Of a DNA stretch of 64,000 nt, positions 1 through 64,000 are shown piece after piece; positions within the stretch are counted from its first letter, which is position 1, and every line of letters starts with the position of its first letter. The stretch is from Nitratireductor basaltis (GTDB taxonomy: Bacteria > Pseudomonadota > Alphaproteobacteria > Rhizobiales > Rhizobiaceae), in contig NZ_JMQM01000001.1 of assembly GCF_000733725.1 (NCBI RefSeq), positions 1,426,001 to 1,490,000 of the forward strand, written 5' to 3'. The translations under genes and the position numbers were made by a program. The notes under the pieces were generated by a model. It did not search any database. It saw nothing but the letters and a program-made list of their open reading frames with translations, and was not told where the DNA came from.

Positions 1-25
1 TCGAAGCCGCTCAGGGAGGCCATAA

Positions 26-232
26 GTGACCACCCACCTCGAACAGCCGGCGAAGCGCTCCAAGCGTGTCCGCGCGAGTGTAGCCGCCATCAAGGCTGCG
101 CTCACGGCTGTTCAGGAGACTGGCCTGAGTGTGGATAAGGTGTGCGTTTCCGGTGGAGAAGTGGAGATCCACTGCGGCGGCATTGAGAACCGCAAGCCTG
201 CTCAAAATGATGGTGGCCTCGAAGAATGGTGA
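26..232 (+). CDS. small hypothetical protein upstream of the integrase
   Basis: A 68-residue protein with a GTG start and a good ribosome site (GGGAGG, six bases before the start). The basic N-terminus (KRSKRVR) is followed by a predicted amphipathic helix (about residues 17-31, SVAAIKAALTAVQE) and a short beta-rich stretch. Short proteins with this helix-then-strand layout are frequently found directly in front of integrases in rhizobial prophages and islands; no function is established. Its stop overlaps the region where the integrase starts, so the two are probably cotranscribed. An upstream reading frame seems to end just before or across its start (stop at 23-25 or 27-29), suggesting another gene to the left. 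Function unknown. Confidence 0.6.
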   Translation: MTTHLEQPAKRSKRVRASVAAIKAALTAVQETGLSVDKVCVSGGEVEIHCGGIENRKPAQNDGGLEEW

Positions 233-240
233 GGCCACCC

Positions 241-1308
241 ATGAAGGTGAATTTTCCGGGGCTCGTGGTGGAGCCCCTGCCCTCTGGCAAGAAGCGCTAT
301 CGCGTGCGGCCGGAAGGCGACAAGGCAAAGCGCATCCGCATCCATTGCGGCCCCGATGATCCCGATTTCCAACGGCAGTATCTCGCTGCACGCCGCGGTG
401 AGAAGCCCGAACCTCTCAAAGCTGCATCCGACTATGCCAAGCCCAAATCGATCGGCTGGATGGTCAATGCTTATTTCGAGTTTCTGGAGGCACGGGTGCA
501 GGCAGGCACCACGAGCCCCAAAACCCTCAAGAAGAAGCGCAACCTTCTGACCCGTCTGCTGGAACGTCCAGACCGCACGATGCTGATCCCGCAGGAGAAG
601 CTGATCGAGATGCAGGACGCCATGGGCGCGACACCGGCGCAGGCTGATGCTTTCATCGAAGCCGTTGGCGTCATGTATGACTGGGCCATCGAGCGGAAAT
701 ACCTGCAGCAGAACCCTGCACGCGGGATCAAGCCGATCTATCGGAAGGGCAGCGGCGCAAAGCCATGGAAGGCTGCCGATGTGCGCGCATTCTTCGCTAA
801 GCACCGAATCGGCACGAAGCCCCATGTGGCGCTGTCAGTGCTGCTCTGGACTGGCTGCAGGATCGAAGACCTGACCGTACTTGGGCGAAGCCATGAATGC
901 GTCATAGACGGGATTGAGGCGCTGCGCTGGACGCCATTGAAGAAGGGATCGACGGAGGTCTCCATTCCCCTGCTTCCGCCGCTCAAGGAAGCCACCAGGG
1001 CGATGACGGTGCAGGGCGCAACCTATGTGCTGGGAAGAGGTGGGAAGCCGTTCGCCAGTGGCGACAGCATGTCAGCCATGTTCAAGCGCTGGTGCAAGGA
1101 TGCAGGCCTCGCGGACCTCTCAGCGCATGGCGTCCGAAAAGGGCTTGCCGAGCTTCTGGCAGAGCTGGGCTGCAGCCAATACGAGATCATGGCGATCCTC
1201 GGTCATTCCGAGGCCAAGACCAGCGAAGTCTACACGCGCCGTGTAGAGCGCTGGAAGCTCGCGAAAACTGCTATTGATCGAGTGAAGGTGTCCCAAGCAT
1301 GGGTTTGA
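241..1308 (+). CDS. tyrosine-type site-specific recombinase (integrase)
   Basis: A 355-residue phage-type integrase. It should catalyse strand exchange between the element and its tRNA attachment site through a covalent 3'-phosphotyrosine intermediate. The N-terminal half carries a SAM-like core-binding domain (about residues 65-160, with a YFEFLEARV segment). The catalytic domain shows the Arg of box I (TGCRIEDL, R207), the box II HxxR (HGVR, H296/R299), the following GHS histidine (H322) and the nucleophile Tyr (VYTRR, Y331), so all key residues are present. The start at 241 is chosen because GAGG lies six bases upstream; an ATG at 226 is also in frame. It converges on tRNA-Leu(GAG), as expected for an island integrase. 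Confidence 0.93.
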   Translation: MKVNFPGLVVEPLPSGKKRYRVRPEGDKAKRIRIHCGPDDPDFQRQYLAARRGEKPEPLKAASDYAKPKSIGWMVNAYFEFLEARVQAGTTSPKTLKKKRNLLTRLLERPDRTMLIPQEKLIEMQDAMGATPAQADAFIEAVGVMYDWAIERKYLQQNPARGIKPIYRKGSGAKPWKAADVRAFFAKHRIGTKPHVALSVLLWTGCRIEDLTVLGRSHECVIDGIEALRWTPLKKGSTEVSIPLLPPLKEATRAMTVQGATYVLGRGGKPFASGDSMSAMFKRWCKDAGLADLSAHGVRKGLAELLAELGCSQYEIMAILGHSEAKTSEVYTRRVERWKLAKTAIDRVKVSQAWV

Positions 1309-1322
1309 CGTGGGACACTTTT
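1288..1322 (+). terminator. rho-independent-like terminator at the integrase stop
   Basis: An 8-bp perfect inverted repeat (GTGTCCCA at 1288-1295, TGGGACAC at 1311-1318) is followed by TTTT. The hairpin overlaps the last integrase codons and would stop transcription before the tRNA gene. The loop is long (15 bases). Confidence 0.5.
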
Positions 1323-1363
1323 GCCGCCAACCCATTGATTTCGTTGCCTCTGGTAAGGAAGGC

Positions 1364-1448
1364 TGGTGCGGTCGAGAAGACTCGAACTTCCACGGGTTGC
1401 CCCACAGCGACCTCAACGCTGCGCGTCTACCAATTCCGCCACGACCGC
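1364..1448 (-). tRNA. tRNA-Leu(GAG)
   Basis: Read on the minus strand this folds as a class II tRNA: the acceptor stem GCGGTCG/CGACCGC with discriminator A and encoded CCA (1364-1366), a D arm, anticodon stem CAGCG/CGCTG around the loop TTGAGGT (anticodon GAG), a long variable arm (GTGGGGCAACCCGT) and a TTCGAGT T-loop. It is intact, so the adjacent integrated element has restored the tRNA 3' end. Confidence 0.95.
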
Positions 1449-1690
1449 ACGTAACGAAGTGGCCAGCGCTGCCGGCCACGGAGGGGCATGTAGCAAATAG
1501 GCTGAGGGCGCACAAGCCTGAGATTGAATGATTTTTCGAAAAAGACAGGCCTGGGGATATTCCACCTTTCCCGGCCTGTTCGCCGCGCCTGGCCGGGACT
1601 GGAACGCCACCGCTGAAACGCTTATGTAGGGGCCAGCCAAGTTGGCCGCCGCGTATGCCGGCGCCTGCAGCCAGTATCGGAGAATCCCCC

Positions 1691-2407
1691 ATGAGCAAGC
1701 TTGCCGAGGATCGGGTCACCTTTCATCCTCAGAGCGCAAATGCGCCTGTGGAGTGGCGCGTGGAACCCGGGCTCACCGATTACGAATCGGCCCTGGCATT
1801 CATGGAACAAAGAGCCGATGCGATCCGCGCCGGCGAAGCATGTGAACTGGTCTGGCTCGTCGAACATCCGCCGCTCTATACCGCCGGCACCAGCGCGAAG
1901 CCTGATGGCCTGGTGCAGGCCGATCGATTTCCCGTCTACAAGGCTGGCCGCGGTGGCGAATTTACCTATCACGGACCGGGGCAGCGCGTGGCCTATGTCA
2001 TGCTGGACCTGAAACGCAGGCGCGAAGATGTCCGCGCTTTCGTGAAGGCCCTGGAGGAATGGATCATCCACAGCCTCGCTTCCTTCAATATCCGGGCCGA
2101 GCGGCGGTGTGACCGGATCGGCGTGTGGGTTGAGCGACCCGACAAGGCCCCTCTTCCCGATGGCAGCATGATGGAAGACAAGATCGCGGCGATCGGCATC
2201 CGCTTGCGCAGATGGGTGAGTTTCCACGGGATTGCGGTAAATGTGGAACCCGATCTCAGCCATTTCGGCGGGATCGTGCCCTGTGGCATCACCGGCTATG
2301 GCGTAACCAGCCTCGTCGATCTGGGACTTCCCGTTGCCATGGAAGATTATGACCTTGCTCTGCGACGGTCATTTGGCGAGATCTTCGGCCCGTCCGTAGA
2401 CCGGTAA
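1691..2407 (+). CDS. lipB: octanoyl-[acyl carrier protein]:protein N-octanoyltransferase LipB
   Basis: A 238-residue LipB. It moves the octanoyl group from octanoyl-ACP to a lipoyl-domain lysine, the first step of endogenous lipoate assembly for the 2-oxoacid dehydrogenases and glycine cleavage H protein; cytosolic. The family signatures are present: EHPPLYTAG near residues 58-66, [13 protein letters not shown] near 86-98, the catalytic Lys in [10 protein letters not shown] (K164) and the nucleophilic Cys in [10 protein letters not shown] (C198). ATG at 1691 is preferred over an upstream in-frame ATG at 1655 because GGAG sits eight bases before it. It stands alone between the tRNA-Leu and a convergent SOS-boxed gene. 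Confidence 0.96.
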
Positions 2408-2514
2408 GCCGCCCCGCTTCACAGCCCAGCTCCCCTGCCAAGGCATACCCGCGCCCGGTCCCTGATTTCCCGGCCGACGCGGCTTGATCTCGCTGCGTCG
2501 ATGCAGCGGCATCC

Positions 2515-2553
2515 GTGCCGCCGCGTTTGTGCGTGCATTGCACGCGGCGGCAC
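2515..2553. repeat. inverted repeat between lipB and the small membrane-peptide gene
   Basis: A perfect 12-bp inverted repeat (GTGCCGCCGCGT at 2515-2526, ACGCGGCGGCAC at 2542-2553) with a 15-base loop that holds an alternative nested hairpin (GCGTGCA/TGCACGC). It lies between two convergent genes and may act as a bidirectional terminator, though neither side has a good T tract. Confidence 0.5.
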
Positions 2554-2581
2554 AAGCATTTTCATGCGTCGGAACTGACGA

Positions 2582-2668
2582 TCAGAGCGCACCTATCCAG
2601 GTGGCTGCAACCACGATGAACGAGCTTACTGCGACCAGCGAAACAACATCCTGGATGAGGTCGGTCAT
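2582..2668 (-). CDS. 28-residue single-pass membrane peptide under an SOS promoter (SidA-like candidate)
   Basis: A 28-codon gene starting ATG at 2668 with an excellent ribosome site (AGGAG, six bases upstream). The peptide has a short polar N-terminus (MTDLIQD) and then one continuous hydrophobic stretch (about residues 8-26, VVSLVAVSSFIVVAATWIG) ending GAL, i.e. a single transmembrane segment. A near-consensus sigma-70 promoter with a perfect alphaproteobacterial LexA box in its spacer lies 44 bases upstream. In Caulobacter crescentus the 29-residue inner-membrane peptide SidA is SOS-induced and blocks division at FtsW/FtsN; size, topology and control fit, but homology is not shown and the function is inference. 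Confidence 0.75.
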   Translation of the reverse strand: MTDLIQDVVSLVAVSSFIVVAATWIGAL

Positions 2669-2711
2669 GGGTGTCTCCTGTGCATAAGTGTGTTTTGAAC
2701 CTTGTATGATC

Positions 2712-2740
2712 CTTATATGTTCCTCTAATGTTCTCGTCAA
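2712..2740 (-). promoter_or_regulatory. sigma-70 promoter of the small membrane-peptide gene
   Basis: On the minus strand: -35 TTGACG (2740-2735), exactly 17 bases, -10 TATAAG (2717-2712). Transcription should start near 2705, leaving a leader of about 37 bases with the AGGAG ribosome site at its end. Confidence 0.8.
2719..2733. promoter_or_regulatory. LexA/SOS box (GTTC-N7-GTTC)
   Basis: The sequence GTTCCTCTAATGTTC is a perfect match to the direct-repeat SOS box GTTC-N7-GTTC of alphaproteobacteria. It sits wholly inside the spacer between -35 and -10 of the promoter above, where bound LexA would occlude RNA polymerase. Confidence 0.85.
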
Positions 2741-3081
2741 CCGCGTTAGAGCTCGCAGGGTGAACAAAAGGTTATCGGCGATTTCGGATGTCCTGTCTGG
2801 TTGGGCAGCTGCAGATGCAACCGTGTGTGCCCAGGCAAAACCGTCAGGGCAGCGGGGTGCACGCGAACCCTTTTCCTGCTTTGATACTTTTTTCCAAAAT
2901 GGAGAAGAGAGTGTGTGCTACCCGACGCCGAAACGGCGAGCGTGGCGGGCAGCCTGCTTATCTGGCCTGCGGGACTCTTCCAGTCAGTCCCGCGTGTCGG
3001 TAAATCGCCCTGGCCCGATCGTCTGCAATCGGCAGCGGTGGGGCGATGGTCAGCGCCGCGGCCTCATATGCAAACGGCGCC
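2741..3081. other. intergenic region between the SOS-boxed gene and lolD
   Basis: No convincing gene is seen in these 341 bases. The only clear structure is an 8-bp inverted repeat (GCGGGACT at 2969-2976, AGTCCCGC at 2986-2993), downstream of lolD on the minus strand, which may mark the 3' end of the proS-lolC-lolD transcript although it lacks a T tract. From general knowledge dnaE often follows lolD in related genomes; it is absent here. Confidence 0.4.
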
Positions 3082-3780
3082 TCACCGACCGCCTTTGACG
3101 TCGATCTCGACAATCTTGCCGTCACGCAATGTCACGCATCGATCCATGCGGCGCGCGAGTTCCTCGTTATGCGTGGCTATCATCGCAGCAAGGCCTGACT
3201 GGCGCACAAGGGCTTCCAGAGCTTCGAAGACATAGCCTGCCGTTGCCGGATCGAGATTGCCCGTCGGCTCGTCGGCAAGAAGAACCAGCGGCGCATTGGC
3301 CACGGCTCGCGCAATGGCCACGCGTTGCTGCTCACCACCAGACAACTCGGCTGGACGGTGATCCGCGCGCTTGCCGATCTTCAAATAGTCGAGGAGCTGC
3401 GCCGCCCTCTCCTGCGCTTCCTTCGGCGGGAGACCGGCGATGAGCTGCGGCATCATCACATTTTCCAGGGCGGTGAATTCCGGCAGGAGATGATGAAACT
3501 GGTAGACAAATCCGATCTCACGGCGGCGGATGGCCGTGCGCTTGTCGTCCGAGAGACCGGTGCAGGACTGGCCGTTTACGGTCACTTCGCCAGAATCTGC
3601 ATGTTCCAGCAGACCGGCAATGTGCAAAAGCGTGGACTTGCCCGTGCCGGACGGTGCGACGAGCGCGACCGTTTCGCCGGAATTGAGCGTGAAATCTGCA
3701 CCTTCGAGGATGCGCAGAACCTTTGCACCCTGGGTGAACTGGCGATCGATCGCCTTCAGTTCCAGAACGGCTGTCGCCAT
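3082..3780 (-). CDS. lolD: lipoprotein-releasing ABC transporter ATP-binding protein LolD
   Basis: A 232-residue ABC ATPase that powers release of outer-membrane lipoproteins from the inner membrane to the carrier LolA. Walker A reads APSGTGKST (residues 42-50, with Ala in place of the usual first Gly), the signature is LSGGEQQR (about 146-153), Walker B LLADEP (167-172) and the switch His is in IATHN (H204). The segment [18 protein letters not shown] is typical of LolD. Its ATG overlaps the lolC stop by one base (TAATG), so the two are translationally coupled in a proS-lolC-lolD operon. Confidence 0.95.
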
Positions 3781-5063
3781 TACTCGTATCTCAATGCTTC
3801 AACGGGATCGAGGCGCGAGGCGCGCCAGGCGGGAAAGATGGTGGCCAGGAAAGACAGAAGCAGCGCGATGATGACAACGGATGCCGTCTCGCCCGAATCC
3901 ATGTCTGCCGGCAATGTGGAGAGGAAATAGACTTCCGGATCAAAGATCGTGGAGCCGGAAAGCCAGGAGAAGAACTGGCGGATCGATTCCACATTCAGGC
4001 ACAGAAGCGTGCCGAGAATGAAGCCTGCAAGCGTTCCCGCCACACCAATTGCCGCACCTGCCATGACAAAGATGCGCATGACCGCGCCACTGGTCGCGCC
4101 CATGGTGCGCAGGATGGCGATATCGTGCCCCTTGTCCTTCACCAGCATGATCATGCCGGAAATGATGTTCATGGCGGCCACGAGAATGATCATGGTCAGG
4201 ATCATGAACATCACGTTCCGCTCCACCTCCAGGGCAGAGAAGAAGGTCTGGTTGCGCTGACGCCAGTCTGAAATGAGGAGCGGCTGGGTGAGAACCGAGG
4301 CAATGGCCTCGCGCGCGGCATCCACATTGTCCGGATCGTCGATGAAGACTTCCAGAAGCTCCACGCGTCCTTCCATATTGTTGAAGAGCTGCGCTTCCTC
4401 CAGCGGCATGAAGACAATGGAGGCGTCATATTCCGACATTCCGACTTCAAAGATCGCCGTTACCGGATAGCCCTTCACCCGCGGCGTGGTGCCGAAGGGC
4501 GTAACATCACCTTCCGGCGCGACGAGGATAATCATGTCGCCAAGTGCAAGGCCGAGGCGCTGTGCCATGCGCGTCCCTATGGCAACGCCCTCGCCCGCGG
4601 CGAAATCGACGAGCGAGCCGTGGCGTATGTTCTCCGAAACCAGATCCAGCTTGGTGAAATCCTCGGTGCGAACGCCGCGCACGAGCGCACCTGTGGATGC
4701 ACCGCGCGTGCCTGAAGCCAGCACCTGTGACTCGACGAGAGGTATTGCAAGGCGCACTCCCTCCAGTTCCATCAAGCGGTCCGACAGCGCCTCATAATCT
4801 TCCAGCGGCAGGTCGGTCGGCTGGAGGATCACGTGACCGTTGATGCCAAGGATCCTGCTCATCAGTTCGGCGCGGAAGCCGTTCATGACCGCCATGACCA
4901 CGATCAGCGTCGCCACGCCGAGCATGATGCCCACGAAAGAAATGGACGCGATGACCGAGACCGCCGTCTCCTTGCGACGGGAACGCAGATAGCGCCAGGC
5001 AACCAGTCGCTCGAAATGGGAGAAGGGGCCGCCCCCCTCGCTGGTCTTGGCGGACACAGCCAT
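3780..5063 (-). CDS. lolC: lipoprotein-releasing system transmembrane protein LolC/LolE
   Basis: A 427-residue permease of the FtsX/LolCE type. Layout: a cytoplasmic N-terminus with [16 protein letters not shown], one transmembrane segment (about 35-60), a large periplasmic domain (about 60-275), then three transmembrane segments near residues 280-310, 325-360 and 385-415, ending VEALRYE. Alphaproteobacteria commonly have a single LolC/E homologue that pairs with LolD as a homodimer; only one is present here. The ATG follows the proS stop directly with no gap (TAGATG), so expression depends on the proS transcript. Confidence 0.93.
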
Positions 5064-6386
5064 CTAAGCGCCCAGCCTCTTTGTCACATCGCCAAGCGGC
5101 AATGCCTCGCGCTCGCCTGTCCGGCGGTTCTTGATTTCGGCCTCACCAGCCTTGACGCCGCGCGGGCCGACAATGACCTGCCAGGGCAGACCGATCAGGT
5201 CGGCGGTTGCGAATTTGGAGCCGGCGCGCTGGTCGGTGTCGTCGTAGAGCACTTCGATACCGGCCGCAGTGAGTTCATCATAGAGCGTCTCGCAGGCACC
5301 GTCACAGGCTTCATCGCCCACCTTCATGTTGATGAGCGCGACCTGGAAAGGTGCCACCGCTTCCGGCCAGATGATGCCGTTCTCGTCATGGCTTGCCTCG
5401 ATGATGGCCGCCAGCAGACGCGACGGACCGATGCCGTATGACCCCATGGAGACGAGATGCTCCTGTCCGTCGGGACCGGTGACGCTTGCCCCCATCGGCT
5501 CGGAATATTTCGTGCCGAAATGGAAGATGTGGCCGACTTCGATGCCGCGTGCGGAGAGTTGGTCGTCGCCTTTAACCTTTGACCACTCCGCTTCCTCGTG
5601 CATCTCGTCAGTGGCGGCATAAGGGGTGGTCCACTTCTCCACGATGCCGGCGATTTCCGCATCATCGGAGAAGTTCACATTCTCGTCGGGCACCTCCATC
5701 TGGAGGAAGGCGCGGTCGCAGAAGACCTCGCTCTCGCCGGTGGAGGCGAGAATGATGAATTCGTGGCTGAGATCGCCACCAATGGGGCCGGTATCCGCAC
5801 GCATCGGAATGGAATTCAGTCCCATTCGGGCGAAAGTGCGGAGATAGGCGACAAACATGCGGTTATAGGCCGCTTTCGCGCCATCATAATCCAGATCGAA
5901 GGAATAGGCGTCCTTCATCAGGAATTCGCGCGAGCGCATGACGCCGAAGCGCGGGCGCACCTCGTCACGGAACTTCCACTGGATGTGGTAGAGATTGAGC
6001 GGCAGGTCCTTATAGGACTTCACATAGGAACGGAAAATATCCGTCACCATCTCCTCATTTGTCGGGCCATAGAGAAGTTCGCGGTCGTGGCGGTCGGTGA
6101 TGCGCAGCATCTCCTTGCCGTAATCGTCATAGCGTCCGCTTTCGCGCCACAGATCGGCCGACTGGATGGTCGGCATCAGGATCTCCTGCGCGCCAGCACG
6201 GTTCTGCTCCTCGCGGATGATCTGGTTGACCTTGTCGAGAACGCGCTTGCCGAGCGGCAGCCACGAGAAGCTGCCCGCCCCCTGCTGGCGGATCATGCCG
6301 GAGCGCAGCATCAGCCGATGGGACACGATCTCCGCCTCGCGCGGGTTCTCTTTCAGGATCGGCATGAAGAAGCGGGACAGACGCAT
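5064..6386 (-). CDS. proS: prolyl-tRNA synthetase, short (type 2) form
   Basis: A 440-residue class II aminoacyl-tRNA synthetase that charges tRNA-Pro. The N-terminus ([15 protein letters not shown]), class II motif 2 region ([15 protein letters not shown] and [20 protein letters not shown]), [11 protein letters not shown] and the anticodon-binding C-terminal domain (about 345-440) are present. At 440 residues it lacks the INS editing domain of the roughly 570-residue bacterial form; this short type is usual in alphaproteobacteria, where mischarged Ala-tRNA-Pro is cleared in trans. First gene of the proS-lolC-lolD group. No clear promoter motif was recognised upstream. Confidence 0.96.
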
Positions 6387-6573
6387 CGAGATAATCCATT
6401 ACATGAGAAACGGGCGCGGAATCATGAGCCCGCATTAAAGAGCCTGCGCTTCTTAGCGATTTCGTAACGAATTGAAAACCCGAGCTTCCGCAGACCCGCC
6501 CAGCACCTGCAGCGATTGCCATTCGCAGGAATGATCACAAAACGTAACATTCGCACACAAGCGAAAATTTTTC

Positions 6574-6602
6574 GTGACAAGTTCGTGAAACTGAGTCTAT
6601 GT
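6574..6602 (+). promoter_or_regulatory. candidate promoter of a small RNA
   Basis: GTGACA at 6574-6579, 17 bases, CTATGT at 6597-6602, a reasonable match to the rhizobial housekeeping pattern CTTGAC-N17-CTATAT. It points towards the terminator at 6737-6764 with no protein gene between. Confidence 0.4.
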
Positions 6603-6608
6603 TTCGTC

Positions 6609-6764
6609 CACACAATAAGAGGGCGGAGAAAAATCCGTTCTCACTACGCGGTCAAAGTCTTGGGAGGATAAGATCCTGGCGCGGTTATTCGCAGCCGCCG
6701 TGACATGAACGGAAATGGATCGGACGCGTTTTGTTTGCAAGGCTTCGTGCCTTGCATTTTTTTT
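6609..6764 (+). ncRNA. candidate structured small RNA, about 156 nt
   Basis: The transcript from the promoter above to the terminator carries no plausible coding sequence but folds well by eye. TCCGTTC (6634-6640) pairs with GAACGGA (6707-6713), TCAC (6641-6644) with GTGA (6700-6703), GCGG (6648-6651) with CCGC (6695-6698), and AGGAT/ATCCT (6665-6669/6673-6677) forms an inner hairpin that holds the Shine-Dalgarno-like GGGAGGA. It does not resemble 6S RNA, SRP RNA or tmRNA as I know them. An sRNA is the simplest reading; the transcript is not proven. Confidence 0.45.
6737..6764 (+). terminator. strong rho-independent terminator
   Basis: GCAAGGC (6737-6743), loop TTCGT, GCCTTGC (6749-6755), then A and eight T residues (6757-6764). 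The T tract is on the plus strand, so it ends a plus-strand transcript although the flanking genes are all on the minus strand. Confidence 0.85.
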
Positions 6765-6888
6765 GGCCCAAGGTCATTCGCCGACTAACACGAAGTCAGC
6801 CTCACCTGCCCTTCTGTATCCCGTCTTCATGATGAGGAAATAAGCGTGCGCGGCTGGCAGCGGCCGCTGTCGCCAGGTGCAGCGCTTG

Positions 6889-7158
6889 TCAGTCCAGACC
6901 GGGAACCATGTTGGGGATGTCGTCGAACCCCAGGCCAAGCCCGCGCGTCAGACCATAGAGTACGCCCATCACGATCAGGGTCAGGATCGTGGCGCGCAGA
7001 AAGGCTCTGCCCACATGTCGCCCACGGGGAGCGCTGGAGGTGGTACCGAGAGTGACGTCCCCTTCATCATCCTGCGTGCGCAATCCCACGGGCAGTGACA
7101 GGAACAGCATGATCCACCAGACGATCAGGAATACCGCGAGGAAGGAAATCAGGCTCAT
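6889..7158 (-). CDS. DUF1467 family small membrane protein
   Basis: An 89-residue protein with two transmembrane segments (about residues 5-26 and 54-76) separated by a polar loop with RTQDDEGDVTLGTTSSAPRG. This matches the DUF1467 family, which is regularly found after methylmalonyl-CoA epimerase and RNase J at the end of the rhizobial nuo cluster. The ATG has GGAG seven bases upstream. No function is known for the family; it is probably an inner-membrane protein cotranscribed with the genes before it (110 bases from the epimerase stop). Confidence 0.85.
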   Translation of the reverse strand: MSLISFLAVFLIVWWIMLFLSLPVGLRTQDDEGDVTLGTTSSAPRGRHVGRAFLRATILTLIVMGVLYGLTRGLGLGFDDIPNMVPGLD

Positions 7159-7268
7159 TCACCAGCTCCGCATGGGCTTGTGTGGGATTGGGAGCCAGAA
7201 CCGCAAGTGGTCCTGACGCAGGGGCATGCTCTAGCACCGGCGAGGTGAAACAGCCACGCGACCGCCGG

Positions 7269-7673
7269 TCACACCTCTTCGAGTTCGACAAGCGTGCCGC
7301 AAAAATCCTTGGGATGCAAAAAGAGGACGGGCTTGCCATGAGCTCCGATCTTCGGCTCCCCATCACCCAGCACCCGCGCGCCCTCGGCAAGAAGGCGATC
7401 ACGCGCCGATCGGATATCGGGCACCTCGTAGCAGATGTGGTGCATGCCGCCCGTGGGATTGCGCTCCAGGAACTGCGCGATCGGTGAATTTTCGCCGAGC
7501 GGCTCGAGCAGCTCGACCTTGGTGTTTCCAAGGTCAATGAAGACCACCGTCACACCGTGTTCGGGAAGCTCCTGGCGCTGGGACAGCGACGCGCCAAGCG
7601 CATCGCGATAGGTGATGCAGGCCGCCTCAAGATCCGGGACGGCAATTGCAACATGATTGAGCTTCCCGATCAT
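7269..7673 (-). CDS. mce: methylmalonyl-CoA epimerase
   Basis: A 134-residue glyoxalase/VOC-fold protein that interconverts the (R) and (S) forms of methylmalonyl-CoA in propionyl-CoA breakdown. The metal-ligand pattern of the family is visible: His in LNHVAIAVPD (H7), His in the second repeat (GMHHICYEVPD, about residues 76-86) and Glu in the last strand (TLVELEEV). The sequence GNTKVELLEPLGE and the ending GTLVELEEV are characteristic. It starts nine bases after the RNase J stop, in the same transcription unit. Confidence 0.93.
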   Translation of the reverse strand: MIGKLNHVAIAVPDLEAACITYRDALGASLSQRQELPEHGVTVVFIDLGNTKVELLEPLGENSPIAQFLERNPTGGMHHICYEVPDIRSARDRLLAEGARVLGDGEPKIGAHGKPVLFLHPKDFCGTLVELEEV

Positions 7674-7682
7674 ATGCCTCTC

Positions 7683-9350
7683 CTACTGGGTGACGAAGAC
7701 GGTGACGATCGGCTTCTTGCCCCAGCTTTGCGCAGCGGCACCACGCACTGCGCGGCGTACAGCTTCCGCGACCAGATCGAGATCGCGCCGCTTCTGGCGC
7801 GGAATCGAACGCACGGCAGAGACAGCCGATTCGATCATCAGATCCTCGAGAAATGCACCGGTGTCGTCCTTCTCGGGTACACCGATGGCGACGAGATCCG
7901 GATCGCCCTCCAGGTTCAACTTGTCATCCATGACAACATTGACGGCGACATGGCCGGCGAAGGAGAGTTTGCGACGGTCGCGAACGCCTACTTCCTCATC
8001 ATCGCCGATGATCTTGCCATCGCGGAAGATGCGGCCGACCGGAGCCTGATCGATGATTTCGGCAGCGCCGGGCGCAAGCCTCAACACGTCACCATTGCGG
8101 ATCTGGGCAACTTCCGGAATACCCGCCTGGGCGCCAAGCGCGCCATGCGCCACCAGATGCGCTGCCTCGCCGTGAACTGGCACGAGAACCTTCGGCTTCA
8201 CCCATTCATACATCTGGCGGAGTTCATTGCGGCGCGGATGGCCGGAGACATGGACGAGCGCGTCGGTGTCCTCGATGATCCTGATGCCCTGCTCGATCAG
8301 CAGGTTCTTGGTCTCGATTATCGCCTTCTCATTGCCGGGAATGACGCGGGAGGAATAGACGACAGTATCGCCCGCCGTCAGCGCCACATTGCGCATCTCG
8401 TCGCGTGCAAGCTTGGCGAGCGCTGCACGGGATTCGCCTTGGCTGCCGGTACAAAGAATGACCGCATTCTCGCGCGGGAGGTAGCCAAAGTCCTCCTCCG
8501 GCAGGAATGGCGGCAGTCCTTCGAGATAACCCAGGTCGGTTGCCACATCGATGACGCGCTTGAGCGAACGGCCAAGCACGAGCACCTGACGGCCCGCATC
8601 ACGGGCGGCCTCCGCGATCGATCGGATGCGCCCCACATTCGAGGAGAAGGTGGTGACGGCCACGCGGCCAGCAGCCTCCTCGATGACTTCGCGCAGTCCC
8701 TTGCCGACGGCTTCTTCCGAAGGAGATTCCCCTTCACGCATGGCATTGGTGGAGTCGCAGACCAGAGCCAGAACGCCGGCCTCTCCAAGCTCGCGGAAAC
8801 GCGCCTCGTCTATGCGCTGACCGAGCGAAGGTGCGGGGTCGATTTTCCAGTCTCCGGTGTGAATGACCGTGCCTGCCGGGCTGGTGATCGCCAGCGATAC
8901 CGGCTCCGGGATGGAGTGGGTGACGTGGATCGCCTCGATGGAGAATGGACCGACCTCGAAGGTCTCGCCGGGCTTGAAGATGCGTACCGGCACGTCGGGC
9001 GCGTTGTGCTCACCCTCGCGCTTGGCTTCAAGAAGCCCCGCAGAAAACGGCGTCATCCAGACCTCGGCCTTCAGGCGCGGCCAAAGGTCGAGAAGCGCAC
9101 CATAGTGGTCTTCATGGGCATGGGTGATGATGATGCCACGCAGCCGCTTGACCTCGCGCTCGATGAACCGCGTGTCAGGCAGGACCAGATCGACGCCAGG
9201 CAGATCGGAACCCGGGAAGGTCACACCGCAATCGACCACGATCCATTCGCGCTTGTCGCGCGGACCATAGCCATAGAGGCCGAAATTCATTCCGATTTCA
9301 CCGACGCCGCCCAGCGGGCAGAAGACCAGCTCGTTCTTATCGTTTGCCAC
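7683..9350 (-). CDS. rnj: ribonuclease J
   Basis: A 555-residue metallo-beta-lactamase/beta-CASP ribonuclease with 5'-3' exo- and endonuclease activity in RNA processing and rRNA maturation. The zinc motif HAHEDH (residues 77-82), HTGDWKIDP (about 167-175), CDSTNAMREGESPSE (about 199-213) and the beta-CASP segments are seen, with a C-terminal domain from about residue 450. The N-terminus FCPLGGVGEIGMN is the family hallmark. Alphaproteobacteria commonly carry RNase J alongside RNase E. Gene order birA-rnj-mce after nuoN is typical of rhizobia. Confidence 0.95.
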   Translation of the reverse strand: MANDKNELVFCPLGGVGEIGMNFGLYGYGPRDKREWIVVDCGVTFPGSDLPGVDLVLPDTRFIEREVKRLRGIIITHAHEDHYGALLDLWPRLKAEVWMTPFSAGLLEAKREGEHNAPDVPVRIFKPGETFEVGPFSIEAIHVTHSIPEPVSLAITSPAGTVIHTGDWKIDPAPSLGQRIDEARFRELGEAGVLALVCDSTNAMREGESPSEEAVGKGLREVIEEAAGRVAVTTFSSNVGRIRSIAEAARDAGRQVLVLGRSLKRVIDVATDLGYLEGLPPFLPEEDFGYLPRENAVILCTGSQGESRAALAKLARDEMRNVALTAGDTVVYSSRVIPGNEKAIIETKNLLIEQGIRIIEDTDALVHVSGHPRRNELRQMYEWVKPKVLVPVHGEAAHLVAHGALGAQAGIPEVAQIRNGDVLRLAPGAAEIIDQAPVGRIFRDGKIIGDDEEVGVRDRRKLSFAGHVAVNVVMDDKLNLEGDPDLVAIGVPEKDDTGAFLEDLMIESAVSAVRSIPRQKRRDLDLVAEAVRRAVRGAAAQSWGKKPIVTVFVTQ

Positions 9351-9367
9351 GTTCTTTCACCTGTTCT

Positions 9368-10192
9368 TCATTGCCGCACGGAGGCGACAGCGCCAAAATG
9401 CACATCGCCTGCTGCGATGCGCGTGCGCGTTCCATCATTTTCCCGGATAACAAAGCGACAGCTTTCGTCAATGGTTTCAAACACACCACGTACGACCCGC
9501 TCGTCCACGCGGACGGCGACTTCGCCGCCCAGACCCGCAGCTTTCTCAAGCCATCGATCTCGGATCGCGGGCAGGCCCCGTCCCTTGTTCCAGAGGCGAT
9601 AATTTTGCACCCAACAGGCGCTCAGCATTTCAAACAGTTCTTCGGCTTTCAGACCGGAGCCAAGTGCGGCAAGCGAGCTTGCGGGATATGGCAAGCCTTC
9701 AGGTGCCGCGACCACATTCACCCCTATTCCGATAACCACCGCAAAGCGCCCATCCTGCAGAATGGAGCTCTCGAGGAGGATGCCGGAGAGTTTTGCACCA
9801 TCGGCCAGCACGTCATTTGGCCATTTGAGCTGAAACAGCGGTCGCGCTTTATGATCCTGCGCATAATCGGGCGCCATGCGCATCTGGATTTCAGGTGCTG
9901 CACGCTCCAATGCATCGGCAAGGGAAAGCCCGGCCACGAAACCAAGTGAAGCAGCTGTTGCCGGTTCCAGACCGTCGGCGAGCAGAAGCGATGCTGCAAG
10001 ATTTCCGTGGGGCGAAGCCCAGTCGCGTCCTCGCCTGCCGCGGCCACTGGTCTGCTGGAGGGCGGCAAGCCAAAGCGGGCCACGCTCACCGGCAGCAGCC
10101 CGCTCCAATCCCAGAGCATTTGTAGAACCGACCGCGTCGAAGCCCTCCAGGCGATAGCCTGCTTCGAGGGCTTCTGGCGCGAGCGTGAACAT
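9368..10192 (-). CDS. birA: biotin--[acetyl-CoA-carboxylase] ligase
   Basis: A 274-residue monofunctional biotin protein ligase that attaches biotin to the carboxyl carrier protein of acetyl-CoA carboxylase and related enzymes. The biotinyl-5'-AMP loop GRGRRGRDW (about 50-58), KWPNDVLADGAKLSG (about 123-137) and a small C-terminal SH3-like domain are visible. It lacks the N-terminal winged helix of E. coli BirA, so it should not act as a repressor. It starts only seven bases after the nuoN stop, so it is part of the nuo transcript. Confidence 0.94.
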   Translation of the reverse strand: MFTLAPEALEAGYRLEGFDAVGSTNALGLERAAAGERGPLWLAALQQTSGRGRRGRDWASPHGNLAASLLLADGLEPATAASLGFVAGLSLADALERAAPEIQMRMAPDYAQDHKARPLFQLKWPNDVLADGAKLSGILLESSILQDGRFAVVIGIGVNVVAAPEGLPYPASSLAALGSGLKAEELFEMLSACWVQNYRLWNKGRGLPAIRDRWLEKAAGLGGEVAVRVDERVVRGVFETIDESCRFVIRENDGTRTRIAAGDVHFGAVASVRQ

Positions 10193-10199
10193 CAGCCTC

Positions 10200-11636
10200 T
10201 TAGAAGAAGGATGTTGCAGCGGCTTCGGCCATCAGTTCGACGGGTGCGCCGACGAGCATGTAAAACAGGACGAAGGCGCCCGACAGCAGCATCACGAAAC
10301 GCAGCTCGCCTGCCATTGGCTGGAAGCCACCGGCGGATTCGTCGAACCACATCACCTTCACGACACGCAGATAGTAGAAGGCACCGACGACCGAGGCAAG
10401 CACGCCAATGACCGCGAGAGCGATCAGGCCTGCATCGATGGCTGCGAGGAAAACATACCACTTGGCCCAGAAACCGGCCATTGGCGGGATGCCTGCCAGC
10501 GAGAACATCATGATGGTCATGATGGTCGCCATCATCGGATTGGTCGAGGAAAGACCCGCCAGATCGCTTACCTGCTCGACATTGGTGTCGTTGCGGCGCA
10601 TGGCGAGGATGATGGCAAATGTGCCGAGCGTCATCGCCAGGTAGATCAGCATATAGACGGCAACGGCGCGCACACCCGCTTCGGAATTGGCCGACAGTCC
10701 AACCAGCGCGTAACCCATGTGACCGATGGAAGAATAGGCCATCAGGCGCTTGATGTTGCGCTGACCGATTGCAGCGAATGCGCCGAGTACCATGGATGCA
10801 ATCGAGATGAAGACGACAATCTGCTGCCAGTCGACGGCGATCGGCTCGAATGCGCTCATGGTCACGCGCACAAGAAGTGCGACCGCTGCCATCTTCGGTG
10901 CAGCGGCAAAGAATGCGGTGACGGGCGTCGGCGCACCTTCATAGACGTCTGGTGTCCACATATGGAAGGGAACGGCAGAGATCTTGAAGGCGAGGCCTGC
11001 GAGAACGAAGACCAGTCCGAAGACGAGGCCGAGCTGACGCTCACCGCCGCTAAGTGCCGCTGCAATCGCATCGAACTGCGTACCACCGGTGAAACCGTAA
11101 ACGAGCGATACACCGTAGAGCAGCATGCCGGAAGAAAGCGCGCCGAGGACGAAATATTTTAGGCCGGCTTCGGTCGCCCGTGCGCTGTCGCGGTTGATTG
11201 CGGCGACGACATAAAGCGCCAGAGACTGCAGCTCGAGGCCAAGATAGAGCGCGATCATGTCATTGGCGGAGATCATCAGCATCATACCCAGAACCGAGAG
11301 CATGATGAGGACGGGATATTCGAACTTGTCGAACTTTTCTGCCTTGGCGAAGCCCACCGACATTATGAGCGTGACGGCCGCACCGATCAGCGTCAGCACC
11401 TTGAAGAAGCGCGAGAAGCCGTCGGAGACGAAGGCACCGGCGAATGCATAGCCTTCGGTCGGGAAGATGATGATCCAGGCAATGGCGCCGAGGAAGAGCG
11501 CCACGGCAAGGCCGGTCACGGTCGTGTCGGCACGGTCTCCGGAGAAGACGCCGATCATGAGGAGCAGCATCGCGCCGAGGGCAAGTGCCAACTCGGGAAC
11601 GGCGAGGATCAGGCTGGAGGTCAGATCAAATGTCAT
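10200..11636 (-). CDS. nuoN: NADH-quinone oxidoreductase subunit N
   Basis: A 478-residue, 14-helix antiporter-like subunit of the complex I membrane arm; one of three proton-pumping subunits. Family features include the conserved Lys/Glu positions in transmembrane helices and motifs such as LEILSL-type [12 protein letters not shown] (about 132-143) and [18 protein letters not shown] (about 288-305). Length is standard. It starts 16 bases after the nuoM stop and is last of the nuo subunits, followed by birA. Confidence 0.96.
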
Positions 11637-11652
11637 CGTCTAGCGTTCCCGT

Positions 11653-13173
11653 TCAGTTTGCTGCGGCGGCTTGCGCCGTTTCGGCCGATACACCGACCTG
11701 GTTGATAAGCGCCTCGACGGAAGCTGCCGTCACATCGAGCAGCGGAGCCGGATAGACGCCAAAGAAAATCACCAGGATGACAAGCGGATAGAGGATGGTC
11801 TTCTCGCGCAGCGACAGGTCCGATAGGCCCTTGAGGCTTTCCTTGGTCAGCGCGCCGAAGATCACCCGACGATAGAGCCACAATGCATAGCCTGCGGACA
11901 GGATAACGCCCGTTGCCGCGAAGAAGGCGACCCAGCTGTTGGCGCGGAAGGCGGCCATCAGGGTCAGGAACTCGCCGACAAAGCCACTGGTGCCCGGCAG
12001 ACCGACATTGGCCATGGTGAAGACAAGGAACACCACCGCATATTTCGGCATGTTGTTCACCAGACCTCCATAGGCCGCGATCTCGCGGGTGTGCATGCGG
12101 TCATAGATGACGCCCACGCACAGGAAGAGCGCGCCGGAGACGAGGCCGTGCGAGATCATCTGGAAGATCGCACCCTGGATGCCCTGCTCGTTGAGAGCAA
12201 AGATGCCCATGGTCACGAAACCCATATGAGCGACGGAAGAGTATGCGATCAGCTTCTTGATGTCTTCCTGCATCAGCGCCACCAGCGAGGTGTAGATGAT
12301 TGCAATGACAGACAGCGTGAAGACAAGCGGTGCCAGGTCGATGGAGGCCACCGGGAACATGGGCAGCGAGAAACGCAGGAAGCCGTAGCCACCCATCTTC
12401 AGGAGGATGCCTGCCAGGATGACCGAGCCGGCGGTCGGCGCCTCGACGTGGGCGTCCGGTAGCCAGGTGTGCACCGGCCACATCGGCATCTTTACAGCGA
12501 AGGAGGCGAAGAAGGCGAACCATAGCCAGTATTGCATGCCTGACGGGAAGACATGAGTCAGGAGCTGCGGGATATCGGTCGTGCCTGCATCCCAATACAT
12601 CGCCATCATGGCCAGCAGCATGAGCAGCGAGCCGAGCAGCGTGTAGAGGAAGAACTTGTAGCTGGCATAGACGCGGCGCTTGCCGCCCCACACGCCGATG
12701 ATGATGAACATCGGGATGAGGCCGGCCTCGAAGAACACGTAGAACATGACGATATCGAGCGCGCAGAAGACGCCGATCATCAGCGTTTCCAGAATCAGGA
12801 ACGCGATCATGTATTCCTTCACGCGATGCTCGATCGCTTCCCAGCTGGCCAGGATGCAGAAGGGCATGAGGAAGGTCGTCAGGATGACGAAGAGCATCGA
12901 GATGCCGTCGACACCCATGTGATACTTGATGCCGGAGGCGAGCCATTCCTGTTTCTCGACCATCTGGAAGCCGGGAGCGGAATTGTCGAAGCCGATCCAG
13001 ATGAAGAGCGACAGGATAAAGGTGAAGACGGTCGTCAGCAGCGCGACATTGCGTATATTGCGCCGCGCATTCGCGCCATCATCCCGGATGAGCAGGATGA
13101 GGAACGCGCCGACCAGCGGCAGGAAGGTGACCGTGGAGAGAATGGGCCAGTCGGTCATTGTGCCAAAATCCAT
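11653..13173 (-). CDS. nuoM: NADH-quinone oxidoreductase subunit M
   Basis: A 506-residue, 14-helix antiporter-like subunit of complex I. Typical motifs are [16 protein letters not shown] (about 89-104), [22 protein letters not shown] (about 124-145, with the conserved Glu), [32 protein letters not shown] and [18 protein letters not shown]. These are the proton-channel elements of the subunit. It lies 55 bases downstream of nuoL, in the same operon. Confidence 0.97.
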
Positions 13174-13228
13174 TTCTTTATCATGGTGCTGCCGCCCCCG
13201 ATGACGACGTCGCCGATATCAATCATTT

Positions 13229-15220
13229 TCAGAACGAGCCCCCGAGCATCATCCAGGTGACCAGTGCCGCGACACCGATCAGCATGGCGAAGGCATAGTG
13301 GTAGAGATAGCCGCTCTGCAGCTTGACCATGCGGTTGGTTACGTCGACCACGCGGGCCGAAATGCCGTCCGGGCCAAGGCCGTCGATGACCATCCCGTCG
13401 CCCTTCTTCCAAAGGAAGTGGCCGAGGCGCTTTGCGGGACGCACGAACAGGAAGTCATAGACCTCGTCGAAATACCACTTGTTGAGAAGGAAGGCGTAGA
13501 GGCCGCGATGCTGTGCTGCCAGTTCCTTCGGCACTTCCGGCGAGCGGATGTAGAATTTCCACGCCAGCGCCAGGCCAAACAGCATGGCAAAGAGCGGCGA
13601 GAACTTCACCCAGAGCGGTACCTCATGGAAATCATGAAGGACATGGTTTTCCGGCAGCGTGAAGAGCGCGGTCTTCCAGAAGTGGTCGTATTCGTGGCCG
13701 ATGAAGAAGTCGTGGAACACGATGCCTGCAAAAAGCGCGCCTGCTGCAAGAATGAACAGCGGAACCAGCATGACGAGCGGCGATTCATGCACGTGATGCA
13801 TGACATCTGCGGAAGCGCGGGGCTTGCCGTGGAATGTCATGAAGATCAGGCGCCAGGAATAGAAGCTGGTCATTGCCGCCGCCACGACGAGCAGCACGAA
13901 GGCAACGGCTGCAACCGCATTCTCGCCCACGAAGATGCCTTCGATGATCGCATCCTTGGAGAAGAAGCCGGCCGTACCGATGATCGTGCCGGGAATGCCG
14001 ACACCGGTCAGCGCGATCGTGCCGATGATCATCATCCAGTAGGTCTGCGGGATCAGCTTGCGCAGCCCGCCCATCTTGCGCATGTCCTGCTCGTCGGAAA
14101 CGGCGTGGATGACCGAACCGGCTCCAAGGAAAAGCAGCGCCTTGAAGAAGGCATGCGTGAAGAGGTGGAAGATCGCCGCGCTGTAAAAGCCCGTGCCGAG
14201 TGCCACGAACATGTAGCCGAGCTGCGAACAGGTCGAATAGGCGATGACGCGTTTGATGTCGTTCTGCACGAGGCCGACCGTTGCCGCGAAGAAGGCGGTA
14301 AATGCGCCGACTGCGGTCACGACCGTCAGAGCGGTGTGCGACAGCTCGAAGATCGGCGACAGGCGCGCGACCATGAAGACACCGGCGGTAACCATGGTCG
14401 CGGCGTGAATGAGAGCCGAAACGGGTGTCGGGCCTTCCATGGCGTCAGGCAGCCAGGTGTGCAGCGGCACCTGAGCCGACTTGCCCATTGCGCCCAGGAA
14501 AAGCAGCAGGCACGTCACGGTGAGCGCGCCACCCATAGTGAGCGTGTAGCCGAGGAAGGTGAGAACCGGCTCACCGGCGGTGCCCTCCCCGCCCTCGACC
14601 GGAACGTAGTTTGCCGCGGACGCGAAGATCGTGTCGAAATTCACCGAGCCGAACAGGACGAAGACACCGAAGATGCCGAGAATGAAGCCGAAGTCACCGA
14701 CGCGGTTGACGATGAAGGCCTTCATGGCAGCCGCACTAGCAGACGGCTTCTTGTACCAGAAACCGATCAGCAGATAAGACGCCAGACCCACGCCTTCCCA
14801 GCCGAAGAACATCTGCACCAGATTGTCAGACGTCACCAGCATCAGCATGGCGAAGGTGAAGAGCGACAGATAGGCAAAGAAACGCGGGCGGTGCGGGTCG
14901 TGGTGCATATATCCGATGGAATAGATATGCACGAGCGCCGACACCGAGTTCACCACGACGAGCATGACGACCGTCAGCGTGTCGATACGCAGCGCCCAGT
15001 CGACCTGCAACGAGCCCGAAGAGATGAAATGCAGCACCGGCACGGTGAAGGTCTCACCGGAGCCAAAGGCTACGGTGAAGAACGCCACCCATGACAGGAG
15101 AGCTGCCACGACCAGCAGGCCGGAGGTGACATATTCGGATGCCTTGGCGCCGATCGACCGGCCGAAAAGACCGGCGATCAGAAAGCCTATGAGCGGAAGG
15201 AAAACGATCAGGTGATACAT
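13229..15220 (-). CDS. nuoL: NADH-quinone oxidoreductase subunit L
   Basis: A 663-residue subunit at the distal end of the membrane arm. It carries the standard antiporter core ([19 protein letters not shown] near 136-154; [48 protein letters not shown]) and the C-terminal extension that includes the long lateral helix and a final transmembrane segment ([17 protein letters not shown]). It starts 19 bases after the nuoK stop. All proton-channel motifs look intact. Confidence 0.97.
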
Positions 15221-15239
15221 GTTCTTATGCGTTCCCTCT

Positions 15240-15548
15240 TCAGCCCTTCATCATGTTGATATCTTCGACCGCGATGGAGCCGCGGTTGCGGAAGAACACG
15301 ACGAGGATGGCAAGGCCGATGGCGGCTTCTGCGGCGGCGACTGTCAGCACGAACAGGGCAAAGACCTGGCCGACGAGATCCCCCAGTACGGCCGAGAAAG
15401 CCACGAAGTTGATGTTGACTGCGAGCAGGATGAGCTCGATCGACATCAGGATGATGATCACGTTTTTCCGGTTCAGGAAGATGCCGAACACGCCGAGCGT
15501 GAACAGGATCGCCGAGACGGTGAGAAAATGTGCGATACCGACTTCCAT
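15240..15548 (-). CDS. nuoK: NADH-quinone oxidoreductase subunit K
   Basis: A 102-residue membrane subunit with three transmembrane segments. The conserved glutamates of the subunit lie in [13 protein letters not shown] (about residues 35-47) and in [17 protein letters not shown] (about 68-84). It starts two bases after the nuoJ stop, implying coupled translation. Confidence 0.97.
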
Positions 15549-15550
15549 CG

Positions 15551-16171
15551 TCAGATGCCCTCGCCCGATTCAACCTTGCGGATTTCGATAGCGGTCTCTG
15601 GCGTACGCGCCACCTGAGCCGGAATGGACTGACGCCGCACACCTTCCTTGTGGCGCAGTGTCAACACGATTGCGCCGATCATTGACACCAGCAGGACCAT
15701 GCCTGCAATCTGGAAGAAGTGGATGTAGTCCGTGTAGAGAATGTCGCCGAGTGCCGCCGTGTTGTGGCGTTCGGCAATGTCTGGAATGGGCTTTGCAATC
15801 TCCGTCGCCACTTCCGGCGAGAAGGCGTAGCCGCCCAGAACAACGATCAGTTCGACTGCCAGAATTATGCCGATGACAGCGCCGATGGGCGCATATTGAA
15901 GTGCGCCGCGCTTCAGTTCCGCGAAATCGACATCCAGCATCATGACGACGAAGAGGAAGAGCACGGCAACCGCCCCGACATAGACGACGAGCAGGATCAT
16001 CGCCAGGAACTCCGCTCCGGTCAGCAGGAAGAGCGCCGCCGCATTGAAGAAGGTGACGATCAAATAAAGCACCGAGTGCACCGGATTGCGCGCGGCAATG
16101 ACCATGAAGGCCGCCGCCACTCCAATAAAGGCGAAGAGATAGAAGAAGATCGCCTCAAGTCCTGTAAGCAT
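15551..16171 (-). CDS. nuoJ: NADH-quinone oxidoreductase subunit J
   Basis: A 206-residue membrane subunit with five transmembrane segments; the segment [36 protein letters not shown] is the family signature, here broken into [12 protein letters not shown] (about 25-38) and [19 protein letters not shown] (about 50-68) with the pi-bulge helix. The C-terminal tail is polar. A 186-base gap with a hairpin separates it from nuoI, the longest spacing inside the cluster apart from the nuoC-nuoD cassette. Confidence 0.96.
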
Positions 16172-16323
16172 GGTTCCCTCGGTACCTGACCCGCACCTGA
16201 CGCGGGGCTGCCCCTAGTGAGTTCTGCCTTGCCCCAAAACGAAGCCCGGCAGGTTTTGCGTGTCTCTTAGACCATGAAGGGACGCACATGAAGCGCTGAC
16301 CCTCAGGTCCATTCAGTTGTTCA

Positions 16324-16345
16324 CCGGACAGCGTGCCGTCCGGTC
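16324..16345. repeat. hairpin between nuoI and nuoJ
   Basis: ACCGGAC (16324-16330) and GTCCGGT (16339-16345) can pair downstream of the nuoI stop. It may stabilise the upstream part of the message or partly attenuate expression of nuoJ-N; no T tract is present. Confidence 0.4.
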
Positions 16346-16357
16346 AGTGCCCTGCCC

Positions 16358-16849
16358 TTAGCGGTAGGGCCCATCAAGCTCGATATTGCGCGCAAGTTCG
16401 CGCTCCCAACGGTCGCCATTGGCGAGCAGCTTTTCCTTGTCGTAGTAAAGCTCTTCGCGCGTCTCGGTTGAGAACTCGAAATTCGGGCCCTCGACGATGG
16501 CATCCACCGGGCAAGCTTCCTGGCAGAAGCCGCAATAGATGCATTTCACCATGTCGATGTCGTAGCGCACGGTGCGGCGGGTGCCGTCATTGCGGCGCGG
16601 GCCGGCCTCGATGGTGATGGCCTGCGCCGGGCAGATGGCTTCGCACAGCTTGCAGGCAATGCAGCGCTCTTCGCCATTGGGATAGCGGCGCAGCGCGTGC
16701 TCACCACGGAAGCGCGGGCTGAGTGGACCCTTTTCGTGCGGATAGTTGATCGTGGCCTTGGGCGCGAAGAAGTGCTTCATCGAGAGCACGACGGCTCCGA
16801 AGAACTCTTTCAGGAGCAGCGATTTCGCGGCCTGTGCAAGAGCTGACAT
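16358..16849 (-). CDS. nuoI: NADH-quinone oxidoreductase subunit I
   Basis: A 163-residue peripheral subunit that holds the 4Fe-4S clusters N6a and N6b. Two CxxCxxCxxxCP motifs are visible: [12 protein letters not shown] (about 61-72) and [12 protein letters not shown] (about 100-111). ATG at 16849 is chosen over one two codons upstream because GGAG lies seven bases before it and because the product then has the usual length and N-terminus ([16 protein letters not shown]). It passes electrons from the NuoG chain towards NuoB. Confidence 0.96.
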
Positions 16850-16889
16850 TGTCATTCTCCAGCTTGGGTGGCGTTGATGACGACGCGCA

Positions 16890-17933
16890 TCATGCAAGCC
16901 CCGTGATCTTGAGGAAGGCGGCGGTGGCCACCACCATGAAGAGCGAGATCGGCAGGAAGACCTTCCAGCCAAGGCGCATCAGCTGGTCGTAGCGGTAACG
17001 CGGCACGAAGGACTTCACCAGTGCGAACATGAAGAAGACCATCACGACCTTCAGCACGAACCAGATCAGGCCCGGCACCCAGGTGAAGGGCGCGAAGTTG
17101 AAGGGCGGAAGCCAGCCACCAAGGAAGAGAATGGTGGTCAGCGCGCACATCAGGACGATGGCAACATATTCGCCAAGGAAGAAGAGCAGGAACGGCGTCG
17201 AGGAATACTCGATCATGTGACCGGCAACCAGCTCCGATTCCGCTTCGACCAGATCGAAAGGCGGACGGTTCGTCTCGGCAAGGGCCGAGATGAAGAAGAT
17301 GATGAACATCGGGAAGAGAACGAGCCAGTTCCAGTCGAGGAAGCTGTTCGGCAGGCCGATCATCGTGCCGACACCATCGCTCTGCGACAGGACGATGTCG
17401 GTGAGGTTCAGAGATCCGACCGTCAGCAGGACAGTCACGATGACGAAGCCGATGGAAACTTCGTAGGAGACCATCTGTGCGGCAGAACGCAGCGCGCCGA
17501 GGAACGGATATTTCGAGTTCGATGCCCAGCCGCCCATGATCACGCCATAGACCTCAAGCGAGGCGATGGCGAAGATGTAGAGAATGCCGACATTGATGTC
17601 CGCAATTGCCCAGCCTTCGCTGACGGGAATGACAGCCCAGGTGGAAAGGGCAAGAACCGCGGCGACCAGAGGTGCCAGGATGAAGACTACCTTGTTGGCA
17701 CCGGACGGGATCACCGGCTCCTTGAAGACGAATTTCAGCAGATCGGCAAATGCCTGAAACAGACCCCACGGACCGACGACATTGGGCCCGCGGCGCAGCT
17801 GGACCGCGGCCCAGATCTTGCGGTCGGCATAAAGGATATATGCCACGAAGATCAGAAGCACCGAGATGAGGAAGACCGACTGCGCGAGGATCAGCAGGCC
17901 TGGAAGCACATAGCTGGAAAAGATGGATTCCAT
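16890..17933 (-). CDS. nuoH: NADH-quinone oxidoreductase subunit H
   Basis: A 347-residue membrane subunit with about eight transmembrane segments that forms part of the quinone chamber. Signature stretches are [19 protein letters not shown] (about 36-54) and [23 protein letters not shown] (about 217-239, with the conserved acidic loop). Length and motif set are standard for alphaproteobacteria. Stops 40 bases before nuoI starts. Confidence 0.97.
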
Positions 17934-17942
17934 GGTCTCTCT

Positions 17943-20024
17943 CTATTCCGCCGCCTGTTTCAGTTCGCCGCGCGCAAGTGCAGAGCACTCGGCCATGACG
18001 GCAGAAGCGCGTGCGATCGGATTGGTGAGGTAGAAGTCGGTGACAGGCGACACGAATGCCGCACCGGACATCTGGCCCGCAAGCTTCGACAGATTGGCAA
18101 GCGATGCCGCATCGGCAGGCTCGACGGCGTCAATTGCGGCCATGTGCGGATATTCGCCATAAAGTGCAGCGCGCAACTGAGCCGCGGAGTCGAAGGGCAG
18201 CTTGTGACCGAGCACTTCCGAAAGTGCACGGATGATTGCCCAATCTTCCTTGGCCTCGCCCGGAGCGAAACCGGCGCGGGTGGTCATCTGCACACGGCCT
18301 TCGGTGTTCACATAGGTCGCGGCCTTTTCCGTATAGGTCGCAGCCGGCAGGATGACATCGGCGCGGTGGGCGCCTGCGTCACCATGGGTGCCGATATAGA
18401 CGGTGAAGGCTTCACCCAGCGAAGCCATGTCGATCTCGTCAGCGCCGAGCAGGAACATGACGTCCATGTTTCCGGCCATGCCTGCAATGTCGCGACCGCC
18501 CTCGCTCGGCACGAAGCCGATATCGAGCGCACCGACGCGCGAAGCGGCGGTGTGAAGAACAGCAAAACCGTTCCATTCTTCGCCAACTGCACCGACGGTA
18601 TCGGCAAGCTTGGCCGCCTGGCCGAGAACCGCCTGACCGTCATCTCCGATCAGCGCGCCCTGGCCAATGATGATCATCGGACGCTTCGCGTTCTTCAGAA
18701 CATCGAGGAAGGCGCCCTTGCCGCCTGCCATTTCGGCAAGCGTGTCGGAACCGGCGCCGAGCATTTCGTAGTCGTAACGAAGGTCCCCCGGATTGCCGAT
18801 CACGCCGATCGGGAAGTCGCCCATGCGCCAGCGCTTGCGGATGCGCGCATTGATGACGGAGGCCTCGAACCGCGGATTGGAGCCGATGATGAGCAGAGCG
18901 TCTGCCTCATCGATGCCTTCGATCGTGGGATTGAAGAGATAGCTCGCGCGGCCAAGGGACGGATCAAGCTTGGTGCCGTCCTGGCGGCAGTCGTGATTGG
19001 TCGAGCCCAGCGACTGCATCAGCGTCTTGAGCGCGAACATCTCTTCGACACCGGCAAGATCGCCGGCAATCGCGCCAATCTTCTCGCCGGAGGTCTTGGA
19101 GACGGCCTTGGCGATCGCCTGGAAGGCTTCAACCCAGGTTGCCGGCTGAAGGCGCTTGCCCTTTCGGACATAGGGACGGTCGAGGCGCTGCGTGCGCAGG
19201 CCATCCCACACGAAACGGGTCTTGTCGGAAATCCACTCCTCGTTCACCGCCTCGTTCACGCGCGGCATGATGCGCATGACCTCGCGGCCACGGGCATCGA
19301 CGCGGATGGCCGAGCCGACCGCATCCATCACGTCGATGGACTGGGTCTTGGACAGTTCCCACGGACGCGCCTGGAAGGCATAGGGCTTGGAGGTGAGCGC
19401 ACCGACCGGGCACAGGTCGATGACATTGCCCTGAAGCTCCGACGTCATGGCCTGTTCGAGATAGGTGGTGATCTCCATATCCTCGCCGCGGCCCGTCGCG
19501 CCGAGCTCGGAAATGCCTGCAACTTCAGTGGTAAAGCGGACGCAGCGCGTGCAATGGATGCAGCGCGTCATGATCGTCTTGACGAGCGGTCCGATATATT
19601 TGTCTTCGACCGCGCGCTTGTTCTCGTGGAAGCGCGAGGAATCCACGCCATAGGCCATGGCCTGGTCCTGCAGATCGCACTCGCCGCCCTGATCGCAGAT
19701 CGGGCAGTCGAGCGGATGGTTGATGAGCAGGAACTCCATGACGCCTTCGCGCGCCTTCTTCACCATTGGCGTCTTGGTGAAGATTTCCGGCGTCTCGCCA
19801 TTGGGGCCGGGACGCAGGTCGCGCACGCCCATGGCGCAGGATGCGGCAGGCTTGGGCGGTCCGCCCTTCACTTCCACCAGGCACATGCGGCAGTTGCCGG
19901 CAACCGACAGGCGCTCATGGAAACAGAAGCGCGGCACTTCCGCGCCCGCTTCTTCAGCGGCCTGCAGCAGCGTGTAGTGATCGGGTACTTCGATCTCCGT
20001 GCCGTCGACTTTGAGTTTTGCCAT
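17943..20024 (-). CDS. nuoG: NADH-quinone oxidoreductase subunit G
   Basis: A 693-residue iron-sulfur subunit of the NADH-oxidising arm. The N-terminal 2Fe-2S ligands are C34, C45, C48 and C63 ([18 protein letters not shown]). They are followed by the His/Cys motif [17 protein letters not shown] (about 102-118) and [10 protein letters not shown] (about 153-162) with a later CPVGAL. The rest is a molybdopterin-oxidoreductase-like fold without cofactor. It starts 49 bases after the nuoF stop. Confidence 0.97.
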
Positions 20025-20073
20025 TATCGCTGTCCGTTGCCTCTCGCCCTCACTAAGGGCTTGAACCTTTAAC

Positions 20074-21378
20074 CTACTCCGCTGCCACCATCGCCGGTTC
20101 GGCGCGGTGTGCGTTGCGGGTGAATTCGTCGATGCGCCGCTCGATCTCGGGGCGGAAGTGGCGGATCAGACCCTGAATGGGCCATGCGGCCGCGTCGCCA
20201 AGCGCACAGATCGTGTGGCCTTCAACCTGCTTGGTCACGTCAAGCAGCATGTCGATTTCGTGCTTGTGGGCTTCGCCGCGCACGAGACGCTCCATGACGC
20301 GCCACATCCAGCCGGTGCCTTCGCGGCACGGCGTGCACTGGCCGCAGCTTTCGTGCTTGTAGAAGTAGGAGAGACGGGCGATCGCCTTCACGATGTCGGT
20401 GGACTTGTCCATCACAATCACCGCCGCGGTACCCAGACCCGACTTCAGCTCGCGCAGGCTGTCGAAATCCATCGGCGTGTCGATGATCTGCTCAGCAGGC
20501 ACCAGCGGCACCGAAGAACCGCCCGGAATGACAGCAAGCAGATTGTCCCAGCCGCCGCGAATGCCACCGCAATGGCGCTCGATCAGCTCGCGGAACGGGA
20601 TCGACATCTCTTCTTCCACCGTGCACGGATTTTCCACGTGACCGGAGATGCAGAAGAGCTTGGTGCCCTTGTTGTTTTCGCGCCCGAAGGAGGAGAACCA
20701 CGAAGCGCCACGACGCAGGATGGTCGGTGCAACGGCGATGGACTCGACATTGTTGACCGTGGTCGGGCAGCCATAAAGGCCGACATTGGCCGGGAATGGC
20801 GGCTTGAGGCGGGGTTGGCCCTTCTTGCCTTCAAGGCTTTCCAGAAGTGCGGTTTCCTCACCGCAGATATAGGCGCCCGCACCGTGATGGACGAAGACGT
20901 CCATGTCCCAGCCGCATTTGTTGTTCCGGCCCAGAAGGCCCGCGTCATAGCATTCGTCGATGGCGCGCTGCAGAGCCTCGCGCTCGCGAATGAACTCGCC
21001 GCGGACATAGATATAGGCGGTGTGCGCACCCATCGCGAAACCGGCGATCAGGCAGCCTTCGATCAGCGTATGCGGATCGTGGCGCATGATGTCGCGGTCC
21101 TTGCAGGTGCCCGGCTCCGACTCGTCGGCATTGACGACGAGATAATGCGGACGCTCGCCCTGTTCCTTGGGCATGAAGGACCATTTGAGACCGGTCGGGA
21201 AGCCTGCGCCACCACGACCGCGAAGGCCGGAGGCCTTCATCTCGTTGATGATCCAGTCGCGGCCCTTGGCCACGATCTCATTGGTGCTGTCCCAATGGCC
21301 ACGGGCCATGGCGCCCTTCAACGACTTGTCGAAGCGACCATAGATATTGGTGAAGATGCGGTCCTGATCCTGAAGCAT
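20074..21378 (-). CDS. nuoF: NADH-quinone oxidoreductase subunit F
   Basis: A 434-residue flavoprotein that binds NADH and FMN and carries 4Fe-4S cluster N3. The FMN/NADH site is seen in [16 protein letters not shown] (51-66) and [13 protein letters not shown]; the cluster ligands are in [15 protein letters not shown] (about 351-365) with a later Cys in [11 protein letters not shown] at 21378 ([14 protein letters not shown]) has GGAG seven bases upstream, inside the nuoE stop region, so it is preferred over an in-frame start 20 codons earlier. Confidence 0.97.
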
Positions 21379-21388
21379 CAAACTCTCC

Positions 21389-22678
21389 TCACCGCGGCTT
21401 CTTGCCGAAAACGCGGATATATTCGGCTTCGCCGCCACGGGCCAGCGCGTCTGCCTGCTTTACCCAGTTGTCGCGATCAATGCGACCCTTGAAGCGCAGA
21501 TATCCATCGACCCAGTCGCGCTGATCCTGTGTCCAGGCAGCAATCTGAGCGAAGGTATAGATGCCGAGTTCGTTCAGGATGCCCTCGATCTTCGGGCCAA
21601 CGCCGGAAATCATCTTGAGGTCATCCGGTTCAGCCGGACGGCGAATGCCTTCGGGCCGCCGCTCGTCATCAAGCGATGGCTTTGCGGTTTTGTTGGGAGC
21701 TGGCGATTCCGGACCCGGCTCGGGATCCTTCGCGGCCTTCGCCTTTTTCAGCTCAGGCGATTCCAGTTCCTTTTCCTCGCCTTCGACCCGATGATCATCG
21801 GAATGCTTGCGGGTCTTGACGGTCTTCTCGGTTTCCTCGGCAACGCGGTCGGCCTGTACCGGCTTTTCCTTCGGCGCGTCCGCGCTTGCAGCCTTCTCTA
21901 CCGAATTGTCGCTCTTGACCGGCGACGGTGACTTGATTGCGGGATCGGTCTCGCGCGCATCCGTTTCGGGCTTTGCGGCCCGGGACGGCGGGACCTGGGT
22001 ATCGGCTTCTGCAGCACTTGGCTCTTCGGCATTGGCAGAGCCCTGCCAGTGCTTGCGCTTCACCGCCTCTTCGTCGGTGAGCGAGGTGAGGCCGGAGGCC
22101 GGAGCGGAATAGGTGCGGTCGATCTGGGGACCAGGCGTGATCGTATCGCCCTTGTCCGCCTCGAAAGCCTCGATGATCTCGTCGAGACGCTCAACCGTCA
22201 GATCTTCATAGGTATCCTTGAAGATCATGACCATGGGAGCGTTCACACACGCGCCCTGACACTCCACCTCTTCCCAGGACAGGGTGCCCTCGGCGTTGGT
22301 GTGGAAGGGTTCGGGATGGATCTTCTTCTTGCAAAGATCGATGAGATCCCCTGCCCCGCGCAGCATGCAGGGCGTGGTTCCGCAGACCTGGATGTGAGCC
22401 TTCGTGCCGATGGGCTGAAGTTGGAACTGGGTGTAGAAGGTCGCGACCTCGAGCACGCGGATCAGCGGCATGTCGAGCATGTCTGCAACATGTTCAACGG
22501 CGGCACGCGTAACCCAGCCTTCCTGCTCCTGCGCAAGCATCAGAAGCGGGATAACAGCGGAATGCTGACGGCCTTCAGGATATTTCGCGATCCAGCCTTT
22601 CGCCTGTTCACCCATTTCTGGCGAAAAGGCGAAGGAAGCGGGCTGGACGGCTTCGTCTGCAAGACGGCGGACTGACAT
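21389..22678 (-). CDS. nuoE: NADH-quinone oxidoreductase subunit E with long C-terminal extension
   Basis: A 429-residue protein: the first 175 residues are a normal thioredoxin-like NuoE with 2Fe-2S ligands C99, C104, C140 and C144. Residues about 195-350 are a charged, Ala/Pro/Glu/Lys-rich, probably disordered linker. The last 75 residues form a compact helical domain ([20 protein letters not shown], then [20 protein letters not shown] and a [13 protein letters not shown] segment) that looks like a helix-hairpin-helix fold. Similar tails are known to me in rhizobial NuoE and in some L21 proteins. Typical NuoE is 160-240 residues. Its ATG overlaps the nuoD stop (TAATG). The role of the tail is unknown. 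Confidence 0.93.
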
Positions 22679-23868
22679 TAGCGGTCTACCTCACCAAACA
22701 CGATGTCGAGGGAGCCGAGCACGGCGGATACGTCGGCGAGCAGGTGTCCGCGGCACATATAATCCATGGCCTGCAGGTGAGCATAGCCAGGTGCGCGGAA
22801 CTTGCAGCGATAGGGTTTGTTGGTGCCGTCGGCGACGAGATAGACGCCGAACTCGCCCTTCGGCGCTTCAACGGCGGCGTAAACTTCACCGGCAGGCACG
22901 TGGAAGCCCTCTGTATAGAGCTTGAAGTGATGGATCAGCGCTTCCATCGAACGCTTCATGGCCGGGCGCTTGGGCGGAACGATCTTGCCATCGGTGTTGG
23001 AGACCGGCCCCGTACGCTCGGTGCCCAGAAGACGGTCGACGCACTGGCGCATGATCTTCGCCGACTGGCGCATCTCTTCCATGCGGATGAGATAGCGGTC
23101 GTAGCAGTCGCCATTCTTGCCGATCGGGATGTCGAATTCCATTTCGGAATAGCATTCATAGGGCTGGCTCTTGCGCAGATCCCATGCAGCGCCCGAACCG
23201 CGCACCATCACGCCGGAGAAACCGCGCGCCCATGCATCATCCAGGCTGATCACGCCGATATCGACGTTGCGCTGCTTGAAGATGCGGTTGTCGGTCAGCA
23301 GGTCGTCCAGATTGGAGACCGTCTGCAGGAACGGGTCGATCCAGTTGCCGATGTCCTCGACAAGCTGATCGGGCAGATCCTGGTGAACGCCGCCGGGACG
23401 GAAATAGGCCGAGTGCATGCGCGCACCCGATGCGCGCTCGTAGAACACCATCAGCTTCTCGCGCTCTTCAAAGCCCCAAAGCGGCGGCGTGAGCGCGCCC
23501 ACATCCATGGCCTGGGTGGTGATGTTCAGAAGATGCGAAAGGATGCGGCCAATCTCGGAGTAAAGCACGCGGATCAACTGGCCGCGGATCGGCACCTCAA
23601 TATCCAGAAGCCGCTCGATGCCCAGCGCATAGGCATGCTCCTGGTTCATCGGCGCCACGTAATCGAGGCGGTCGAGATAAGGCAGGCCCTGGAGATAGGT
23701 CTTGTACTCGATCAGCTTCTCAGTGCCGCGATGAAGCAGACCGATATGCGGATCGACACGCTCGACCACCTCACCGTCAAGCTCCAGCACAAGGCGCAGA
23801 ACGCCGTGAGCCGCCGGATGCTGCGGACCGAAATTGATGTTGAAATTGCGGACGGATGTTTCAGGCAT
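22678..23868 (-). CDS. nuoD: NADH-quinone oxidoreductase subunit D
   Basis: A 396-residue subunit related to the large subunit of NiFe hydrogenases that forms the quinone site with NuoB. The N-terminal [22 protein letters not shown] (about 12-33; quinone-site His in QHPAAHG) and the C-terminal [15 protein letters not shown] and ending DIVFGEVDR are diagnostic. The ATG at 23868 has GGAG seven bases upstream. A perfect hairpin (CAGCAAC/GTTGCTG, 23878-23894) lies just before that ribosome site, next to the inserted cassette. Confidence 0.97.
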
Positions 23869-23893
23869 GACGGGCTCCAGCAACGGGGTTGCT

Positions 23894-24377
23894 GAGTTGG
23901 TGGTCGGTAGTCGGTAGTGAATAGTAGGTAGTAATCATCTTGTCGGTCCGTCTACTCACTACTTTGCTTCGCTTGTACCGCTCGGATCAGTGAACGCAGC
24001 ATCTTTCCGATTTCCTCACAGCGACGCAAAAGTTCGGTTTCATTCTCAGTCGGGCAGACACCAACCCGACATGCGAGCAGAATCTGCGTTTCAAGCTCTT
24101 TCAGAGATCCCTGCGCCACTCGCAAGAACTGAACAAAGACCCCATTACTATCTCTTCCGAAGCCTTCGGCGATGTTCGAGGCTATGGACACGGAGGCACG
24201 ACGCATCTGGCTTGTCAGACCGTAAATCTCGGAATTCGGGAAACTGTCGCTTGCCTTGTACACAGCTTCGGCCAACGCCATTGCTGCCTGCCAAACCTTC
24301 AAGTCCCGATAATTCCGGATGACATCTGCCACCCATACCTCCTGCCCTACCAACTACCTACTACCGACCACCTACTC
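23894..24377. mobile_element. 0.48-kb cassette with terminal inverted repeats inside the nuo operon
   Basis: The segment between nuoC and nuoD is bounded by an 18-base inverted repeat with one mismatch: GAGTTGGTGGTCGGTAGT on the plus strand at 23894-23911, and GAGTAGGTGGTCGGTAGT on the minus strand at 24377-24360. Inside each end the motif GGTAGT recurs in degenerate tandem copies. The right repeat covers the last codon and stop (GAG TAG) of nuoC, so the insertion may have supplied them. The only gene within is a four-helix-bundle protein in the operon direction. No transposase is present, so any mobility would be in trans; mobile status is inferred. Confidence 0.65.
23952..24332 (-). CDS. 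four-helix-bundle protein of the 23S rRNA intervening-sequence (IVP) family
   Basis: A 126-residue all-helical protein with the hallmarks of the IVP/S23 family (TIGR02436-like): an N-terminal NYRDLKVWQAAMALAEAVY, the central YGLTSQMRRASVSIASNIAEG with FGRDS, and FLRVAQGSLKELETQ. Family members are encoded in intervening sequences of 23S rRNA and elsewhere; they form oligomers but their function is unsettled. GTG at 24332 is chosen because AGGAGG lies five bases upstream. The gene lies between nuoC and nuoD, inside a cassette with terminal inverted repeats and in the same direction, so it must share the complex I transcript. Confidence 0.88.
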   Translation of the reverse strand: MADVIRNYRDLKVWQAAMALAEAVYKASDSFPNSEIYGLTSQMRRASVSIASNIAEGFGRDSNGVFVQFLRVAQGSLKELETQILLACRVGVCPTENETELLRRCEEIGKMLRSLIRAVQAKQSSE

Positions 24378-24974
24378 CTTGGCTTTCTCATCCCCCGGCA
24401 ACACATACTCCGTTCCCTCCCACGGAGAGAGGAAGTCGAAGTTGCGGAATTCCTGGCGCAGTTCCACCGGCTCGTAGACCACGCGCTTGGCTTCGCCGTC
24501 GTAGCGAACCTCGACATAGCCGGTCAGCGGGAAGTCCTTGCGAAGCGGGTAACCCTCGAAACCGTAGTCGGTCAGGATGCGGCGCAGGTCCGGGTGGCCG
24601 GTGAAGAGCACGCCATACATGTCGTAGACTTCGCGCTCGTACCAGTCGGCACCCGGGAAGACGTCGATGACGGAAGGCACGGGCGTGTCTTCATCGGTCG
24701 ACAGCTTCACGCGGATACGCTGGTTCTGGCGCGGAGACAGGAGATGGTAGACCACCTCGAACCGCTTCTTGCGCGCCGGATAGTCGGCGCCGGAAATGTC
24801 GATGAAGGACACGAACTGGCACTGAACATCGCTTTTCAGGAAGTTCAGCACGTCGACGATGTCGCCGGCCTCGACGATCAGCGTCAGTTCGCCATAGGCC
24901 ACCACCGCGTCCTGGATCTGTGCATCCAGCTTCTCGGTGATATAGGCCGCCAGGTCCTTTAGCGCTTCGCTCAT
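24372..24974 (-). CDS. nuoC: NADH-quinone oxidoreductase subunit C
   Basis: A 200-residue peripheral subunit (30-kDa type) connecting NuoD and NuoB. Recognisable motifs are [51 protein letters not shown], here noted as [12 protein letters not shown] (about 110-121) and [20 protein letters not shown] (about 129-148). Separate from nuoD, as usual in alphaproteobacteria. Its last codon and stop lie within the terminal repeat of the inserted cassette, so the native 3' end may have been altered. Confidence 0.96.
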
Positions 24975-24985
24975 GACTTCAAACC

Positions 24986-25561
24986 TCAGCGCTCGATCGT
25001 GCCGGTCCGGCGGATCTTCTTCTGCAGAAGAAGAATGCCGTAGAGCAGTGCTTCAGCGGTGGGCGGGCAGCCCGGCACATAGATATCCACCGGCACGATG
25101 CGGTCGCAGCCCCGCACAACCGAATAGGAGTAGTGGTAGTAGCCGCCGCCATTGGCGCAAGAACCCATGGAGATGACGTAACGCGGCTCGGGCATCTGGT
25201 CATAGACCTTGCGCAGAGCGGGCGCCATCTTGTTGGTCAGCGTGCCGGCGACGATCATCACGTCGGACTGGCGCGGCGAGGCGCGCGGCGCGATGCCGAA
25301 ACGCTCGGCGTCATAGCGCGGCATGGAGACATGCATCATCTCCACGGCACAGCAGGCCAGACCGAAGGTCATCCACATCAGCGAGCCGGTACGTGCCCAG
25401 GTGATCAGCGCTTCCGAGGAGGTTACGATGAACCCCTTGTCGGAAAGCTCGTCATTGATGCCGGAGAAGAACGGGTCGTTCTCGCCAACCGGATTTCCTG
25501 TATTCGGGTCGACCAGACCGCGCGGCTGGGGCGCGATGAGGGTCTTGTCATTCAATCCCAT
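24986..25561 (-). CDS. nuoB: NADH-quinone oxidoreductase subunit B
   Basis: A 191-residue subunit that binds the terminal 4Fe-4S cluster N2, the direct electron donor to quinone. The ligands are the adjacent C70-C71 ([10 protein letters not shown]), C135 (MGSCANGGG) and C165 (PGCPPTAE). ATG at 25561 with GGGAG upstream gives the usual length and overlaps the end of nuoA by ten bases, implying coupled translation. Confidence 0.97.
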
Positions 25562-25917
25562 TCCAGCGCTCCCTTCTTCCACTCATAGATAAAGCCGATG
25601 GTGAGAACACCAAGGAACACCATCATGGACCAGAAACCCATCCAACCCACTTCACCGAAGGAAACGGCCCAGGGGAAGAGAAAGGCGACTTCGAGATCGA
25701 AGATGATGAAGAGGATGGCCACCAGGTAGAAACGCACGTCGAACTTCATGCGCGCGTCGTCAAAGGCGTTGAAGCCACATTCATAGGCGGAAAGCTTCTC
25801 CGGATCCGGATTGCGATAGGCAACCAGGAACGGGGCAATCACAAGCACCAGACAGATGGCCAGCGCCACGCCCATGAAGATGATGATTGGTAGATATGAA
25901 CTCAGTAGATCGTTCAT
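25552..25917 (-). CDS. nuoA: NADH-quinone oxidoreductase subunit A
   Basis: A 121-residue subunit with three transmembrane segments (about 10-30, 62-85, 90-112). The conserved loop [24 protein letters not shown] is present, seen here as [17 protein letters not shown] (about 43-59). First gene of the nuo cluster; the promoter must lie within 25918-26200 but I see no unambiguous -35/-10 pair. Confidence 0.96.
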
Positions 25918-26204
25918 TGTCCGACTTTCCGTTACCGGTTTTCAGCCCGGTTCCGTACTGGGGCTGTCGCGGATCTGTCGAAGCTGGAAATCGGCAGCGC
26001 GGCTCATGCCCATGTTGCAACGCGGCGAGGGTTAGCGCAGGCGCTTGAGCGACGCAAGTCTAACGTGGCAAAGTTTGGGCATAAGTGACTGATTGCGCCC
26101 TTTTCCACCGCGCTCCAGGCAAGTGTCAGCAGCCTGCGGCCTGCGGCTGGTCCTCGCGGGCATCTGCGCCTAGCATCGACAAAGGTCGGGGGAAAGCAGG
26201 CTTG

Positions 26205-27407
26205 ATGCAAACACTTACCAATCTACAGGCGCGCCGCATCGCACTTCTGGCGCAGGGTTTCGGTGATCCTGAGCCAAAGGAGGTCGGGCGCGCGCAGCTC
26301 TTGAAGACACTCAGGCGAATCGGACTTTTCCAGATCGACTCGGTCAATGTCGCCGTGCGCGCGCATTACATGCCGCTCTATTCCAGGATGGGCGCCTACC
26401 GACAGGAGTTGCTGGAGCGCGTGAGCGGGCGCAGGCCGCGCGGCGCATTCGAATATTGGGCGCATGAAGCCTCGCTGTTGCCGGTCGAGGATCAGCCGCT
26501 GTTTCGGTGGAGGATGGAAAGGGCGCGCCGAGGGGTCGGGATCTATAGTGGCCTTGCGCGTTTCGGGCGGGAGAAGCAGGCGTTCATCCGCAGCGTTCTT
26601 GACCGCGTTGCAGATGATGGTCCCCTCACCTGTTCGGCCATCGAAGGGCACAAGGGACAAGCCGGTTGGTGGGAATGGTCTGACGCCAAGAGAGCGCTTG
26701 AATGGCTGTTCTGGGCCGGCCTCGTCACCACGCATTCGCGCGGCGCAAATTTCGAGCGCGTCTATGATTTGCCCGAGCGGGTGCTGCCCGAGCGGGTCCT
26801 GGATGCTCCCACACCTCACGAGGCCGATGCACAGCGCATGCTTGTCGCAAATGCTGCCCGAGCACTTGGCATTGCGACCCAGTCGGACCTGCGCGACTAC
26901 TACCGGCTCGCACCGGCAGACGCCTATCCGCGAATCAACGAGCTGGTGGAAGACGGTGTGCTGGAGCCGGTAGCCGTAAGAGGCTGGCGCAACATCGCCT
27001 ATCTGCACCGCGACGCGCGAAAGCCTCGTCCCGTGCGCGCCAGTGCGCTTCTCGCGCCGTTCGACCCGCTGATATGGGAACGAACGCGCGCCGAGCGGAT
27101 CTTTGGCTTTCGCTACCGCATCGAGATCTACACGCCTGCCCACAAGCGACAGCACGGATATTATGTCTATCCGTTTCTGCTGGGTGAAAAGCTTGCTGCG
27201 CGCGTCGATTTGAAAGCGGATCGCAAGGCGGGGATGCTGCTGGTTCAAAACGCCACGCTTGAGGAAGCCCAGGCCAGCGGGGAAACTGCACATGCGCTCG
27301 CGGCACGTCTGTCGAACATGGCGTCATGGCTGGGACTAAATGGCGTGATCGTCCGCAGCGAGGGCTATTTCAGTGCCGATGTCACCCGGTCCCTCTCCCA
27401 GACATAG
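26205..27407 (+). CDS. winged-helix DNA-binding protein of the YcaQ/AlkX (HTH_42, DUF1006) family
   Basis: A 400-residue protein of the HTH_42 superfamily, whose members AlkZ and YcaQ (AlkX) are DNA glycosylases that unhook interstrand crosslinks and remove bulky N7-alkylguanines. The N-terminal winged helix (LQARRIALLAQGF) leads to the catalytic-type motif FQIDSVNVAVRAHYMPLYSR, with Q43-I-D45 matching the QxD signature of the YcaQ branch. EYWAHEASLLP and the C-terminal DPLIWERTRAERIFGFRYR and HGYYVYPFL are family features. The ATG at 26205 has only a weak ribosome site, and a longer in-frame start exists at 26085. No SOS box is seen upstream. It is divergent from nuoA. Confidence 0.85.
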   Translation: MQTLTNLQARRIALLAQGFGDPEPKEVGRAQLLKTLRRIGLFQIDSVNVAVRAHYMPLYSRMGAYRQELLERVSGRRPRGAFEYWAHEASLLPVEDQPLFRWRMERARRGVGIYSGLARFGREKQAFIRSVLDRVADDGPLTCSAIEGHKGQAGWWEWSDAKRALEWLFWAGLVTTHSRGANFERVYDLPERVLPERVLDAPTPHEADAQRMLVANAARALGIATQSDLRDYYRLAPADAYPRINELVEDGVLEPVAVRGWRNIAYLHRDARKPRPVRASALLAPFDPLIWERTRAERIFGFRYRIEIYTPAHKRQHGYYVYPFLLGEKLAARVDLKADRKAGMLLVQNATLEEAQASGETAHALAARLSNMASWLGLNGVIVRSEGYFSADVTRSLSQT

Positions 27408-27410
27408 GAA

Positions 27411-27434
27411 ACCGGGCACAACGAGGTGCCCGGT
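27411..27434. terminator. bidirectional hairpin between convergent genes
   Basis: ACCGGGCAC (27411-27419), loop AACGAG, GTGCCCGGT (27426-27434): a perfect 9-bp stem between the convergent YcaQ-family and secreted-protein genes. T tracts are short on both sides (TTTCC on the minus strand), so termination may be partial. Confidence 0.55.
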
Positions 27435-27463
27435 CATGAGAAATTTCGATTCGGATCAGGCGC

Positions 27464-28198
27464 TTATTCCGCCTTCTTCAACTGGCCTGGAGCGCAATCA
27501 CGAGCGTGGTCGACATCGCCCATCTTCTGGGCCTGTCCCGGCGCAACCTCGCCAGCCGGGTTTTTTACCGCATCGTCGCAAACCGAAGCCGTGGTTTCGT
27601 CACTGATTTCACCGTCCAGATTGGCATCGGCATCGGCGGTCGTTTCGCCATCCGCGTTCAGATCTGCGTCACCCTCGGTAGCGACATCGGCATCGGCCTC
27701 TGCATCCACGTCCGCATCGGCATCAGCGTTCAGATCATCATCAGCAGAGGTGCCGGTGCCGCCTGCATCTGCGTCAGCCGTGGCATCGGTCGAGCCGTCT
27801 GCCGTAGCGCCAGTCGAGCCACCGGACGTGCCAGCGGTTGCGGTCCCGTCATTATTGACGGTTGAACCGCCAGTTGCCGAACCACCGGCTGCCATCTGCT
27901 GCATGACAAGCTGGGTTAGCTCTTGCGAGCCGGTCGTGGCGGTGCAGTTGGCATCACCGGTGGACAGCTGGGCCGACAGAACATTCACGTTCACATCACA
28001 CACATTGGCTGCAACATTGACCGGCACCTGAACCGTCACAGGAATGTTGTTGTCTTCAACGTTGAGATCAACAGCGATGTCCTGCAGCACGTCCTGGATA
28101 TTCACATTGACCAGACCTTCAAGCGAGGGCGTCGTCTGGGCGGTGGCAAGACCGGTGGAAAGGCCAAGGGCAGCGATCGAGAGAGCAAGGCGTTTCAT
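27464..28198 (-). CDS. secreted acidic Asp/Ala-rich low-complexity protein
   Basis: A 244-residue protein not recognised as a named family. It has a clear signal peptide (MKRLALSIAALGLSTGLATA, cleavage before Q21), then a domain of about 75 residues rich in Val and Asn (NIPVTVQVPVNVAANVCDVN) with two Cys. Residues 105-205 are Gly/Ser/Thr and then Asp/Ala repeats (ADADADVDAEADAD), strongly acidic. The C-terminal tail has two more Cys and two APGQ motifs (GEVAPGQAQ, RDCAPGQLKK) of a kind often seen in small secreted rhizobial proteins. The acidic repeats could bind cations; that is inference. The leader has a GAGG ribosome site. Divergent from exoD. Confidence 0.8.
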   Translation of the reverse strand: MKRLALSIAALGLSTGLATAQTTPSLEGLVNVNIQDVLQDIAVDLNVEDNNIPVTVQVPVNVAANVCDVNVNVLSAQLSTGDANCTATTGSQELTQLVMQQMAAGGSATGGSTVNNDGTATAGTSGGSTGATADGSTDATADADAGGTGTSADDDLNADADADVDAEADADVATEGDADLNADGETTADADANLDGEISDETTASVCDDAVKNPAGEVAPGQAQKMGDVDHARDCAPGQLKKAE

Positions 28199-28326
28199 GA
28201 GTACCTCCTTTTGAAACTGGCTCGTGCCCCGTCGAACATCCCCGTTCGGCAGAATGTTCCTGCAGTGGAATGACGATATTTTTAGCTGGGTAATGAAGCG
28301 TGCAGGAGGATGAGCAGCGGGAACCG

Positions 28327-28947
28327 ATGAGGCACGTTTGCCGTTTGGCCGGCATGGCAGAAGATGATCCGCACAGCATCAACGACATATTGGATCGCCT
28401 TCACGAGACGGCGGAGGACGAGAAAAAGGTCAGCATCGGACAGATGATGGACGCCTTCGGGCATCGCTCATACGGGCCGTTTCTGATCGTGCCTCCCCTC
28501 ATCGAGTTTTCGCCTCTCGGCGCAATTCCAGGGGTGCCCACCTTCCTGGCCTTCATCGTGTTCATGTTCGCAGTCCAGATACTCATTGGAAAGAAGCATT
28601 TCTGGCTGCCGGACTTCGTGCTCAAGCGCGAGATTTCTGCCGACAAGCTGGACAAGGGCACCAGAAAGGCGCGGTCGACCGCGAACTTTCTCGACCGTCA
28701 TTTTCACGGGCGGATGCGCTGGCTGACGACCAAACCATTCATACGGGTGGCGGCGGCCATCACTATGTTGCTCACCCTGGCAGTTCCGCCCCTGGAACTC
28801 CTCCCCTTCGCAAGCACGGGCCCCATGCTCGCCATAGCCACACTCGGTCTGGCGCTTCTGGTACGCGACGGCATGCTGATGATTCTTGCTTCGCTCATCG
28901 CCATTGCAGCCGTGGGTGCAGGCCTCTGGTTCTTCGTCGGCGGCTGA
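28327..28947 (+). CDS. exoD: exopolysaccharide synthesis protein ExoD
   Basis: An integral membrane protein of the ExoD family (about 200 residues), known from Sinorhizobium meliloti mutants affected in exopolysaccharide production, alkali tolerance and nodule invasion; biochemical role unknown. Features: a cytosolic N-terminus with SINDILDRL and VSIGQMMDAFGHRSYGPFLIVPP, then membrane segments near residues 50-85, 140-160 and 170-205, with LLPFASTGPMLAIATLGLALL. Start is uncertain: ATG at 28327 is given, ATG at 28354 (MAEDDPHS) and GTG at 28300 are alternatives, and the best ribosome-like sequence (AGGAGG, 28304-28309) is poorly spaced for all. A terminator follows. Confidence 0.85.
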   Translation: MRHVCRLAGMAEDDPHSINDILDRLHETAEDEKKVSIGQMMDAFGHRSYGPFLIVPPLIEFSPLGAIPGVPTFLAFIVFMFAVQILIGKKHFWLPDFVLKREISADKLDKGTRKARSTANFLDRHFHGRMRWLTTKPFIRVAAAITMLLTLAVPPLELLPFASTGPMLAIATLGLALLVRDGMLMILASLIAIAAVGAGLWFFVGG

Positions 28948-28985
28948 CGCCTCAGTGGAAGAAGAGATGTGGGCAAAACGAAAGA

Positions 28986-29008
28986 AGCCCCCGCAGGGGC
29001 TGTCTTTT
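28986..29008 (+). terminator. rho-independent terminator after exoD
   Basis: AGCCCC (28986-28991), loop CGCA, GGGGCT (28996-29001), then GTCTTTTC. Ends the exoD transcript before the oppositely oriented tRNA-Asp gene. Confidence 0.7.
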
Positions 29009-29062
29009 CGAAAGCTGCTGACTTCTGAGAGAAAGCGGTAGCCACTTCACCGTGGTGGGAAG

Positions 29063-29139
29063 TGGCGCGAGTGACGGGGCTCGAACCCGCGACCTCCGGC
29101 GTGACAGGCCGGCACTCTAACCAACTGAGCTACACCCGC
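29063..29139 (-). tRNA. tRNA-Asp(GTC)
   Basis: On the minus strand a 77-base tRNA with acceptor GCGGGTG/CACTCGC (one wobble), D-arm with CTCAGTTGGTTAGAG, anticodon stem CCGGC/GCCGG around CTGTCAC (anticodon GTC), T-loop GTTCGAGCC and encoded CCA. The two strands of the acceptor and all arms pair well. Confidence 0.96.
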
Positions 29140-29348
29140 TTTTCGTTGGGCCGAAGCAGTGCGCCCCGGCGTTGTGGCGCTGAATTAGGGGGTATTCGTT
29201 CGACTGTCAAGCAGGTGAAACGCACTTTGCCGAATGATTTTTCAACAGGCCGAAAATCAACGCAAAATTCCACAATGGGGCTTGCGATAATTCACAGAAC
29301 CGCCTAAACGGACGGCCTTGCCAACGCGCACTCGGCGCGGGGCCGCAA

Positions 29349-29424
<76 letters not shown>

Positions 29425-29567
29425 TTCCCTGATTTGCATTCACCAATCGAATCCGCTGCTGCGAGCGGCAGGCTTTCCGCGCCGTTTTCATCTGCATGCA
29501 AATTGACCGCACATGCTGTTTTGCACATGCGGCCTGCTTCGCACGGTTTGATGGGCTGCGGCTGGCT

Positions 29568-30485
29568 CTAGTTGCCCCAACGCAGGGCGAGAATGTCCAG
29601 CTCGCGTGCCAATGAGACGAGACGCTCTTTCGTGCGTGCGCTCATCGGGCGCAGGGGATGGCGCACATGATCGGAGCCGATCACGCCGCCTTCCTTGAAG
29701 ATGGTCTTGCAGGCGCGCAGACCGCATTGGCGATTCTCATGATTAATGAGCGGCAGACAGGCCTGCCAATGTTCTAGCGCTGCAGCCTTGTCGCCTGCCA
29801 GATAGCTGGTCACGATGGGCTTTATCTTGTCTGGGAACATACCCGAGGTCATCGTGCCGGTGCAGCCGGCATCCAGATCGGCCAGAAGCGTCACGGCTTC
29901 TTCACCATCGAAAGGCCCCACTACATGCTCACCGGCAGCCTCGATGAGGGCGGCCAACTTGTCGGCAGCGAAGGGGCATTCGATTTTGAAATAGCTGACC
30001 TGCTCGATCTCGCGTGCCATGCGTGCAAGCAGGGGGACCGGCAGGTTCACCCCGGAAATCGGTGCATCCTGCACCATGATGGGAATGGAAACGGCGTCGC
30101 TCACGGCACCGAAATGCTCCATGATGGCTTCGTCGTCAGCCTTGAGGCCCGTCCCGTGATAGGGCGGCATCATCATGAGCATCGAGGCGCCCTGTGCCTC
30201 GGCTTCGCGCGCACGCGCGACAGCGATATTGGTGGAGAAATGGCTCGTGGTCACGATGACCGGCACGCGACCGCCCACATGCTCCAGACTGAGGCGGGTC
30301 AGAACCGCCCTCTCCTCGTCCGAAAGCACGAATTGCTCGGAGTAGTTGGCCAAGATGCAGATCGCATCGGAGCCCTGGTCAATCATGCAGTCGAGAACCC
30401 GGCGCATGCCTTCTTCATCGACACGTCCATCATCATGAAAAGGTGTGGGCGCGACGGGAAGAATGCCGGTCAGTGGCGTTTGCAT
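29568..30485 (-). CDS. DHDPS/NAL-family aldolase-dehydratase, probable L-2-keto-3-deoxyarabonate dehydratase
   Basis: A 305-residue TIM-barrel protein of the dihydrodipicolinate synthase family. The Schiff-base Lys is in VSYFKIECP (about K167), and GILPVAPTPFHDDGRVD marks the N-terminus. The DapA motif containing the catalytic Tyr (YNVPGRT-like) is replaced by VQDAPISGV, so this is not a DapA. Its place at the end of the chvE-gguAB operon, next to a pentose/galactose dehydrogenase, points to the non-phosphorylative arabinose pathway, where such enzymes dehydrate L-2-keto-3-deoxyarabonate to 2-oxoglutarate semialdehyde. The specific reaction is inferred. ATG at 30485, with AAAGG seven bases upstream, is preferred to the TTG just before it. 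Confidence 0.8.
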   Translation of the reverse strand: MQTPLTGILPVAPTPFHDDGRVDEEGMRRVLDCMIDQGSDAICILANYSEQFVLSDEERAVLTRLSLEHVGGRVPVIVTTSHFSTNIAVARAREAEAQGASMLMMMPPYHGTGLKADDEAIMEHFGAVSDAVSIPIMVQDAPISGVNLPVPLLARMAREIEQVSYFKIECPFAADKLAALIEAAGEHVVGPFDGEEAVTLLADLDAGCTGTMTSGMFPDKIKPIVTSYLAGDKAAALEHWQACLPLINHENRQCGLRACKTIFKEGGVIGSDHVRHPLRPMSARTKERLVSLARELDILALRWGN

Positions 30486-30503
30486 CAAAATGCCTTTCGG
30501 AAA

Positions 30504-31436
30504 TTACCAGTGAAATGGTGCGACGGTCACGCGTTTGCCAAGGGTGAAGGCGTCTGCGACGTGGCGCATGGGTGCGAGATCGACTTCGATCGCACCGGTG
30601 GGGATGAGTTCGGCGAATCGCGCGTAAAGGCGCGGATATTCCGCATCACCGCCCGAAGCCTTCTCCTTGCCGTCGATGAGAAGGCGTGCGCCGCCCTCAC
30701 GCAGCAGCATGGCGCCGCCATCCGTGTCGATCTCGATGTCCCAGAGAGGGCTTCCCTCTTCAAGCCAGTCGAACTCAGCGGTGATCGGGATATTTGTCGG
30801 CGCGCGGAAACGCAGGCTGGCCGCTATGGGTGTGTTCCGGTTCTCGGGGAATGACAATTCAGCGCTGGCCAGATGTATCGGGAAGGGCAGGATCTCGGTG
30901 AGTACTGACAGGCCATTGATCCCGGGATCGAACACACCCACGCCACCGGCCTCCCAGATCCATTCCTGACCGGGATGCCAATAGCGGACATCTTCCTTCC
31001 AATTGATTCTGATCGCGTCGATCCTGCGGCCGGCCAGCCATTCGCGCGCCGCATCGACCGCGGCCGCATGGCGGGAATGCCATGTGGCATAGAGGCTTAC
31101 GTTCTTCGACCTGGCCAGTTCGACAAGATCATGAACCTCCGACAAAGTGGCACCAGGTGGTTTTTCCAGCATGACATGGCGACCGGCCTTGAGTGCCAGG
31201 CGCGCATCTGCGTAACGCGCCTGCGGTGGCGTGCACAGGGATATGCAGGTGATGCCCGGTTCGGCGTCAAGAAGCTCGGCAAGGGTCCGGTAGGCGCGGG
31301 TCCCCGAAATTTCCGCATTGCGACTGGCAGTGGCGGCGAGTTCGAAGGACTGGCTGCGCTCAATGGCCGGCACATGCTGGTCCCGTGCAATCTTGCCAAC
31401 GCCGACAATCGCGACCTTGTGTGTCTTTGCAGCCAT
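30504..31436 (-). CDS. Gfo/Idh/MocA-family L-arabinose/D-galactose 1-dehydrogenase
   Basis: A 310-residue NAD(P)-dependent sugar dehydrogenase. The Rossmann motif is VAIVGVGKIARDQHVPAI (about 8-25), the catalytic-site EKPPGAT follows at about 92-98, and RYWHPGQEWIWEAGGVGVFD with PGIN (about 150-175) closely resembles the L-arabinose 1-dehydrogenase of Azospirillum brasilense as I remember it. It would oxidise L-arabinose or D-galactose at C1 to the lactone. It starts four bases after the gguB stop, so uptake and first oxidation are coupled. No lactonase, sugar-acid dehydratase or semialdehyde dehydrogenase is in the window, so the pathway would need genes elsewhere. Confidence 0.85.
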   Translation of the reverse strand: MAAKTHKVAIVGVGKIARDQHVPAIERSQSFELAATASRNAEISGTRAYRTLAELLDAEPGITCISLCTPPQARYADARLALKAGRHVMLEKPPGATLSEVHDLVELARSKNVSLYATWHSRHAAAVDAAREWLAGRRIDAIRINWKEDVRYWHPGQEWIWEAGGVGVFDPGINGLSVLTEILPFPIHLASAELSFPENRNTPIAASLRFRAPTNIPITAEFDWLEEGSPLWDIEIDTDGGAMLLREGGARLLIDGKEKASGGDAEYPRLYARFAELIPTGAIEVDLAPMRHVADAFTLGKRVTVAPFHW

Positions 31437-31439
31437 CAC

Positions 31440-32669
31440 TCAGCCCCGCTTCTGCTTGTTGTAGACGTCGAAGATCACGGCAGCGAGCAGCACGAGGCCC
31501 TTGATGACCTGCTGATAGTCGATGCCGATGCCCATGATCGACATGCCGTTGTTCATCACACCCATGATGAAGGCACCGACGACCGCGCCGACGATCTTGC
31601 CAACGCCGCCGGACATGGAAGCGCCGCCGATAAAGACGGCTGCGATCACGTCGAGTTCGAGCGCGAAGCCGGCCTTGGGCGTCGCCGTGTTCAGCCGCGC
31701 CGCAAAGATGAGGCCCGCCAGCGCGGCGAGGAAGCCCATATTGACGAAAGTCAGGAAGGTCAGCCGCTCGGCGGGTATGCCTGAGAGTTTTGCAGCCTTC
31801 TTGTTGCCGCCAATGGCGTAGATTCGACGGCCCAGCGTGGAACGTTCGGTGATGAAGGCGTAGATGATGGTCAGGATGCCCATGGTGATGAGCACATTGG
31901 GCAGCCCGCGGAAGGTGGAGAGCTTGTAGATCAGGAACATGAATGCGCCGGCAATGATGACATTGCGCGCGATGAAGAAGCTCTTCGGTTCGTCCTCGAT
32001 GCCATAGGCCTCATTGCGCTGACGCTTGCGCAGTCCAAGCCAGATGATGCAAGCCACCACAGCACCGCCGACCGCCATGGCAAAGCCGTTCATGCGCTTG
32101 TCGCCGGTAACAGTCTTGATGCCGTCGCCGATGAAGGGCAGGAAATCGGGTATGAAGCCCGTTGAGAGCGCCTGAAATTCACGTGGGAACGGGCCGACCG
32201 ACTGGCCTTCGAGCAGCCAGAGCGAAAGGCCGCGAAAGACCAGCATGCCGGCAAGCGTGACGATGAAGGAGGGAATGCTCCAATAGGCGACCCAATAGCC
32301 CTGGGCTGCACCGATGAGCGTTCCCATCAGGAGGCAGGCGGGGATCGCGATCCACAGGGACACGTCCCATTGCACGATCATCACGGCGGCCAGCGCGCCT
32401 ATGAACCCCATGACCGAACCGACCGACAGGTCGATGTGGCCACAGACGATGACGATCAGCATGCCGAGCGCCATGATGATGATGTAGCTGTTCTGCAGGA
32501 ACAGATTGGTGATGTTGACCGGGCGCAGCAATGTTCCGTCGGTCACGATCTGGAAGAAGACCATGATCGCGATCAGGGCGAAAAGCAGCCCGTATTCGCG
32601 GATATGTGAAGTCAGATAGCTGCCCCAGCTACGGGTGGCGGTTGCATTCGCGGTCACTGTCTCGGACAT
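31440..32669 (-). CDS. gguB: multiple monosaccharide ABC transporter permease GguB
   Basis: A 409-residue permease of the ribose/xylose (RbsC/XylH-like) type with ten or more hydrophobic segments. FLQNSYIIIMALGMLIVIVCGHIDLSVGSVMGF, seen in parts as ALGMLIVIVCGHIDLSVGS (about 71-89), and the late AVFIGGASMSGGVGKIVGA are family signatures. Start at 32669 (MSETVTAN) is supported by GGGAGA eight bases upstream. It pairs with GguA and the binding protein ChvE in a three-gene sugar importer; this permease is longer than RbsC (about 320 residues), as expected for GguB. Confidence 0.92.
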   Translation of the reverse strand: MSETVTANATATRSWGSYLTSHIREYGLLFALIAIMVFFQIVTDGTLLRPVNITNLFLQNSYIIIMALGMLIVIVCGHIDLSVGSVMGFIGALAAVMIVQWDVSLWIAIPACLLMGTLIGAAQGYWVAYWSIPSFIVTLAGMLVFRGLSLWLLEGQSVGPFPREFQALSTGFIPDFLPFIGDGIKTVTGDKRMNGFAMAVGGAVVACIIWLGLRKRQRNEAYGIEDEPKSFFIARNVIIAGAFMFLIYKLSTFRGLPNVLITMGILTIIYAFITERSTLGRRIYAIGGNKKAAKLSGIPAERLTFLTFVNMGFLAALAGLIFAARLNTATPKAGFALELDVIAAVFIGGASMSGGVGKIVGAVVGAFIMGVMNNGMSIMGIGIDYQQVIKGLVLLAAVIFDVYNKQKRG

Positions 32670-32682
32670 CGCGTCATTCTCC

Positions 32683-34206
<1,524 letters not shown>

Positions 34207-34230
34207 GGGTGTTGTTCTTTCCGGCGAACC

Positions 34231-34255
34231 CGGGCAGAGCCGCCGGCTCCGCCCG
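34231..34255 (-). promoter_or_regulatory. intercistronic stem-loop between chvE and gguA
   Basis: CGGGC-A-GAGCC, loop GCC, GGCTC-C-GCCCG (34231-34255) forms a 10-bp stem with one mismatch downstream of the chvE stop. Such structures after binding-protein genes usually stabilise the upstream message and lower expression of the membrane components. Confidence 0.5.
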
Positions 34256-34272
34256 TGTTGCGCTGTTCACGC

Positions 34273-35340
34273 CTACTCGATTTCGGATTTCTCGTAGTAA
34301 CCGGAGCCAACCAGGATCTCTTCCCAATTGCTCTTGTCCACGGAAACCGGCTCGAGAAGATAGGAGGGAACAACCTTCACGCCGTTGTCGTAGGTCTCGG
34401 TATCGTTGATTTCAGGCTCACCGCCCGCGAGCAACGCCTCAACCATTCCAACCGTGACACGGGCCAGTTCTCGGGTGTCCTTGAACACGGTCGAATACTG
34501 TTCGTCAGCCAGGATCGACTTTACGGACTGCACTTCCGCATCCTGACCGGTCACGATCGGCATCTGCGTGTCGCCGGAACCGTAGCCCACGCCCTTCAGC
34601 GAGGAGAGGATACCGATGGAAAGACCATCATAGGGCGAAAGCACGCCATGAACGGTGTCATCGGTGTAGTGAGCGGAAAGAAGATTATCCATGCGCGCCT
34701 GAGCGACCGCACCGTCCCAACGCAACGTGCCGACAGTATCCATGCCCATCTGGCCGGACTTGATCTCGATCTTGCCCTCGTCGATCAGCGGCTGAAGAAC
34801 CGACATCGCACCATCATAGAAGAAGTATGCGTTGTTATCGTCCGGTGAGCCGCCGAAAAGTTCGACATTCCAGGGCGATACATCCGGGAAGCGTTCTTCG
34901 AGACCTTTGACAAGCGATGTCGCCTGCTGAACGCCGACCTTGAAGTTGTCGAAGGTCGCGTAATAGCTGACATCGCCGGAATCACGGATCAGGCGGTCAT
35001 AGGCGATCACCGGAATGTCGAGAGCAGCGGCATTGGCGAGCGCATTCGACAAAGTGGTGCCATCGATGGCCGCAATCACGAGAGCATCAACCTCCTTGGT
35101 GATCATGTTCTCGATCTGGGCGAGCTGATTGGGGATATCGTCTTCGGCATATTGGAGATCGGTTTCGTAACCGGCTTCCTCGAACTGCTTGACCATGGAC
35201 TCACCGTCCGAGATCCAGCGAGCAGAGGACTTTGTCGGCATGGCGATGCCGATCGTACCCTTGTCCTGCGCCAGAGCGGATGGCGCACCAAGGCACGCCA
35301 CCATGACCAGGGCCGTGAGCCCTGCGGTGAACTTTTTCAT
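34273..35340 (-). CDS. chvE: multiple monosaccharide-binding periplasmic protein ChvE
   Basis: A 355-residue type I periplasmic binding protein with a signal peptide ([18 protein letters not shown], cleavage after ALA near residue 24). Mature start [22 protein letters not shown] and the segments [38 protein letters not shown] and [16 protein letters not shown] match ChvE/XylF-type proteins. In Agrobacterium ChvE binds arabinose, galactose, glucose and related sugars and also signals to VirA; only transport is implied here. Strong ribosome site (GGGAGGAAATT ATG). Divergent from the LysR gene. Confidence 0.93.
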
Positions 35341-35452
35341 AATTTCCTCCCTGCGGCGAAAGCGAGCCGCGACCAGTACCCTGTGTCTCTACGACACAAG
35401 ACAATCTATGCGCACAGCCACTTATCGTTCAAATAATATCTTGTAGGGTTCT

Positions 35453-35470
35453 CATATCAATTTTGATATG
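35453..35470. promoter_or_regulatory. palindromic operator candidate at the lysR start
   Basis: CATATCAA-TT-TTGATATG is a perfect 18-base palindrome in the chvE-lysR intergenic region, 12 bases before the probable lysR start codon. It contains the T-N11/12-A symmetry of LysR-type binding sites. It may mediate autorepression and control of the divergent chvE operon. Confidence 0.5.
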
Positions 35471-35479
35471 GTCTTTGAC

Positions 35480-36409
35480 ATGCAGCATCTCGCCTCTCGC
35501 CTCAGCCTCAAACATCTGCGTCTCGTTACTGCCATTGCCGAGACACGCCAGCTGTCACTTGCCGCCGATGCATTGGCGATCACGCAGCCAGCTGCATCGC
35601 GCAGCCTGAGCGAGCTCGAGACCCTGGTCGGCCGCCCTTTGTTCGACAGGCATCCCAAGGGCATGGAACCCACCCCTGCTGGCGAGATCCTGATCAGGAA
35701 CGCGAAGATCTGCCTCGGTCAGATGGCCGCGGCCACAGCCGAACTGGAGGCATTGCATGGAGGTCTGGCCGGCACCGTGCGGGTGGGCGCCGTCACCGGT
35801 CCGGCCGTTCGCTTCGTGGTCCCTGCACTGCAAAAGCTGAAGGCAGAAGCGCAGCGGACCGAAGTTTCAGTCAATGTGGCGCCAAGTTCGGAACTCGTGG
35901 ATAGTCTCTTGCGCGGCGACTACGATCTGGTGCTGGCACGCGTGCCGCCCTATGTCGATGCGCGCCGTCTGGATGTGCGTCGTGGGCGCGTGGAGGTCGT
36001 GCGGTATCTGACCCGCACCGGACATCCGCTGCAGAGCCGTCCGCGCGTCACCTATATCGATCTCGCCAATCTGACCTGGATCATACAGGCGCGAGGCATG
36101 CCGATCCGTGAAGGTGTCGAACAGGCCTTCATCAACCGCGGCCTGCCCGTGCCGAAAGACAGCATCGATACCGCGTCCCTGCTGGTGGCGCTCAGCTATC
36201 TGAGAGAATCCGACGCGGTGGCAGCCATGACGGAGGAAGTCGCTGAACTGGTGGCAAAAACGGGCAATGGCGAAATCCGCGAACTTCCCTTCAAGGAAAC
36301 GCTCATCCTCACGCCCTACCAGCTCATCATGCGAAAGGGGGTCCCGCTCAGCCCGATATGCAGCCGCTTCCGGGACCTTCTGATCGCAGAGCTTTCGCCC
36401 AGGGGATAG
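35480..36409 (+). CDS. LysR-family regulator, GbpR-like
   Basis: A 309-residue LysR-type regulator. N-terminal winged helix: LSLKHLRLVTAIAETRQLSLAADALAITQPAASRSLSELE, seen as LAADALAITQPAASRSLSEL (about 27-46), followed by a substrate-binding domain (about 90-300, GTVRVGAVTGPAVRFVVPAL). Position divergent from chvE matches gbpR of Agrobacterium, which controls chvE in response to arabinose and galactose. Start is uncertain: ATG at 35480 (MQHLASRL) gives the usual N-terminus, ATG at 35468 overlaps the palindrome; neither has a good ribosome site. Confidence 0.88.
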   Translation: MQHLASRLSLKHLRLVTAIAETRQLSLAADALAITQPAASRSLSELETLVGRPLFDRHPKGMEPTPAGEILIRNAKICLGQMAAATAELEALHGGLAGTVRVGAVTGPAVRFVVPALQKLKAEAQRTEVSVNVAPSSELVDSLLRGDYDLVLARVPPYVDARRLDVRRGRVEVVRYLTRTGHPLQSRPRVTYIDLANLTWIIQARGMPIREGVEQAFINRGLPVPKDSIDTASLLVALSYLRESDAVAAMTEEVAELVAKTGNGEIRELPFKETLILTPYQLIMRKGVPLSPICSRFRDLLIAELSPRG

Positions 36410-36437
36410 GCGAAAGCCCTCAATTCGCAGCTTCGGA

Positions 36438-36962
36438 TCAGGCCACCTTGCCACGGATGGGGTAATCGTTCTTTGCGATGAAATCGAGCCCGCTCAGCAG
36501 ATCATCCAGCATCGGCCGGGCGAAAGGCACCGTCTGATAATAAAGTGCGTAGATCGTGTCGTCGGGATAGAGTACGGCGATGCCCGGTTCGCTGAACAGA
36601 TCAGGCTCCGCATCCTTTTCCTTCCGTGAGAGATACAGACCCCAATTCAGCGCATCCTCGCGGCTCATCTCGTAGCCGATACGCAAATTGCCAATATTCC
36701 AGTCCTGGCGCTGCCTGCGCGCACGTTCTTCGCTGTCCATGGAGATGGCAGCAACTTCTATGCCCTGTTTCCTGAACTCCTCCACACGCTCATTCAGCTC
36801 TTCAAGCTGATCCTTGCACTTGGGACAGTGCACACCCCGATAGAAGAAGAGCAGCTTGAAGTTTTTCGGCTCCATCTGAGCAATGGAAAACGGGTGATCG
36901 GCGTTCAGCGATTTCACGTCCAGCGCGGGTGCCGTGCTGCCAGGCAGAATTGGCTTGTTCAT
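36438..36962 (-). CDS. peroxiredoxin-like (AhpC/TSA redoxin) protein
   Basis: A 174-residue thioredoxin-fold protein. FKLLFFYRGVHCPKCKDQLEEL (about 37-58) carries a CxxC pair (C47, C50) in place of the PxxxT/SxxC motif of classical peroxiredoxins, so it may be a thiol oxidoreductase or a PRX-like2 type. VAAISMDSEERARRQRQDW and PGIAVLYPDDTIYALYYQTVPFARP are typical of the redoxin family. Start at 36962 (MNKPILPG) has GGAG seven bases upstream. A palindromic operator candidate lies 78 bases before the start. Substrate unknown. Confidence 0.82.
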   Translation of the reverse strand: MNKPILPGSTAPALDVKSLNADHPFSIAQMEPKNFKLLFFYRGVHCPKCKDQLEELNERVEEFRKQGIEVAAISMDSEERARRQRQDWNIGNLRIGYEMSREDALNWGLYLSRKEKDAEPDLFSEPGIAVLYPDDTIYALYYQTVPFARPMLDDLLSGLDFIAKNDYPIRGKVA

Positions 36963-37039
36963 GTTCAAACTCCTTGGGAAACGTTGTGCCGGTAAACCGA
37001 CAGGCAGCGAGAGCGTTCCTGCACGACAGATCACGTTTG

Positions 37040-37057
37040 TTTGAGCATTCACTCAAA
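37040..37057. promoter_or_regulatory. palindromic operator candidate upstream of the peroxiredoxin-like gene
   Basis: TTTGAG-CATTCA-CTCAAA, a 6-bp perfect palindrome around a 6-base centre. The overall pattern, including TGAGTGAATGCTCA on the minus strand, resembles TetR-family operators. No TetR gene is present in the window. Confidence 0.45.
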
Positions 37058-37084
37058 TAGCGGGGAACGGTTCACTTCTGTTGA

Positions 37085-37124
37085 TGGTCAAAAAACTGAA
37101 ACAGTTGTGACATGGAACTGTAAC
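37085..37124 (+). promoter_or_regulatory. Pho-box-like array upstream of ugpB
   Basis: Seven-base units spaced by four bases (11-base period): TGGTCAA (37085-37091, weak), CTGAAAC (37096-37102), GTGACAT (37107-37113), CTGTAAC (37118-37124). PhoB boxes have the form CTGTCAT-N4-CTGTCAT; units 3 and 4 each match five of seven. A CTAAC hexamer region follows at about the right distance for a -10. Ugp transporters are classical Pho-regulon members, so PhoB control is likely. Confidence 0.55.
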
Positions 37125-37182
37125 AGGACAAGCCTAACTCCCAAGCCGCGAGATTACTCAGCGCAACCCCTTTGGGAGACAT

Positions 37183-38496
37183 TTGATGAAAACGAAGCTT
37201 TTCTTGTCGGTCGGTGCCGTTCTTGGCGCCCTCACCGCTCCGGCTCATGCCGAAACCGAAATCACCTGGTGGCACGGCATGGGCGGTGCGCTCGGCGAGA
37301 CCGTGAACAAGATCGCCGCCGACTTCAACGAAAGCCAGGACGAGTACAAGATCACGCCTGTCTTCAAGGGTACCTATGAAGAGACTCTGACGGCTGCCAT
37401 TGCTGCTTTCCGTGCCGGCGAACAGCCGAACATCGTTCAGGTCTTCGATGCCGGTGCTGCTACCGTGATCGGCGCCAAGGGTGCGGTCGTGCCGGTTGAG
37501 GACCTCCTCAACGAGAACGGTGTCGAGTTCAACATTGAAGACTACATCGCCGGCGTTCGCTACTTCTATGCCGATTCCGACGGCAAGATGATCGGCATGC
37601 CGTTCAACTCCTCGACCCCGATCCTCTATTACAATGTAGAGGCGATGGAAAAGGCCGGCGTCACGCCGCCCAAGACCTGGGAAGAGTTCGAGAACGTTAC
37701 CGCTCCTGCCCTGAAGGAAGCCGGTTACACGCCGCTGACCCAGTCGCACATGCCGTGGATCTTCACGGAGAACTTCTTCTCCCGTCACAACCTGCCATTC
37801 GCCACCGAGAACAACGGCTATGACAGCGTCAATGTGTCGATCAATGCCGATGCGCCTGAACTGAAGGCGCACTTCGAGAGCTTCAAGAACTGGATCGACA
37901 ATGATCTGGCCGCTTTCTACGGCGCTGCATGGGACGACAATGCCAAGCCTTTCGAGGCTGGTGAAGTTGCCATGTGGCTCGGCTCGTCCGGCTCCTTCGG
38001 CGGCCTTGTCCAGAAAGCAGACTTCGACTTCTCCGCCACCTACCTGCCCTATTGGGAGAAGGTGACGAAAGAGCCGACGCAGACCTTTATCGGCGGTGCC
38101 GCTCTCTTTGCGATGTCGGGCCACTCGGATGAAGAGAACAAGGCTGCTGCCGAGTTCTTCCGCTACCTGACCTCGCCTGAGGTTCAGTATATGTGGCACC
38201 GCGAGACCGGCTATGTGCCGATCACGGAAGCTGCTTACGAACTCGCCAAGGAAGACGGCCACTACGAGAAGTTCCCGGCTGCCGAAATCGGTATCCAGCA
38301 GCTTCAGCTGCCTGCCGGTGACAACACCAAGGGCTATCGCATGGGCTTCTACGTCCAGATCCGTGACGTGATGAACCGCGAATACACGCGCTACCTGAAC
38401 GGCGAAACCTCGCTCGATGACGCTTTCGCGACCATCAAGAAGGAAGCCGATGCGCTTCTCGAGCGCTTTGCGCAGACGCAGGGCGGTCAGGGCTAA
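37183..38496 (+). CDS. ugpB: sn-glycerol-3-phosphate ABC transporter substrate-binding protein UgpB
   Basis: A 437-residue periplasmic binding protein with a signal peptide (cleavage after APAHA, residue 22) and mature start ETEITWWHGMGGALGE. WWHGMGG, VFKGTYEETLTAAIAAFRAG and QVFDAGAATV are characteristic of UgpB, which binds glycerol-3-phosphate and glycerophosphodiesters. GGGAGA lies six bases before ATG. Codon use is highly biased, consistent with strong expression. First gene of ugpB-A-E-C. Confidence 0.95.
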   Translation: MMKTKLFLSVGAVLGALTAPAHAETEITWWHGMGGALGETVNKIAADFNESQDEYKITPVFKGTYEETLTAAIAAFRAGEQPNIVQVFDAGAATVIGAKGAVVPVEDLLNENGVEFNIEDYIAGVRYFYADSDGKMIGMPFNSSTPILYYNVEAMEKAGVTPPKTWEEFENVTAPALKEAGYTPLTQSHMPWIFTENFFSRHNLPFATENNGYDSVNVSINADAPELKAHFESFKNWIDNDLAAFYGAAWDDNAKPFEAGEVAMWLGSSGSFGGLVQKADFDFSATYLPYWEKVTKEPTQTFIGGAALFAMSGHSDEENKAAAEFFRYLTSPEVQYMWHRETGYVPITEAAYELAKEDGHYEKFPAAEIGIQQLQLPAGDNTKGYRMGFYVQIRDVMNREYTRYLNGETSLDDAFATIKKEADALLERFAQTQGGQG

Positions 38497-38512
38497 CGCC
38501 GCCACTCATCTG

Positions 38513-38540
38513 AGACAGGCGGCCATCCGGTCGCCTGTCT
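38513..38540 (+). promoter_or_regulatory. intercistronic stem-loop between ugpB and ugpA
   Basis: AGACAGGCG (38513-38521), 10-base loop, CGCCTGTCT (38532-38540): a perfect 9-bp stem shortly after the ugpB stop, with no T run. Likely to protect ugpB mRNA and reduce read-through, giving more binding protein than permease. Confidence 0.55.
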
Positions 38541-38589
38541 TGCCGCATCGGGCGGCATGTTCTTCCACATTCCAGATGCGAGTTGATCC

Positions 38590-39471
38590 GTGAAGCGCTC
38601 ACAGTTTTCGCACAAATCGCTGCCGATCCTGCTGCTTGTGCCGCAGCTCATTATCATCGGCGTGTTCTTCTACTGGCCGGCCTGGCGCGCGCTCCACTCA
38701 TCCTTCTATCTCGAAGATCCGTTCGGGTTCGGCTCGCAATTTGTCGGCATGGCCAATTACACGCGGCTGTTCACATCGGCCGAATATATGAAGGTCGCCC
38801 GCTTCACGCTCTTTTTCACGGCGCTTGTCACCTTCCTTGCGCTCGCCATTTCACTGTTGCTTGCAGTCAAGGCTGACAAGGTCATCCGTGGCGCGAAGAC
38901 ATATCGCACGCTACTGATGTGGGTTTACGCCGTGGCACCGCCGGTTGCGGGCCTGGTTGGCGTGATGCTGTTTGACCAGAATATCGGCATCATCACCGAG
39001 TTCTTCGCCTTTCTCGGCTACGACTACCGGCTGGGTGTCAGCTATGCCGATACCGCGCTGGCCATGATCGTCGTGTCCGTCTGGATCCAGATCCCCGTCA
39101 ATTTCATCTTCTTCCTGTCAGGACTGCAATCCATTCCGCGCCATGTGCGTGAAGCGGCGATGATCGACAATCCTTCAGGCTTCCGCCGCTTCTGGGAAGT
39201 CACCTTCCCGCTGCTTGCGCCAACGACGTTCTTTCTCGTCGTCATCAACATCACCTATTCGCTGTTCGACACATTCGGCGTCATCGACACGCTGGTGAAG
39301 AACAACCCCGCCTCCAATCCGATGACGCTTGTCTACAAGGTCTTTGTCGATGGCTTTCGCGGCAATGATATTGGCGGATCCTCGGCACAGTCTGTGGTGC
39401 TGATGGTGCTTGTGCTTGCCCTGACAATCTTCCAGTTCCGCCTGCTCGAGCGGCGGATTCACTACGCTTGA
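38590..39471 (+). CDS. ugpA: sn-glycerol-3-phosphate ABC transporter permease UgpA
   Basis: A 293-residue MalF-type permease with six transmembrane segments (first at about 12-31). The EAA loop is seen in PRHVREAAMIDNPSGFRRFWEVTFPLLAP (EAA at about 188-190). The N-terminus LLLVPQLIIIGVFFYWPAWRAL is typical. GTG start at 38590 with only a weak ribosome site, consistent with lower expression than ugpB. Confidence 0.94.
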   Translation: MKRSQFSHKSLPILLLVPQLIIIGVFFYWPAWRALHSSFYLEDPFGFGSQFVGMANYTRLFTSAEYMKVARFTLFFTALVTFLALAISLLLAVKADKVIRGAKTYRTLLMWVYAVAPPVAGLVGVMLFDQNIGIITEFFAFLGYDYRLGVSYADTALAMIVVSVWIQIPVNFIFFLSGLQSIPRHVREAAMIDNPSGFRRFWEVTFPLLAPTTFFLVVINITYSLFDTFGVIDTLVKNNPASNPMTLVYKVFVDGFRGNDIGGSSAQSVVLMVLVLALTIFQFRLLERRIHYA

Positions 39472-39481
39472 GGAGGTCGTG

Positions 39482-40396
39482 ATGGCCGTTGCAGACAGTT
39501 ATCTCTCCGTCTCACAGACCGCTGAACCGGCACGCCAAAAGCGGCGCAGCGTGAAGCTATCAACCATTGCAGACCATGCGATCCTGATTGCCGGTGCGCT
39601 TTTCATGCTGGTGCCGGTCTATCTGGCGCTAACCACCGCCAGTCATGATGCCGTACATATCCAGCGCGAGGGGCTATCCTTCGGCTTCGGTGACGATCTG
39701 GTGAAGAATTTCGATGCAGCGCTATTCGCCGAAGGCGGCTTTACCGGTGCCATTACCGGCACGACGATGCTGATGAATTCATTCATTCTGGGCGTGGGTT
39801 TCGCCGTCGGCAAGATCGTGCTGTCGATGATCGCAGCCTATGCGATCGTCTATTTCCGCCTGCGCTTTGCGACATTCGCCTTCTGGGCCATCTTCACGAC
39901 GATCCTCCTGCCGCTGGAGGTACGTATCGTTCCCTCATATGAGGTCATCCAGGGGATCGGCCTGACCAACACCTATACGGGCCTGATCGTGCCACTTCTG
40001 GCTTCTGCGACCGGCACCTTCTTTTTCCGTCAGTTCTTCCTTTCGGTGCCCGACGAACTGGTTGAGGCCGCGCGGATCGATGGCGCGGGACCGGTGAAGT
40101 TCTTCATCGACATTCTCGTGCCGCTGTCGCGCACCATGATCGCGGCCATCTTCATCATCATGTTTGTCTATGGCTGGAACCAGTATCTCTGGCCGACCCT
40201 CATCACCACTGAAGAAGGCCTGTTCACGCTGGTGCGTGGCATCCGGCAGATCATCCAGGCCATGGCCGAAGGCTCACAGATCCCGGAATACGGACGCATG
40301 ATGGCGCTTGCGATCATCGCAATGCTGCCGCCGGTGGCCATCGTCATCCTGTTCCAGAGCTGGTTCGTAAAGGGCCTTGTCGAGTCCGAGAAATAA
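39482..40396 (+). CDS. ugpE: sn-glycerol-3-phosphate ABC transporter permease UgpE
   Basis: A 304-residue MalG-type permease with six transmembrane segments. [27 protein letters not shown] and the EAA loop [28 protein letters not shown] are the UgpE signatures. The AGGAGG ribosome site overlaps the ugpA stop, five bases before ATG 39482; a GTG three bases upstream is less well placed. The N-terminal 25 residues are a polar extension rich in basic residues. Confidence 0.94.
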
Positions 40397-40410
40397 GAAA
40401 GCACCGACCA

Positions 40411-41466
40411 ATGGCGAAAGTCAGCGTAAGCAATCTCTCCAAGACCTATGGCAAGGGTACCCAGGCGGTCAAACCCTGCAGCTTCCACATCAATGACGGC
40501 GAGTTCGTCGTTCTCGTCGGCCCGTCGGGTTGCGGAAAATCCACGCTATTGCGCATGATTGCGGGACTGGAGGATATCACCAGCGGGGAGCTTCGCATCG
40601 GTGACCGCGTGGTCAATGACCTTGATCCCGCCGAGCGCGACATCGCGATGGTGTTCCAGAACTATGCGCTCTATCCGCATATGACTGTTGCCAGAAACAT
40701 CGCCTATGGCTTGAAAAATCGCGGTACACCAGCGCCTGTGATCGAACAGAAGGTGCGCGAGGCCGCGGAGATCCTCAATCTCACCGAATATCTTGATCGC
40801 AAGCCGGGGCAGCTTTCAGGCGGTCAGCGTCAGCGTGTTGCCATGGGACGTGCCATCGTGCGCGATCCGGCCCTCTTCCTTTTCGACGAGCCTCTTTCAA
40901 ATCTGGATGCCAAGCTGCGCAACCAGATGCGCATCGAAATCCGCAAGCTACAGCGCCGGCTTGGCGTGACCTCCATCTATGTTACCCACGACCAGGTGGA
41001 AGCCATGACCATGGCCGACCGCATCTTCGTGCTGAATGACGGGCGCATCGAGCAGGTCGGCACTCCGGCCGAAATCTATCACAGGCCCGCATCCACATTC
41101 GTGGCAAGCTTCATGGGTGCGCCGCCGATGAACCTGCTGCCGGGCGACTATAATGGCAATGGCTCGGTGCGCCTTGATGATCAGACCGCGATCAAGATCG
41201 GACAGCCCGCCAATCACAAGGGCGCGGTTAAGCTCGGGATACGTCCGGAAGATATCACGATCGCCTCACCCAATGATGGCATACCCTTCCAGATCGACGT
41301 GGTGGAGGAGCTTGGCGCGAACCGCCTACTTCATGGCAGTCTGGCCGGCCATCCCTTCACCGTCAGCGTGGGCAAGGAATCGGCTGCAGCACCGGGCGTC
41401 GCCGGCCTGCGCATCGATCCCGCTGCCATTCATCTGTTCCATGCGGAAGAAGGACGGCGGTTATGA
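40411..41466 (+). CDS. ugpC: sn-glycerol-3-phosphate ABC transporter ATP-binding protein UgpC
   Basis: A 351-residue ABC ATPase with Walker [10 protein letters not shown] (about 37-45), signature [19 protein letters not shown] (about 134-152), Walker [17 protein letters not shown] and H-loop YVTHDQ. A C-terminal TOBE/regulatory domain (about 235-350) with [11 protein letters not shown] follows. Energises UgpBAE. Its stop overlaps the start of the next gene (ATGA), so that gene is translationally coupled to the transporter. Confidence 0.95.
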
Positions 41467-42509
41467 CACCGGTTGTTGGCAAACTGCCCGACGTGACGGC
41501 GGCACAAAGGCGACGCATCTTCGACGCGCCGCGGACCCCCGAAGCGCATCGCGCGCTTTTGGCAGAAGTGGATGCGATGAATGTCCTGCAGAGCGGTGGT
41601 GCAGGCACCCTCGCCTTTCTGCCGACCAGCTTCACCGTGGCAGCCTGGAATGTCGAGCGCTGCCTCTTCCCCGAGCGCAGTGCGGCCCACCTGCTGTCTT
41701 TCAAGCCGCAGCTCGTGCTCCTGTCGGAGATGGACAACGGCATGGCCCGCACCGGCCAGCGCGACACGACCGCGGCCATGGCAGAGGCGCTTGGCATGTA
41801 TTTTGTCTATGGCGTCGAGTTCCATGAACTTGATCTGGGCGGTGAAACGGAGCGCAGATATTGCGAGGATGATTTCAACGCCCATGGCTGGCATGGCAAT
41901 GCCATTCTCTCCGCAGTGCCTTTCGAGCGGGTCGAACTGATCAGGCTCGACGATTGCGGCCACTGGTTCTGCAGCGACAAGGCAGATCCGAAACAACCGC
42001 GGGTCGGCGGGCGCATGGCGGTGGCTGCGGTGGTTCCCACTGAAGCTGGGTCGATCTGCGTAGTCTCAACACATCTGGAGAGCAATGCGGATGCAGCCTA
42101 TCGACATCAGCAGTTTGAGCAATTGCTCAACGCGCTGGATGACTTTGCACCCGACATGCCGGTCCTTATCGGGGGCGACCTGAACACCGGCAATCACCTC
42201 CCACCCGACTATGACTGGCGCAAGGAGACGCTTTTTGCGATGGCGCAAGCGCGCGGCTATGACTGGGGTCTTACGCCCGAAGGCATCACGACGCGCGCAA
42301 GCCTCATCAGTCCGCATGAGAACCGCAAGATGAAGCTCGACTGGTTCGCGGCTCGCGGTTTGGGTGGCAGGCCCAACAATCTGCTGCCATCGCTTGATAC
42401 GGACGGCACACCGCTGTCGGACCATAAATGTGTGATGGCAGATGTGGTTGTCGGGGAAACTATCTCGAAAGAAAAAGAAGCGGCCGAACTGGCAGGCGCA
42501 AAAGAATAG
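41463..42509 (+). CDS. endonuclease/exonuclease/phosphatase (EEP) family protein coupled to ugpC
   Basis: A 348-residue EEP-fold hydrolase without signal peptide. Catalytic-type motifs: [10 protein letters not shown] (Asn, about residue 62), [13 protein letters not shown] (metal-binding Glu, about 86), [16 protein letters not shown] (His), GGDLNTGNH (Asp/Asn, about 240) and the final [11 protein letters not shown] (Asp/His, about 323). The family includes sphingomyelinases, inositol-phosphate phosphatases and nucleases. Coupling to ugpC by an ATGA overlap suggests that it acts on an imported substrate, perhaps a glycerophosphodiester, filling the place of UgpQ; this is inference. The last 20 residues are a charged tail. 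Confidence 0.85.
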
Positions 42510-42556
42510 CAGCGCAGGTTTCACCACGCACCAGGCGTAACCGCATCTGGAATAGA

Positions 42557-42583
42557 AAAAGCCGGGCGTTCTGCCCGGCTTTT
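42557..42583. terminator. bidirectional rho-independent terminator
   Basis: AAAAGCCGGGC (42557-42567), loop GTTCT, GCCCGGCTTTT (42573-42583): serves the ugp operon on the plus strand and the HU gene on the minus strand. Confidence 0.9.
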
Positions 42584-42608
42584 CCATTTGAAGGCTTTGT
42601 GCCTGCGA

Positions 42609-42881
42609 TCAGTTGATCGCGTCCTTCAGACCCTTGCCGGCCGAGAACTTCGGCACGTTGCGAGCCGGAATGTCGACCTCTGCACCGGTCTGCGGGTTAC
42701 GGCCCTTGGAGGCTTCACGACGCGACATGGAGAAGTTGCCAAAACCGACAAGTCGAACGTCTCCGCCCTTCTTGAGCTCATTGGTGATGACCTGGAAAAC
42801 CGCATCGACTGCAGACTGGGCGTCACCCTTGGAAAGGTTCGCTTCTTCTGCGACGGCGGATACGAGTTCGTTCTTGTTCAT
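42609..42881 (-). CDS. hup: DNA-binding protein HU
   Basis: A 90-residue nucleoid protein of the HU/IHF fold that bends and compacts DNA. MNKNELVSAVAEEANLSKGDAQ, VRLVGFGNFSMSRREASKGRNPQTG (the DNA-binding arm) and IPARNVPKFSAGKGLKDAIN are diagnostic. Start at 42881; an in-frame upstream start would add a non-conserved stretch. The ribosome site (AGGAAGGGG) is a little far (11 bases). lon followed by hup is the usual bacterial order and is seen here. Confidence 0.96.
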   Translation of the reverse strand: MNKNELVSAVAEEANLSKGDAQSAVDAVFQVITNELKKGGDVRLVGFGNFSMSRREASKGRNPQTGAEVDIPARNVPKFSAGKGLKDAIN

Positions 42882-43024
42882 AAAACTATAAACCCCTTCC
42901 TGATTACGACCGACGTTAAGACTCGCCGGTGAGGTGGGCAGTCTATTTAGAACGCATGCTGCAACCAAGCGAGAAATGCGCTCGAAACACCGCGAATCCC
43001 ATGTTTTCCGCCGCTTTCAGCACA

Positions 43025-43050
43025 AAAGCCGGCCCTTTCGGACCGGCTTT
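43025..43050 (-). terminator. terminator after lon
   Basis: AAAGCCGG (43025-43032) and CCGGCTTT (43043-43050) with inner CC-TTTC-GG pairing, followed on the minus strand by TTTTGTG. Ends the lon transcript before hup. Confidence 0.8.
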
Positions 43051-43074
43051 CGTGAATTTTGGTTTGACGAGGCC

Positions 43075-45492
<2,418 letters not shown>

Positions 45493-45838
45493 TGTTCTGC
45501 CTTTTCAAACCACGACCTCCCATGAGGCAAGCCGCGGACATTTTCAGACGAAGGAGCGCCCCGCTCCGACAAGGCTCGCATTCGCGACACCGGTCCTTTG
45601 ACCCGGGGCACCCGCTCACTCCCCTAGTTGGAGAGTGCGGGCGCGCATATCAAGGTCTTGACGCCGGCCATTACATGCAGCCCATGCCCATCCGGCCTTC
45701 AAGGTAGACCCGCAAGGCCGTGGATTAAAGAACTGAAACGCGGTTACCGGGAAACAACGGTGCAAAAACGTGAAAAGGGCGGGAAGAAAGCGGTTTCACC
45801 CGCTGTCAGACCCGCCCTTGCAATGTCACGAAGCCTGA
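45493..45838. other. intergenic region between clpX and lon
   Basis: 346 bases holding the lon leader (minus strand) and the clpX terminator at 45773-45819. A weak hairpin around 45620-45640 (CACTC/GAGTG pairing) is present. I see no coding sequence and no confident heat-shock promoter for lon. Confidence 0.4.
45773..45819 (-). terminator. terminator after clpX
   Basis: GGGCGGG (45777-45783) pairs with CCCGCCC (45811-45817); the 27-base loop holds its own hairpin (AGCGG/CCGCT). On the minus strand the stem is followed by TTTTCACG. Confidence 0.75.
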
Positions 45839-47113
45839 TCAGGCGCTGACGCTGTCCTTTTCCTTCTCGCGCTCTGCGTAAATGTAGAGCGGACGGGCAT
45901 TGCCAGCCACGACCTCATCGGAGATCACAACTTCCTGAACGCCCTCGAGAGCGGGAAGCTCGAACATGGTGTCCAGCAGGATCGCTTCCATTATGGAACG
46001 CAGACCACGAGCACCCGTCTTGCGCTCGATTGCCTTGCGGGCGATCTCACGCAGCGCGTTTTCGTGGAAGGTCAGTTCCACATTCTCCATCTCGAAGAGG
46101 CGTTGATACTGCTTCACCAGCGCGTTCTTCGGTTCGGAGAGGATCTGCACCAGGGCATCCTCGTCGAGATCCTCAAGCGTTGCCAGCACCGGCAGACGAC
46201 CAACAAATTCGGGAATAAGACCGAACTTCAGGAGATCTTCCGGCTCGACCTGCTTCAGAAGCTCGCCGGTGCGGCGGTCTTCGGGCGAATCCACCGTTGC
46301 GGCAAAACCGATGGAGGTCTTGCGGCCGCGATCGGAAATGATGCGGTCGAGACCGGCAAAGGCACCGCCCGAGATGAAGAGGATGGAGGACGTATCCACC
46401 TGCAGGAATTCCTGCTGGGGATGCTTGCGTCCGCCCTGCGGGGGAACGGAAGCAACCGTGCCTTCCATGATCTTCAGAAGCGCCTGCTGCACGCCCTCGC
46501 CCGACACGTCACGCGTGATGGAGGGATTGTCCGACTTGCGGGAGATCTTGTCGATCTCGTCGATATAGACGATGCCGCGCTGGGCGCGTTCGACATTGTA
46601 GTCTGCCGCCTGCAGCAGCTTCAGAATGATGTTCTCGACATCCTCGCCCACATAACCGGCCTCGGTCAGCGTTGTCGCATCGGCCATGGTGAAGGGCACA
46701 TCGATGATGCGCGCCAGCGTCTGGGCCAGGAGCGTCTTGCCGCAACCGGTCGGACCGATCAGCAGGATGTTCGACTTGGCAAGTTCCACATCGGGATTCT
46801 TGCCCGCATGGGCCAGGCGCTTGTAGTGGTTGTGAACAGCCACGGAAAGCACGCGCTTGGCATGAGGCTGACCGATGACATAGTCATCGAGAACCTCGAG
46901 AATTTCCTGAGGCGTTGGCACGCCCTCACGGGACTTCACCATGGAGGATTTGTTTTCCTCGCGGATGATATCCATGCACAGTTCGACGCATTCATCGCAG
47001 ATGAACACGGTCGGGCCAGCAATGAGCTTGCGTACTTCGTGCTGGCTCTTGCCGCAGAACGAGCAGTACAGCGTGTTCTTGGAATCACCGCCGCTGTTAT
47101 TGATCTTGCTCAT
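45839..47113 (-). CDS. clpX: ATP-dependent Clp protease ATP-binding subunit ClpX
   Basis: A 424-residue unfoldase that feeds tagged proteins to ClpP, including CtrA in Caulobacter. N-terminal C4 zinc finger ([15 protein letters not shown] with [10 protein letters not shown], about 14-47), Walker [13 protein letters not shown] (about 119-130), Walker [11 protein letters not shown], and IGF-type loop for ClpP docking within [12 protein letters not shown] region, where the family has IGF (here SIGFAATVD). Start ATG at 47113; typical length. Transcribed in the same direction as clpP but 304 bases downstream. Confidence 0.97.
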
Positions 47114-47417
47114 TTCTCACGTCCTTTCAGTACCACCGGCAACCCCCAGAGATGGACAGTCCTGCCGGAAGAGGGAAGAGCAGAAGCCTTAAAAGGCAAG
47201 GCTGCACTTCGCCCAAATCCCGTTTTCCGAACGAAACACAAATCGGAAAGCGCGGCAACAGATCAATCTCCACATCAGATTGGAGATCGAAAATCAACAT
47301 AGGCTTAACGTAGGTCGCCCCGTCCCCTCAGGGAACAGCAAAATGTGACGGAAATCGCACAGTATCCGCGATTTCCCGTCCTTGCCTGCGCTTTCTACAC
47401 AGTTGCCCGAAGTCGGC
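47114..47417. other. intergenic region between clpP and clpX
   Basis: 304 bases with no coding sequence seen. It contains a 7-bp inverted repeat (ATCTCCA at 47266-47272, TGGAGAT at 47281-47287), which could be an operator or attenuator. The length implies that clpX has its own promoter, though I recognise no certain -35/-10 pair. Confidence 0.4.
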
Positions 47418-48050
47418 TCAGCTTTCAGCCGGCGTTTCCAGCGCTTCGCGAGAGGAAATGACCTGGTCGATGAGGCCAAATTCCTTTGATTCGTCCGCAG
47501 TCATGAAATGGTCGCGGTCGAGCGTCTTTTCAATGGTCTCGTAGTCCTGACCGGTGTGCTTGACATAGACCTCGTTGAGGCGACGCTTCAGCTTGATGAT
47601 GTCCTGGGCGTGGCGCTCGATGTCGGAGGCCTGACCGGAGAAGCCACCGGAAGGCTGATGCACCATGATGCGGGCATTGGGCGTTGCAAAGCGCATGTCC
47701 TTGTGACCGGCGCAGAGCAGAAGCGAGCCCATGGAAGCCGCCTGGCCGATGCAAAGCGTCGAAACGGCAGGCTTGATGAATTGCATCGTGTCGTAGATCG
47801 CCATGCCGCTCGTCACCACGCCACCGGGCGAATTGATGTAGAGCGCGATCTCCTTCTTCGGATTCTCGGCCTCGAGGAAGAGAAGCTGGGCGCAGACAAG
47901 CGTCGCCATGCTGTCTTCGATCGGCCCGGTGATGAAGATGATGCGCTCCTTCAGGAGGCGGGAGAAAATGTCGTAGGCACGCTCGCCGCGGTTGGTCTGC
48001 TCGACCACCATCGGCACAAGGTTCATCGCGGTCTCGACTGGATTGGACAT
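47418..48050 (-). CDS. clpP: ATP-dependent Clp protease proteolytic subunit ClpP
   Basis: A 210-residue serine protease forming the tetradecameric chamber of ClpXP/ClpAP. Catalytic S106 ([10 protein letters not shown]), H131 ([10 protein letters not shown]) and an Asp in the [12 protein letters not shown] segment are in place. Start at 48050 ([10 protein letters not shown]); the in-frame extension of 22 residues upstream is not typical of the family. A candidate heat-shock promoter lies about 76 bases before the start. Confidence 0.97.
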
Positions 48051-48125
48051 GGAAAGCCTTTCGGTTTTTCGGGCTAAAGAGCTGCCGAGCCTAAAGGCGG
48101 CAGATTCGGCTATCATTCACACAAT

Positions 48126-48155
48126 AAATAGGATGCAGCCTTGCGCTTGTGCAAG
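48126..48155 (-). promoter_or_regulatory. candidate RpoH-type promoter of clpP
   Basis: On the minus strand CTTGCA (48155-48150), 17 bases, CCTATTT (48132-48126). This resembles the rhizobial RpoH pattern (CTTGAA-N17-CCTATNT) and lies in the right place for clpP, a common heat-shock gene. Confidence 0.45.
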
Positions 48156-48220
48156 GCCCGTACGCTTGAGGCGGGAACGGTTGAGCCACTGTCGCCAATG
48201 CGCGTTAGAAAATGGTTGAC

Positions 48221-48257
48221 GCAAGACGCCCCTCGCCTGCCGCAAAGAGCGTCTTGC
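48221..48257 (-). terminator. hairpin after the MDR oxidoreductase gene
   Basis: GCAAGACGC (48221-48229) and GCGTCTTGC (48249-48257), a perfect 9-bp stem with a 19-base loop, starting eight bases after the stop. No T tract on the minus strand, so it may be a 3'-end stabiliser instead of a true terminator. Confidence 0.45.
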
Positions 48258-48264
48258 AAAATGC

Positions 48265-49299
48265 TCAGGCGTCAGGTCCGACGCGCACGACAAGCTTGCC
48301 GAAATTCTCACCCTTGAGCATGCCGTTGAGAGCCTGCGGGGCCTTCTCCAGACCTTCGACCATGTCCTCGCGATACTTGATCTTGCCGTCCTTCAGCCAG
48401 GCCTGCATGACCTTCTGGAATTCGGGGAATTTGTGGCCAAAAGTGTCGAAGATGATGAAGCCCTGCACGCGCAGCTTCTGGGTCAGGATCGTGCCGAGGA
48501 TCAGCGGAGAGCGGTCCGGGCCTTCGGGCAGCGAGGTCGCATTATACTGCGCGACCAGACCGCAGACCGGAATGCGGCCATGCGGGTTCATGAGCGGGAG
48601 AACCGCGTCGAAGACGGCACCGCCCACATTCTCGAAATAGACATCGATGCCGTCAGGGCATGCTTCCTTGAGTGCTTCCTTCAGATCACCCTCACGGCGA
48701 TCGATACAGGCATCGAAACCCAGCTCCTCGGTCGCATAGCGACATTTCTCCTCGCCACCTGCGATACCCACAACGCGGCAGCCTTTAAGCTTTGCGATCT
48801 GGCCGACCGTCGCGCCGACCGGACCGGTTGCGGCTGCCACCACCACCGTCTCGCCTTCCCTCGGCTCGCCGATGAACTCGAGCCCCGCCCAGGCCGTGAA
48901 TCCGGGCATGCCGAGTATGCCAAGCGCCCAAGAGGGGTTGGGCGTGTCCGAGCCCAGATTGATGACGCCCTCGCCATTGGTGATGCTGTAATCCTGCCAG
49001 CCGCCTTGGGACAGCACCCAGTCGCCCTCGTTGAAGCGCTTGTTCTTCGAGGTCACGACGCGCGAGACGGTGCCACCAACCATGGTGTCGCCGATCTCGA
49101 CGGGATTGGCATAGGATTTCGCGGCACTCATGCGGCCGCGCATATAGGGATCGAGCGAAAGGTAAACGGTGCGCAGCAGCACCTCGCCATCACCGGGCTG
49201 AGGGATCGACGCGTCTTCCAGCCGCAGCGTGTTATCGTTCGGCTCGCCCTTGGGGCGCTCGTTAAGGACGATACGGCGGTTCTTGTCGGTGGTCTGCAT
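48265..49299 (-). CDS. NADP-dependent medium-chain oxidoreductase (CurA/leukotriene B4 dehydrogenase type)
   Basis: A 344-residue zinc-independent MDR enzyme that reduces alpha,beta-unsaturated carbonyl compounds. LSLDPYMRGRMS (about 47-58), the ILGMPGFTAWAGL segment, the nucleotide-binding VAAATGPVGATVGQIAKLKGCRVVGIAGG (seen as AAATGPVGATVGQIAKLKG, about 156-174) and VCGLVAQYN match the PTGR/CurA/YncB group. Start at 49299 (MQTTDKN) has GGAAGAG at suitable distance. It stands alone between terminator-like structures; the physiological substrate is not deducible. Confidence 0.9.
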   Translation of the reverse strand: MQTTDKNRRIVLNERPKGEPNDNTLRLEDASIPQPGDGEVLLRTVYLSLDPYMRGRMSAAKSYANPVEIGDTMVGGTVSRVVTSKNKRFNEGDWVLSQGGWQDYSITNGEGVINLGSDTPNPSWALGILGMPGFTAWAGLEFIGEPREGETVVVAAATGPVGATVGQIAKLKGCRVVGIAGGEEKCRYATEELGFDACIDRREGDLKEALKEACPDGIDVYFENVGGAVFDAVLPLMNPHGRIPVCGLVAQYNATSLPEGPDRSPLILGTILTQKLRVQGFIIFDTFGHKFPEFQKVMQAWLKDGKIKYREDMVEGLEKAPQALNGMLKGENFGKLVVRVGPDA

Positions 49300-49386
49300 A
49301 AAATCTCTTCCGCTGAAAATGAAGTTGAGACATCCCAACTATGCACTCCGCGCGGGATTTGAAGGGCCGGTGCGAAGAACCCGGTT

Positions 49387-49426
49387 CAAAAAAATTCAAG
49401 CCGGCCCCCGTTGCAGGACCGGCTTG
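49387..49426 (-). terminator. rho-independent terminator after metY
   Basis: On the minus strand CAAGCCGG, 14-base loop, CCGGCTTG, then AA and seven T (49394-49388). Strong and correctly placed 24 bases after the metY stop. Confidence 0.88.
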
Positions 49427-49450
49427 AGCAGATTGGCGGAGCTGGAACGC

Positions 49451-50737
49451 TTATCCGGCCTTGGCCAGCGCCTGTTCCAGATCGGCAATGATGTCGTCGG
49501 CGTTCTCGATGCCAATGGAAAGACGGATCACGTCATTTCCCGCACCTGCAGCTTCGCGCTGTTCCTCGGTGAGCTGGCGGTGGGTGGTGGATGCCGGGTG
49601 GATAACGAGCGACTTGGTGTCGCCGATATTGGCCAGGTGGGAGAAGAGCTCGACACCTTCGACGAATTTCACGCCGGCCTCGAAGCCGCCCTTAAGACCG
49701 AAGGTGAAGACCGCACCTGCGCCCTTGGGCGAGTATTTCTTCATGAGGTCGTGGTTCGGATCATCCTCCAGGCCGGGGTAGGACACCCAGGCAACGCTTG
49801 GCTGATCCTTCAGCCACTTGGCGACCTTCAGCGCGTTGTCGCAATGACGCTGCATGCGCAGCGGCAGCGTCTCGATGCCGGTCAAGAGCATGAAGGCATT
49901 GAAGGGCGAGATCGCCGGGCCGAAGTCACGCAGGCCAAGAACGCGGGCTGCAATGGCGAAGGCGAAATTCCCGAAAGTCTCATGCAATTTCACGCCACCA
50001 TATTCCGGACGCGGTTCGGAAAGCATGGGATAGTTGCCGGATTTCGACCAGTCGAAAGTGCCGCCATCGACCAGAATACCGCCCATGGAATTGCCGTGGC
50101 CGCCCATGAATTTGGTAAGCGAATGTACCACGATATCGGCGCCGTGCTCGATCGGGCGCACGAGATAGGGCGAAGCCATGGTGTTGTCGACGATCAGCGG
50201 CAGGCCGTGCTTCTTCGCCACGGCGGAAATCGCATCGATATCCACAAAAGTGCCGCCGGGATTGGCCAAGCTTTCGACGAAGATCGCGCGGGTACGCTCG
50301 TCGATCTGGCTTTCGAAGCTCGACATGTCCTGCGGGTCGGCCCAGCGCACCTGCCAGTCGAAATTCTTGAAGGCATGGCCGAACTGGTTGATCGAACCAC
50401 CGTAAAGGCGCTTGGCGGCGATGAAATTATCACCCGACTGCATCAGATTGTGGAAGACAAGAAGCTGTGCGCCGTGGCCGGAGGCGGTTGCCAGGGCCGC
50501 CGTGCCGCCCTCAAGGGCTGCGACACGCTCTTCCAGAACCGCCTGGGTCGGATTCATGATGCGGGTGTAGATATTGCCGAAAGCCTTCAGCCCGAAGAGC
50601 GAAGCCGCGTGTTCCACATCGTCGAATACATAGGAGCTTGTCTGGTAGATAGGCGTCGCGCGAGCGCCGGTGGTGGGATCAGGTGCCGCACCTGCATGAA
50701 CGGCGAGAGTTTCAAAACCGGGCGTGCGGTCACTCAT
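49451..50737 (-). CDS. metY: O-acetylhomoserine sulfhydrylase (aminocarboxypropyltransferase)
   Basis: A 428-residue PLP enzyme of the Cys/Met metabolism family that makes homocysteine (or methionine) from O-acetylhomoserine and sulfide (or methanethiol). PLP Lys is K209 in [36 protein letters not shown] (about 56-78) and [13 protein letters not shown] are MetY-type. Start at 50737 is set by the AAGGAGG ribosome site. A perfect hairpin lies just before that site. I looked for a SAM-II riboswitch in the leader and do not see one. Confidence 0.94.
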
Positions 50738-50761
50738 GATACATCCTCCTTGGGAACAATT

Positions 50762-50786
50762 CGCGGCCATCAATACAGAGGCCGCG
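50762..50786 (-). promoter_or_regulatory. leader hairpin in front of the metY ribosome site
   Basis: CGCGGCC (50762-50768) and GGCCGCG (50780-50786) with an 11-base loop, 11 bases before the AAGGAGG of metY. Could influence initiation; not recognised as a known riboswitch. Confidence 0.4.
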
Positions 50787-50823
50787 GGCACAGGCAAAGA
50801 AGATTTGTCCAATTTCCGGTGGC

Positions 50824-50848
50824 CCGGCGAAACAACCTTGCTCGCCGG
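50824..50848 (-). terminator. hairpin after the CoA-binding protein gene
   Basis: CCGGCGA (50824-50830) and TCGCCGG (50842-50848) with an 11-base loop, 15 bases after the stop of the upstream gene. No T tract; possibly a weak terminator or stabiliser. Confidence 0.4.
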
Positions 50849-50863
50849 AACTGCGACAAGCGG

Positions 50864-51385
50864 CTAGCGCTGGCGGAGGCCGAAGCTCTGGAAGCCCTTG
50901 CGCAGCAACGGCTTCTTCGACGAAATGACGCGGCTGTTGATGCCATTCCAGCCGATCTCGCCCGAAAGCCGCGCATATTCGATCTTCGGGCAACGATCCA
51001 TCACCACCTGAATGCCGGCCTCTTCCAGCCGTGCAGCCGAAGCATCGTCACGCACGGACAATTGCATCCAGACGACTTTCGGCAGCGGATCGAGTGCGAG
51101 CACTTCCTCGGCGATACCGGGAACGGCACTCGAGGCGCGGAAGATGTCGATCATGTCGATCGGCTCGGGAATGTCGGCAAGGCTGGCAAAGGTCGGCGCA
51201 CCCGCGATTTCGCCGCCTGCATGTCCCGGATTGACGGGAAAAACCGTGTAGCCCTTGTCGATCATGTATTTGGTGACAAAGAAACTCGGCCGCACATCCT
51301 TGGGCGAAGCACCGACAACCGCGATCGACCTCACGCTTCGCAGGATCGAACCGATATAGCTGTCGGAATAGTTATCGTGGTTCAT
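50864..51385 (-). CDS. CoA-binding domain protein (YccU-like)
   Basis: A 173-residue Rossmann-fold protein of the CoA_binding_2 family. RSIAVVGASPKDVRPSFFVTKYMIDKGYTVFPVNP (key pieces VVGASPKDVRPS about 23-34 and YTVFPVNPGHAGGEI about 46-60) and VVWMQLSVRDDASAARLEEAGI are typical; the late VMDRCPKIEYARL is the conserved C-terminal motif. Function of the family is not established. It lies between an enoyl-CoA hydratase-like gene (seven bases after its start direction) and metY, all on one strand, so the three are likely one transcription unit. Confidence 0.88.
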   Translation of the reverse strand: MNHDNYSDSYIGSILRSVRSIAVVGASPKDVRPSFFVTKYMIDKGYTVFPVNPGHAGGEIAGAPTFASLADIPEPIDMIDIFRASSAVPGIAEEVLALDPLPKVVWMQLSVRDDASAARLEEAGIQVVMDRCPKIEYARLSGEIGWNGINSRVISSKKPLLRKGFQSFGLRQR

Positions 51386-51392
51386 AAGGCTT

Positions 51393-52214
51393 CTACTCGC
51401 CTTTCCATTCGGGCTTGCGCTTCTCGAGGAAAGCGCCGATGCCCTCTTCCGCGTCGCGGGCCAGCATGTTTTCGACCATCACGCGGGCGGTGTATTCATA
51501 AGCCTCGCCCAAGCCCATCTCCGCCTGCTCGTAGAATGCTTCCTTCCCGATCTTGAGTGTCAATGGTGATTTGGAAGCAATGGTCTGCGCGAATTTCATC
51601 GCAGTTTGATTCACCTCGTCGGGCGCGACGACACGGTTGACGAGACCGAAGGCCCGGGCGGTCTCAGCGTCGATCATCTCGCCGGTGAGCAGCATTTCCA
51701 TGGCCTGTTTTCGCGAGACATTGCGGGAGAGCGCGACCATGGGCGTGGAGCAGAACAGGCCGATATTGACGCCTGGCGTGGCAAAGCGCGCGCCGGTTCC
51801 CGCCACCGCCAGATCGCAGGAGGCGACCAACTGGCAACCGGCTGCCGTCGCGACACCGCCAACTGCGGCAATGACTGGCTTGGGATGGCGCACGATGGTC
51901 TGCATGAGCTTCGAACAAAGGCCCATGGTGCGCGCGAAGAATTCGCGACCGCGATCCTCATCCGCGCGATGCGCAGTCATCTCCTTCAGGTCGTGACCGG
52001 CACAAAAGACCTTGCCTTCATGCGTTATGATGATGGCACGCACCGCGTCGTTGCCGCGCGCCCTTTCCAAGGCACCGAGCAGAGCTTCCATCATGGCGAT
52101 CGAGAGCGCATTGGCGGGTGGATTTTTGAGGGTGAGGATGAGTGTGGCATCCTCCTGCCGCGCCTCGACAAGGCTGATGGCTTTACCTGATAGGGTTTCG
52201 GCAAGCTGGGCCAT
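51393..52214 (-). CDS. enoyl-CoA hydratase/isomerase family protein, atypical active site (ECHDC3-like)
   Basis: A 273-residue crotonase-fold protein. Oxyanion-hole segments are present (VFCAGHDLKEM and GGVATAAGCQLVASCDLAVA). The two glutamates that activate water in true enoyl-CoA hydratases are replaced: the position in GGCEL is Gln (GCQL) and the second lies in TPGVNIGLF, where Asn stands. It is therefore unlikely to be a classical hydratase and resembles the ECHDC3 group. NPPANALSIAMMEALLGAL marks the N-terminus. Start at 52214 is set by GGAGGAG. It stops seven bases before the CoA-binding gene begins, suggesting joint function. Confidence 0.85.
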   Translation of the reverse strand: MAQLAETLSGKAISLVEARQEDATLILTLKNPPANALSIAMMEALLGALERARGNDAVRAIIITHEGKVFCAGHDLKEMTAHRADEDRGREFFARTMGLCSKLMQTIVRHPKPVIAAVGGVATAAGCQLVASCDLAVAGTGARFATPGVNIGLFCSTPMVALSRNVSRKQAMEMLLTGEMIDAETARAFGLVNRVVAPDEVNQTAMKFAQTIASKSPLTLKIGKEAFYEQAEMGLGEAYEYTARVMVENMLARDAEEGIGAFLEKRKPEWKGE

Positions 52215-52346
52215 TGGCTTCTCCTCCTCCAAAGCTCGCGCGAAGGCTAGCACGGCCCGCACACCGGTTTACAGGGCGAGCAATGCTCTTTTCTTGGCAC
52301 AGCCGCAGTGCCAGAATTGAGCGAGCGCGAGTGGAGGAGACAGCGG

Positions 52347-52802
52347 ATGGATCAGAAGGTCAGGCAAGGCGGTTCATTGACGCCGGTGATGAATGCCGAG
52401 GAGGTCAATGCCTATCTCAGCGAGGTCTATCCGCAGCTCAACGAACAATCCGAATATCGCGCCGTGGATGTGTGGCCTGGCGGCTGTCTGGTGCGGCTGG
52501 AGGCTTCGGAAAAGCATCTGCGCCCGGGCGGCACGGTCTCCGGCCCTTCCCTTTTCACCCTTGCCGATATTGGCGGTTATGTCTGCGCGCTCTCGCATAT
52601 CGGGCGCAAGGCGCTGACGGTGACCACCAATCTCAACATCAATTTCATGCGGAAAGCGCCAGCAGGTGACATTGATGGCCGATGCTCGATCCTGAAGCTG
52701 GGGCGCAGCCTGATGGTGTTCGATGTGGCCATTTCCGTTTCGGGACGCGATGACCTGGTGGCCCACGCAACCGGCACTTACGCGATTCCGCCTCAAAAAT
52801 AG
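52347..52802 (+). CDS. PaaI family acyl-CoA thioesterase
   Basis: A 151-residue hotdog-fold protein. LRPGGTVSGPSLFTLADIGGYVCAL (about 66-90), with the acidic residue of the helix in ADIGGY, and LTVTTNLNINFMRKAPAGDIDGRCSI are typical of PaaI/YbgC-like thioesterases, which hydrolyse short or aromatic acyl-CoAs. Start at 52347 (MDQKVRQGG) has GGAGGA eight bases upstream; a longer in-frame start at 52308 lacks one. Divergent from the enoyl-CoA hydratase-like gene, with which it may share a role in acyl-CoA turnover. Confidence 0.88.
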   Translation: MDQKVRQGGSLTPVMNAEEVNAYLSEVYPQLNEQSEYRAVDVWPGGCLVRLEASEKHLRPGGTVSGPSLFTLADIGGYVCALSHIGRKALTVTTNLNINFMRKAPAGDIDGRCSILKLGRSLMVFDVAISVSGRDDLVAHATGTYAIPPQK

Positions 52803-52877
52803 TGTGGTATTATTTTACCTCTTTTCTAGTTGGTTGTTTTTGTTGATTGTTTTTGATGCCGGGTCGTTTTTCGTGAA

Positions 52878-52906
52878 TTGACTTGCTCGCTCCCGCTCTC
52901 TATAAG
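52878..52906 (+). promoter_or_regulatory. sigma-70 promoter of rplM-rpsI
   Basis: TTGACT (52878-52883), 17 bases, TATAAG (52901-52906). Near-consensus, as expected for a ribosomal protein operon. The leader of about 110 bases could hold an L13 autoregulatory site, but I cannot define one. Confidence 0.85.
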
Positions 52907-53022
52907 CCGCGCAGACTTCGGGTCCTGCATCTGGGGTTCATTCGAGGGCCCTTGGGTCATCGGTTGAAGCAACAAGAAACGCTCGAGCCACAAGGTTCGG
53001 GTCCAAGAGATTGGAAAACATC

Positions 53023-53496
53023 ATGAAAACCTTCTCGCAGAAGCCTGCGGAGGTGGAGAAGAAGTGGGTGCTGATCGACGCGGAAGGTCTCGTCGTCGGT
53101 CGTCTCGCCTCCATCGTCGCCAACCGCCTGCGCGGCAAGCACAAGCCTACCTTCACGCCTCACGTCGACGACGGTGACAATGTCATTATCATCAATGCCG
53201 ACAAGGTCGTGCTGACGGGCCGCAAATACGACAACAAGAAGTATTACTGGCACACCGGTCATCCCGGCGGCATCAAGGAGCGCACGGCGCGCGACATTCT
53301 CGAAGGCCGCTTCCCGGAGCGCGTTGTCGAGAAGGCCATCGAGCGCATGATCCCGCGCGGCCCGCTTGGCCGTCGTCAGATGAAGAATCTGCGCGTTTAC
53401 GCAGGTGCCGATCATCCGCACACCGCACAGCAGCCCGAGAAGCTCGACGTGGCTTCGCTGAGCAAGAAGAATGTAAGGGTCAAGGTCTATGGCTGA
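53023..53496 (+). CDS. rplM: 50S ribosomal protein L13
   Basis: A 157-residue uL13. [43 protein letters not shown] and the [20 protein letters not shown] segment are diagnostic, as is the late [23 protein letters not shown] at 53023 has GGAA eight bases upstream. It overlaps rpsI by eight bases, giving coupled production of two ribosomal proteins in the usual rplM-rpsI pair. Confidence 0.98.
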
Positions 53497-53974
53497 AATC
53501 AACTCGCTCCAGGATCTGGGGGCAGCAACGCAGGCAGCCCAGACCGAAACTGAATCCGCACCGGTGCATGTCCAGAAGCTCGACGCTCAGGGCCGCGCCT
53601 ATGCCACCGGCAAGCGCAAGAACGCAATTGCTCGCGTTTGGGTGAAGCCGGGCTCCGGCAAGATCACCGTGAACGGCAAGGAATTTGCTGCCTATTTCGC
53701 ACGTCCGGTTCTGCAGATGATCCTGCAGCAGCCGATCGTTGCAGCCAACCGCAACGGCCAGTACGACATCGTCGCCACCGTTGTCGGCGGCGGTCTTTCC
53801 GGTCAGGCCGGTGCCGTTCGTCACGGCATCTCCAAGGCCCTCACCTATTACGAGCCGGAGCTTCGCCCGGTCCTGAAGAAGGGTGGCTTCCTGACCCGCG
53901 ACAGCCGTGTGGTCGAGCGTAAGAAGTACGGCCGCGCCAAGGCACGTCGTTCCTTCCAGTTCTCCAAGCGCTAA
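53489..53974 (+). CDS. rpsI: 30S ribosomal protein S9
   Basis: A 161-residue uS9 with an N-terminal extension of about 35 residues (normal in alphaproteobacteria), then [26 protein letters not shown] and the C-terminal [27 protein letters not shown] tail whose final residues contact P-site tRNA (ends RRSFQFSKR). Starts inside the last codons of rplM. A strong terminator follows. Confidence 0.98.
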
Positions 53975-54002
53975 GCGTTGCGGAAAACTCTGCAGTTTCG
54001 AG

Positions 54003-54031
54003 AAAGCGGGCCTTCGGGTCCGCTTTTTTTG
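54003..54031 (+). terminator. rho-independent terminator after rpsI
   Basis: AAAGCGGGCC (54003-54012), TTCG loop, GGTCCGCTTT then further T residues (seven T in all). A GNRA/UUCG-type stable tetraloop adds strength. Confidence 0.92.
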
Positions 54032-54049
54032 TTTGCGGTCTGGCCCGGA

Positions 54050-55141
54050 TCATTCAGCGGGAGAGGAAGACCTTGCACCAGCCGCGCCGCTGATCCGGCT
54101 TCCCCAGCGCATGACCAGCTTGCGACCGGGATTTTCCACCACATGGAAGAGCACGGCGGACGCAATGATGGTTGCGGGTATGGCAAGGGCTGCCATGAAC
54201 CACTCGACGCCCGGATAGGGCGGAAGGTAGCCGATGACGAGCTTGACCAGGAAATGAATGATGTAGACGTGGATGAGATAGACCGAATATGACCAGTCGC
54301 CGAGACGGCGAAGCCATTCCACATTCCTGCTGAATGCTCCCAATGCGCCGGCCACGATCATTGCAGCCGGCAGCCCCCACAACAGAGAGCGCCAGTCGGG
54401 AGCGACTGGTGCAGATTGCAACACGATCCATGCGATACCGGCCAGAAGCAGAGGCAGGGCGATAACCACAGACAGTGGCCTGCGCTTGAATGCCAGGTGA
54501 TAGACGAGGATGCCGAGTGCAAATTCCAGGATGATCGGGTCGAGATAAAAGCGGGCAAGCAGGGCACCGCTGTCCACCGCCAGTCCGAGCCCGACCAACA
54601 ATGTCAGCATCCCGATCACGCTGAAGAGCGTTCGGTCCTCGAAAAAGCGCAGTGAAATCAACACCAGGAGATAGAAAAACATCTCGTAGTTGAGCGTCCA
54701 ACCCAGAATGAGGATCGGCGCGTTGCGCCCTCCCCCACTGTCAAAGGGCAGAAAGAAAAGGGAAGTGACCAGGTGCAGCGGGTCGGCGGTCGTGCTGTTG
54801 AGGAGATGAGGGGCAACCAGCGCAACCGCGAACAGCAGCAGGGTCAGCAGATAATAGAGCGGAGCAATGCGAGCGATGCGACGGAGCATGAAGCGATCTG
54901 CGGGATCGGGACGCTCGGCTGCAACCATCGCCATGATGAAGCCACTCAAGACGAAAAAGATGTCGACGCCCACCGCACCCTTGGAAAATGAGATTGCAGC
55001 TCTCGTCTCGTCCTGTAGTGCCAGCGCGAGATGATAGAAGACAACGAGAAATGCTGCGCCGGCACGCAGATACTGCACCGCGTGGATCGTGGGTGTCTCG
55101 CCCACGCCTGGATTAACCGGTGGATTACTGTTGGGCTTCAA
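54050..55141 (-). CDS. acyltransferase family 3 (OafA/YrhL-like) membrane protein
   Basis: A 363-residue membrane acyltransferase with about ten transmembrane segments that likely O-acetylates a surface polysaccharide or other envelope glycan. VQYLRAGAAFLVVFYHLALAL (family motif R-x10-H, about 23-43), VGVDIFFVLSGFIMA (about 57-71) and RFMLRRIARIAPLYYLLTL are diagnostic; the late GDWSYSVYLIHVYI holds the conserved His. Start codon appears to be TTG at 55141 with a poor ribosome site, so the N-terminus is uncertain. It converges on rpsI and is divergent from the agmatinase gene. Confidence 0.88.
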   Translation of the reverse strand: MKPNSNPPVNPGVGETPTIHAVQYLRAGAAFLVVFYHLALALQDETRAAISFSKGAVGVDIFFVLSGFIMAMVAAERPDPADRFMLRRIARIAPLYYLLTLLLFAVALVAPHLLNSTTADPLHLVTSLFFLPFDSGGGRNAPILILGWTLNYEMFFYLLVLISLRFFEDRTLFSVIGMLTLLVGLGLAVDSGALLARFYLDPIILEFALGILVYHLAFKRRPLSVVIALPLLLAGIAWIVLQSAPVAPDWRSLLWGLPAAMIVAGALGAFSRNVEWLRRLGDWSYSVYLIHVYIIHFLVKLVIGYLPPYPGVEWFMAALAIPATIIASAVLFHVVENPGRKLVMRWGSRISGAAGARSSSPAE

Positions 55142-55314
55142 AGGACTCTACTTCCACTGCATTCTGTGCCTAATCTGGCGCGTTTGGGGGCCGGCTGTGT
55201 TGCACACCGGCCGCGACACAAGCAAAACAGTCTACGCGCCAAATCCCTAACGATTGGCTTTAATGCATCTGCATGGCATTCGGCCTGCTGGAACAATGTA
55301 ACGGAGCGCGGATC

Positions 55315-56262
55315 ATGCCCTCGCAGTCCATCGACAACGCCTTCACAGCTCGCAATCTGACTGGTGCAGCGAGCGACCCGACCTATGCGGGCGCGCTTTC
55401 CTTCATGCGTCGCAAATTTTCCAAGACGCTTAAAGACGCTGAAGCCGTAGTGTGGGGGCTGCCGTTTGATTCCGCCGTCTCCAACCGCCCCGGCTCGCGC
55501 TTCGGTCCGCAGGCCATTCGCCGCGCATCGGCCATCTTCGACAATGACCCGCAATATCCGTTTCATCGGGATCTTTTCGAGGATCTTGCGGTGATCGACT
55601 ATGGCGACTGCCTCTTCGATTACGGTTATCCGCAGCGCGCGCATGGACAAATCCGGCGCGAGGCGGACAAGATTTTGCGTTCCGGTGCCTTCCTCCTTTC
55701 GCTGGGAGGAGATCATTCCGTCACCTGGCCGCTTTTGCAGGCGCACAAGGAAAAGCACGGCAAGCTGGCGCTGATCCAGTTCGACGCTCATCAGGACACC
55801 TGGCCCGATGACGGCAAGCGCGTGGATCATGGCTCATTCGTGTTGCGTGCGGTTCGCGAGGATGTGATCGACGCCGACCGCTCCATCCAGATCGGCATCC
55901 GTACCCATGCGCCGGAAGATTGCGGCATCCGCATCATCCACGGCTATGACGTGGAAGAGATGCGTGCGCAGGAAATCGCCGACCAGATCATCGCCCATTT
56001 GGGCGACGTGCCAGCCTATGTCACCTTCGATATCGACTGCCTTGATCCCGCCTATGCTCCGGGCACGGGAACGCCGGTCGCTGGCGGGCCCTCTTCGGCA
56101 AAGATCCTGTCGGTCCTGCGCAAGCTTGGGGCGGTGAACATGGTTGGCGCTGATATCGTGGAAGTGGCACCGGCCTATGACCATTCGGATATCACGGCGA
56201 TTGCGGGCGCATCCGTTGCTCAGCACTATCTCGGCCTTCTTGCGGAAAAGAAGGCTCGATAA
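55315..56262 (+). CDS. speB: agmatinase (ureohydrolase family)
   Basis: A 315-residue ureohydrolase that would hydrolyse agmatine to putrescine and urea. Manganese ligands are visible in LSLGGDHSVTWP (about 124-135), IQFDAHQDTWPDDGKRVDHGSF (about 155-176) and FDIDCLDPAYAPGTGTP (about 239-255). WGLPFDSAVSNRPGSRFGPQAIRRAS is typical of SpeB. ATG at 55315 has GGAG eight bases upstream. Other guanidino substrates are possible in this family. It is followed by argC on the same strand (91 bases), an order common in rhizobia after rplM-rpsI. Confidence 0.9.
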   Translation: MPSQSIDNAFTARNLTGAASDPTYAGALSFMRRKFSKTLKDAEAVVWGLPFDSAVSNRPGSRFGPQAIRRASAIFDNDPQYPFHRDLFEDLAVIDYGDCLFDYGYPQRAHGQIRREADKILRSGAFLLSLGGDHSVTWPLLQAHKEKHGKLALIQFDAHQDTWPDDGKRVDHGSFVLRAVREDVIDADRSIQIGIRTHAPEDCGIRIIHGYDVEEMRAQEIADQIIAHLGDVPAYVTFDIDCLDPAYAPGTGTPVAGGPSSAKILSVLRKLGAVNMVGADIVEVAPAYDHSDITAIAGASVAQHYLGLLAEKKAR

Positions 56263-56353
56263 CGTCTTCGCGAACCGATTCAGCACCTTGATGGATTGAT
56301 TCCGCTTTGCGCTTCATCCATCTGATTTCAGACTCTTTTCTTTGGCTTGAGAC

Positions 56354-57286
56354 ATGACTGCAAAAATCTTCATCGACGGCGAACACGGCACCACCGGACT
56401 TCAGATCCGCTCGCGGCTCGAAGGACGCAAGGATATCGAGATCATTTCGGTGCCGGTGGAGCGCCGCAAGGACAAGGATGCGCGCGCGGAATATCTGGAC
56501 AAGGCGGACATCGCGATCCTGTGCCTGCCCGATGATGCCGCGCGTGAGAGCGTTTCGCTCATCCCTAATGACACGACCCGCGTGATCGATGCCTCGACCG
56601 CCCATCGCGTTGCCGATGGCTGGACCTATGGCTTTGCGGAGATGGACGAGGAACAGGCCAAGGCCATTGCTGCAGCACGCTTCGTCGCCAATCCCGGTTG
56701 CTGGCCGCAGGGACCGATCGCGATGCTTCGCCCGCTCCTGAAGGCCGGGCTCCTGCCCAATGATTTCCCCGTCACGATCAATGGCGTCACCGGCTACTCC
56801 GGCGGCGGGCGTCAGATGATGGAGGACTATGAGGCAAAGGGAGATGCCGCACCGCGCTACCTGCCCTATGGCCTGACGCTCAATCACAAGCATCTGCCCG
56901 AGATCAGGACCTATACGGGCCTGGATCACGACGTGATCATGCAGCCGGTGATCGGCAATTTCGCGCAAGGCATGCTGACGGCGATCCCGCTACAGCTCGG
57001 CCAGCTCGACAATGCGCCAACGGGCAAGGACATCCATGCAGCGCTCGAGGCGCATTATACCCGGCTGGAAAACAGTGTCGTTGAGGTCGCACCTCTCGAA
57101 GAGCTGGAGCGCTCACCTGCCCTTGACCCGCAGTCGCTCAACGACACGAACCATATGCGCATCCATGTCTTTGCCAATGACGCGCGCAAACAGGCGGTTC
57201 TGATCGCCGTCTACGACAACCTCGGAAAGGGTGCCTCGGGTGCTGCCGTTCAGAACATGGACCTGATGCTTGGCCGTATAGGCTGA
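56354..57286 (+). CDS. argC: N-acetyl-gamma-glutamyl-phosphate reductase (type 2)
   Basis: A 310-residue NADP-dependent reductase of arginine biosynthesis, converting N-acetylglutamyl-5-phosphate to the semialdehyde. Catalytic Cys C116 in ANPGCWPQGPIAML; the N-terminus KIFIDGEHGTTGLQIRSRL and VTGYSGGGRQMMEDYEAKG are features of the shorter ArgC type 2. Length fits that group (about 310 against 345 for type 1). Not linked here to other arg genes. Confidence 0.95.
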   Translation: MTAKIFIDGEHGTTGLQIRSRLEGRKDIEIISVPVERRKDKDARAEYLDKADIAILCLPDDAARESVSLIPNDTTRVIDASTAHRVADGWTYGFAEMDEEQAKAIAAARFVANPGCWPQGPIAMLRPLLKAGLLPNDFPVTINGVTGYSGGGRQMMEDYEAKGDAAPRYLPYGLTLNHKHLPEIRTYTGLDHDVIMQPVIGNFAQGMLTAIPLQLGQLDNAPTGKDIHAALEAHYTRLENSVVEVAPLEELERSPALDPQSLNDTNHMRIHVFANDARKQAVLIAVYDNLGKGASGAAVQNMDLMLGRIG

Positions 57287-57290
57287 GCCG

Positions 57291-58385
57291 TCAGGACCGT
57301 GTCACGACCGCGTGCTCGGGCGGATATGCGCCCTTGCATGCACGCCAATGGGCAGCGGCGAAGCCGAGCACGACCAGCGCCATGCCCTGATGCACCAGTG
57401 CCCAGCCGAGCGGCACGACCATCACCAGCGTGACGATGCCGACAAGGGCCTGCGCGACCACCAGCAGCGCCAGAACCATCGCGCGGCGGGCATGGGTGGA
57501 GCCCGCTTCGGCAGACCAGGCCTGATAGACATGGATCAGTGCCAGAGCCAGCACTGTATAGGCGCCGATGCGGTGGATGAACTGCACCGTCTTCGGGTTC
57601 TCGAACAGATTGATCCAGAAAGGTGACTGGACGAACAGACCGCCCGGCACCATCGCACCATCCATCAGCGGCCAGGTGTTGTAGGTGAAACCCGCATCCA
57701 GCCCTGCCACGAGCCCGCCGAGATAGATCTGGACGAGTACGGCCACGATCATCCAGCCTGCGAATTTGCGCGTGCCATCGCCGGACGTGCCACCTGAATG
57801 CGGTGCAAGCCCGCGCGCGATCACCATCGCCACGAGGAATATCAGGCAGGCGATGGTGAGGTGCGTTGCGAGCCGATACTGGCTGACATCGACACGGTCC
57901 ACCAGTCCGGAAGCCACCATCCACCAGCCAACTGCGCCCTGTAGCCCGCCGAGTGCCAGAAGCCCCACGAGCTTCGGCTTGAGGTGATTTTCCAATCGCC
58001 CCGTCAGCCAGAAGAATGCCAGCGGCAGCGCGAAGACGAAGCCCACGCCGCGCGCCAGGAAGCGATGCGCCCATTCCCACCAGAAGATGGTCTTGAACTC
58101 GTCCAGGCTCATGCCCTTGTTGATCTGCTGGTATTCGGGAATCTGGCGGTATTTTTCGAACTCTTCCTGCCATTCCGCACCGCTCAGCGGCGGAATTACG
58201 CCGTGAATCGGCTTCCATTCGGTGATCGACAGGCCGGAGTCGGTCAAGCGGGTTGCGCCGCCGACGACAACCAGCGCGAAGATCATGACGAGGACCACAT
58301 AGAGCCACGACCTGACAAGAAACCGGTTCCTTTCGGCCTTCATCACTTCTTCGGCTGGTCCTGAAGTCATTTCCATGCTTGCCAT
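57291..58385 (-). CDS. ctaA: heme A synthase
   Basis: A 364-residue, eight-helix membrane enzyme that oxidises the C8 methyl group of heme O to give heme A for cytochrome aa3 oxidases. [28 protein letters not shown] (seen as [18 protein letters not shown], about 42-59), the heme-ligand histidines in [14 protein letters not shown] and ATHLTIACL, and in the second half [10 protein letters not shown] and VHQGMALVV are present. The type 2 CtaA form of alphaproteobacteria. It converges closely with argC (four bases between the stops). Confidence 0.95.
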
Positions 58386-58432
58386 GACGTGCGCTCGTCC
58401 CCTGCTTGCCTGCCGGTTTATTGAACCAGTGG

Positions 58433-58448
58433 CCTTACGTACGCAAGG
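58433..58448. repeat. near-palindrome upstream of ctaA
   Basis: CCTTACGTACGCAAGG, symmetric except for one pair, 48 bases before the ctaA start. Possible regulator site; nothing else supports it. Confidence 0.3.
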
Positions 58449-58539
58449 TTACAGGTAGCGTGACATGCAGTCGCGGTTGCGAATGGTTCAAATTCATATC
58501 ATAGGAACCTCACCGCAAGAGTAGAAAGGGTCCGGCACC

Positions 58540-58758
58540 TTGCCCGTAAGGCTGAAGAAATTCATTGGCATGATCGCGCTGATCGCGCTCGTTGTACTCT
58601 ACGCACTGATCTCGACGGCATTCGCGGTCGCCGTTCTCGCCGACAAGAGCGCCTGGACGCATCTGGCTTTCTACCTGGTCAGTGGCCTCATGTGGATCTT
58701 GCCGGCCATGTGGATCATCAAGTGGATGGAGACTTCCAAACGTCGCGAGAGCGAATAG
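58540..58758 (+). CDS. DUF2842 family small membrane protein
   Basis: A 72-residue protein with two transmembrane segments (about residues 9-32 and 41-62) and a basic start (MPVRLKKFIG, read from TTG). DUF2842 proteins of this size are common in rhizobia, with the conserved late WILPAMWIIKWM. A ribosome site AAGGG lies nine bases before the TTG; no ATG start would keep the conserved N-terminus. Function unknown. Confidence 0.8.
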   Translation: MPVRLKKFIGMIALIALVVLYALISTAFAVAVLADKSAWTHLAFYLVSGLMWILPAMWIIKWMETSKRRESE

Positions 58759-58820
58759 GAAGGCTTGTTCATTTTTCGCTGCTATGATCGCCCGCACAAT
58801 CGTGGTCGGGGGCATTGGTG

Positions 58821-59990
58821 ATGGCGGGAGCCGGTTCTGGCAAGAACAGGTCGAAGCAAGGTACAGCGAAGGAACGTCGCCTTGGCGTGACGCTTCATCC
58901 CGCCGATCAGGAGGGGCTGAACCTTTACCGCGCGGCTGCATCGGAGCTGACCTATGCGCCGCCACAATCTCCGGAATGGACCGAAAGCTTTCTTGCAGGC
59001 GAGGACCGCGAAGGTGTGATCGCCATCTTTCGCGATGGCGGCGAACCTGTCTCTGCGGTTGCACTCGAGATCATTCGCGGTCATGGGGTTGCAACTGCGC
59101 GCTTTCCTGGCGGCAGCCATGCCAATGGCAATTTTGTGCCGTGTCACCGCGAACTTGGCGGCAATGGCGTGCTTCTGACCATGCTCGAGGCGGCGCTGAG
59201 CGAGCATTCCGTGCGCATCGACATGCTTTCGCTCGAACGCCAGCGGGAGACATTGTGCGGTGTGCGCAATCCGTTTCTGACACCTGATGCCACTGCCAGT
59301 GCCGATGTCGCGCTTGCGATCGATCTTACCGGCGGGATCGACCAGGTTCTGTCCGGCAGCACAGGCAAGCGCAAGCGCAAGAAGCATCGCTCACAGCGGC
59401 GCAAGCTTGAGGCAGCAGGCGGATATCGCCGTCTCACAGCCAAAAACGAACAGCAAGTAGAGCGTCTGCTTGCCGCGTTCTTCCAGATGAAGGCCGAGCG
59501 GTTTCGCAACCTTGGCATCCGCAACGTGTTTGAGGAGGCGCGGGTTCAGGAAGCATTCGTGCACCTCTTCAAGCAGGGACTTGGCAGCACACCCCCGGCT
59601 TTTCAGCTCGATGCACTGGAAGTCGATGGCAGGCTGCGCGCAGTGACTGGCTCGAGCCGGATCGACTCCAGCATCATCTGCGAGTTTTCCAGCTTCCTTG
59701 AAGATGAGCTGGTGCATGCCAGCCCGGGCGACTTTCTATTTCACGAGAACATCCTGACCGCCTGCGAGGAAGGGCTGGCCCTCTACGATTTCAGCGTCGG
59801 TGACGAGTTCTACAAGCGGCAGTGGTGCGATGTGGAACGACGCTATCGCGATCTCTTTATCGGCCTGACGGGCAAGGGCAAGGCGCTCGCGCGCAGCAAG
59901 CAGGTGTCAGCCGGGCTGAAACGCCGCTTGAAATCCAGCCCCGCAGCCATGCGCACATTCAAGAAACTTCGCAGCCTTGCAGGCAACTGA
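58821..59990 (+). CDS. GNAT-fold acyltransferase, CelD/BioF2-like (Acetyltransf_6)
   Basis: A 389-residue protein whose C-terminal half (about 180-350) has the Acetyltransf_6 pattern: RKRKKHRSQRRKLEAAGG, FFQMKAERFRNLGIRNVF, and the late SPGDFLFHENILTACEEGLALYDFSVGDEFYKRQW. Such proteins occur in exopolysaccharide and cellulose loci and are thought to acylate glycans or to be FemAB-like. Start is uncertain between TTG 58815, GTG 58818 and ATG 58821; the ATG is best spaced from GGGGG. Convergent with the GumC-like gene of the exopolysaccharide locus, seven bases apart. Confidence 0.82.
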   Translation: MAGAGSGKNRSKQGTAKERRLGVTLHPADQEGLNLYRAAASELTYAPPQSPEWTESFLAGEDREGVIAIFRDGGEPVSAVALEIIRGHGVATARFPGGSHANGNFVPCHRELGGNGVLLTMLEAALSEHSVRIDMLSLERQRETLCGVRNPFLTPDATASADVALAIDLTGGIDQVLSGSTGKRKRKKHRSQRRKLEAAGGYRRLTAKNEQQVERLLAAFFQMKAERFRNLGIRNVFEEARVQEAFVHLFKQGLGSTPPAFQLDALEVDGRLRAVTGSSRIDSSIICEFSSFLEDELVHASPGDFLFHENILTACEEGLALYDFSVGDEFYKRQWCDVERRYRDLFIGLTGKGKALARSKQVSAGLKRRLKSSPAAMRTFKKLRSLAGN

Positions 59991-59997
59991 CCGTGCT

Positions 59998-62139
59998 TCA
60001 AGCCACCGTGCGTCCAGGTGGCACCGTTTCCGGCTCATGGCCGACAGGTGAAACGAGAACCGGGCTGCCAAAGCCTTCTTCCTTCAAGGCCTCTGCCGTC
60101 TCTTCGATTGCTTCGTCTTCCGGATCGATCAGGCTGACGAATATCTGCGTGTTATCATCGGCAAGACGTTCGATGCCAGCGGCGTCGGTCACACCGCATT
60201 CGACCAGCACGATCTCATAGGCCGTCGTCAGCGAATTCATGATCAGGGGCAGGCGGTCGATGCCTGAAAGTGCGCGCGCAGGGTCAGCCGTCCCGATCGG
60301 GATGACGTGGCAGTCGGAGTATAGATCGGCGTGGATGATGTCGGCGAACTGCGCTTCCGCTGCCAGAATATTCGTGATGCCGGCATAGGAACTTGTTTCG
60401 AGCATGGGCCGCGAGGCAGCACCTGTTGATGTCAGGTCGAGCAACAGAACGCGCAGGCCGGTATCGGCGATCTCGCGTGCGACCAGAACCGCGGCGGCGG
60501 CAGCCTCGTCACCTTCCGGCGAAATGAAGAGCGCGCGCGTGACGCCGTTTGCGACAAGGCGGTCGGCAGCCTTCTCGATATCAAGCGCGGTCAGCCCGGC
60601 CGGTGTGGTCGGAACCTGTGCGGCCGGCTCCATGTCGAGTGGGCGCGGCGCAGGTGGCAGTTCTGGCGAGGCTGCAGCCGGTTTTGCCGTACCTGTCTTG
60701 GCAGACGCCGCTGACGGTGCTTCCGTCTCGCCATGCGCATAGGCTGGACGCATGGCGCGTCCGCTGAAGAGTTCGCGCAACAGAAGAACAATCGCACCAA
60801 CGAGCAGTGCCGCAACAAAGGCTGCGATGGTCAGCGGCAAAACCTTCGGGAAATAAGCTTCCTGCGGAACAATCGCGCGGGAGAAGATGCGCGCGTCGAC
60901 AGGCAGAAGATCGCGGTCGCGACGTGCGGAGGCTTCGCGGTAGCGGGTCAGATAGGATTCGAGCAGTTCGCGCTGGGCTGCAGCCTCGCGCTCCAAAGCG
61001 CGGAGTTCCACCTGCTCCTCATCCGCGCGCGCGCTCTCGGCCTTCAGGCGGTTCACTTCCGCCGTCAGATCTTCCTCGCGCTGGCGCGCTGTTTCAGCCC
61101 GCGTTTCAAGGCCGGTGATGATCTTGCGGATTTCGGAACCGATCTGGGCGTCGAGGTCGGAAAGCTGCGACTGCAGCGCACGAATGCGAGGGTGGTTGCC
61201 CAGGAGCGTGGTCGAAAGATCGGCAATCTGCGCCTGCAGATCGACCTGCCTTTCACGAAGGCGCTCGACCAGCCCGGACTCCAGCACATCTGGCAGCGTG
61301 TCGAGCGAACCACCACCATTTAGCGCGCGGCGCGCGGCCTGAGCATCGGCTTCGGCAGCGGCACGAGCAGCGCGCGCACGCGACAATTCGCTGGAGATTT
61401 CGGAAAGCTGCTGGGTGGCGAGCACAGTGTTGTTCTGTCCGATCAGGAGATCGGATTCGGCGCGATAGCGGGCGACACGTTCTTCGACCTCGCGGACGCG
61501 CTCGCGCAGATCGGCAATCTCCGGCTCAAGCCATTCGGTTGCATCCGCATTGGACTGCTGGCGCGCATCGCGCTGGTTTTCGAGATAGGCGTCGGCAATG
61601 GCATTGGGAATTGCCGCAGCCAGACGCGGATCTTCGGAAGAAAAGCTGATGACGATAACGCGGGCATTCTCGACACGGTAGATTTCGAGCTTCTCACGGA
61701 AGCTGGCAAGCACCGCCTCTTCCGGCGTGACTGCAATCGGATCGGCCTTCATTCCGATAATGGTGAGGAACTGCTCGACGAAGGACGGTTCGGATGTGTC
61801 GAACTCGTCGAGGCTTGCAAGGTCGAAGTCCCGGGCTACCTTTGTGAGGATGGGCGCGGAGGCCATGATCTCGGCCTGGCTCGCAATCGCTTCGGCATCA
61901 AGCGCTGCAGGGACAGCGGCTTCCTCGCCTTGAGGACGCGTAAAGACTGTCTCACGCTGTTCGATGAGGACACGGGTCTCGGCGCGGAATTTCGGCGTTG
62001 CAGCGGCTGCAAGCAGGAAGACAAGTGCAGCAGAGATGAGGGCAAAGAGCAACATGCCCAGCCAATGGCGACGCAGGCTGCCAAACAGCCGTCCCAGATC
62101 GACATCAACGTCGTTCGCTGCAGCACGATCGCTGTTCAT
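59998..62139 (-). CDS. GumC/Wzc-like polysaccharide copolymerase with degenerate kinase domain
   Basis: A 713-residue inner-membrane protein of exopolysaccharide chain-length control. N-terminal Wzz domain with transmembrane segment 1 (about 27-47), a long periplasmic coiled-coil region (about 160-400), then PQEAYFPKVLPLTIAAFVAAL (second transmembrane segment, about 425-448). The C-terminal part (about 510-700) has the layout of a BY-kinase but the Walker A is replaced by SPEGDEAAAAAV with no GK(S/T), the second motif reads LLLDLTSTGAAS, and no C-terminal Tyr cluster is present. It should therefore not bind ATP as a kinase does. Start at 62139 (MNSDRAAA), AGG seven bases upstream. Divergent from the export lipoprotein. 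Confidence 0.88.
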   Translation of the reverse strand: MNSDRAAANDVDVDLGRLFGSLRRHWLGMLLFALISAALVFLLAAAATPKFRAETRVLIEQRETVFTRPQGEEAAVPAALDAEAIASQAEIMASAPILTKVARDFDLASLDEFDTSEPSFVEQFLTIIGMKADPIAVTPEEAVLASFREKLEIYRVENARVIVISFSSEDPRLAAAIPNAIADAYLENQRDARQQSNADATEWLEPEIADLRERVREVEERVARYRAESDLLIGQNNTVLATQQLSEISSELSRARAARAAAEADAQAARRALNGGGSLDTLPDVLESGLVERLRERQVDLQAQIADLSTTLLGNHPRIRALQSQLSDLDAQIGSEIRKIITGLETRAETARQREEDLTAEVNRLKAESARADEEQVELRALEREAAAQRELLESYLTRYREASARRDRDLLPVDARIFSRAIVPQEAYFPKVLPLTIAAFVAALLVGAIVLLLRELFSGRAMRPAYAHGETEAPSAASAKTGTAKPAAASPELPPAPRPLDMEPAAQVPTTPAGLTALDIEKAADRLVANGVTRALFISPEGDEAAAAAVLVAREIADTGLRVLLLDLTSTGAASRPMLETSSYAGITNILAAEAQFADIIHADLYSDCHVIPIGTADPARALSGIDRLPLIMNSLTTAYEIVLVECGVTDAAGIERLADDNTQIFVSLIDPEDEAIEETAEALKEEGFGSPVLVSPVGHEPETVPPGRTVA

Positions 62140-62194
62140 TTTCTCACCTACTCCGCACAATGTGACGAAGATGGTAAAACAGCGTGGTAACCAT

Positions 62195-62206
62195 GGGGTT
62201 AACCCC
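62195..62206. promoter_or_regulatory. perfect 12-bp palindrome in the exopolysaccharide intergenic region
   Basis: GGGGTTAACCCC, a full palindrome 56 bases before the GumC-like start; a related GGTAACC lies ten bases away. Candidate regulator site of unknown identity. Confidence 0.4.
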
Positions 62207-62244
62207 CCTTCCCGCCTCGTTCCGTGTCCTTTCGGCTTTCATGC

Positions 62245-62259
62245 TTAACGCGCCATTAA
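62245..62259. promoter_or_regulatory. CtrA binding-site match (TTAA-N7-TTAA)
   Basis: TTAA (62245-62248), seven bases CGCGCCA, TTAA followed by CC (62256-62261): a full match to the CtrA consensus TTAA-N7-TTAAC. It lies 70-85 bases before the Wza-like gene start and about 106 bases before the divergent GumC-like gene, within promoter distance of both. Confidence 0.55.
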
Positions 62260-62328
62260 CCCTGATAGGCCAATAACTCTTCAGTCATTCCTGGGCAGGC
62301 TGCCCGAAAAGAGATCTTGCGTTTCGTT

Positions 62329-62892
62329 ATGAGATATCTGACCGCGCCTTTTTCGCTCCTGCTCGTGCTTGCATTGCTTGCCGGCTGCACTGGATACCGT
62401 CCGGCACCTCCGGCTTTCCATGAAGCGCTCTACCAGCCCTATCTGCTTGATGCCGGCGACAGGCTGCGCATCACGGTTTTCGATCAGGACAATCTGACCA
62501 ATACATATAGCGTCGATCAGGCTGGCTACATCTCGTTCCCGCTGGTGGGTTCCGTCCCCGCCCGTGGCAAGACGGCCAAGCAGGTCGAAGCACTCGTGGC
62601 GCAGCAGTTGCGTGGCGGATATCTGCGCGATCCCGATGTCACCGTCGAAATAGACCGCTATCGTCCGATTTTCGTCATGGGCGAGGTCGGCGGCCCCGGT
62701 CAGTATGACTATGTGCCCGGCATGACCGTGCAGAAGGCCATCGCTGCAGCCGGTGGATTCACCGCGCGTGCCAACCAGACAAATGTGGACGTGACGCGCG
62801 AGATCAACGGACAGGTCATGACCGGACGCGTGCTGACCTCCGATCCTCTTCTTCCCGGCGATACGGTCTATGTGCGCGAACGCTTCTTCTGA
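62329..62892 (+). CDS. polysaccharide export lipoprotein (Wza/ExoF-like, short)
   Basis: A 187-residue lipoprotein. Signal peptide with lipobox LLAGC (Cys about residue 20), then a Poly_export domain (YLLDAGDRLRITVFDQDNL, about 40-58) and one SLBB domain (PIFVMGEVGGPGQYDYVPGM, about 112-131). It ends early with VYVRERFF, without the C-terminal helix of Wza (about 380 residues), as is common for rhizobial ExoF/GumB-like proteins. ATG at 62329 has no strong ribosome site; TTG at 62317 is an alternative. Acts with the GumC-like protein in export across the outer membrane. Confidence 0.88.
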   Translation: MRYLTAPFSLLLVLALLAGCTGYRPAPPAFHEALYQPYLLDAGDRLRITVFDQDNLTNTYSVDQAGYISFPLVGSVPARGKTAKQVEALVAQQLRGGYLRDPDVTVEIDRYRPIFVMGEVGGPGQYDYVPGMTVQKAIAAAGGFTARANQTNVDVTREINGQVMTGRVLTSDPLLPGDTVYVRERFF

Positions 62893-62922
62893 TCGCTTCA
62901 CCCATTCGGGAGCCATCTGACC

Positions 62923-64000
62923 TTGCGGATCGTGCATTGCTTCCGCTCACCCGTCGGCGGCATATTTCGGCATGTGCGCGATCTGGCACAGGCGCAAAGT
63001 GCTGCTGGTCACGATGTCGGCATCATCTGCGACTCTTCAACCGGCGGTGCTTACGAAGATTCACTTATCGAGGAAGCGCGGCCCTTCTTCTCGCTTGGTG
63101 TTGAGCGTACGCCGATGCAACGCCATGTGGGTCCGGGAGATCTGATGTCCGCTGGCCGCACGCTGCGGCTGATTGCGAAGATGCAGCCGGACATCCTTCA
63201 TGGCCATGGCGCAAAAGGCGGCGTCTATGCCCGCCTGTTCGGCACGCTAAGAGGTTTGCAGGGCAAGCGACCGGCGCGCATCTACACGGCCCATGGCGGC
63301 AGTCTTCACTATGACGAGAAGACACCGACCGGACGCGTCTTCTTTGCACTCGAAGCGCTGATGAGCGGTTTCAGCGACCACATTCTCTTCGTCTCGGACT
63401 TCGAGCGGCGCACTTACCTCACCAAGGTCGGTGAGCCCAAATGCCCATCCACGCTCGTCTATAACGGCCTCCAACGGCAGGAGTTCGAGCAGGTTGAAAC
63501 CGCGCCGGATGCCGCCGACTTTCTCTATATCGGCATGATGCGGGACCTGAAGGGGCCGGATCTGTTTCTCGATGCTCTTGCCATGGCTTCGAACCGGCTG
63601 AACAAGCCCCTGCGCGCCGTGATGGTCGGCGATGGCGAAGACCTTCCCAAATACCGGGCGCAGGCGATCCAGCTTGGCCTCGACACCCTCGTTCAATTCA
63701 AGCCCGCCATGCCGGCCCGTGAAGCCTTCGCACTTGCTCGCTTCATCGTCGTTCCCTCACGGGCAGAAGCCATGCCCTATATCGTCCTCGAGGCGCTCGC
63801 GGCTGGCCGTCCCATGATCGCGACCAATGTCGGCGGCATACCGGAAGTCTTTCCGGCGGGCAGCCCTGCCCTTTGCCTTCCGGAGGCTCCCTCCATTGCC
63901 GAAGGCATGTTGCAGGGACTGCGAGACGAGCGTGCCTTCCAGGAGGCCATGCCGGGGCCTGGTGAACTCAAACGCCGCTTTGGCGCCGATGTGATGGCGC
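62923..64000 (+). CDS. glycosyltransferase family 4 (partial, cut by window end)
   Basis: At least 359 codons of a GT4-type (GT-B fold) glycosyltransferase. N-terminal HCFRSPVGGIFRHVRDLAQAQ (glycine-rich acceptor loop, about residues 5-25), ILHGHGAKGGVYARLFG, and in the C-terminal domain VVPSRAEAMPYIVLEALAAGRP (the E-x7-E nucleotide-sugar motif, about 275-296) and ATNVGGIPEVF are typical. A TTG start at 62923 with GGGAG ten bases upstream; no in-frame ATG nearby would keep the conserved start. Donor and acceptor are not deducible. Thirty bases after the export lipoprotein, so in the same operon. Confidence 0.9.
   Translation, partial: MRIVHCFRSPVGGIFRHVRDLAQAQSAAGHDVGIICDSSTGGAYEDSLIEEARPFFSLGVERTPMQRHVGPGDLMSAGRTLRLIAKMQPDILHGHGAKGGVYARLFGTLRGLQGKRPARIYTAHGGSLHYDEKTPTGRVFFALEALMSGFSDHILFVSDFERRTYLTKVGEPKCPSTLVYNGLQRQEFEQVETAPDAADFLYIGMMRDLKGPDLFLDALAMASNRLNKPLRAVMVGDGEDLPKYRAQAIQLGLDTLVQFKPAMPAREAFALARFIVVPSRAEAMPYIVLEALAAGRPMIATNVGGIPEVFPAGSPALCLPEAPSIAEGMLQGLRDERAFQEAMPGPGELKRRFGADVMA

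Follow-up and report, generated by a model that had tools for sequence, protein, structure and literature searches.

Small membrane proteins that are induced by DNA damage and inhibit division include YneA (Bacillus), SosA (Staphylococcus), ChiZ (Mycobacterium) and DivS (Corynebacterium), which in these respects would resemble the peptide described here and are all larger than its 28 residues. An interaction with FtsW has been reported for YneA, and ChiZ carries a LysM domain (PMC13396833). In Caulobacter, the SOS response is described as inducing SidA, an inner-membrane protein of 29 residues that acts on FtsW/FtsN and, in the published model, keeps FtsW/FtsI/FtsN inactive (PMC4211646), and models place it on TM7 of FtsW, not with high confidence (PMC13396833). 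DidA, also from Caulobacter, likewise blocks division as a small membrane protein, with FtsN as its target, but it is SOS-independent and induced by DriD (PMC4211646). Among the matches listed in the open full-text literature, taken at the level of titles and the beginnings of abstracts, none describes a SidA orthologue outside Caulobacter.

Here, we present an analysis of a 28-codon gene of Nitratireductor basaltis, located in a 64,000-nucleotide stretch of contig NZ_JMQM01000001.1 (hereafter the window, meaning this whole stretch), which very probably encodes a SidA orthologue acting on FtsW/FtsI/FtsN. For the whole explanation, in which the gene would be the rhizobial sidA orthologue, controlled by LexA and inhibiting division, our estimate from the sequence comparisons is a probability of about 0.87. 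An earlier note on this DNA, made from its letters, had called the peptide SidA-like, and the comparisons point to something stronger, as Caulobacteraceae have, beside dnaE, a homologous peptide of some 29 residues with a LexA box, in a position that the gene also has in some Rhizobiaceae.

The gene and its control region

The gene for this predicted single-pass membrane peptide lies on the minus strand at 2582-2668, with the ATG beginning at 2668 and a TGA stop codon at 2584-2582. Ahead of it on the same strand, the -35 element TTGACG (2735-2740), the -10 element TATAAG (2712-2717) and the ribosome-binding site AGGAG (2675-2679), six bases 5' of the ATG, can be read directly. The two promoter elements are separated by 17 nt (TTGACG-N17-TATAAG), and most of this spacer is filled by a perfect LexA/SOS box, GAACATTAGAGGAAC (2719-2733), which has the form GAAC-N7-GAAC on the minus strand and reads GTTC-N7-GTTC on the plus strand. 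Promoter, box, ribosome-binding site and 28-codon frame are in every detail as the earlier note had read them. The upstream neighbour is lolD, on the same strand (3082-3780), and downstream a convergent lipB (1691-2407, plus strand) occupies the place that dnaE has in other species.

The whole promoter-box motif, allowing up to two mismatches, occurs once in the genome, at this locus, and was absent from the control. In a 13-row alignment of the genus, TTGAC of the -35 element is invariant and ATA of the -10 element is largely kept. A generic promoter scan returned zero promoters in 2400-2900; its rule requires the -10 hexamer to end in T, whereas TATAAG ends in G. The genome holds one lexA above the family cut-off, and it carries a box of its own, GAACACAACTGGAAC, 64 nt before its matched start.

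On the 3' side of the gene, before the convergent lipB, a perfect and GC-rich 12-bp inverted repeat (2515-2553, minus strand, read directly) is a possible candidate for the transcription end, lacking a T run. The 115-nt stretch containing this repeat has a fold z of -2.7, and a terminator scan called none at the repeat. The leader further contains, just before the ribosome-binding site, a DnaA-box-like 9-mer, TTATGCACA (2679-2687, minus strand), found in our material only in the genus itself: the pattern TT[AT]TNCACA occurs in the leaders of 11 of 15 own-genus orthologues, in none of 48 other loci scanned and in nine of 700 random 60-nt windows. For TTATGCACA / TTATNCACA we presume that the label DnaA box applies, and the presence of TTATNCACA at 2679-2687 could reflect either a link to replication initiation or common ancestry. 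Elsewhere in the window, an integrase-like gene (226-1308) and a tRNA-Leu(gag) (1364-1448) adjoin, possibly at the edge of an integrated element, and open reading frames resembling this integrase (cluster 11, four members) were seen near the peptide gene in a few relatives.

The product, MTDLIQDVVSLVAVSSFIVVAATWIGAL, has 28 residues, of which D3 and D7 alone bear charged side chains, none following D7, and it is predicted to form one hydrophobic membrane-spanning helix, as a SidA-type protein requires. No family of Pfam or NCBIfam matches it at E up to 10. SulA is a soluble FtsZ-binding protein, and membership of the SulA group was rejected for this hydrophobic 28-residue peptide with its lack of family matches.

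Conservation of frame, ribosome-binding site and box

The 28-residue query was searched against 61 genomes (the own genome and 60 relatives), of which 23 gave a match at E<=1, including all 16 of the own-genus genomes that were searched, self counted. At E<=0.01, a profile built from 20 rhizobial rows, in which M1, D7, F17 and W24 are invariant, had a match in 233 of the family's 394 genomes, covering 78 of its 109 genera. Seventeen weakly matching genomes were re-read individually, giving 18 matches. The frame has 28 residues in 17 of these, a perfect box lies within 100 nt in 16, and a dnaE motif follows in 17; the weak matches are therefore mostly real.

A scan of named relatives kept 80 of 108, representing Chelativorans, Nitratireductor, Mesorhizobium, Aminobacter, Aquamicrobium, Aquibium and metagenome bins, with Chelativorans species and Nitratireductor luteus as the closest at 93% identity. 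The earlier note had proposed looking for joint conservation of the frame, the AGGAG and the box in Hyphomicrobiales, and had stated that a frame or box without conservation in related genomes would speak against its reading. All three proved to be kept: in each of the 80 loci the frame, counted from the matched start, has exactly 28 codons, a Shine-Dalgarno-like motif is present in 79, and a perfect box lies within 100 nt upstream in 77, two of the remaining three having a box with one deviation. Among controls, a box was seen in 5 of 1529 windows drawn at random from these loci and in 6 of 1600 upstream regions resampled by a Markov model. In a set of fetched loci, reduced from 60 to 57 by dropping three with a wrong frame or a contig end (L078, L080, L113), 48 carried a perfect box, and five of the nine without it are the box-less copies treated below; these five were also left out of all counts of neighbouring genes, which refer to 52 fetched loci.

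A comparison of 13 close orthologues gave a dN/dS of 0.13 in the peptide frame and of 2.0 and 2.8 in the other two frames, and the third codon position is variable in 26 of 27 codons. Measured in this way, the peptide frame is under purifying selection.

Beyond the family, the profile search over 384 other genomes of the class gave nothing convincing (best E 1e-3, in G383), and orthology further out therefore rests on dnaE synteny and the box. We examined the dnaE upstream regions of the class outside Rhizobiaceae and Caulobacteraceae in the 30 best-scoring loci and, additionally, in 60 chosen regions, among which are the own genome and two repeats of known positives (G101, G069). A box was present upstream of dnaE in 6 of the 30 and 10 of the 60 regions, followed by a hydrophobic mini-ORF in five and nine, respectively; the boxed mini-ORFs come from genomes of families f149, f147, f108, f152, f84, f26, f68 and f36. 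The remaining regions of both sets had no box at the threshold used. The peptide gene looks old within Alphaproteobacteria.

Gene order around lolD and dnaE

A same-strand lolD precedes the peptide gene in the window, in 37 of the 52 fetched loci and in 70 of the 80 named loci. Downstream, dnaE lies within 700 nt in 12 of the 52 fetched loci, eight of which have both neighbours, and the dnaE motif of the re-read weak matches begins 249-794 nt after the peptide start in 17 of 18. In the window and in all 80 named loci dnaE is absent from the 700 nt downstream (both neighbours: 0 of 80), and a convergent lipB follows the gene in 27 of these 80 and in 14 of the 52 fetched loci. The dnaE of the window genome is located elsewhere and has no box (L323), so that of the two neighbours lolD alone is kept here. 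To judge from these arrangements, the ancestral order looks like proS-lolC-lolD-peptide-dnaE, and dnaE would have left this position in the lineages around Mesorhizobium and Chelativorans.

In Sinorhizobium meliloti, a translated sORF25 has been reported in the 5'-UTR of dnaE1, for which its authors suggest uORF roles, and the shortest annotated ORF of that species has 30 aa (PMC10117765). Three genomes of genus g372 (Ensifer-type) carry a boxed 28-residue gene, and from its start it is 283-286 nt to a dnaE motif; in one of the three, a replicon agrees with Ensifer adhaerens NZ_CP015881 in every letter across 8000 bases. Because the gene stands just before dnaE in these genomes, sORF25 is probably the peptide gene of this family.

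The probable counterpart in Caulobacteraceae

The Caulobacteraceae set was defined by the holdfast protein HfaD as the marker of the family, with a control search that was positive in Caulobacter vibrioides only, and dnaE upstream regions were examined from 48 of the 60 genomes searched. A sliding scan located members of a single peptide family ahead of dnaE in 46 of the 48, with scores of at least 44, compared with a best score of 13.2 in 44 reverse-strand control windows; it missed G824 and G836, in the latter of which a 28-mer is readable (L297). A stricter scan anchored on the start codon, which misses G836 too, retained the peptide in 41 of 48 genomes, with 29 residues in 38 of the 41 and F17 likewise in 38. 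The counts of boxes were taken from this anchored scan, as the longest start of the sliding scan may precede the box: within 120 nt of the 41 peptides there are 27 perfect boxes and 37 of the GAAC/GAAT form, four peptides having not even a relaxed box, and 708 control windows gave 0 perfect and 2 relaxed boxes. In genome G842 the order is lolD, tandem boxes, 29-residue peptide and dnaE, and its GcrA is identical in 153 of 160 positions to the GcrA of PDB 7ye1, which we take to be that of C. crescentus. In many Caulobacteraceae (for example L295 and L301), two box-like sites stand about 17-18 nt apart before the peptide gene, with GAAT often as a half-site.

A profile of 49 Rhizobiaceae peptides was compared with one of 20 Caulobacteraceae peptides. 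These 20 are a subset of the peptides found; they were selected for their position, box and hydrophobicity, regardless of any resemblance to the peptide of the window, and have hand-chosen start codons. Columns 1-18 of the two aligned with each other in register (score 25.2, probability 91), and the match exceeded all 300 shuffles, the best of which reached 22.0 among 150 full-column and 22.7 among 150 membrane-part shuffles. The alignment comprises columns 1-18 only; the C-terminal third of the Rhizobiaceae and Caulobacteraceae peptides did not align.

The place of sidA itself can be approached through locus tags. In Caulobacter, dnaE is CC1926 and lexA is CC1902 (PMC1839093), lexA is also CCNA_01979 (PMC11535069), and sidA is CCNA_02004 (PMC11034885). 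The two series differ by an offset of 77, and if this holds over the 24 intervening genes, sidA adjoins dnaE. We take sidA to be CC_1927. We infer that the dnaE-linked peptide of Caulobacteraceae is SidA. The orthology proposed for the window gene follows from the homology of that peptide, the common position and the tags that put sidA beside dnaE. In its likeness to SidA of C. crescentus, the window gene combines a LexA box in the promoter, a product of 28 versus 29 residues, one predicted hydrophobic helix, N-terminal 18 residues that are homologous in the presumed Caulobacteraceae copies, and a place beside lolD/dnaE in some of its relatives; it differs in that dnaE lies elsewhere in its genome and in the C-terminal third, for which there is no alignment.

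Box-less copies in phage-like surroundings

Five relatives of the peptide (L081, L084, L101, L134 and L136) are box-less, and four of them start with MRDL. Further box-less relatives are found at L376-L378 and at L379:2501-2587, and several of the whole group are located in prophage or phage early regions. Downstream of the copies in L134 and L084 there are exonuclease VIII-like and RecT-like genes (PHROGs); L134 also has a gene of metallo-protease type and L081 one with a weak repressor match, and the tested proteins from L136 and L101 matched no informative family. Searching with a profile built from four of the box-less copies led to three IMG/VR contigs. The A2 peptide profile yielded 21 pattern stretches in viral contigs, none of which was confirmed, and the search of phage records gave one poor match only (E 7). 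On a Pseudochrobactrum plasmid, MNGFIQDLCSLASMSIFVAVLLTYIGAFS overlaps two genes, an annotated one at its stop and an ERF-family gene at its start, and is not listed separately in the PLSDB gene table, which is itself incomplete.

The Kil protein of phage lambda is an early-region division inhibitor encoded near recombination genes and acts on FtsZ. Some of the box-less copies share this early-region place near recombination genes, and by this analogy the box-less copies may be captured, Kil-like division inhibitors; the comparison is one of genome position, and that the copies stop division is our guess. A broader history, in which SidA is no peculiarity of Caulobacter but arose in early Alphaproteobacteria as a checkpoint peptide next to the replicative polymerase gene (lolD-sidA-dnaE), and in which rhizobial phages took it, without the SOS box, into their early recombination regions as a Kil-like means of stopping host division, seems to us somewhat more credible than its opposite.

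Proposed mechanism and alternative explanations

In the mechanism that we propose, LexA bound to the box in the spacer would hold the gene off until DNA damage activates RecA and LexA cleaves itself. The promoter and the ribosome-binding site would then give a burst of the 28-residue peptide, which would enter the inner membrane as a single helix and keep the septal wall-synthesis complex FtsW/FtsI/FtsN inactive, so that cells would grow as filaments until the damage is repaired. In this chain, LexA binding, membrane insertion, the FtsW/FtsN target and filamentation are what we infer for the window gene.

One objection would be that a chance open frame stands beside a chance match to the LexA box, and the bare box pattern indeed occurs no more often than expected: the window has 2 occurrences where 1.89 are expected, and the genome has 110, compared with 102 in a reversed control. 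Counting boxes alone is uninformative, and the other box of the window, at 24813-24827, was itself taken as chance. It falls within a frame of 200 aa (24372-24974), which we take to resemble nuoC. Against a chance origin of the peptide gene stand the box and frame kept jointly in 77 of the 80 named loci and the variation at third codon positions; going by this conservation, the chance reading is already refuted, and we give it practically no credence. A real gene could still encode an idle leader peptide, or be a uORF, that tunes the next gene, dnaE1 or another. The position in some Rhizobiaceae, on the same strand and a few hundred nucleotides before dnaE (12 of 52 fetched and 17 of 18 re-read loci), speaks for this, as do the uORF roles suggested for the translated sORF25 of S. 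meliloti, but gene and box persist where dnaE is not within 700 nt, in the window and all 80 named loci, the low dN/dS of 0.13 points to a peptide that itself matters, and the next gene in the window is the convergent lipB. As the gene persists without an adjoining dnaE, the leader role was rejected and is in our judgement very improbable.

The peptide might instead be an SOS membrane peptide with another task, such as depolarisation of the TisB or DinQ kind. TisB is an SOS-linked single-helix peptide, and the same description is given for DinQ (PMC3567139), so that the general features of the window gene would fit this reading as well. The in-register homology and the gene order, however, point to the dnaE-linked peptide of Caulobacteraceae, and the residues D7, F17 and W24, invariant in 20 rows, would appear to be more than a bare hydrophobic helix needs, which makes a depolarising peptide unlikely. 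We therefore retain the reading as a SidA orthologue.

Implications

The range of SidA-type genes appears to be wider than the literature searched describes, and unexpectedly so, the 28 codons of such a gene being easily overlooked by annotation. With it, rhizobia gain a specific gene that may serve as an SOS division inhibitor, which bears on their survival of DNA damage and is perhaps relevant to bacteroid differentiation. The Caulobacter checkpoint would become a much wider one, the many natural variants could serve for mapping the contact between SidA and FtsW, and sORF25 of S. meliloti would receive a testable function.
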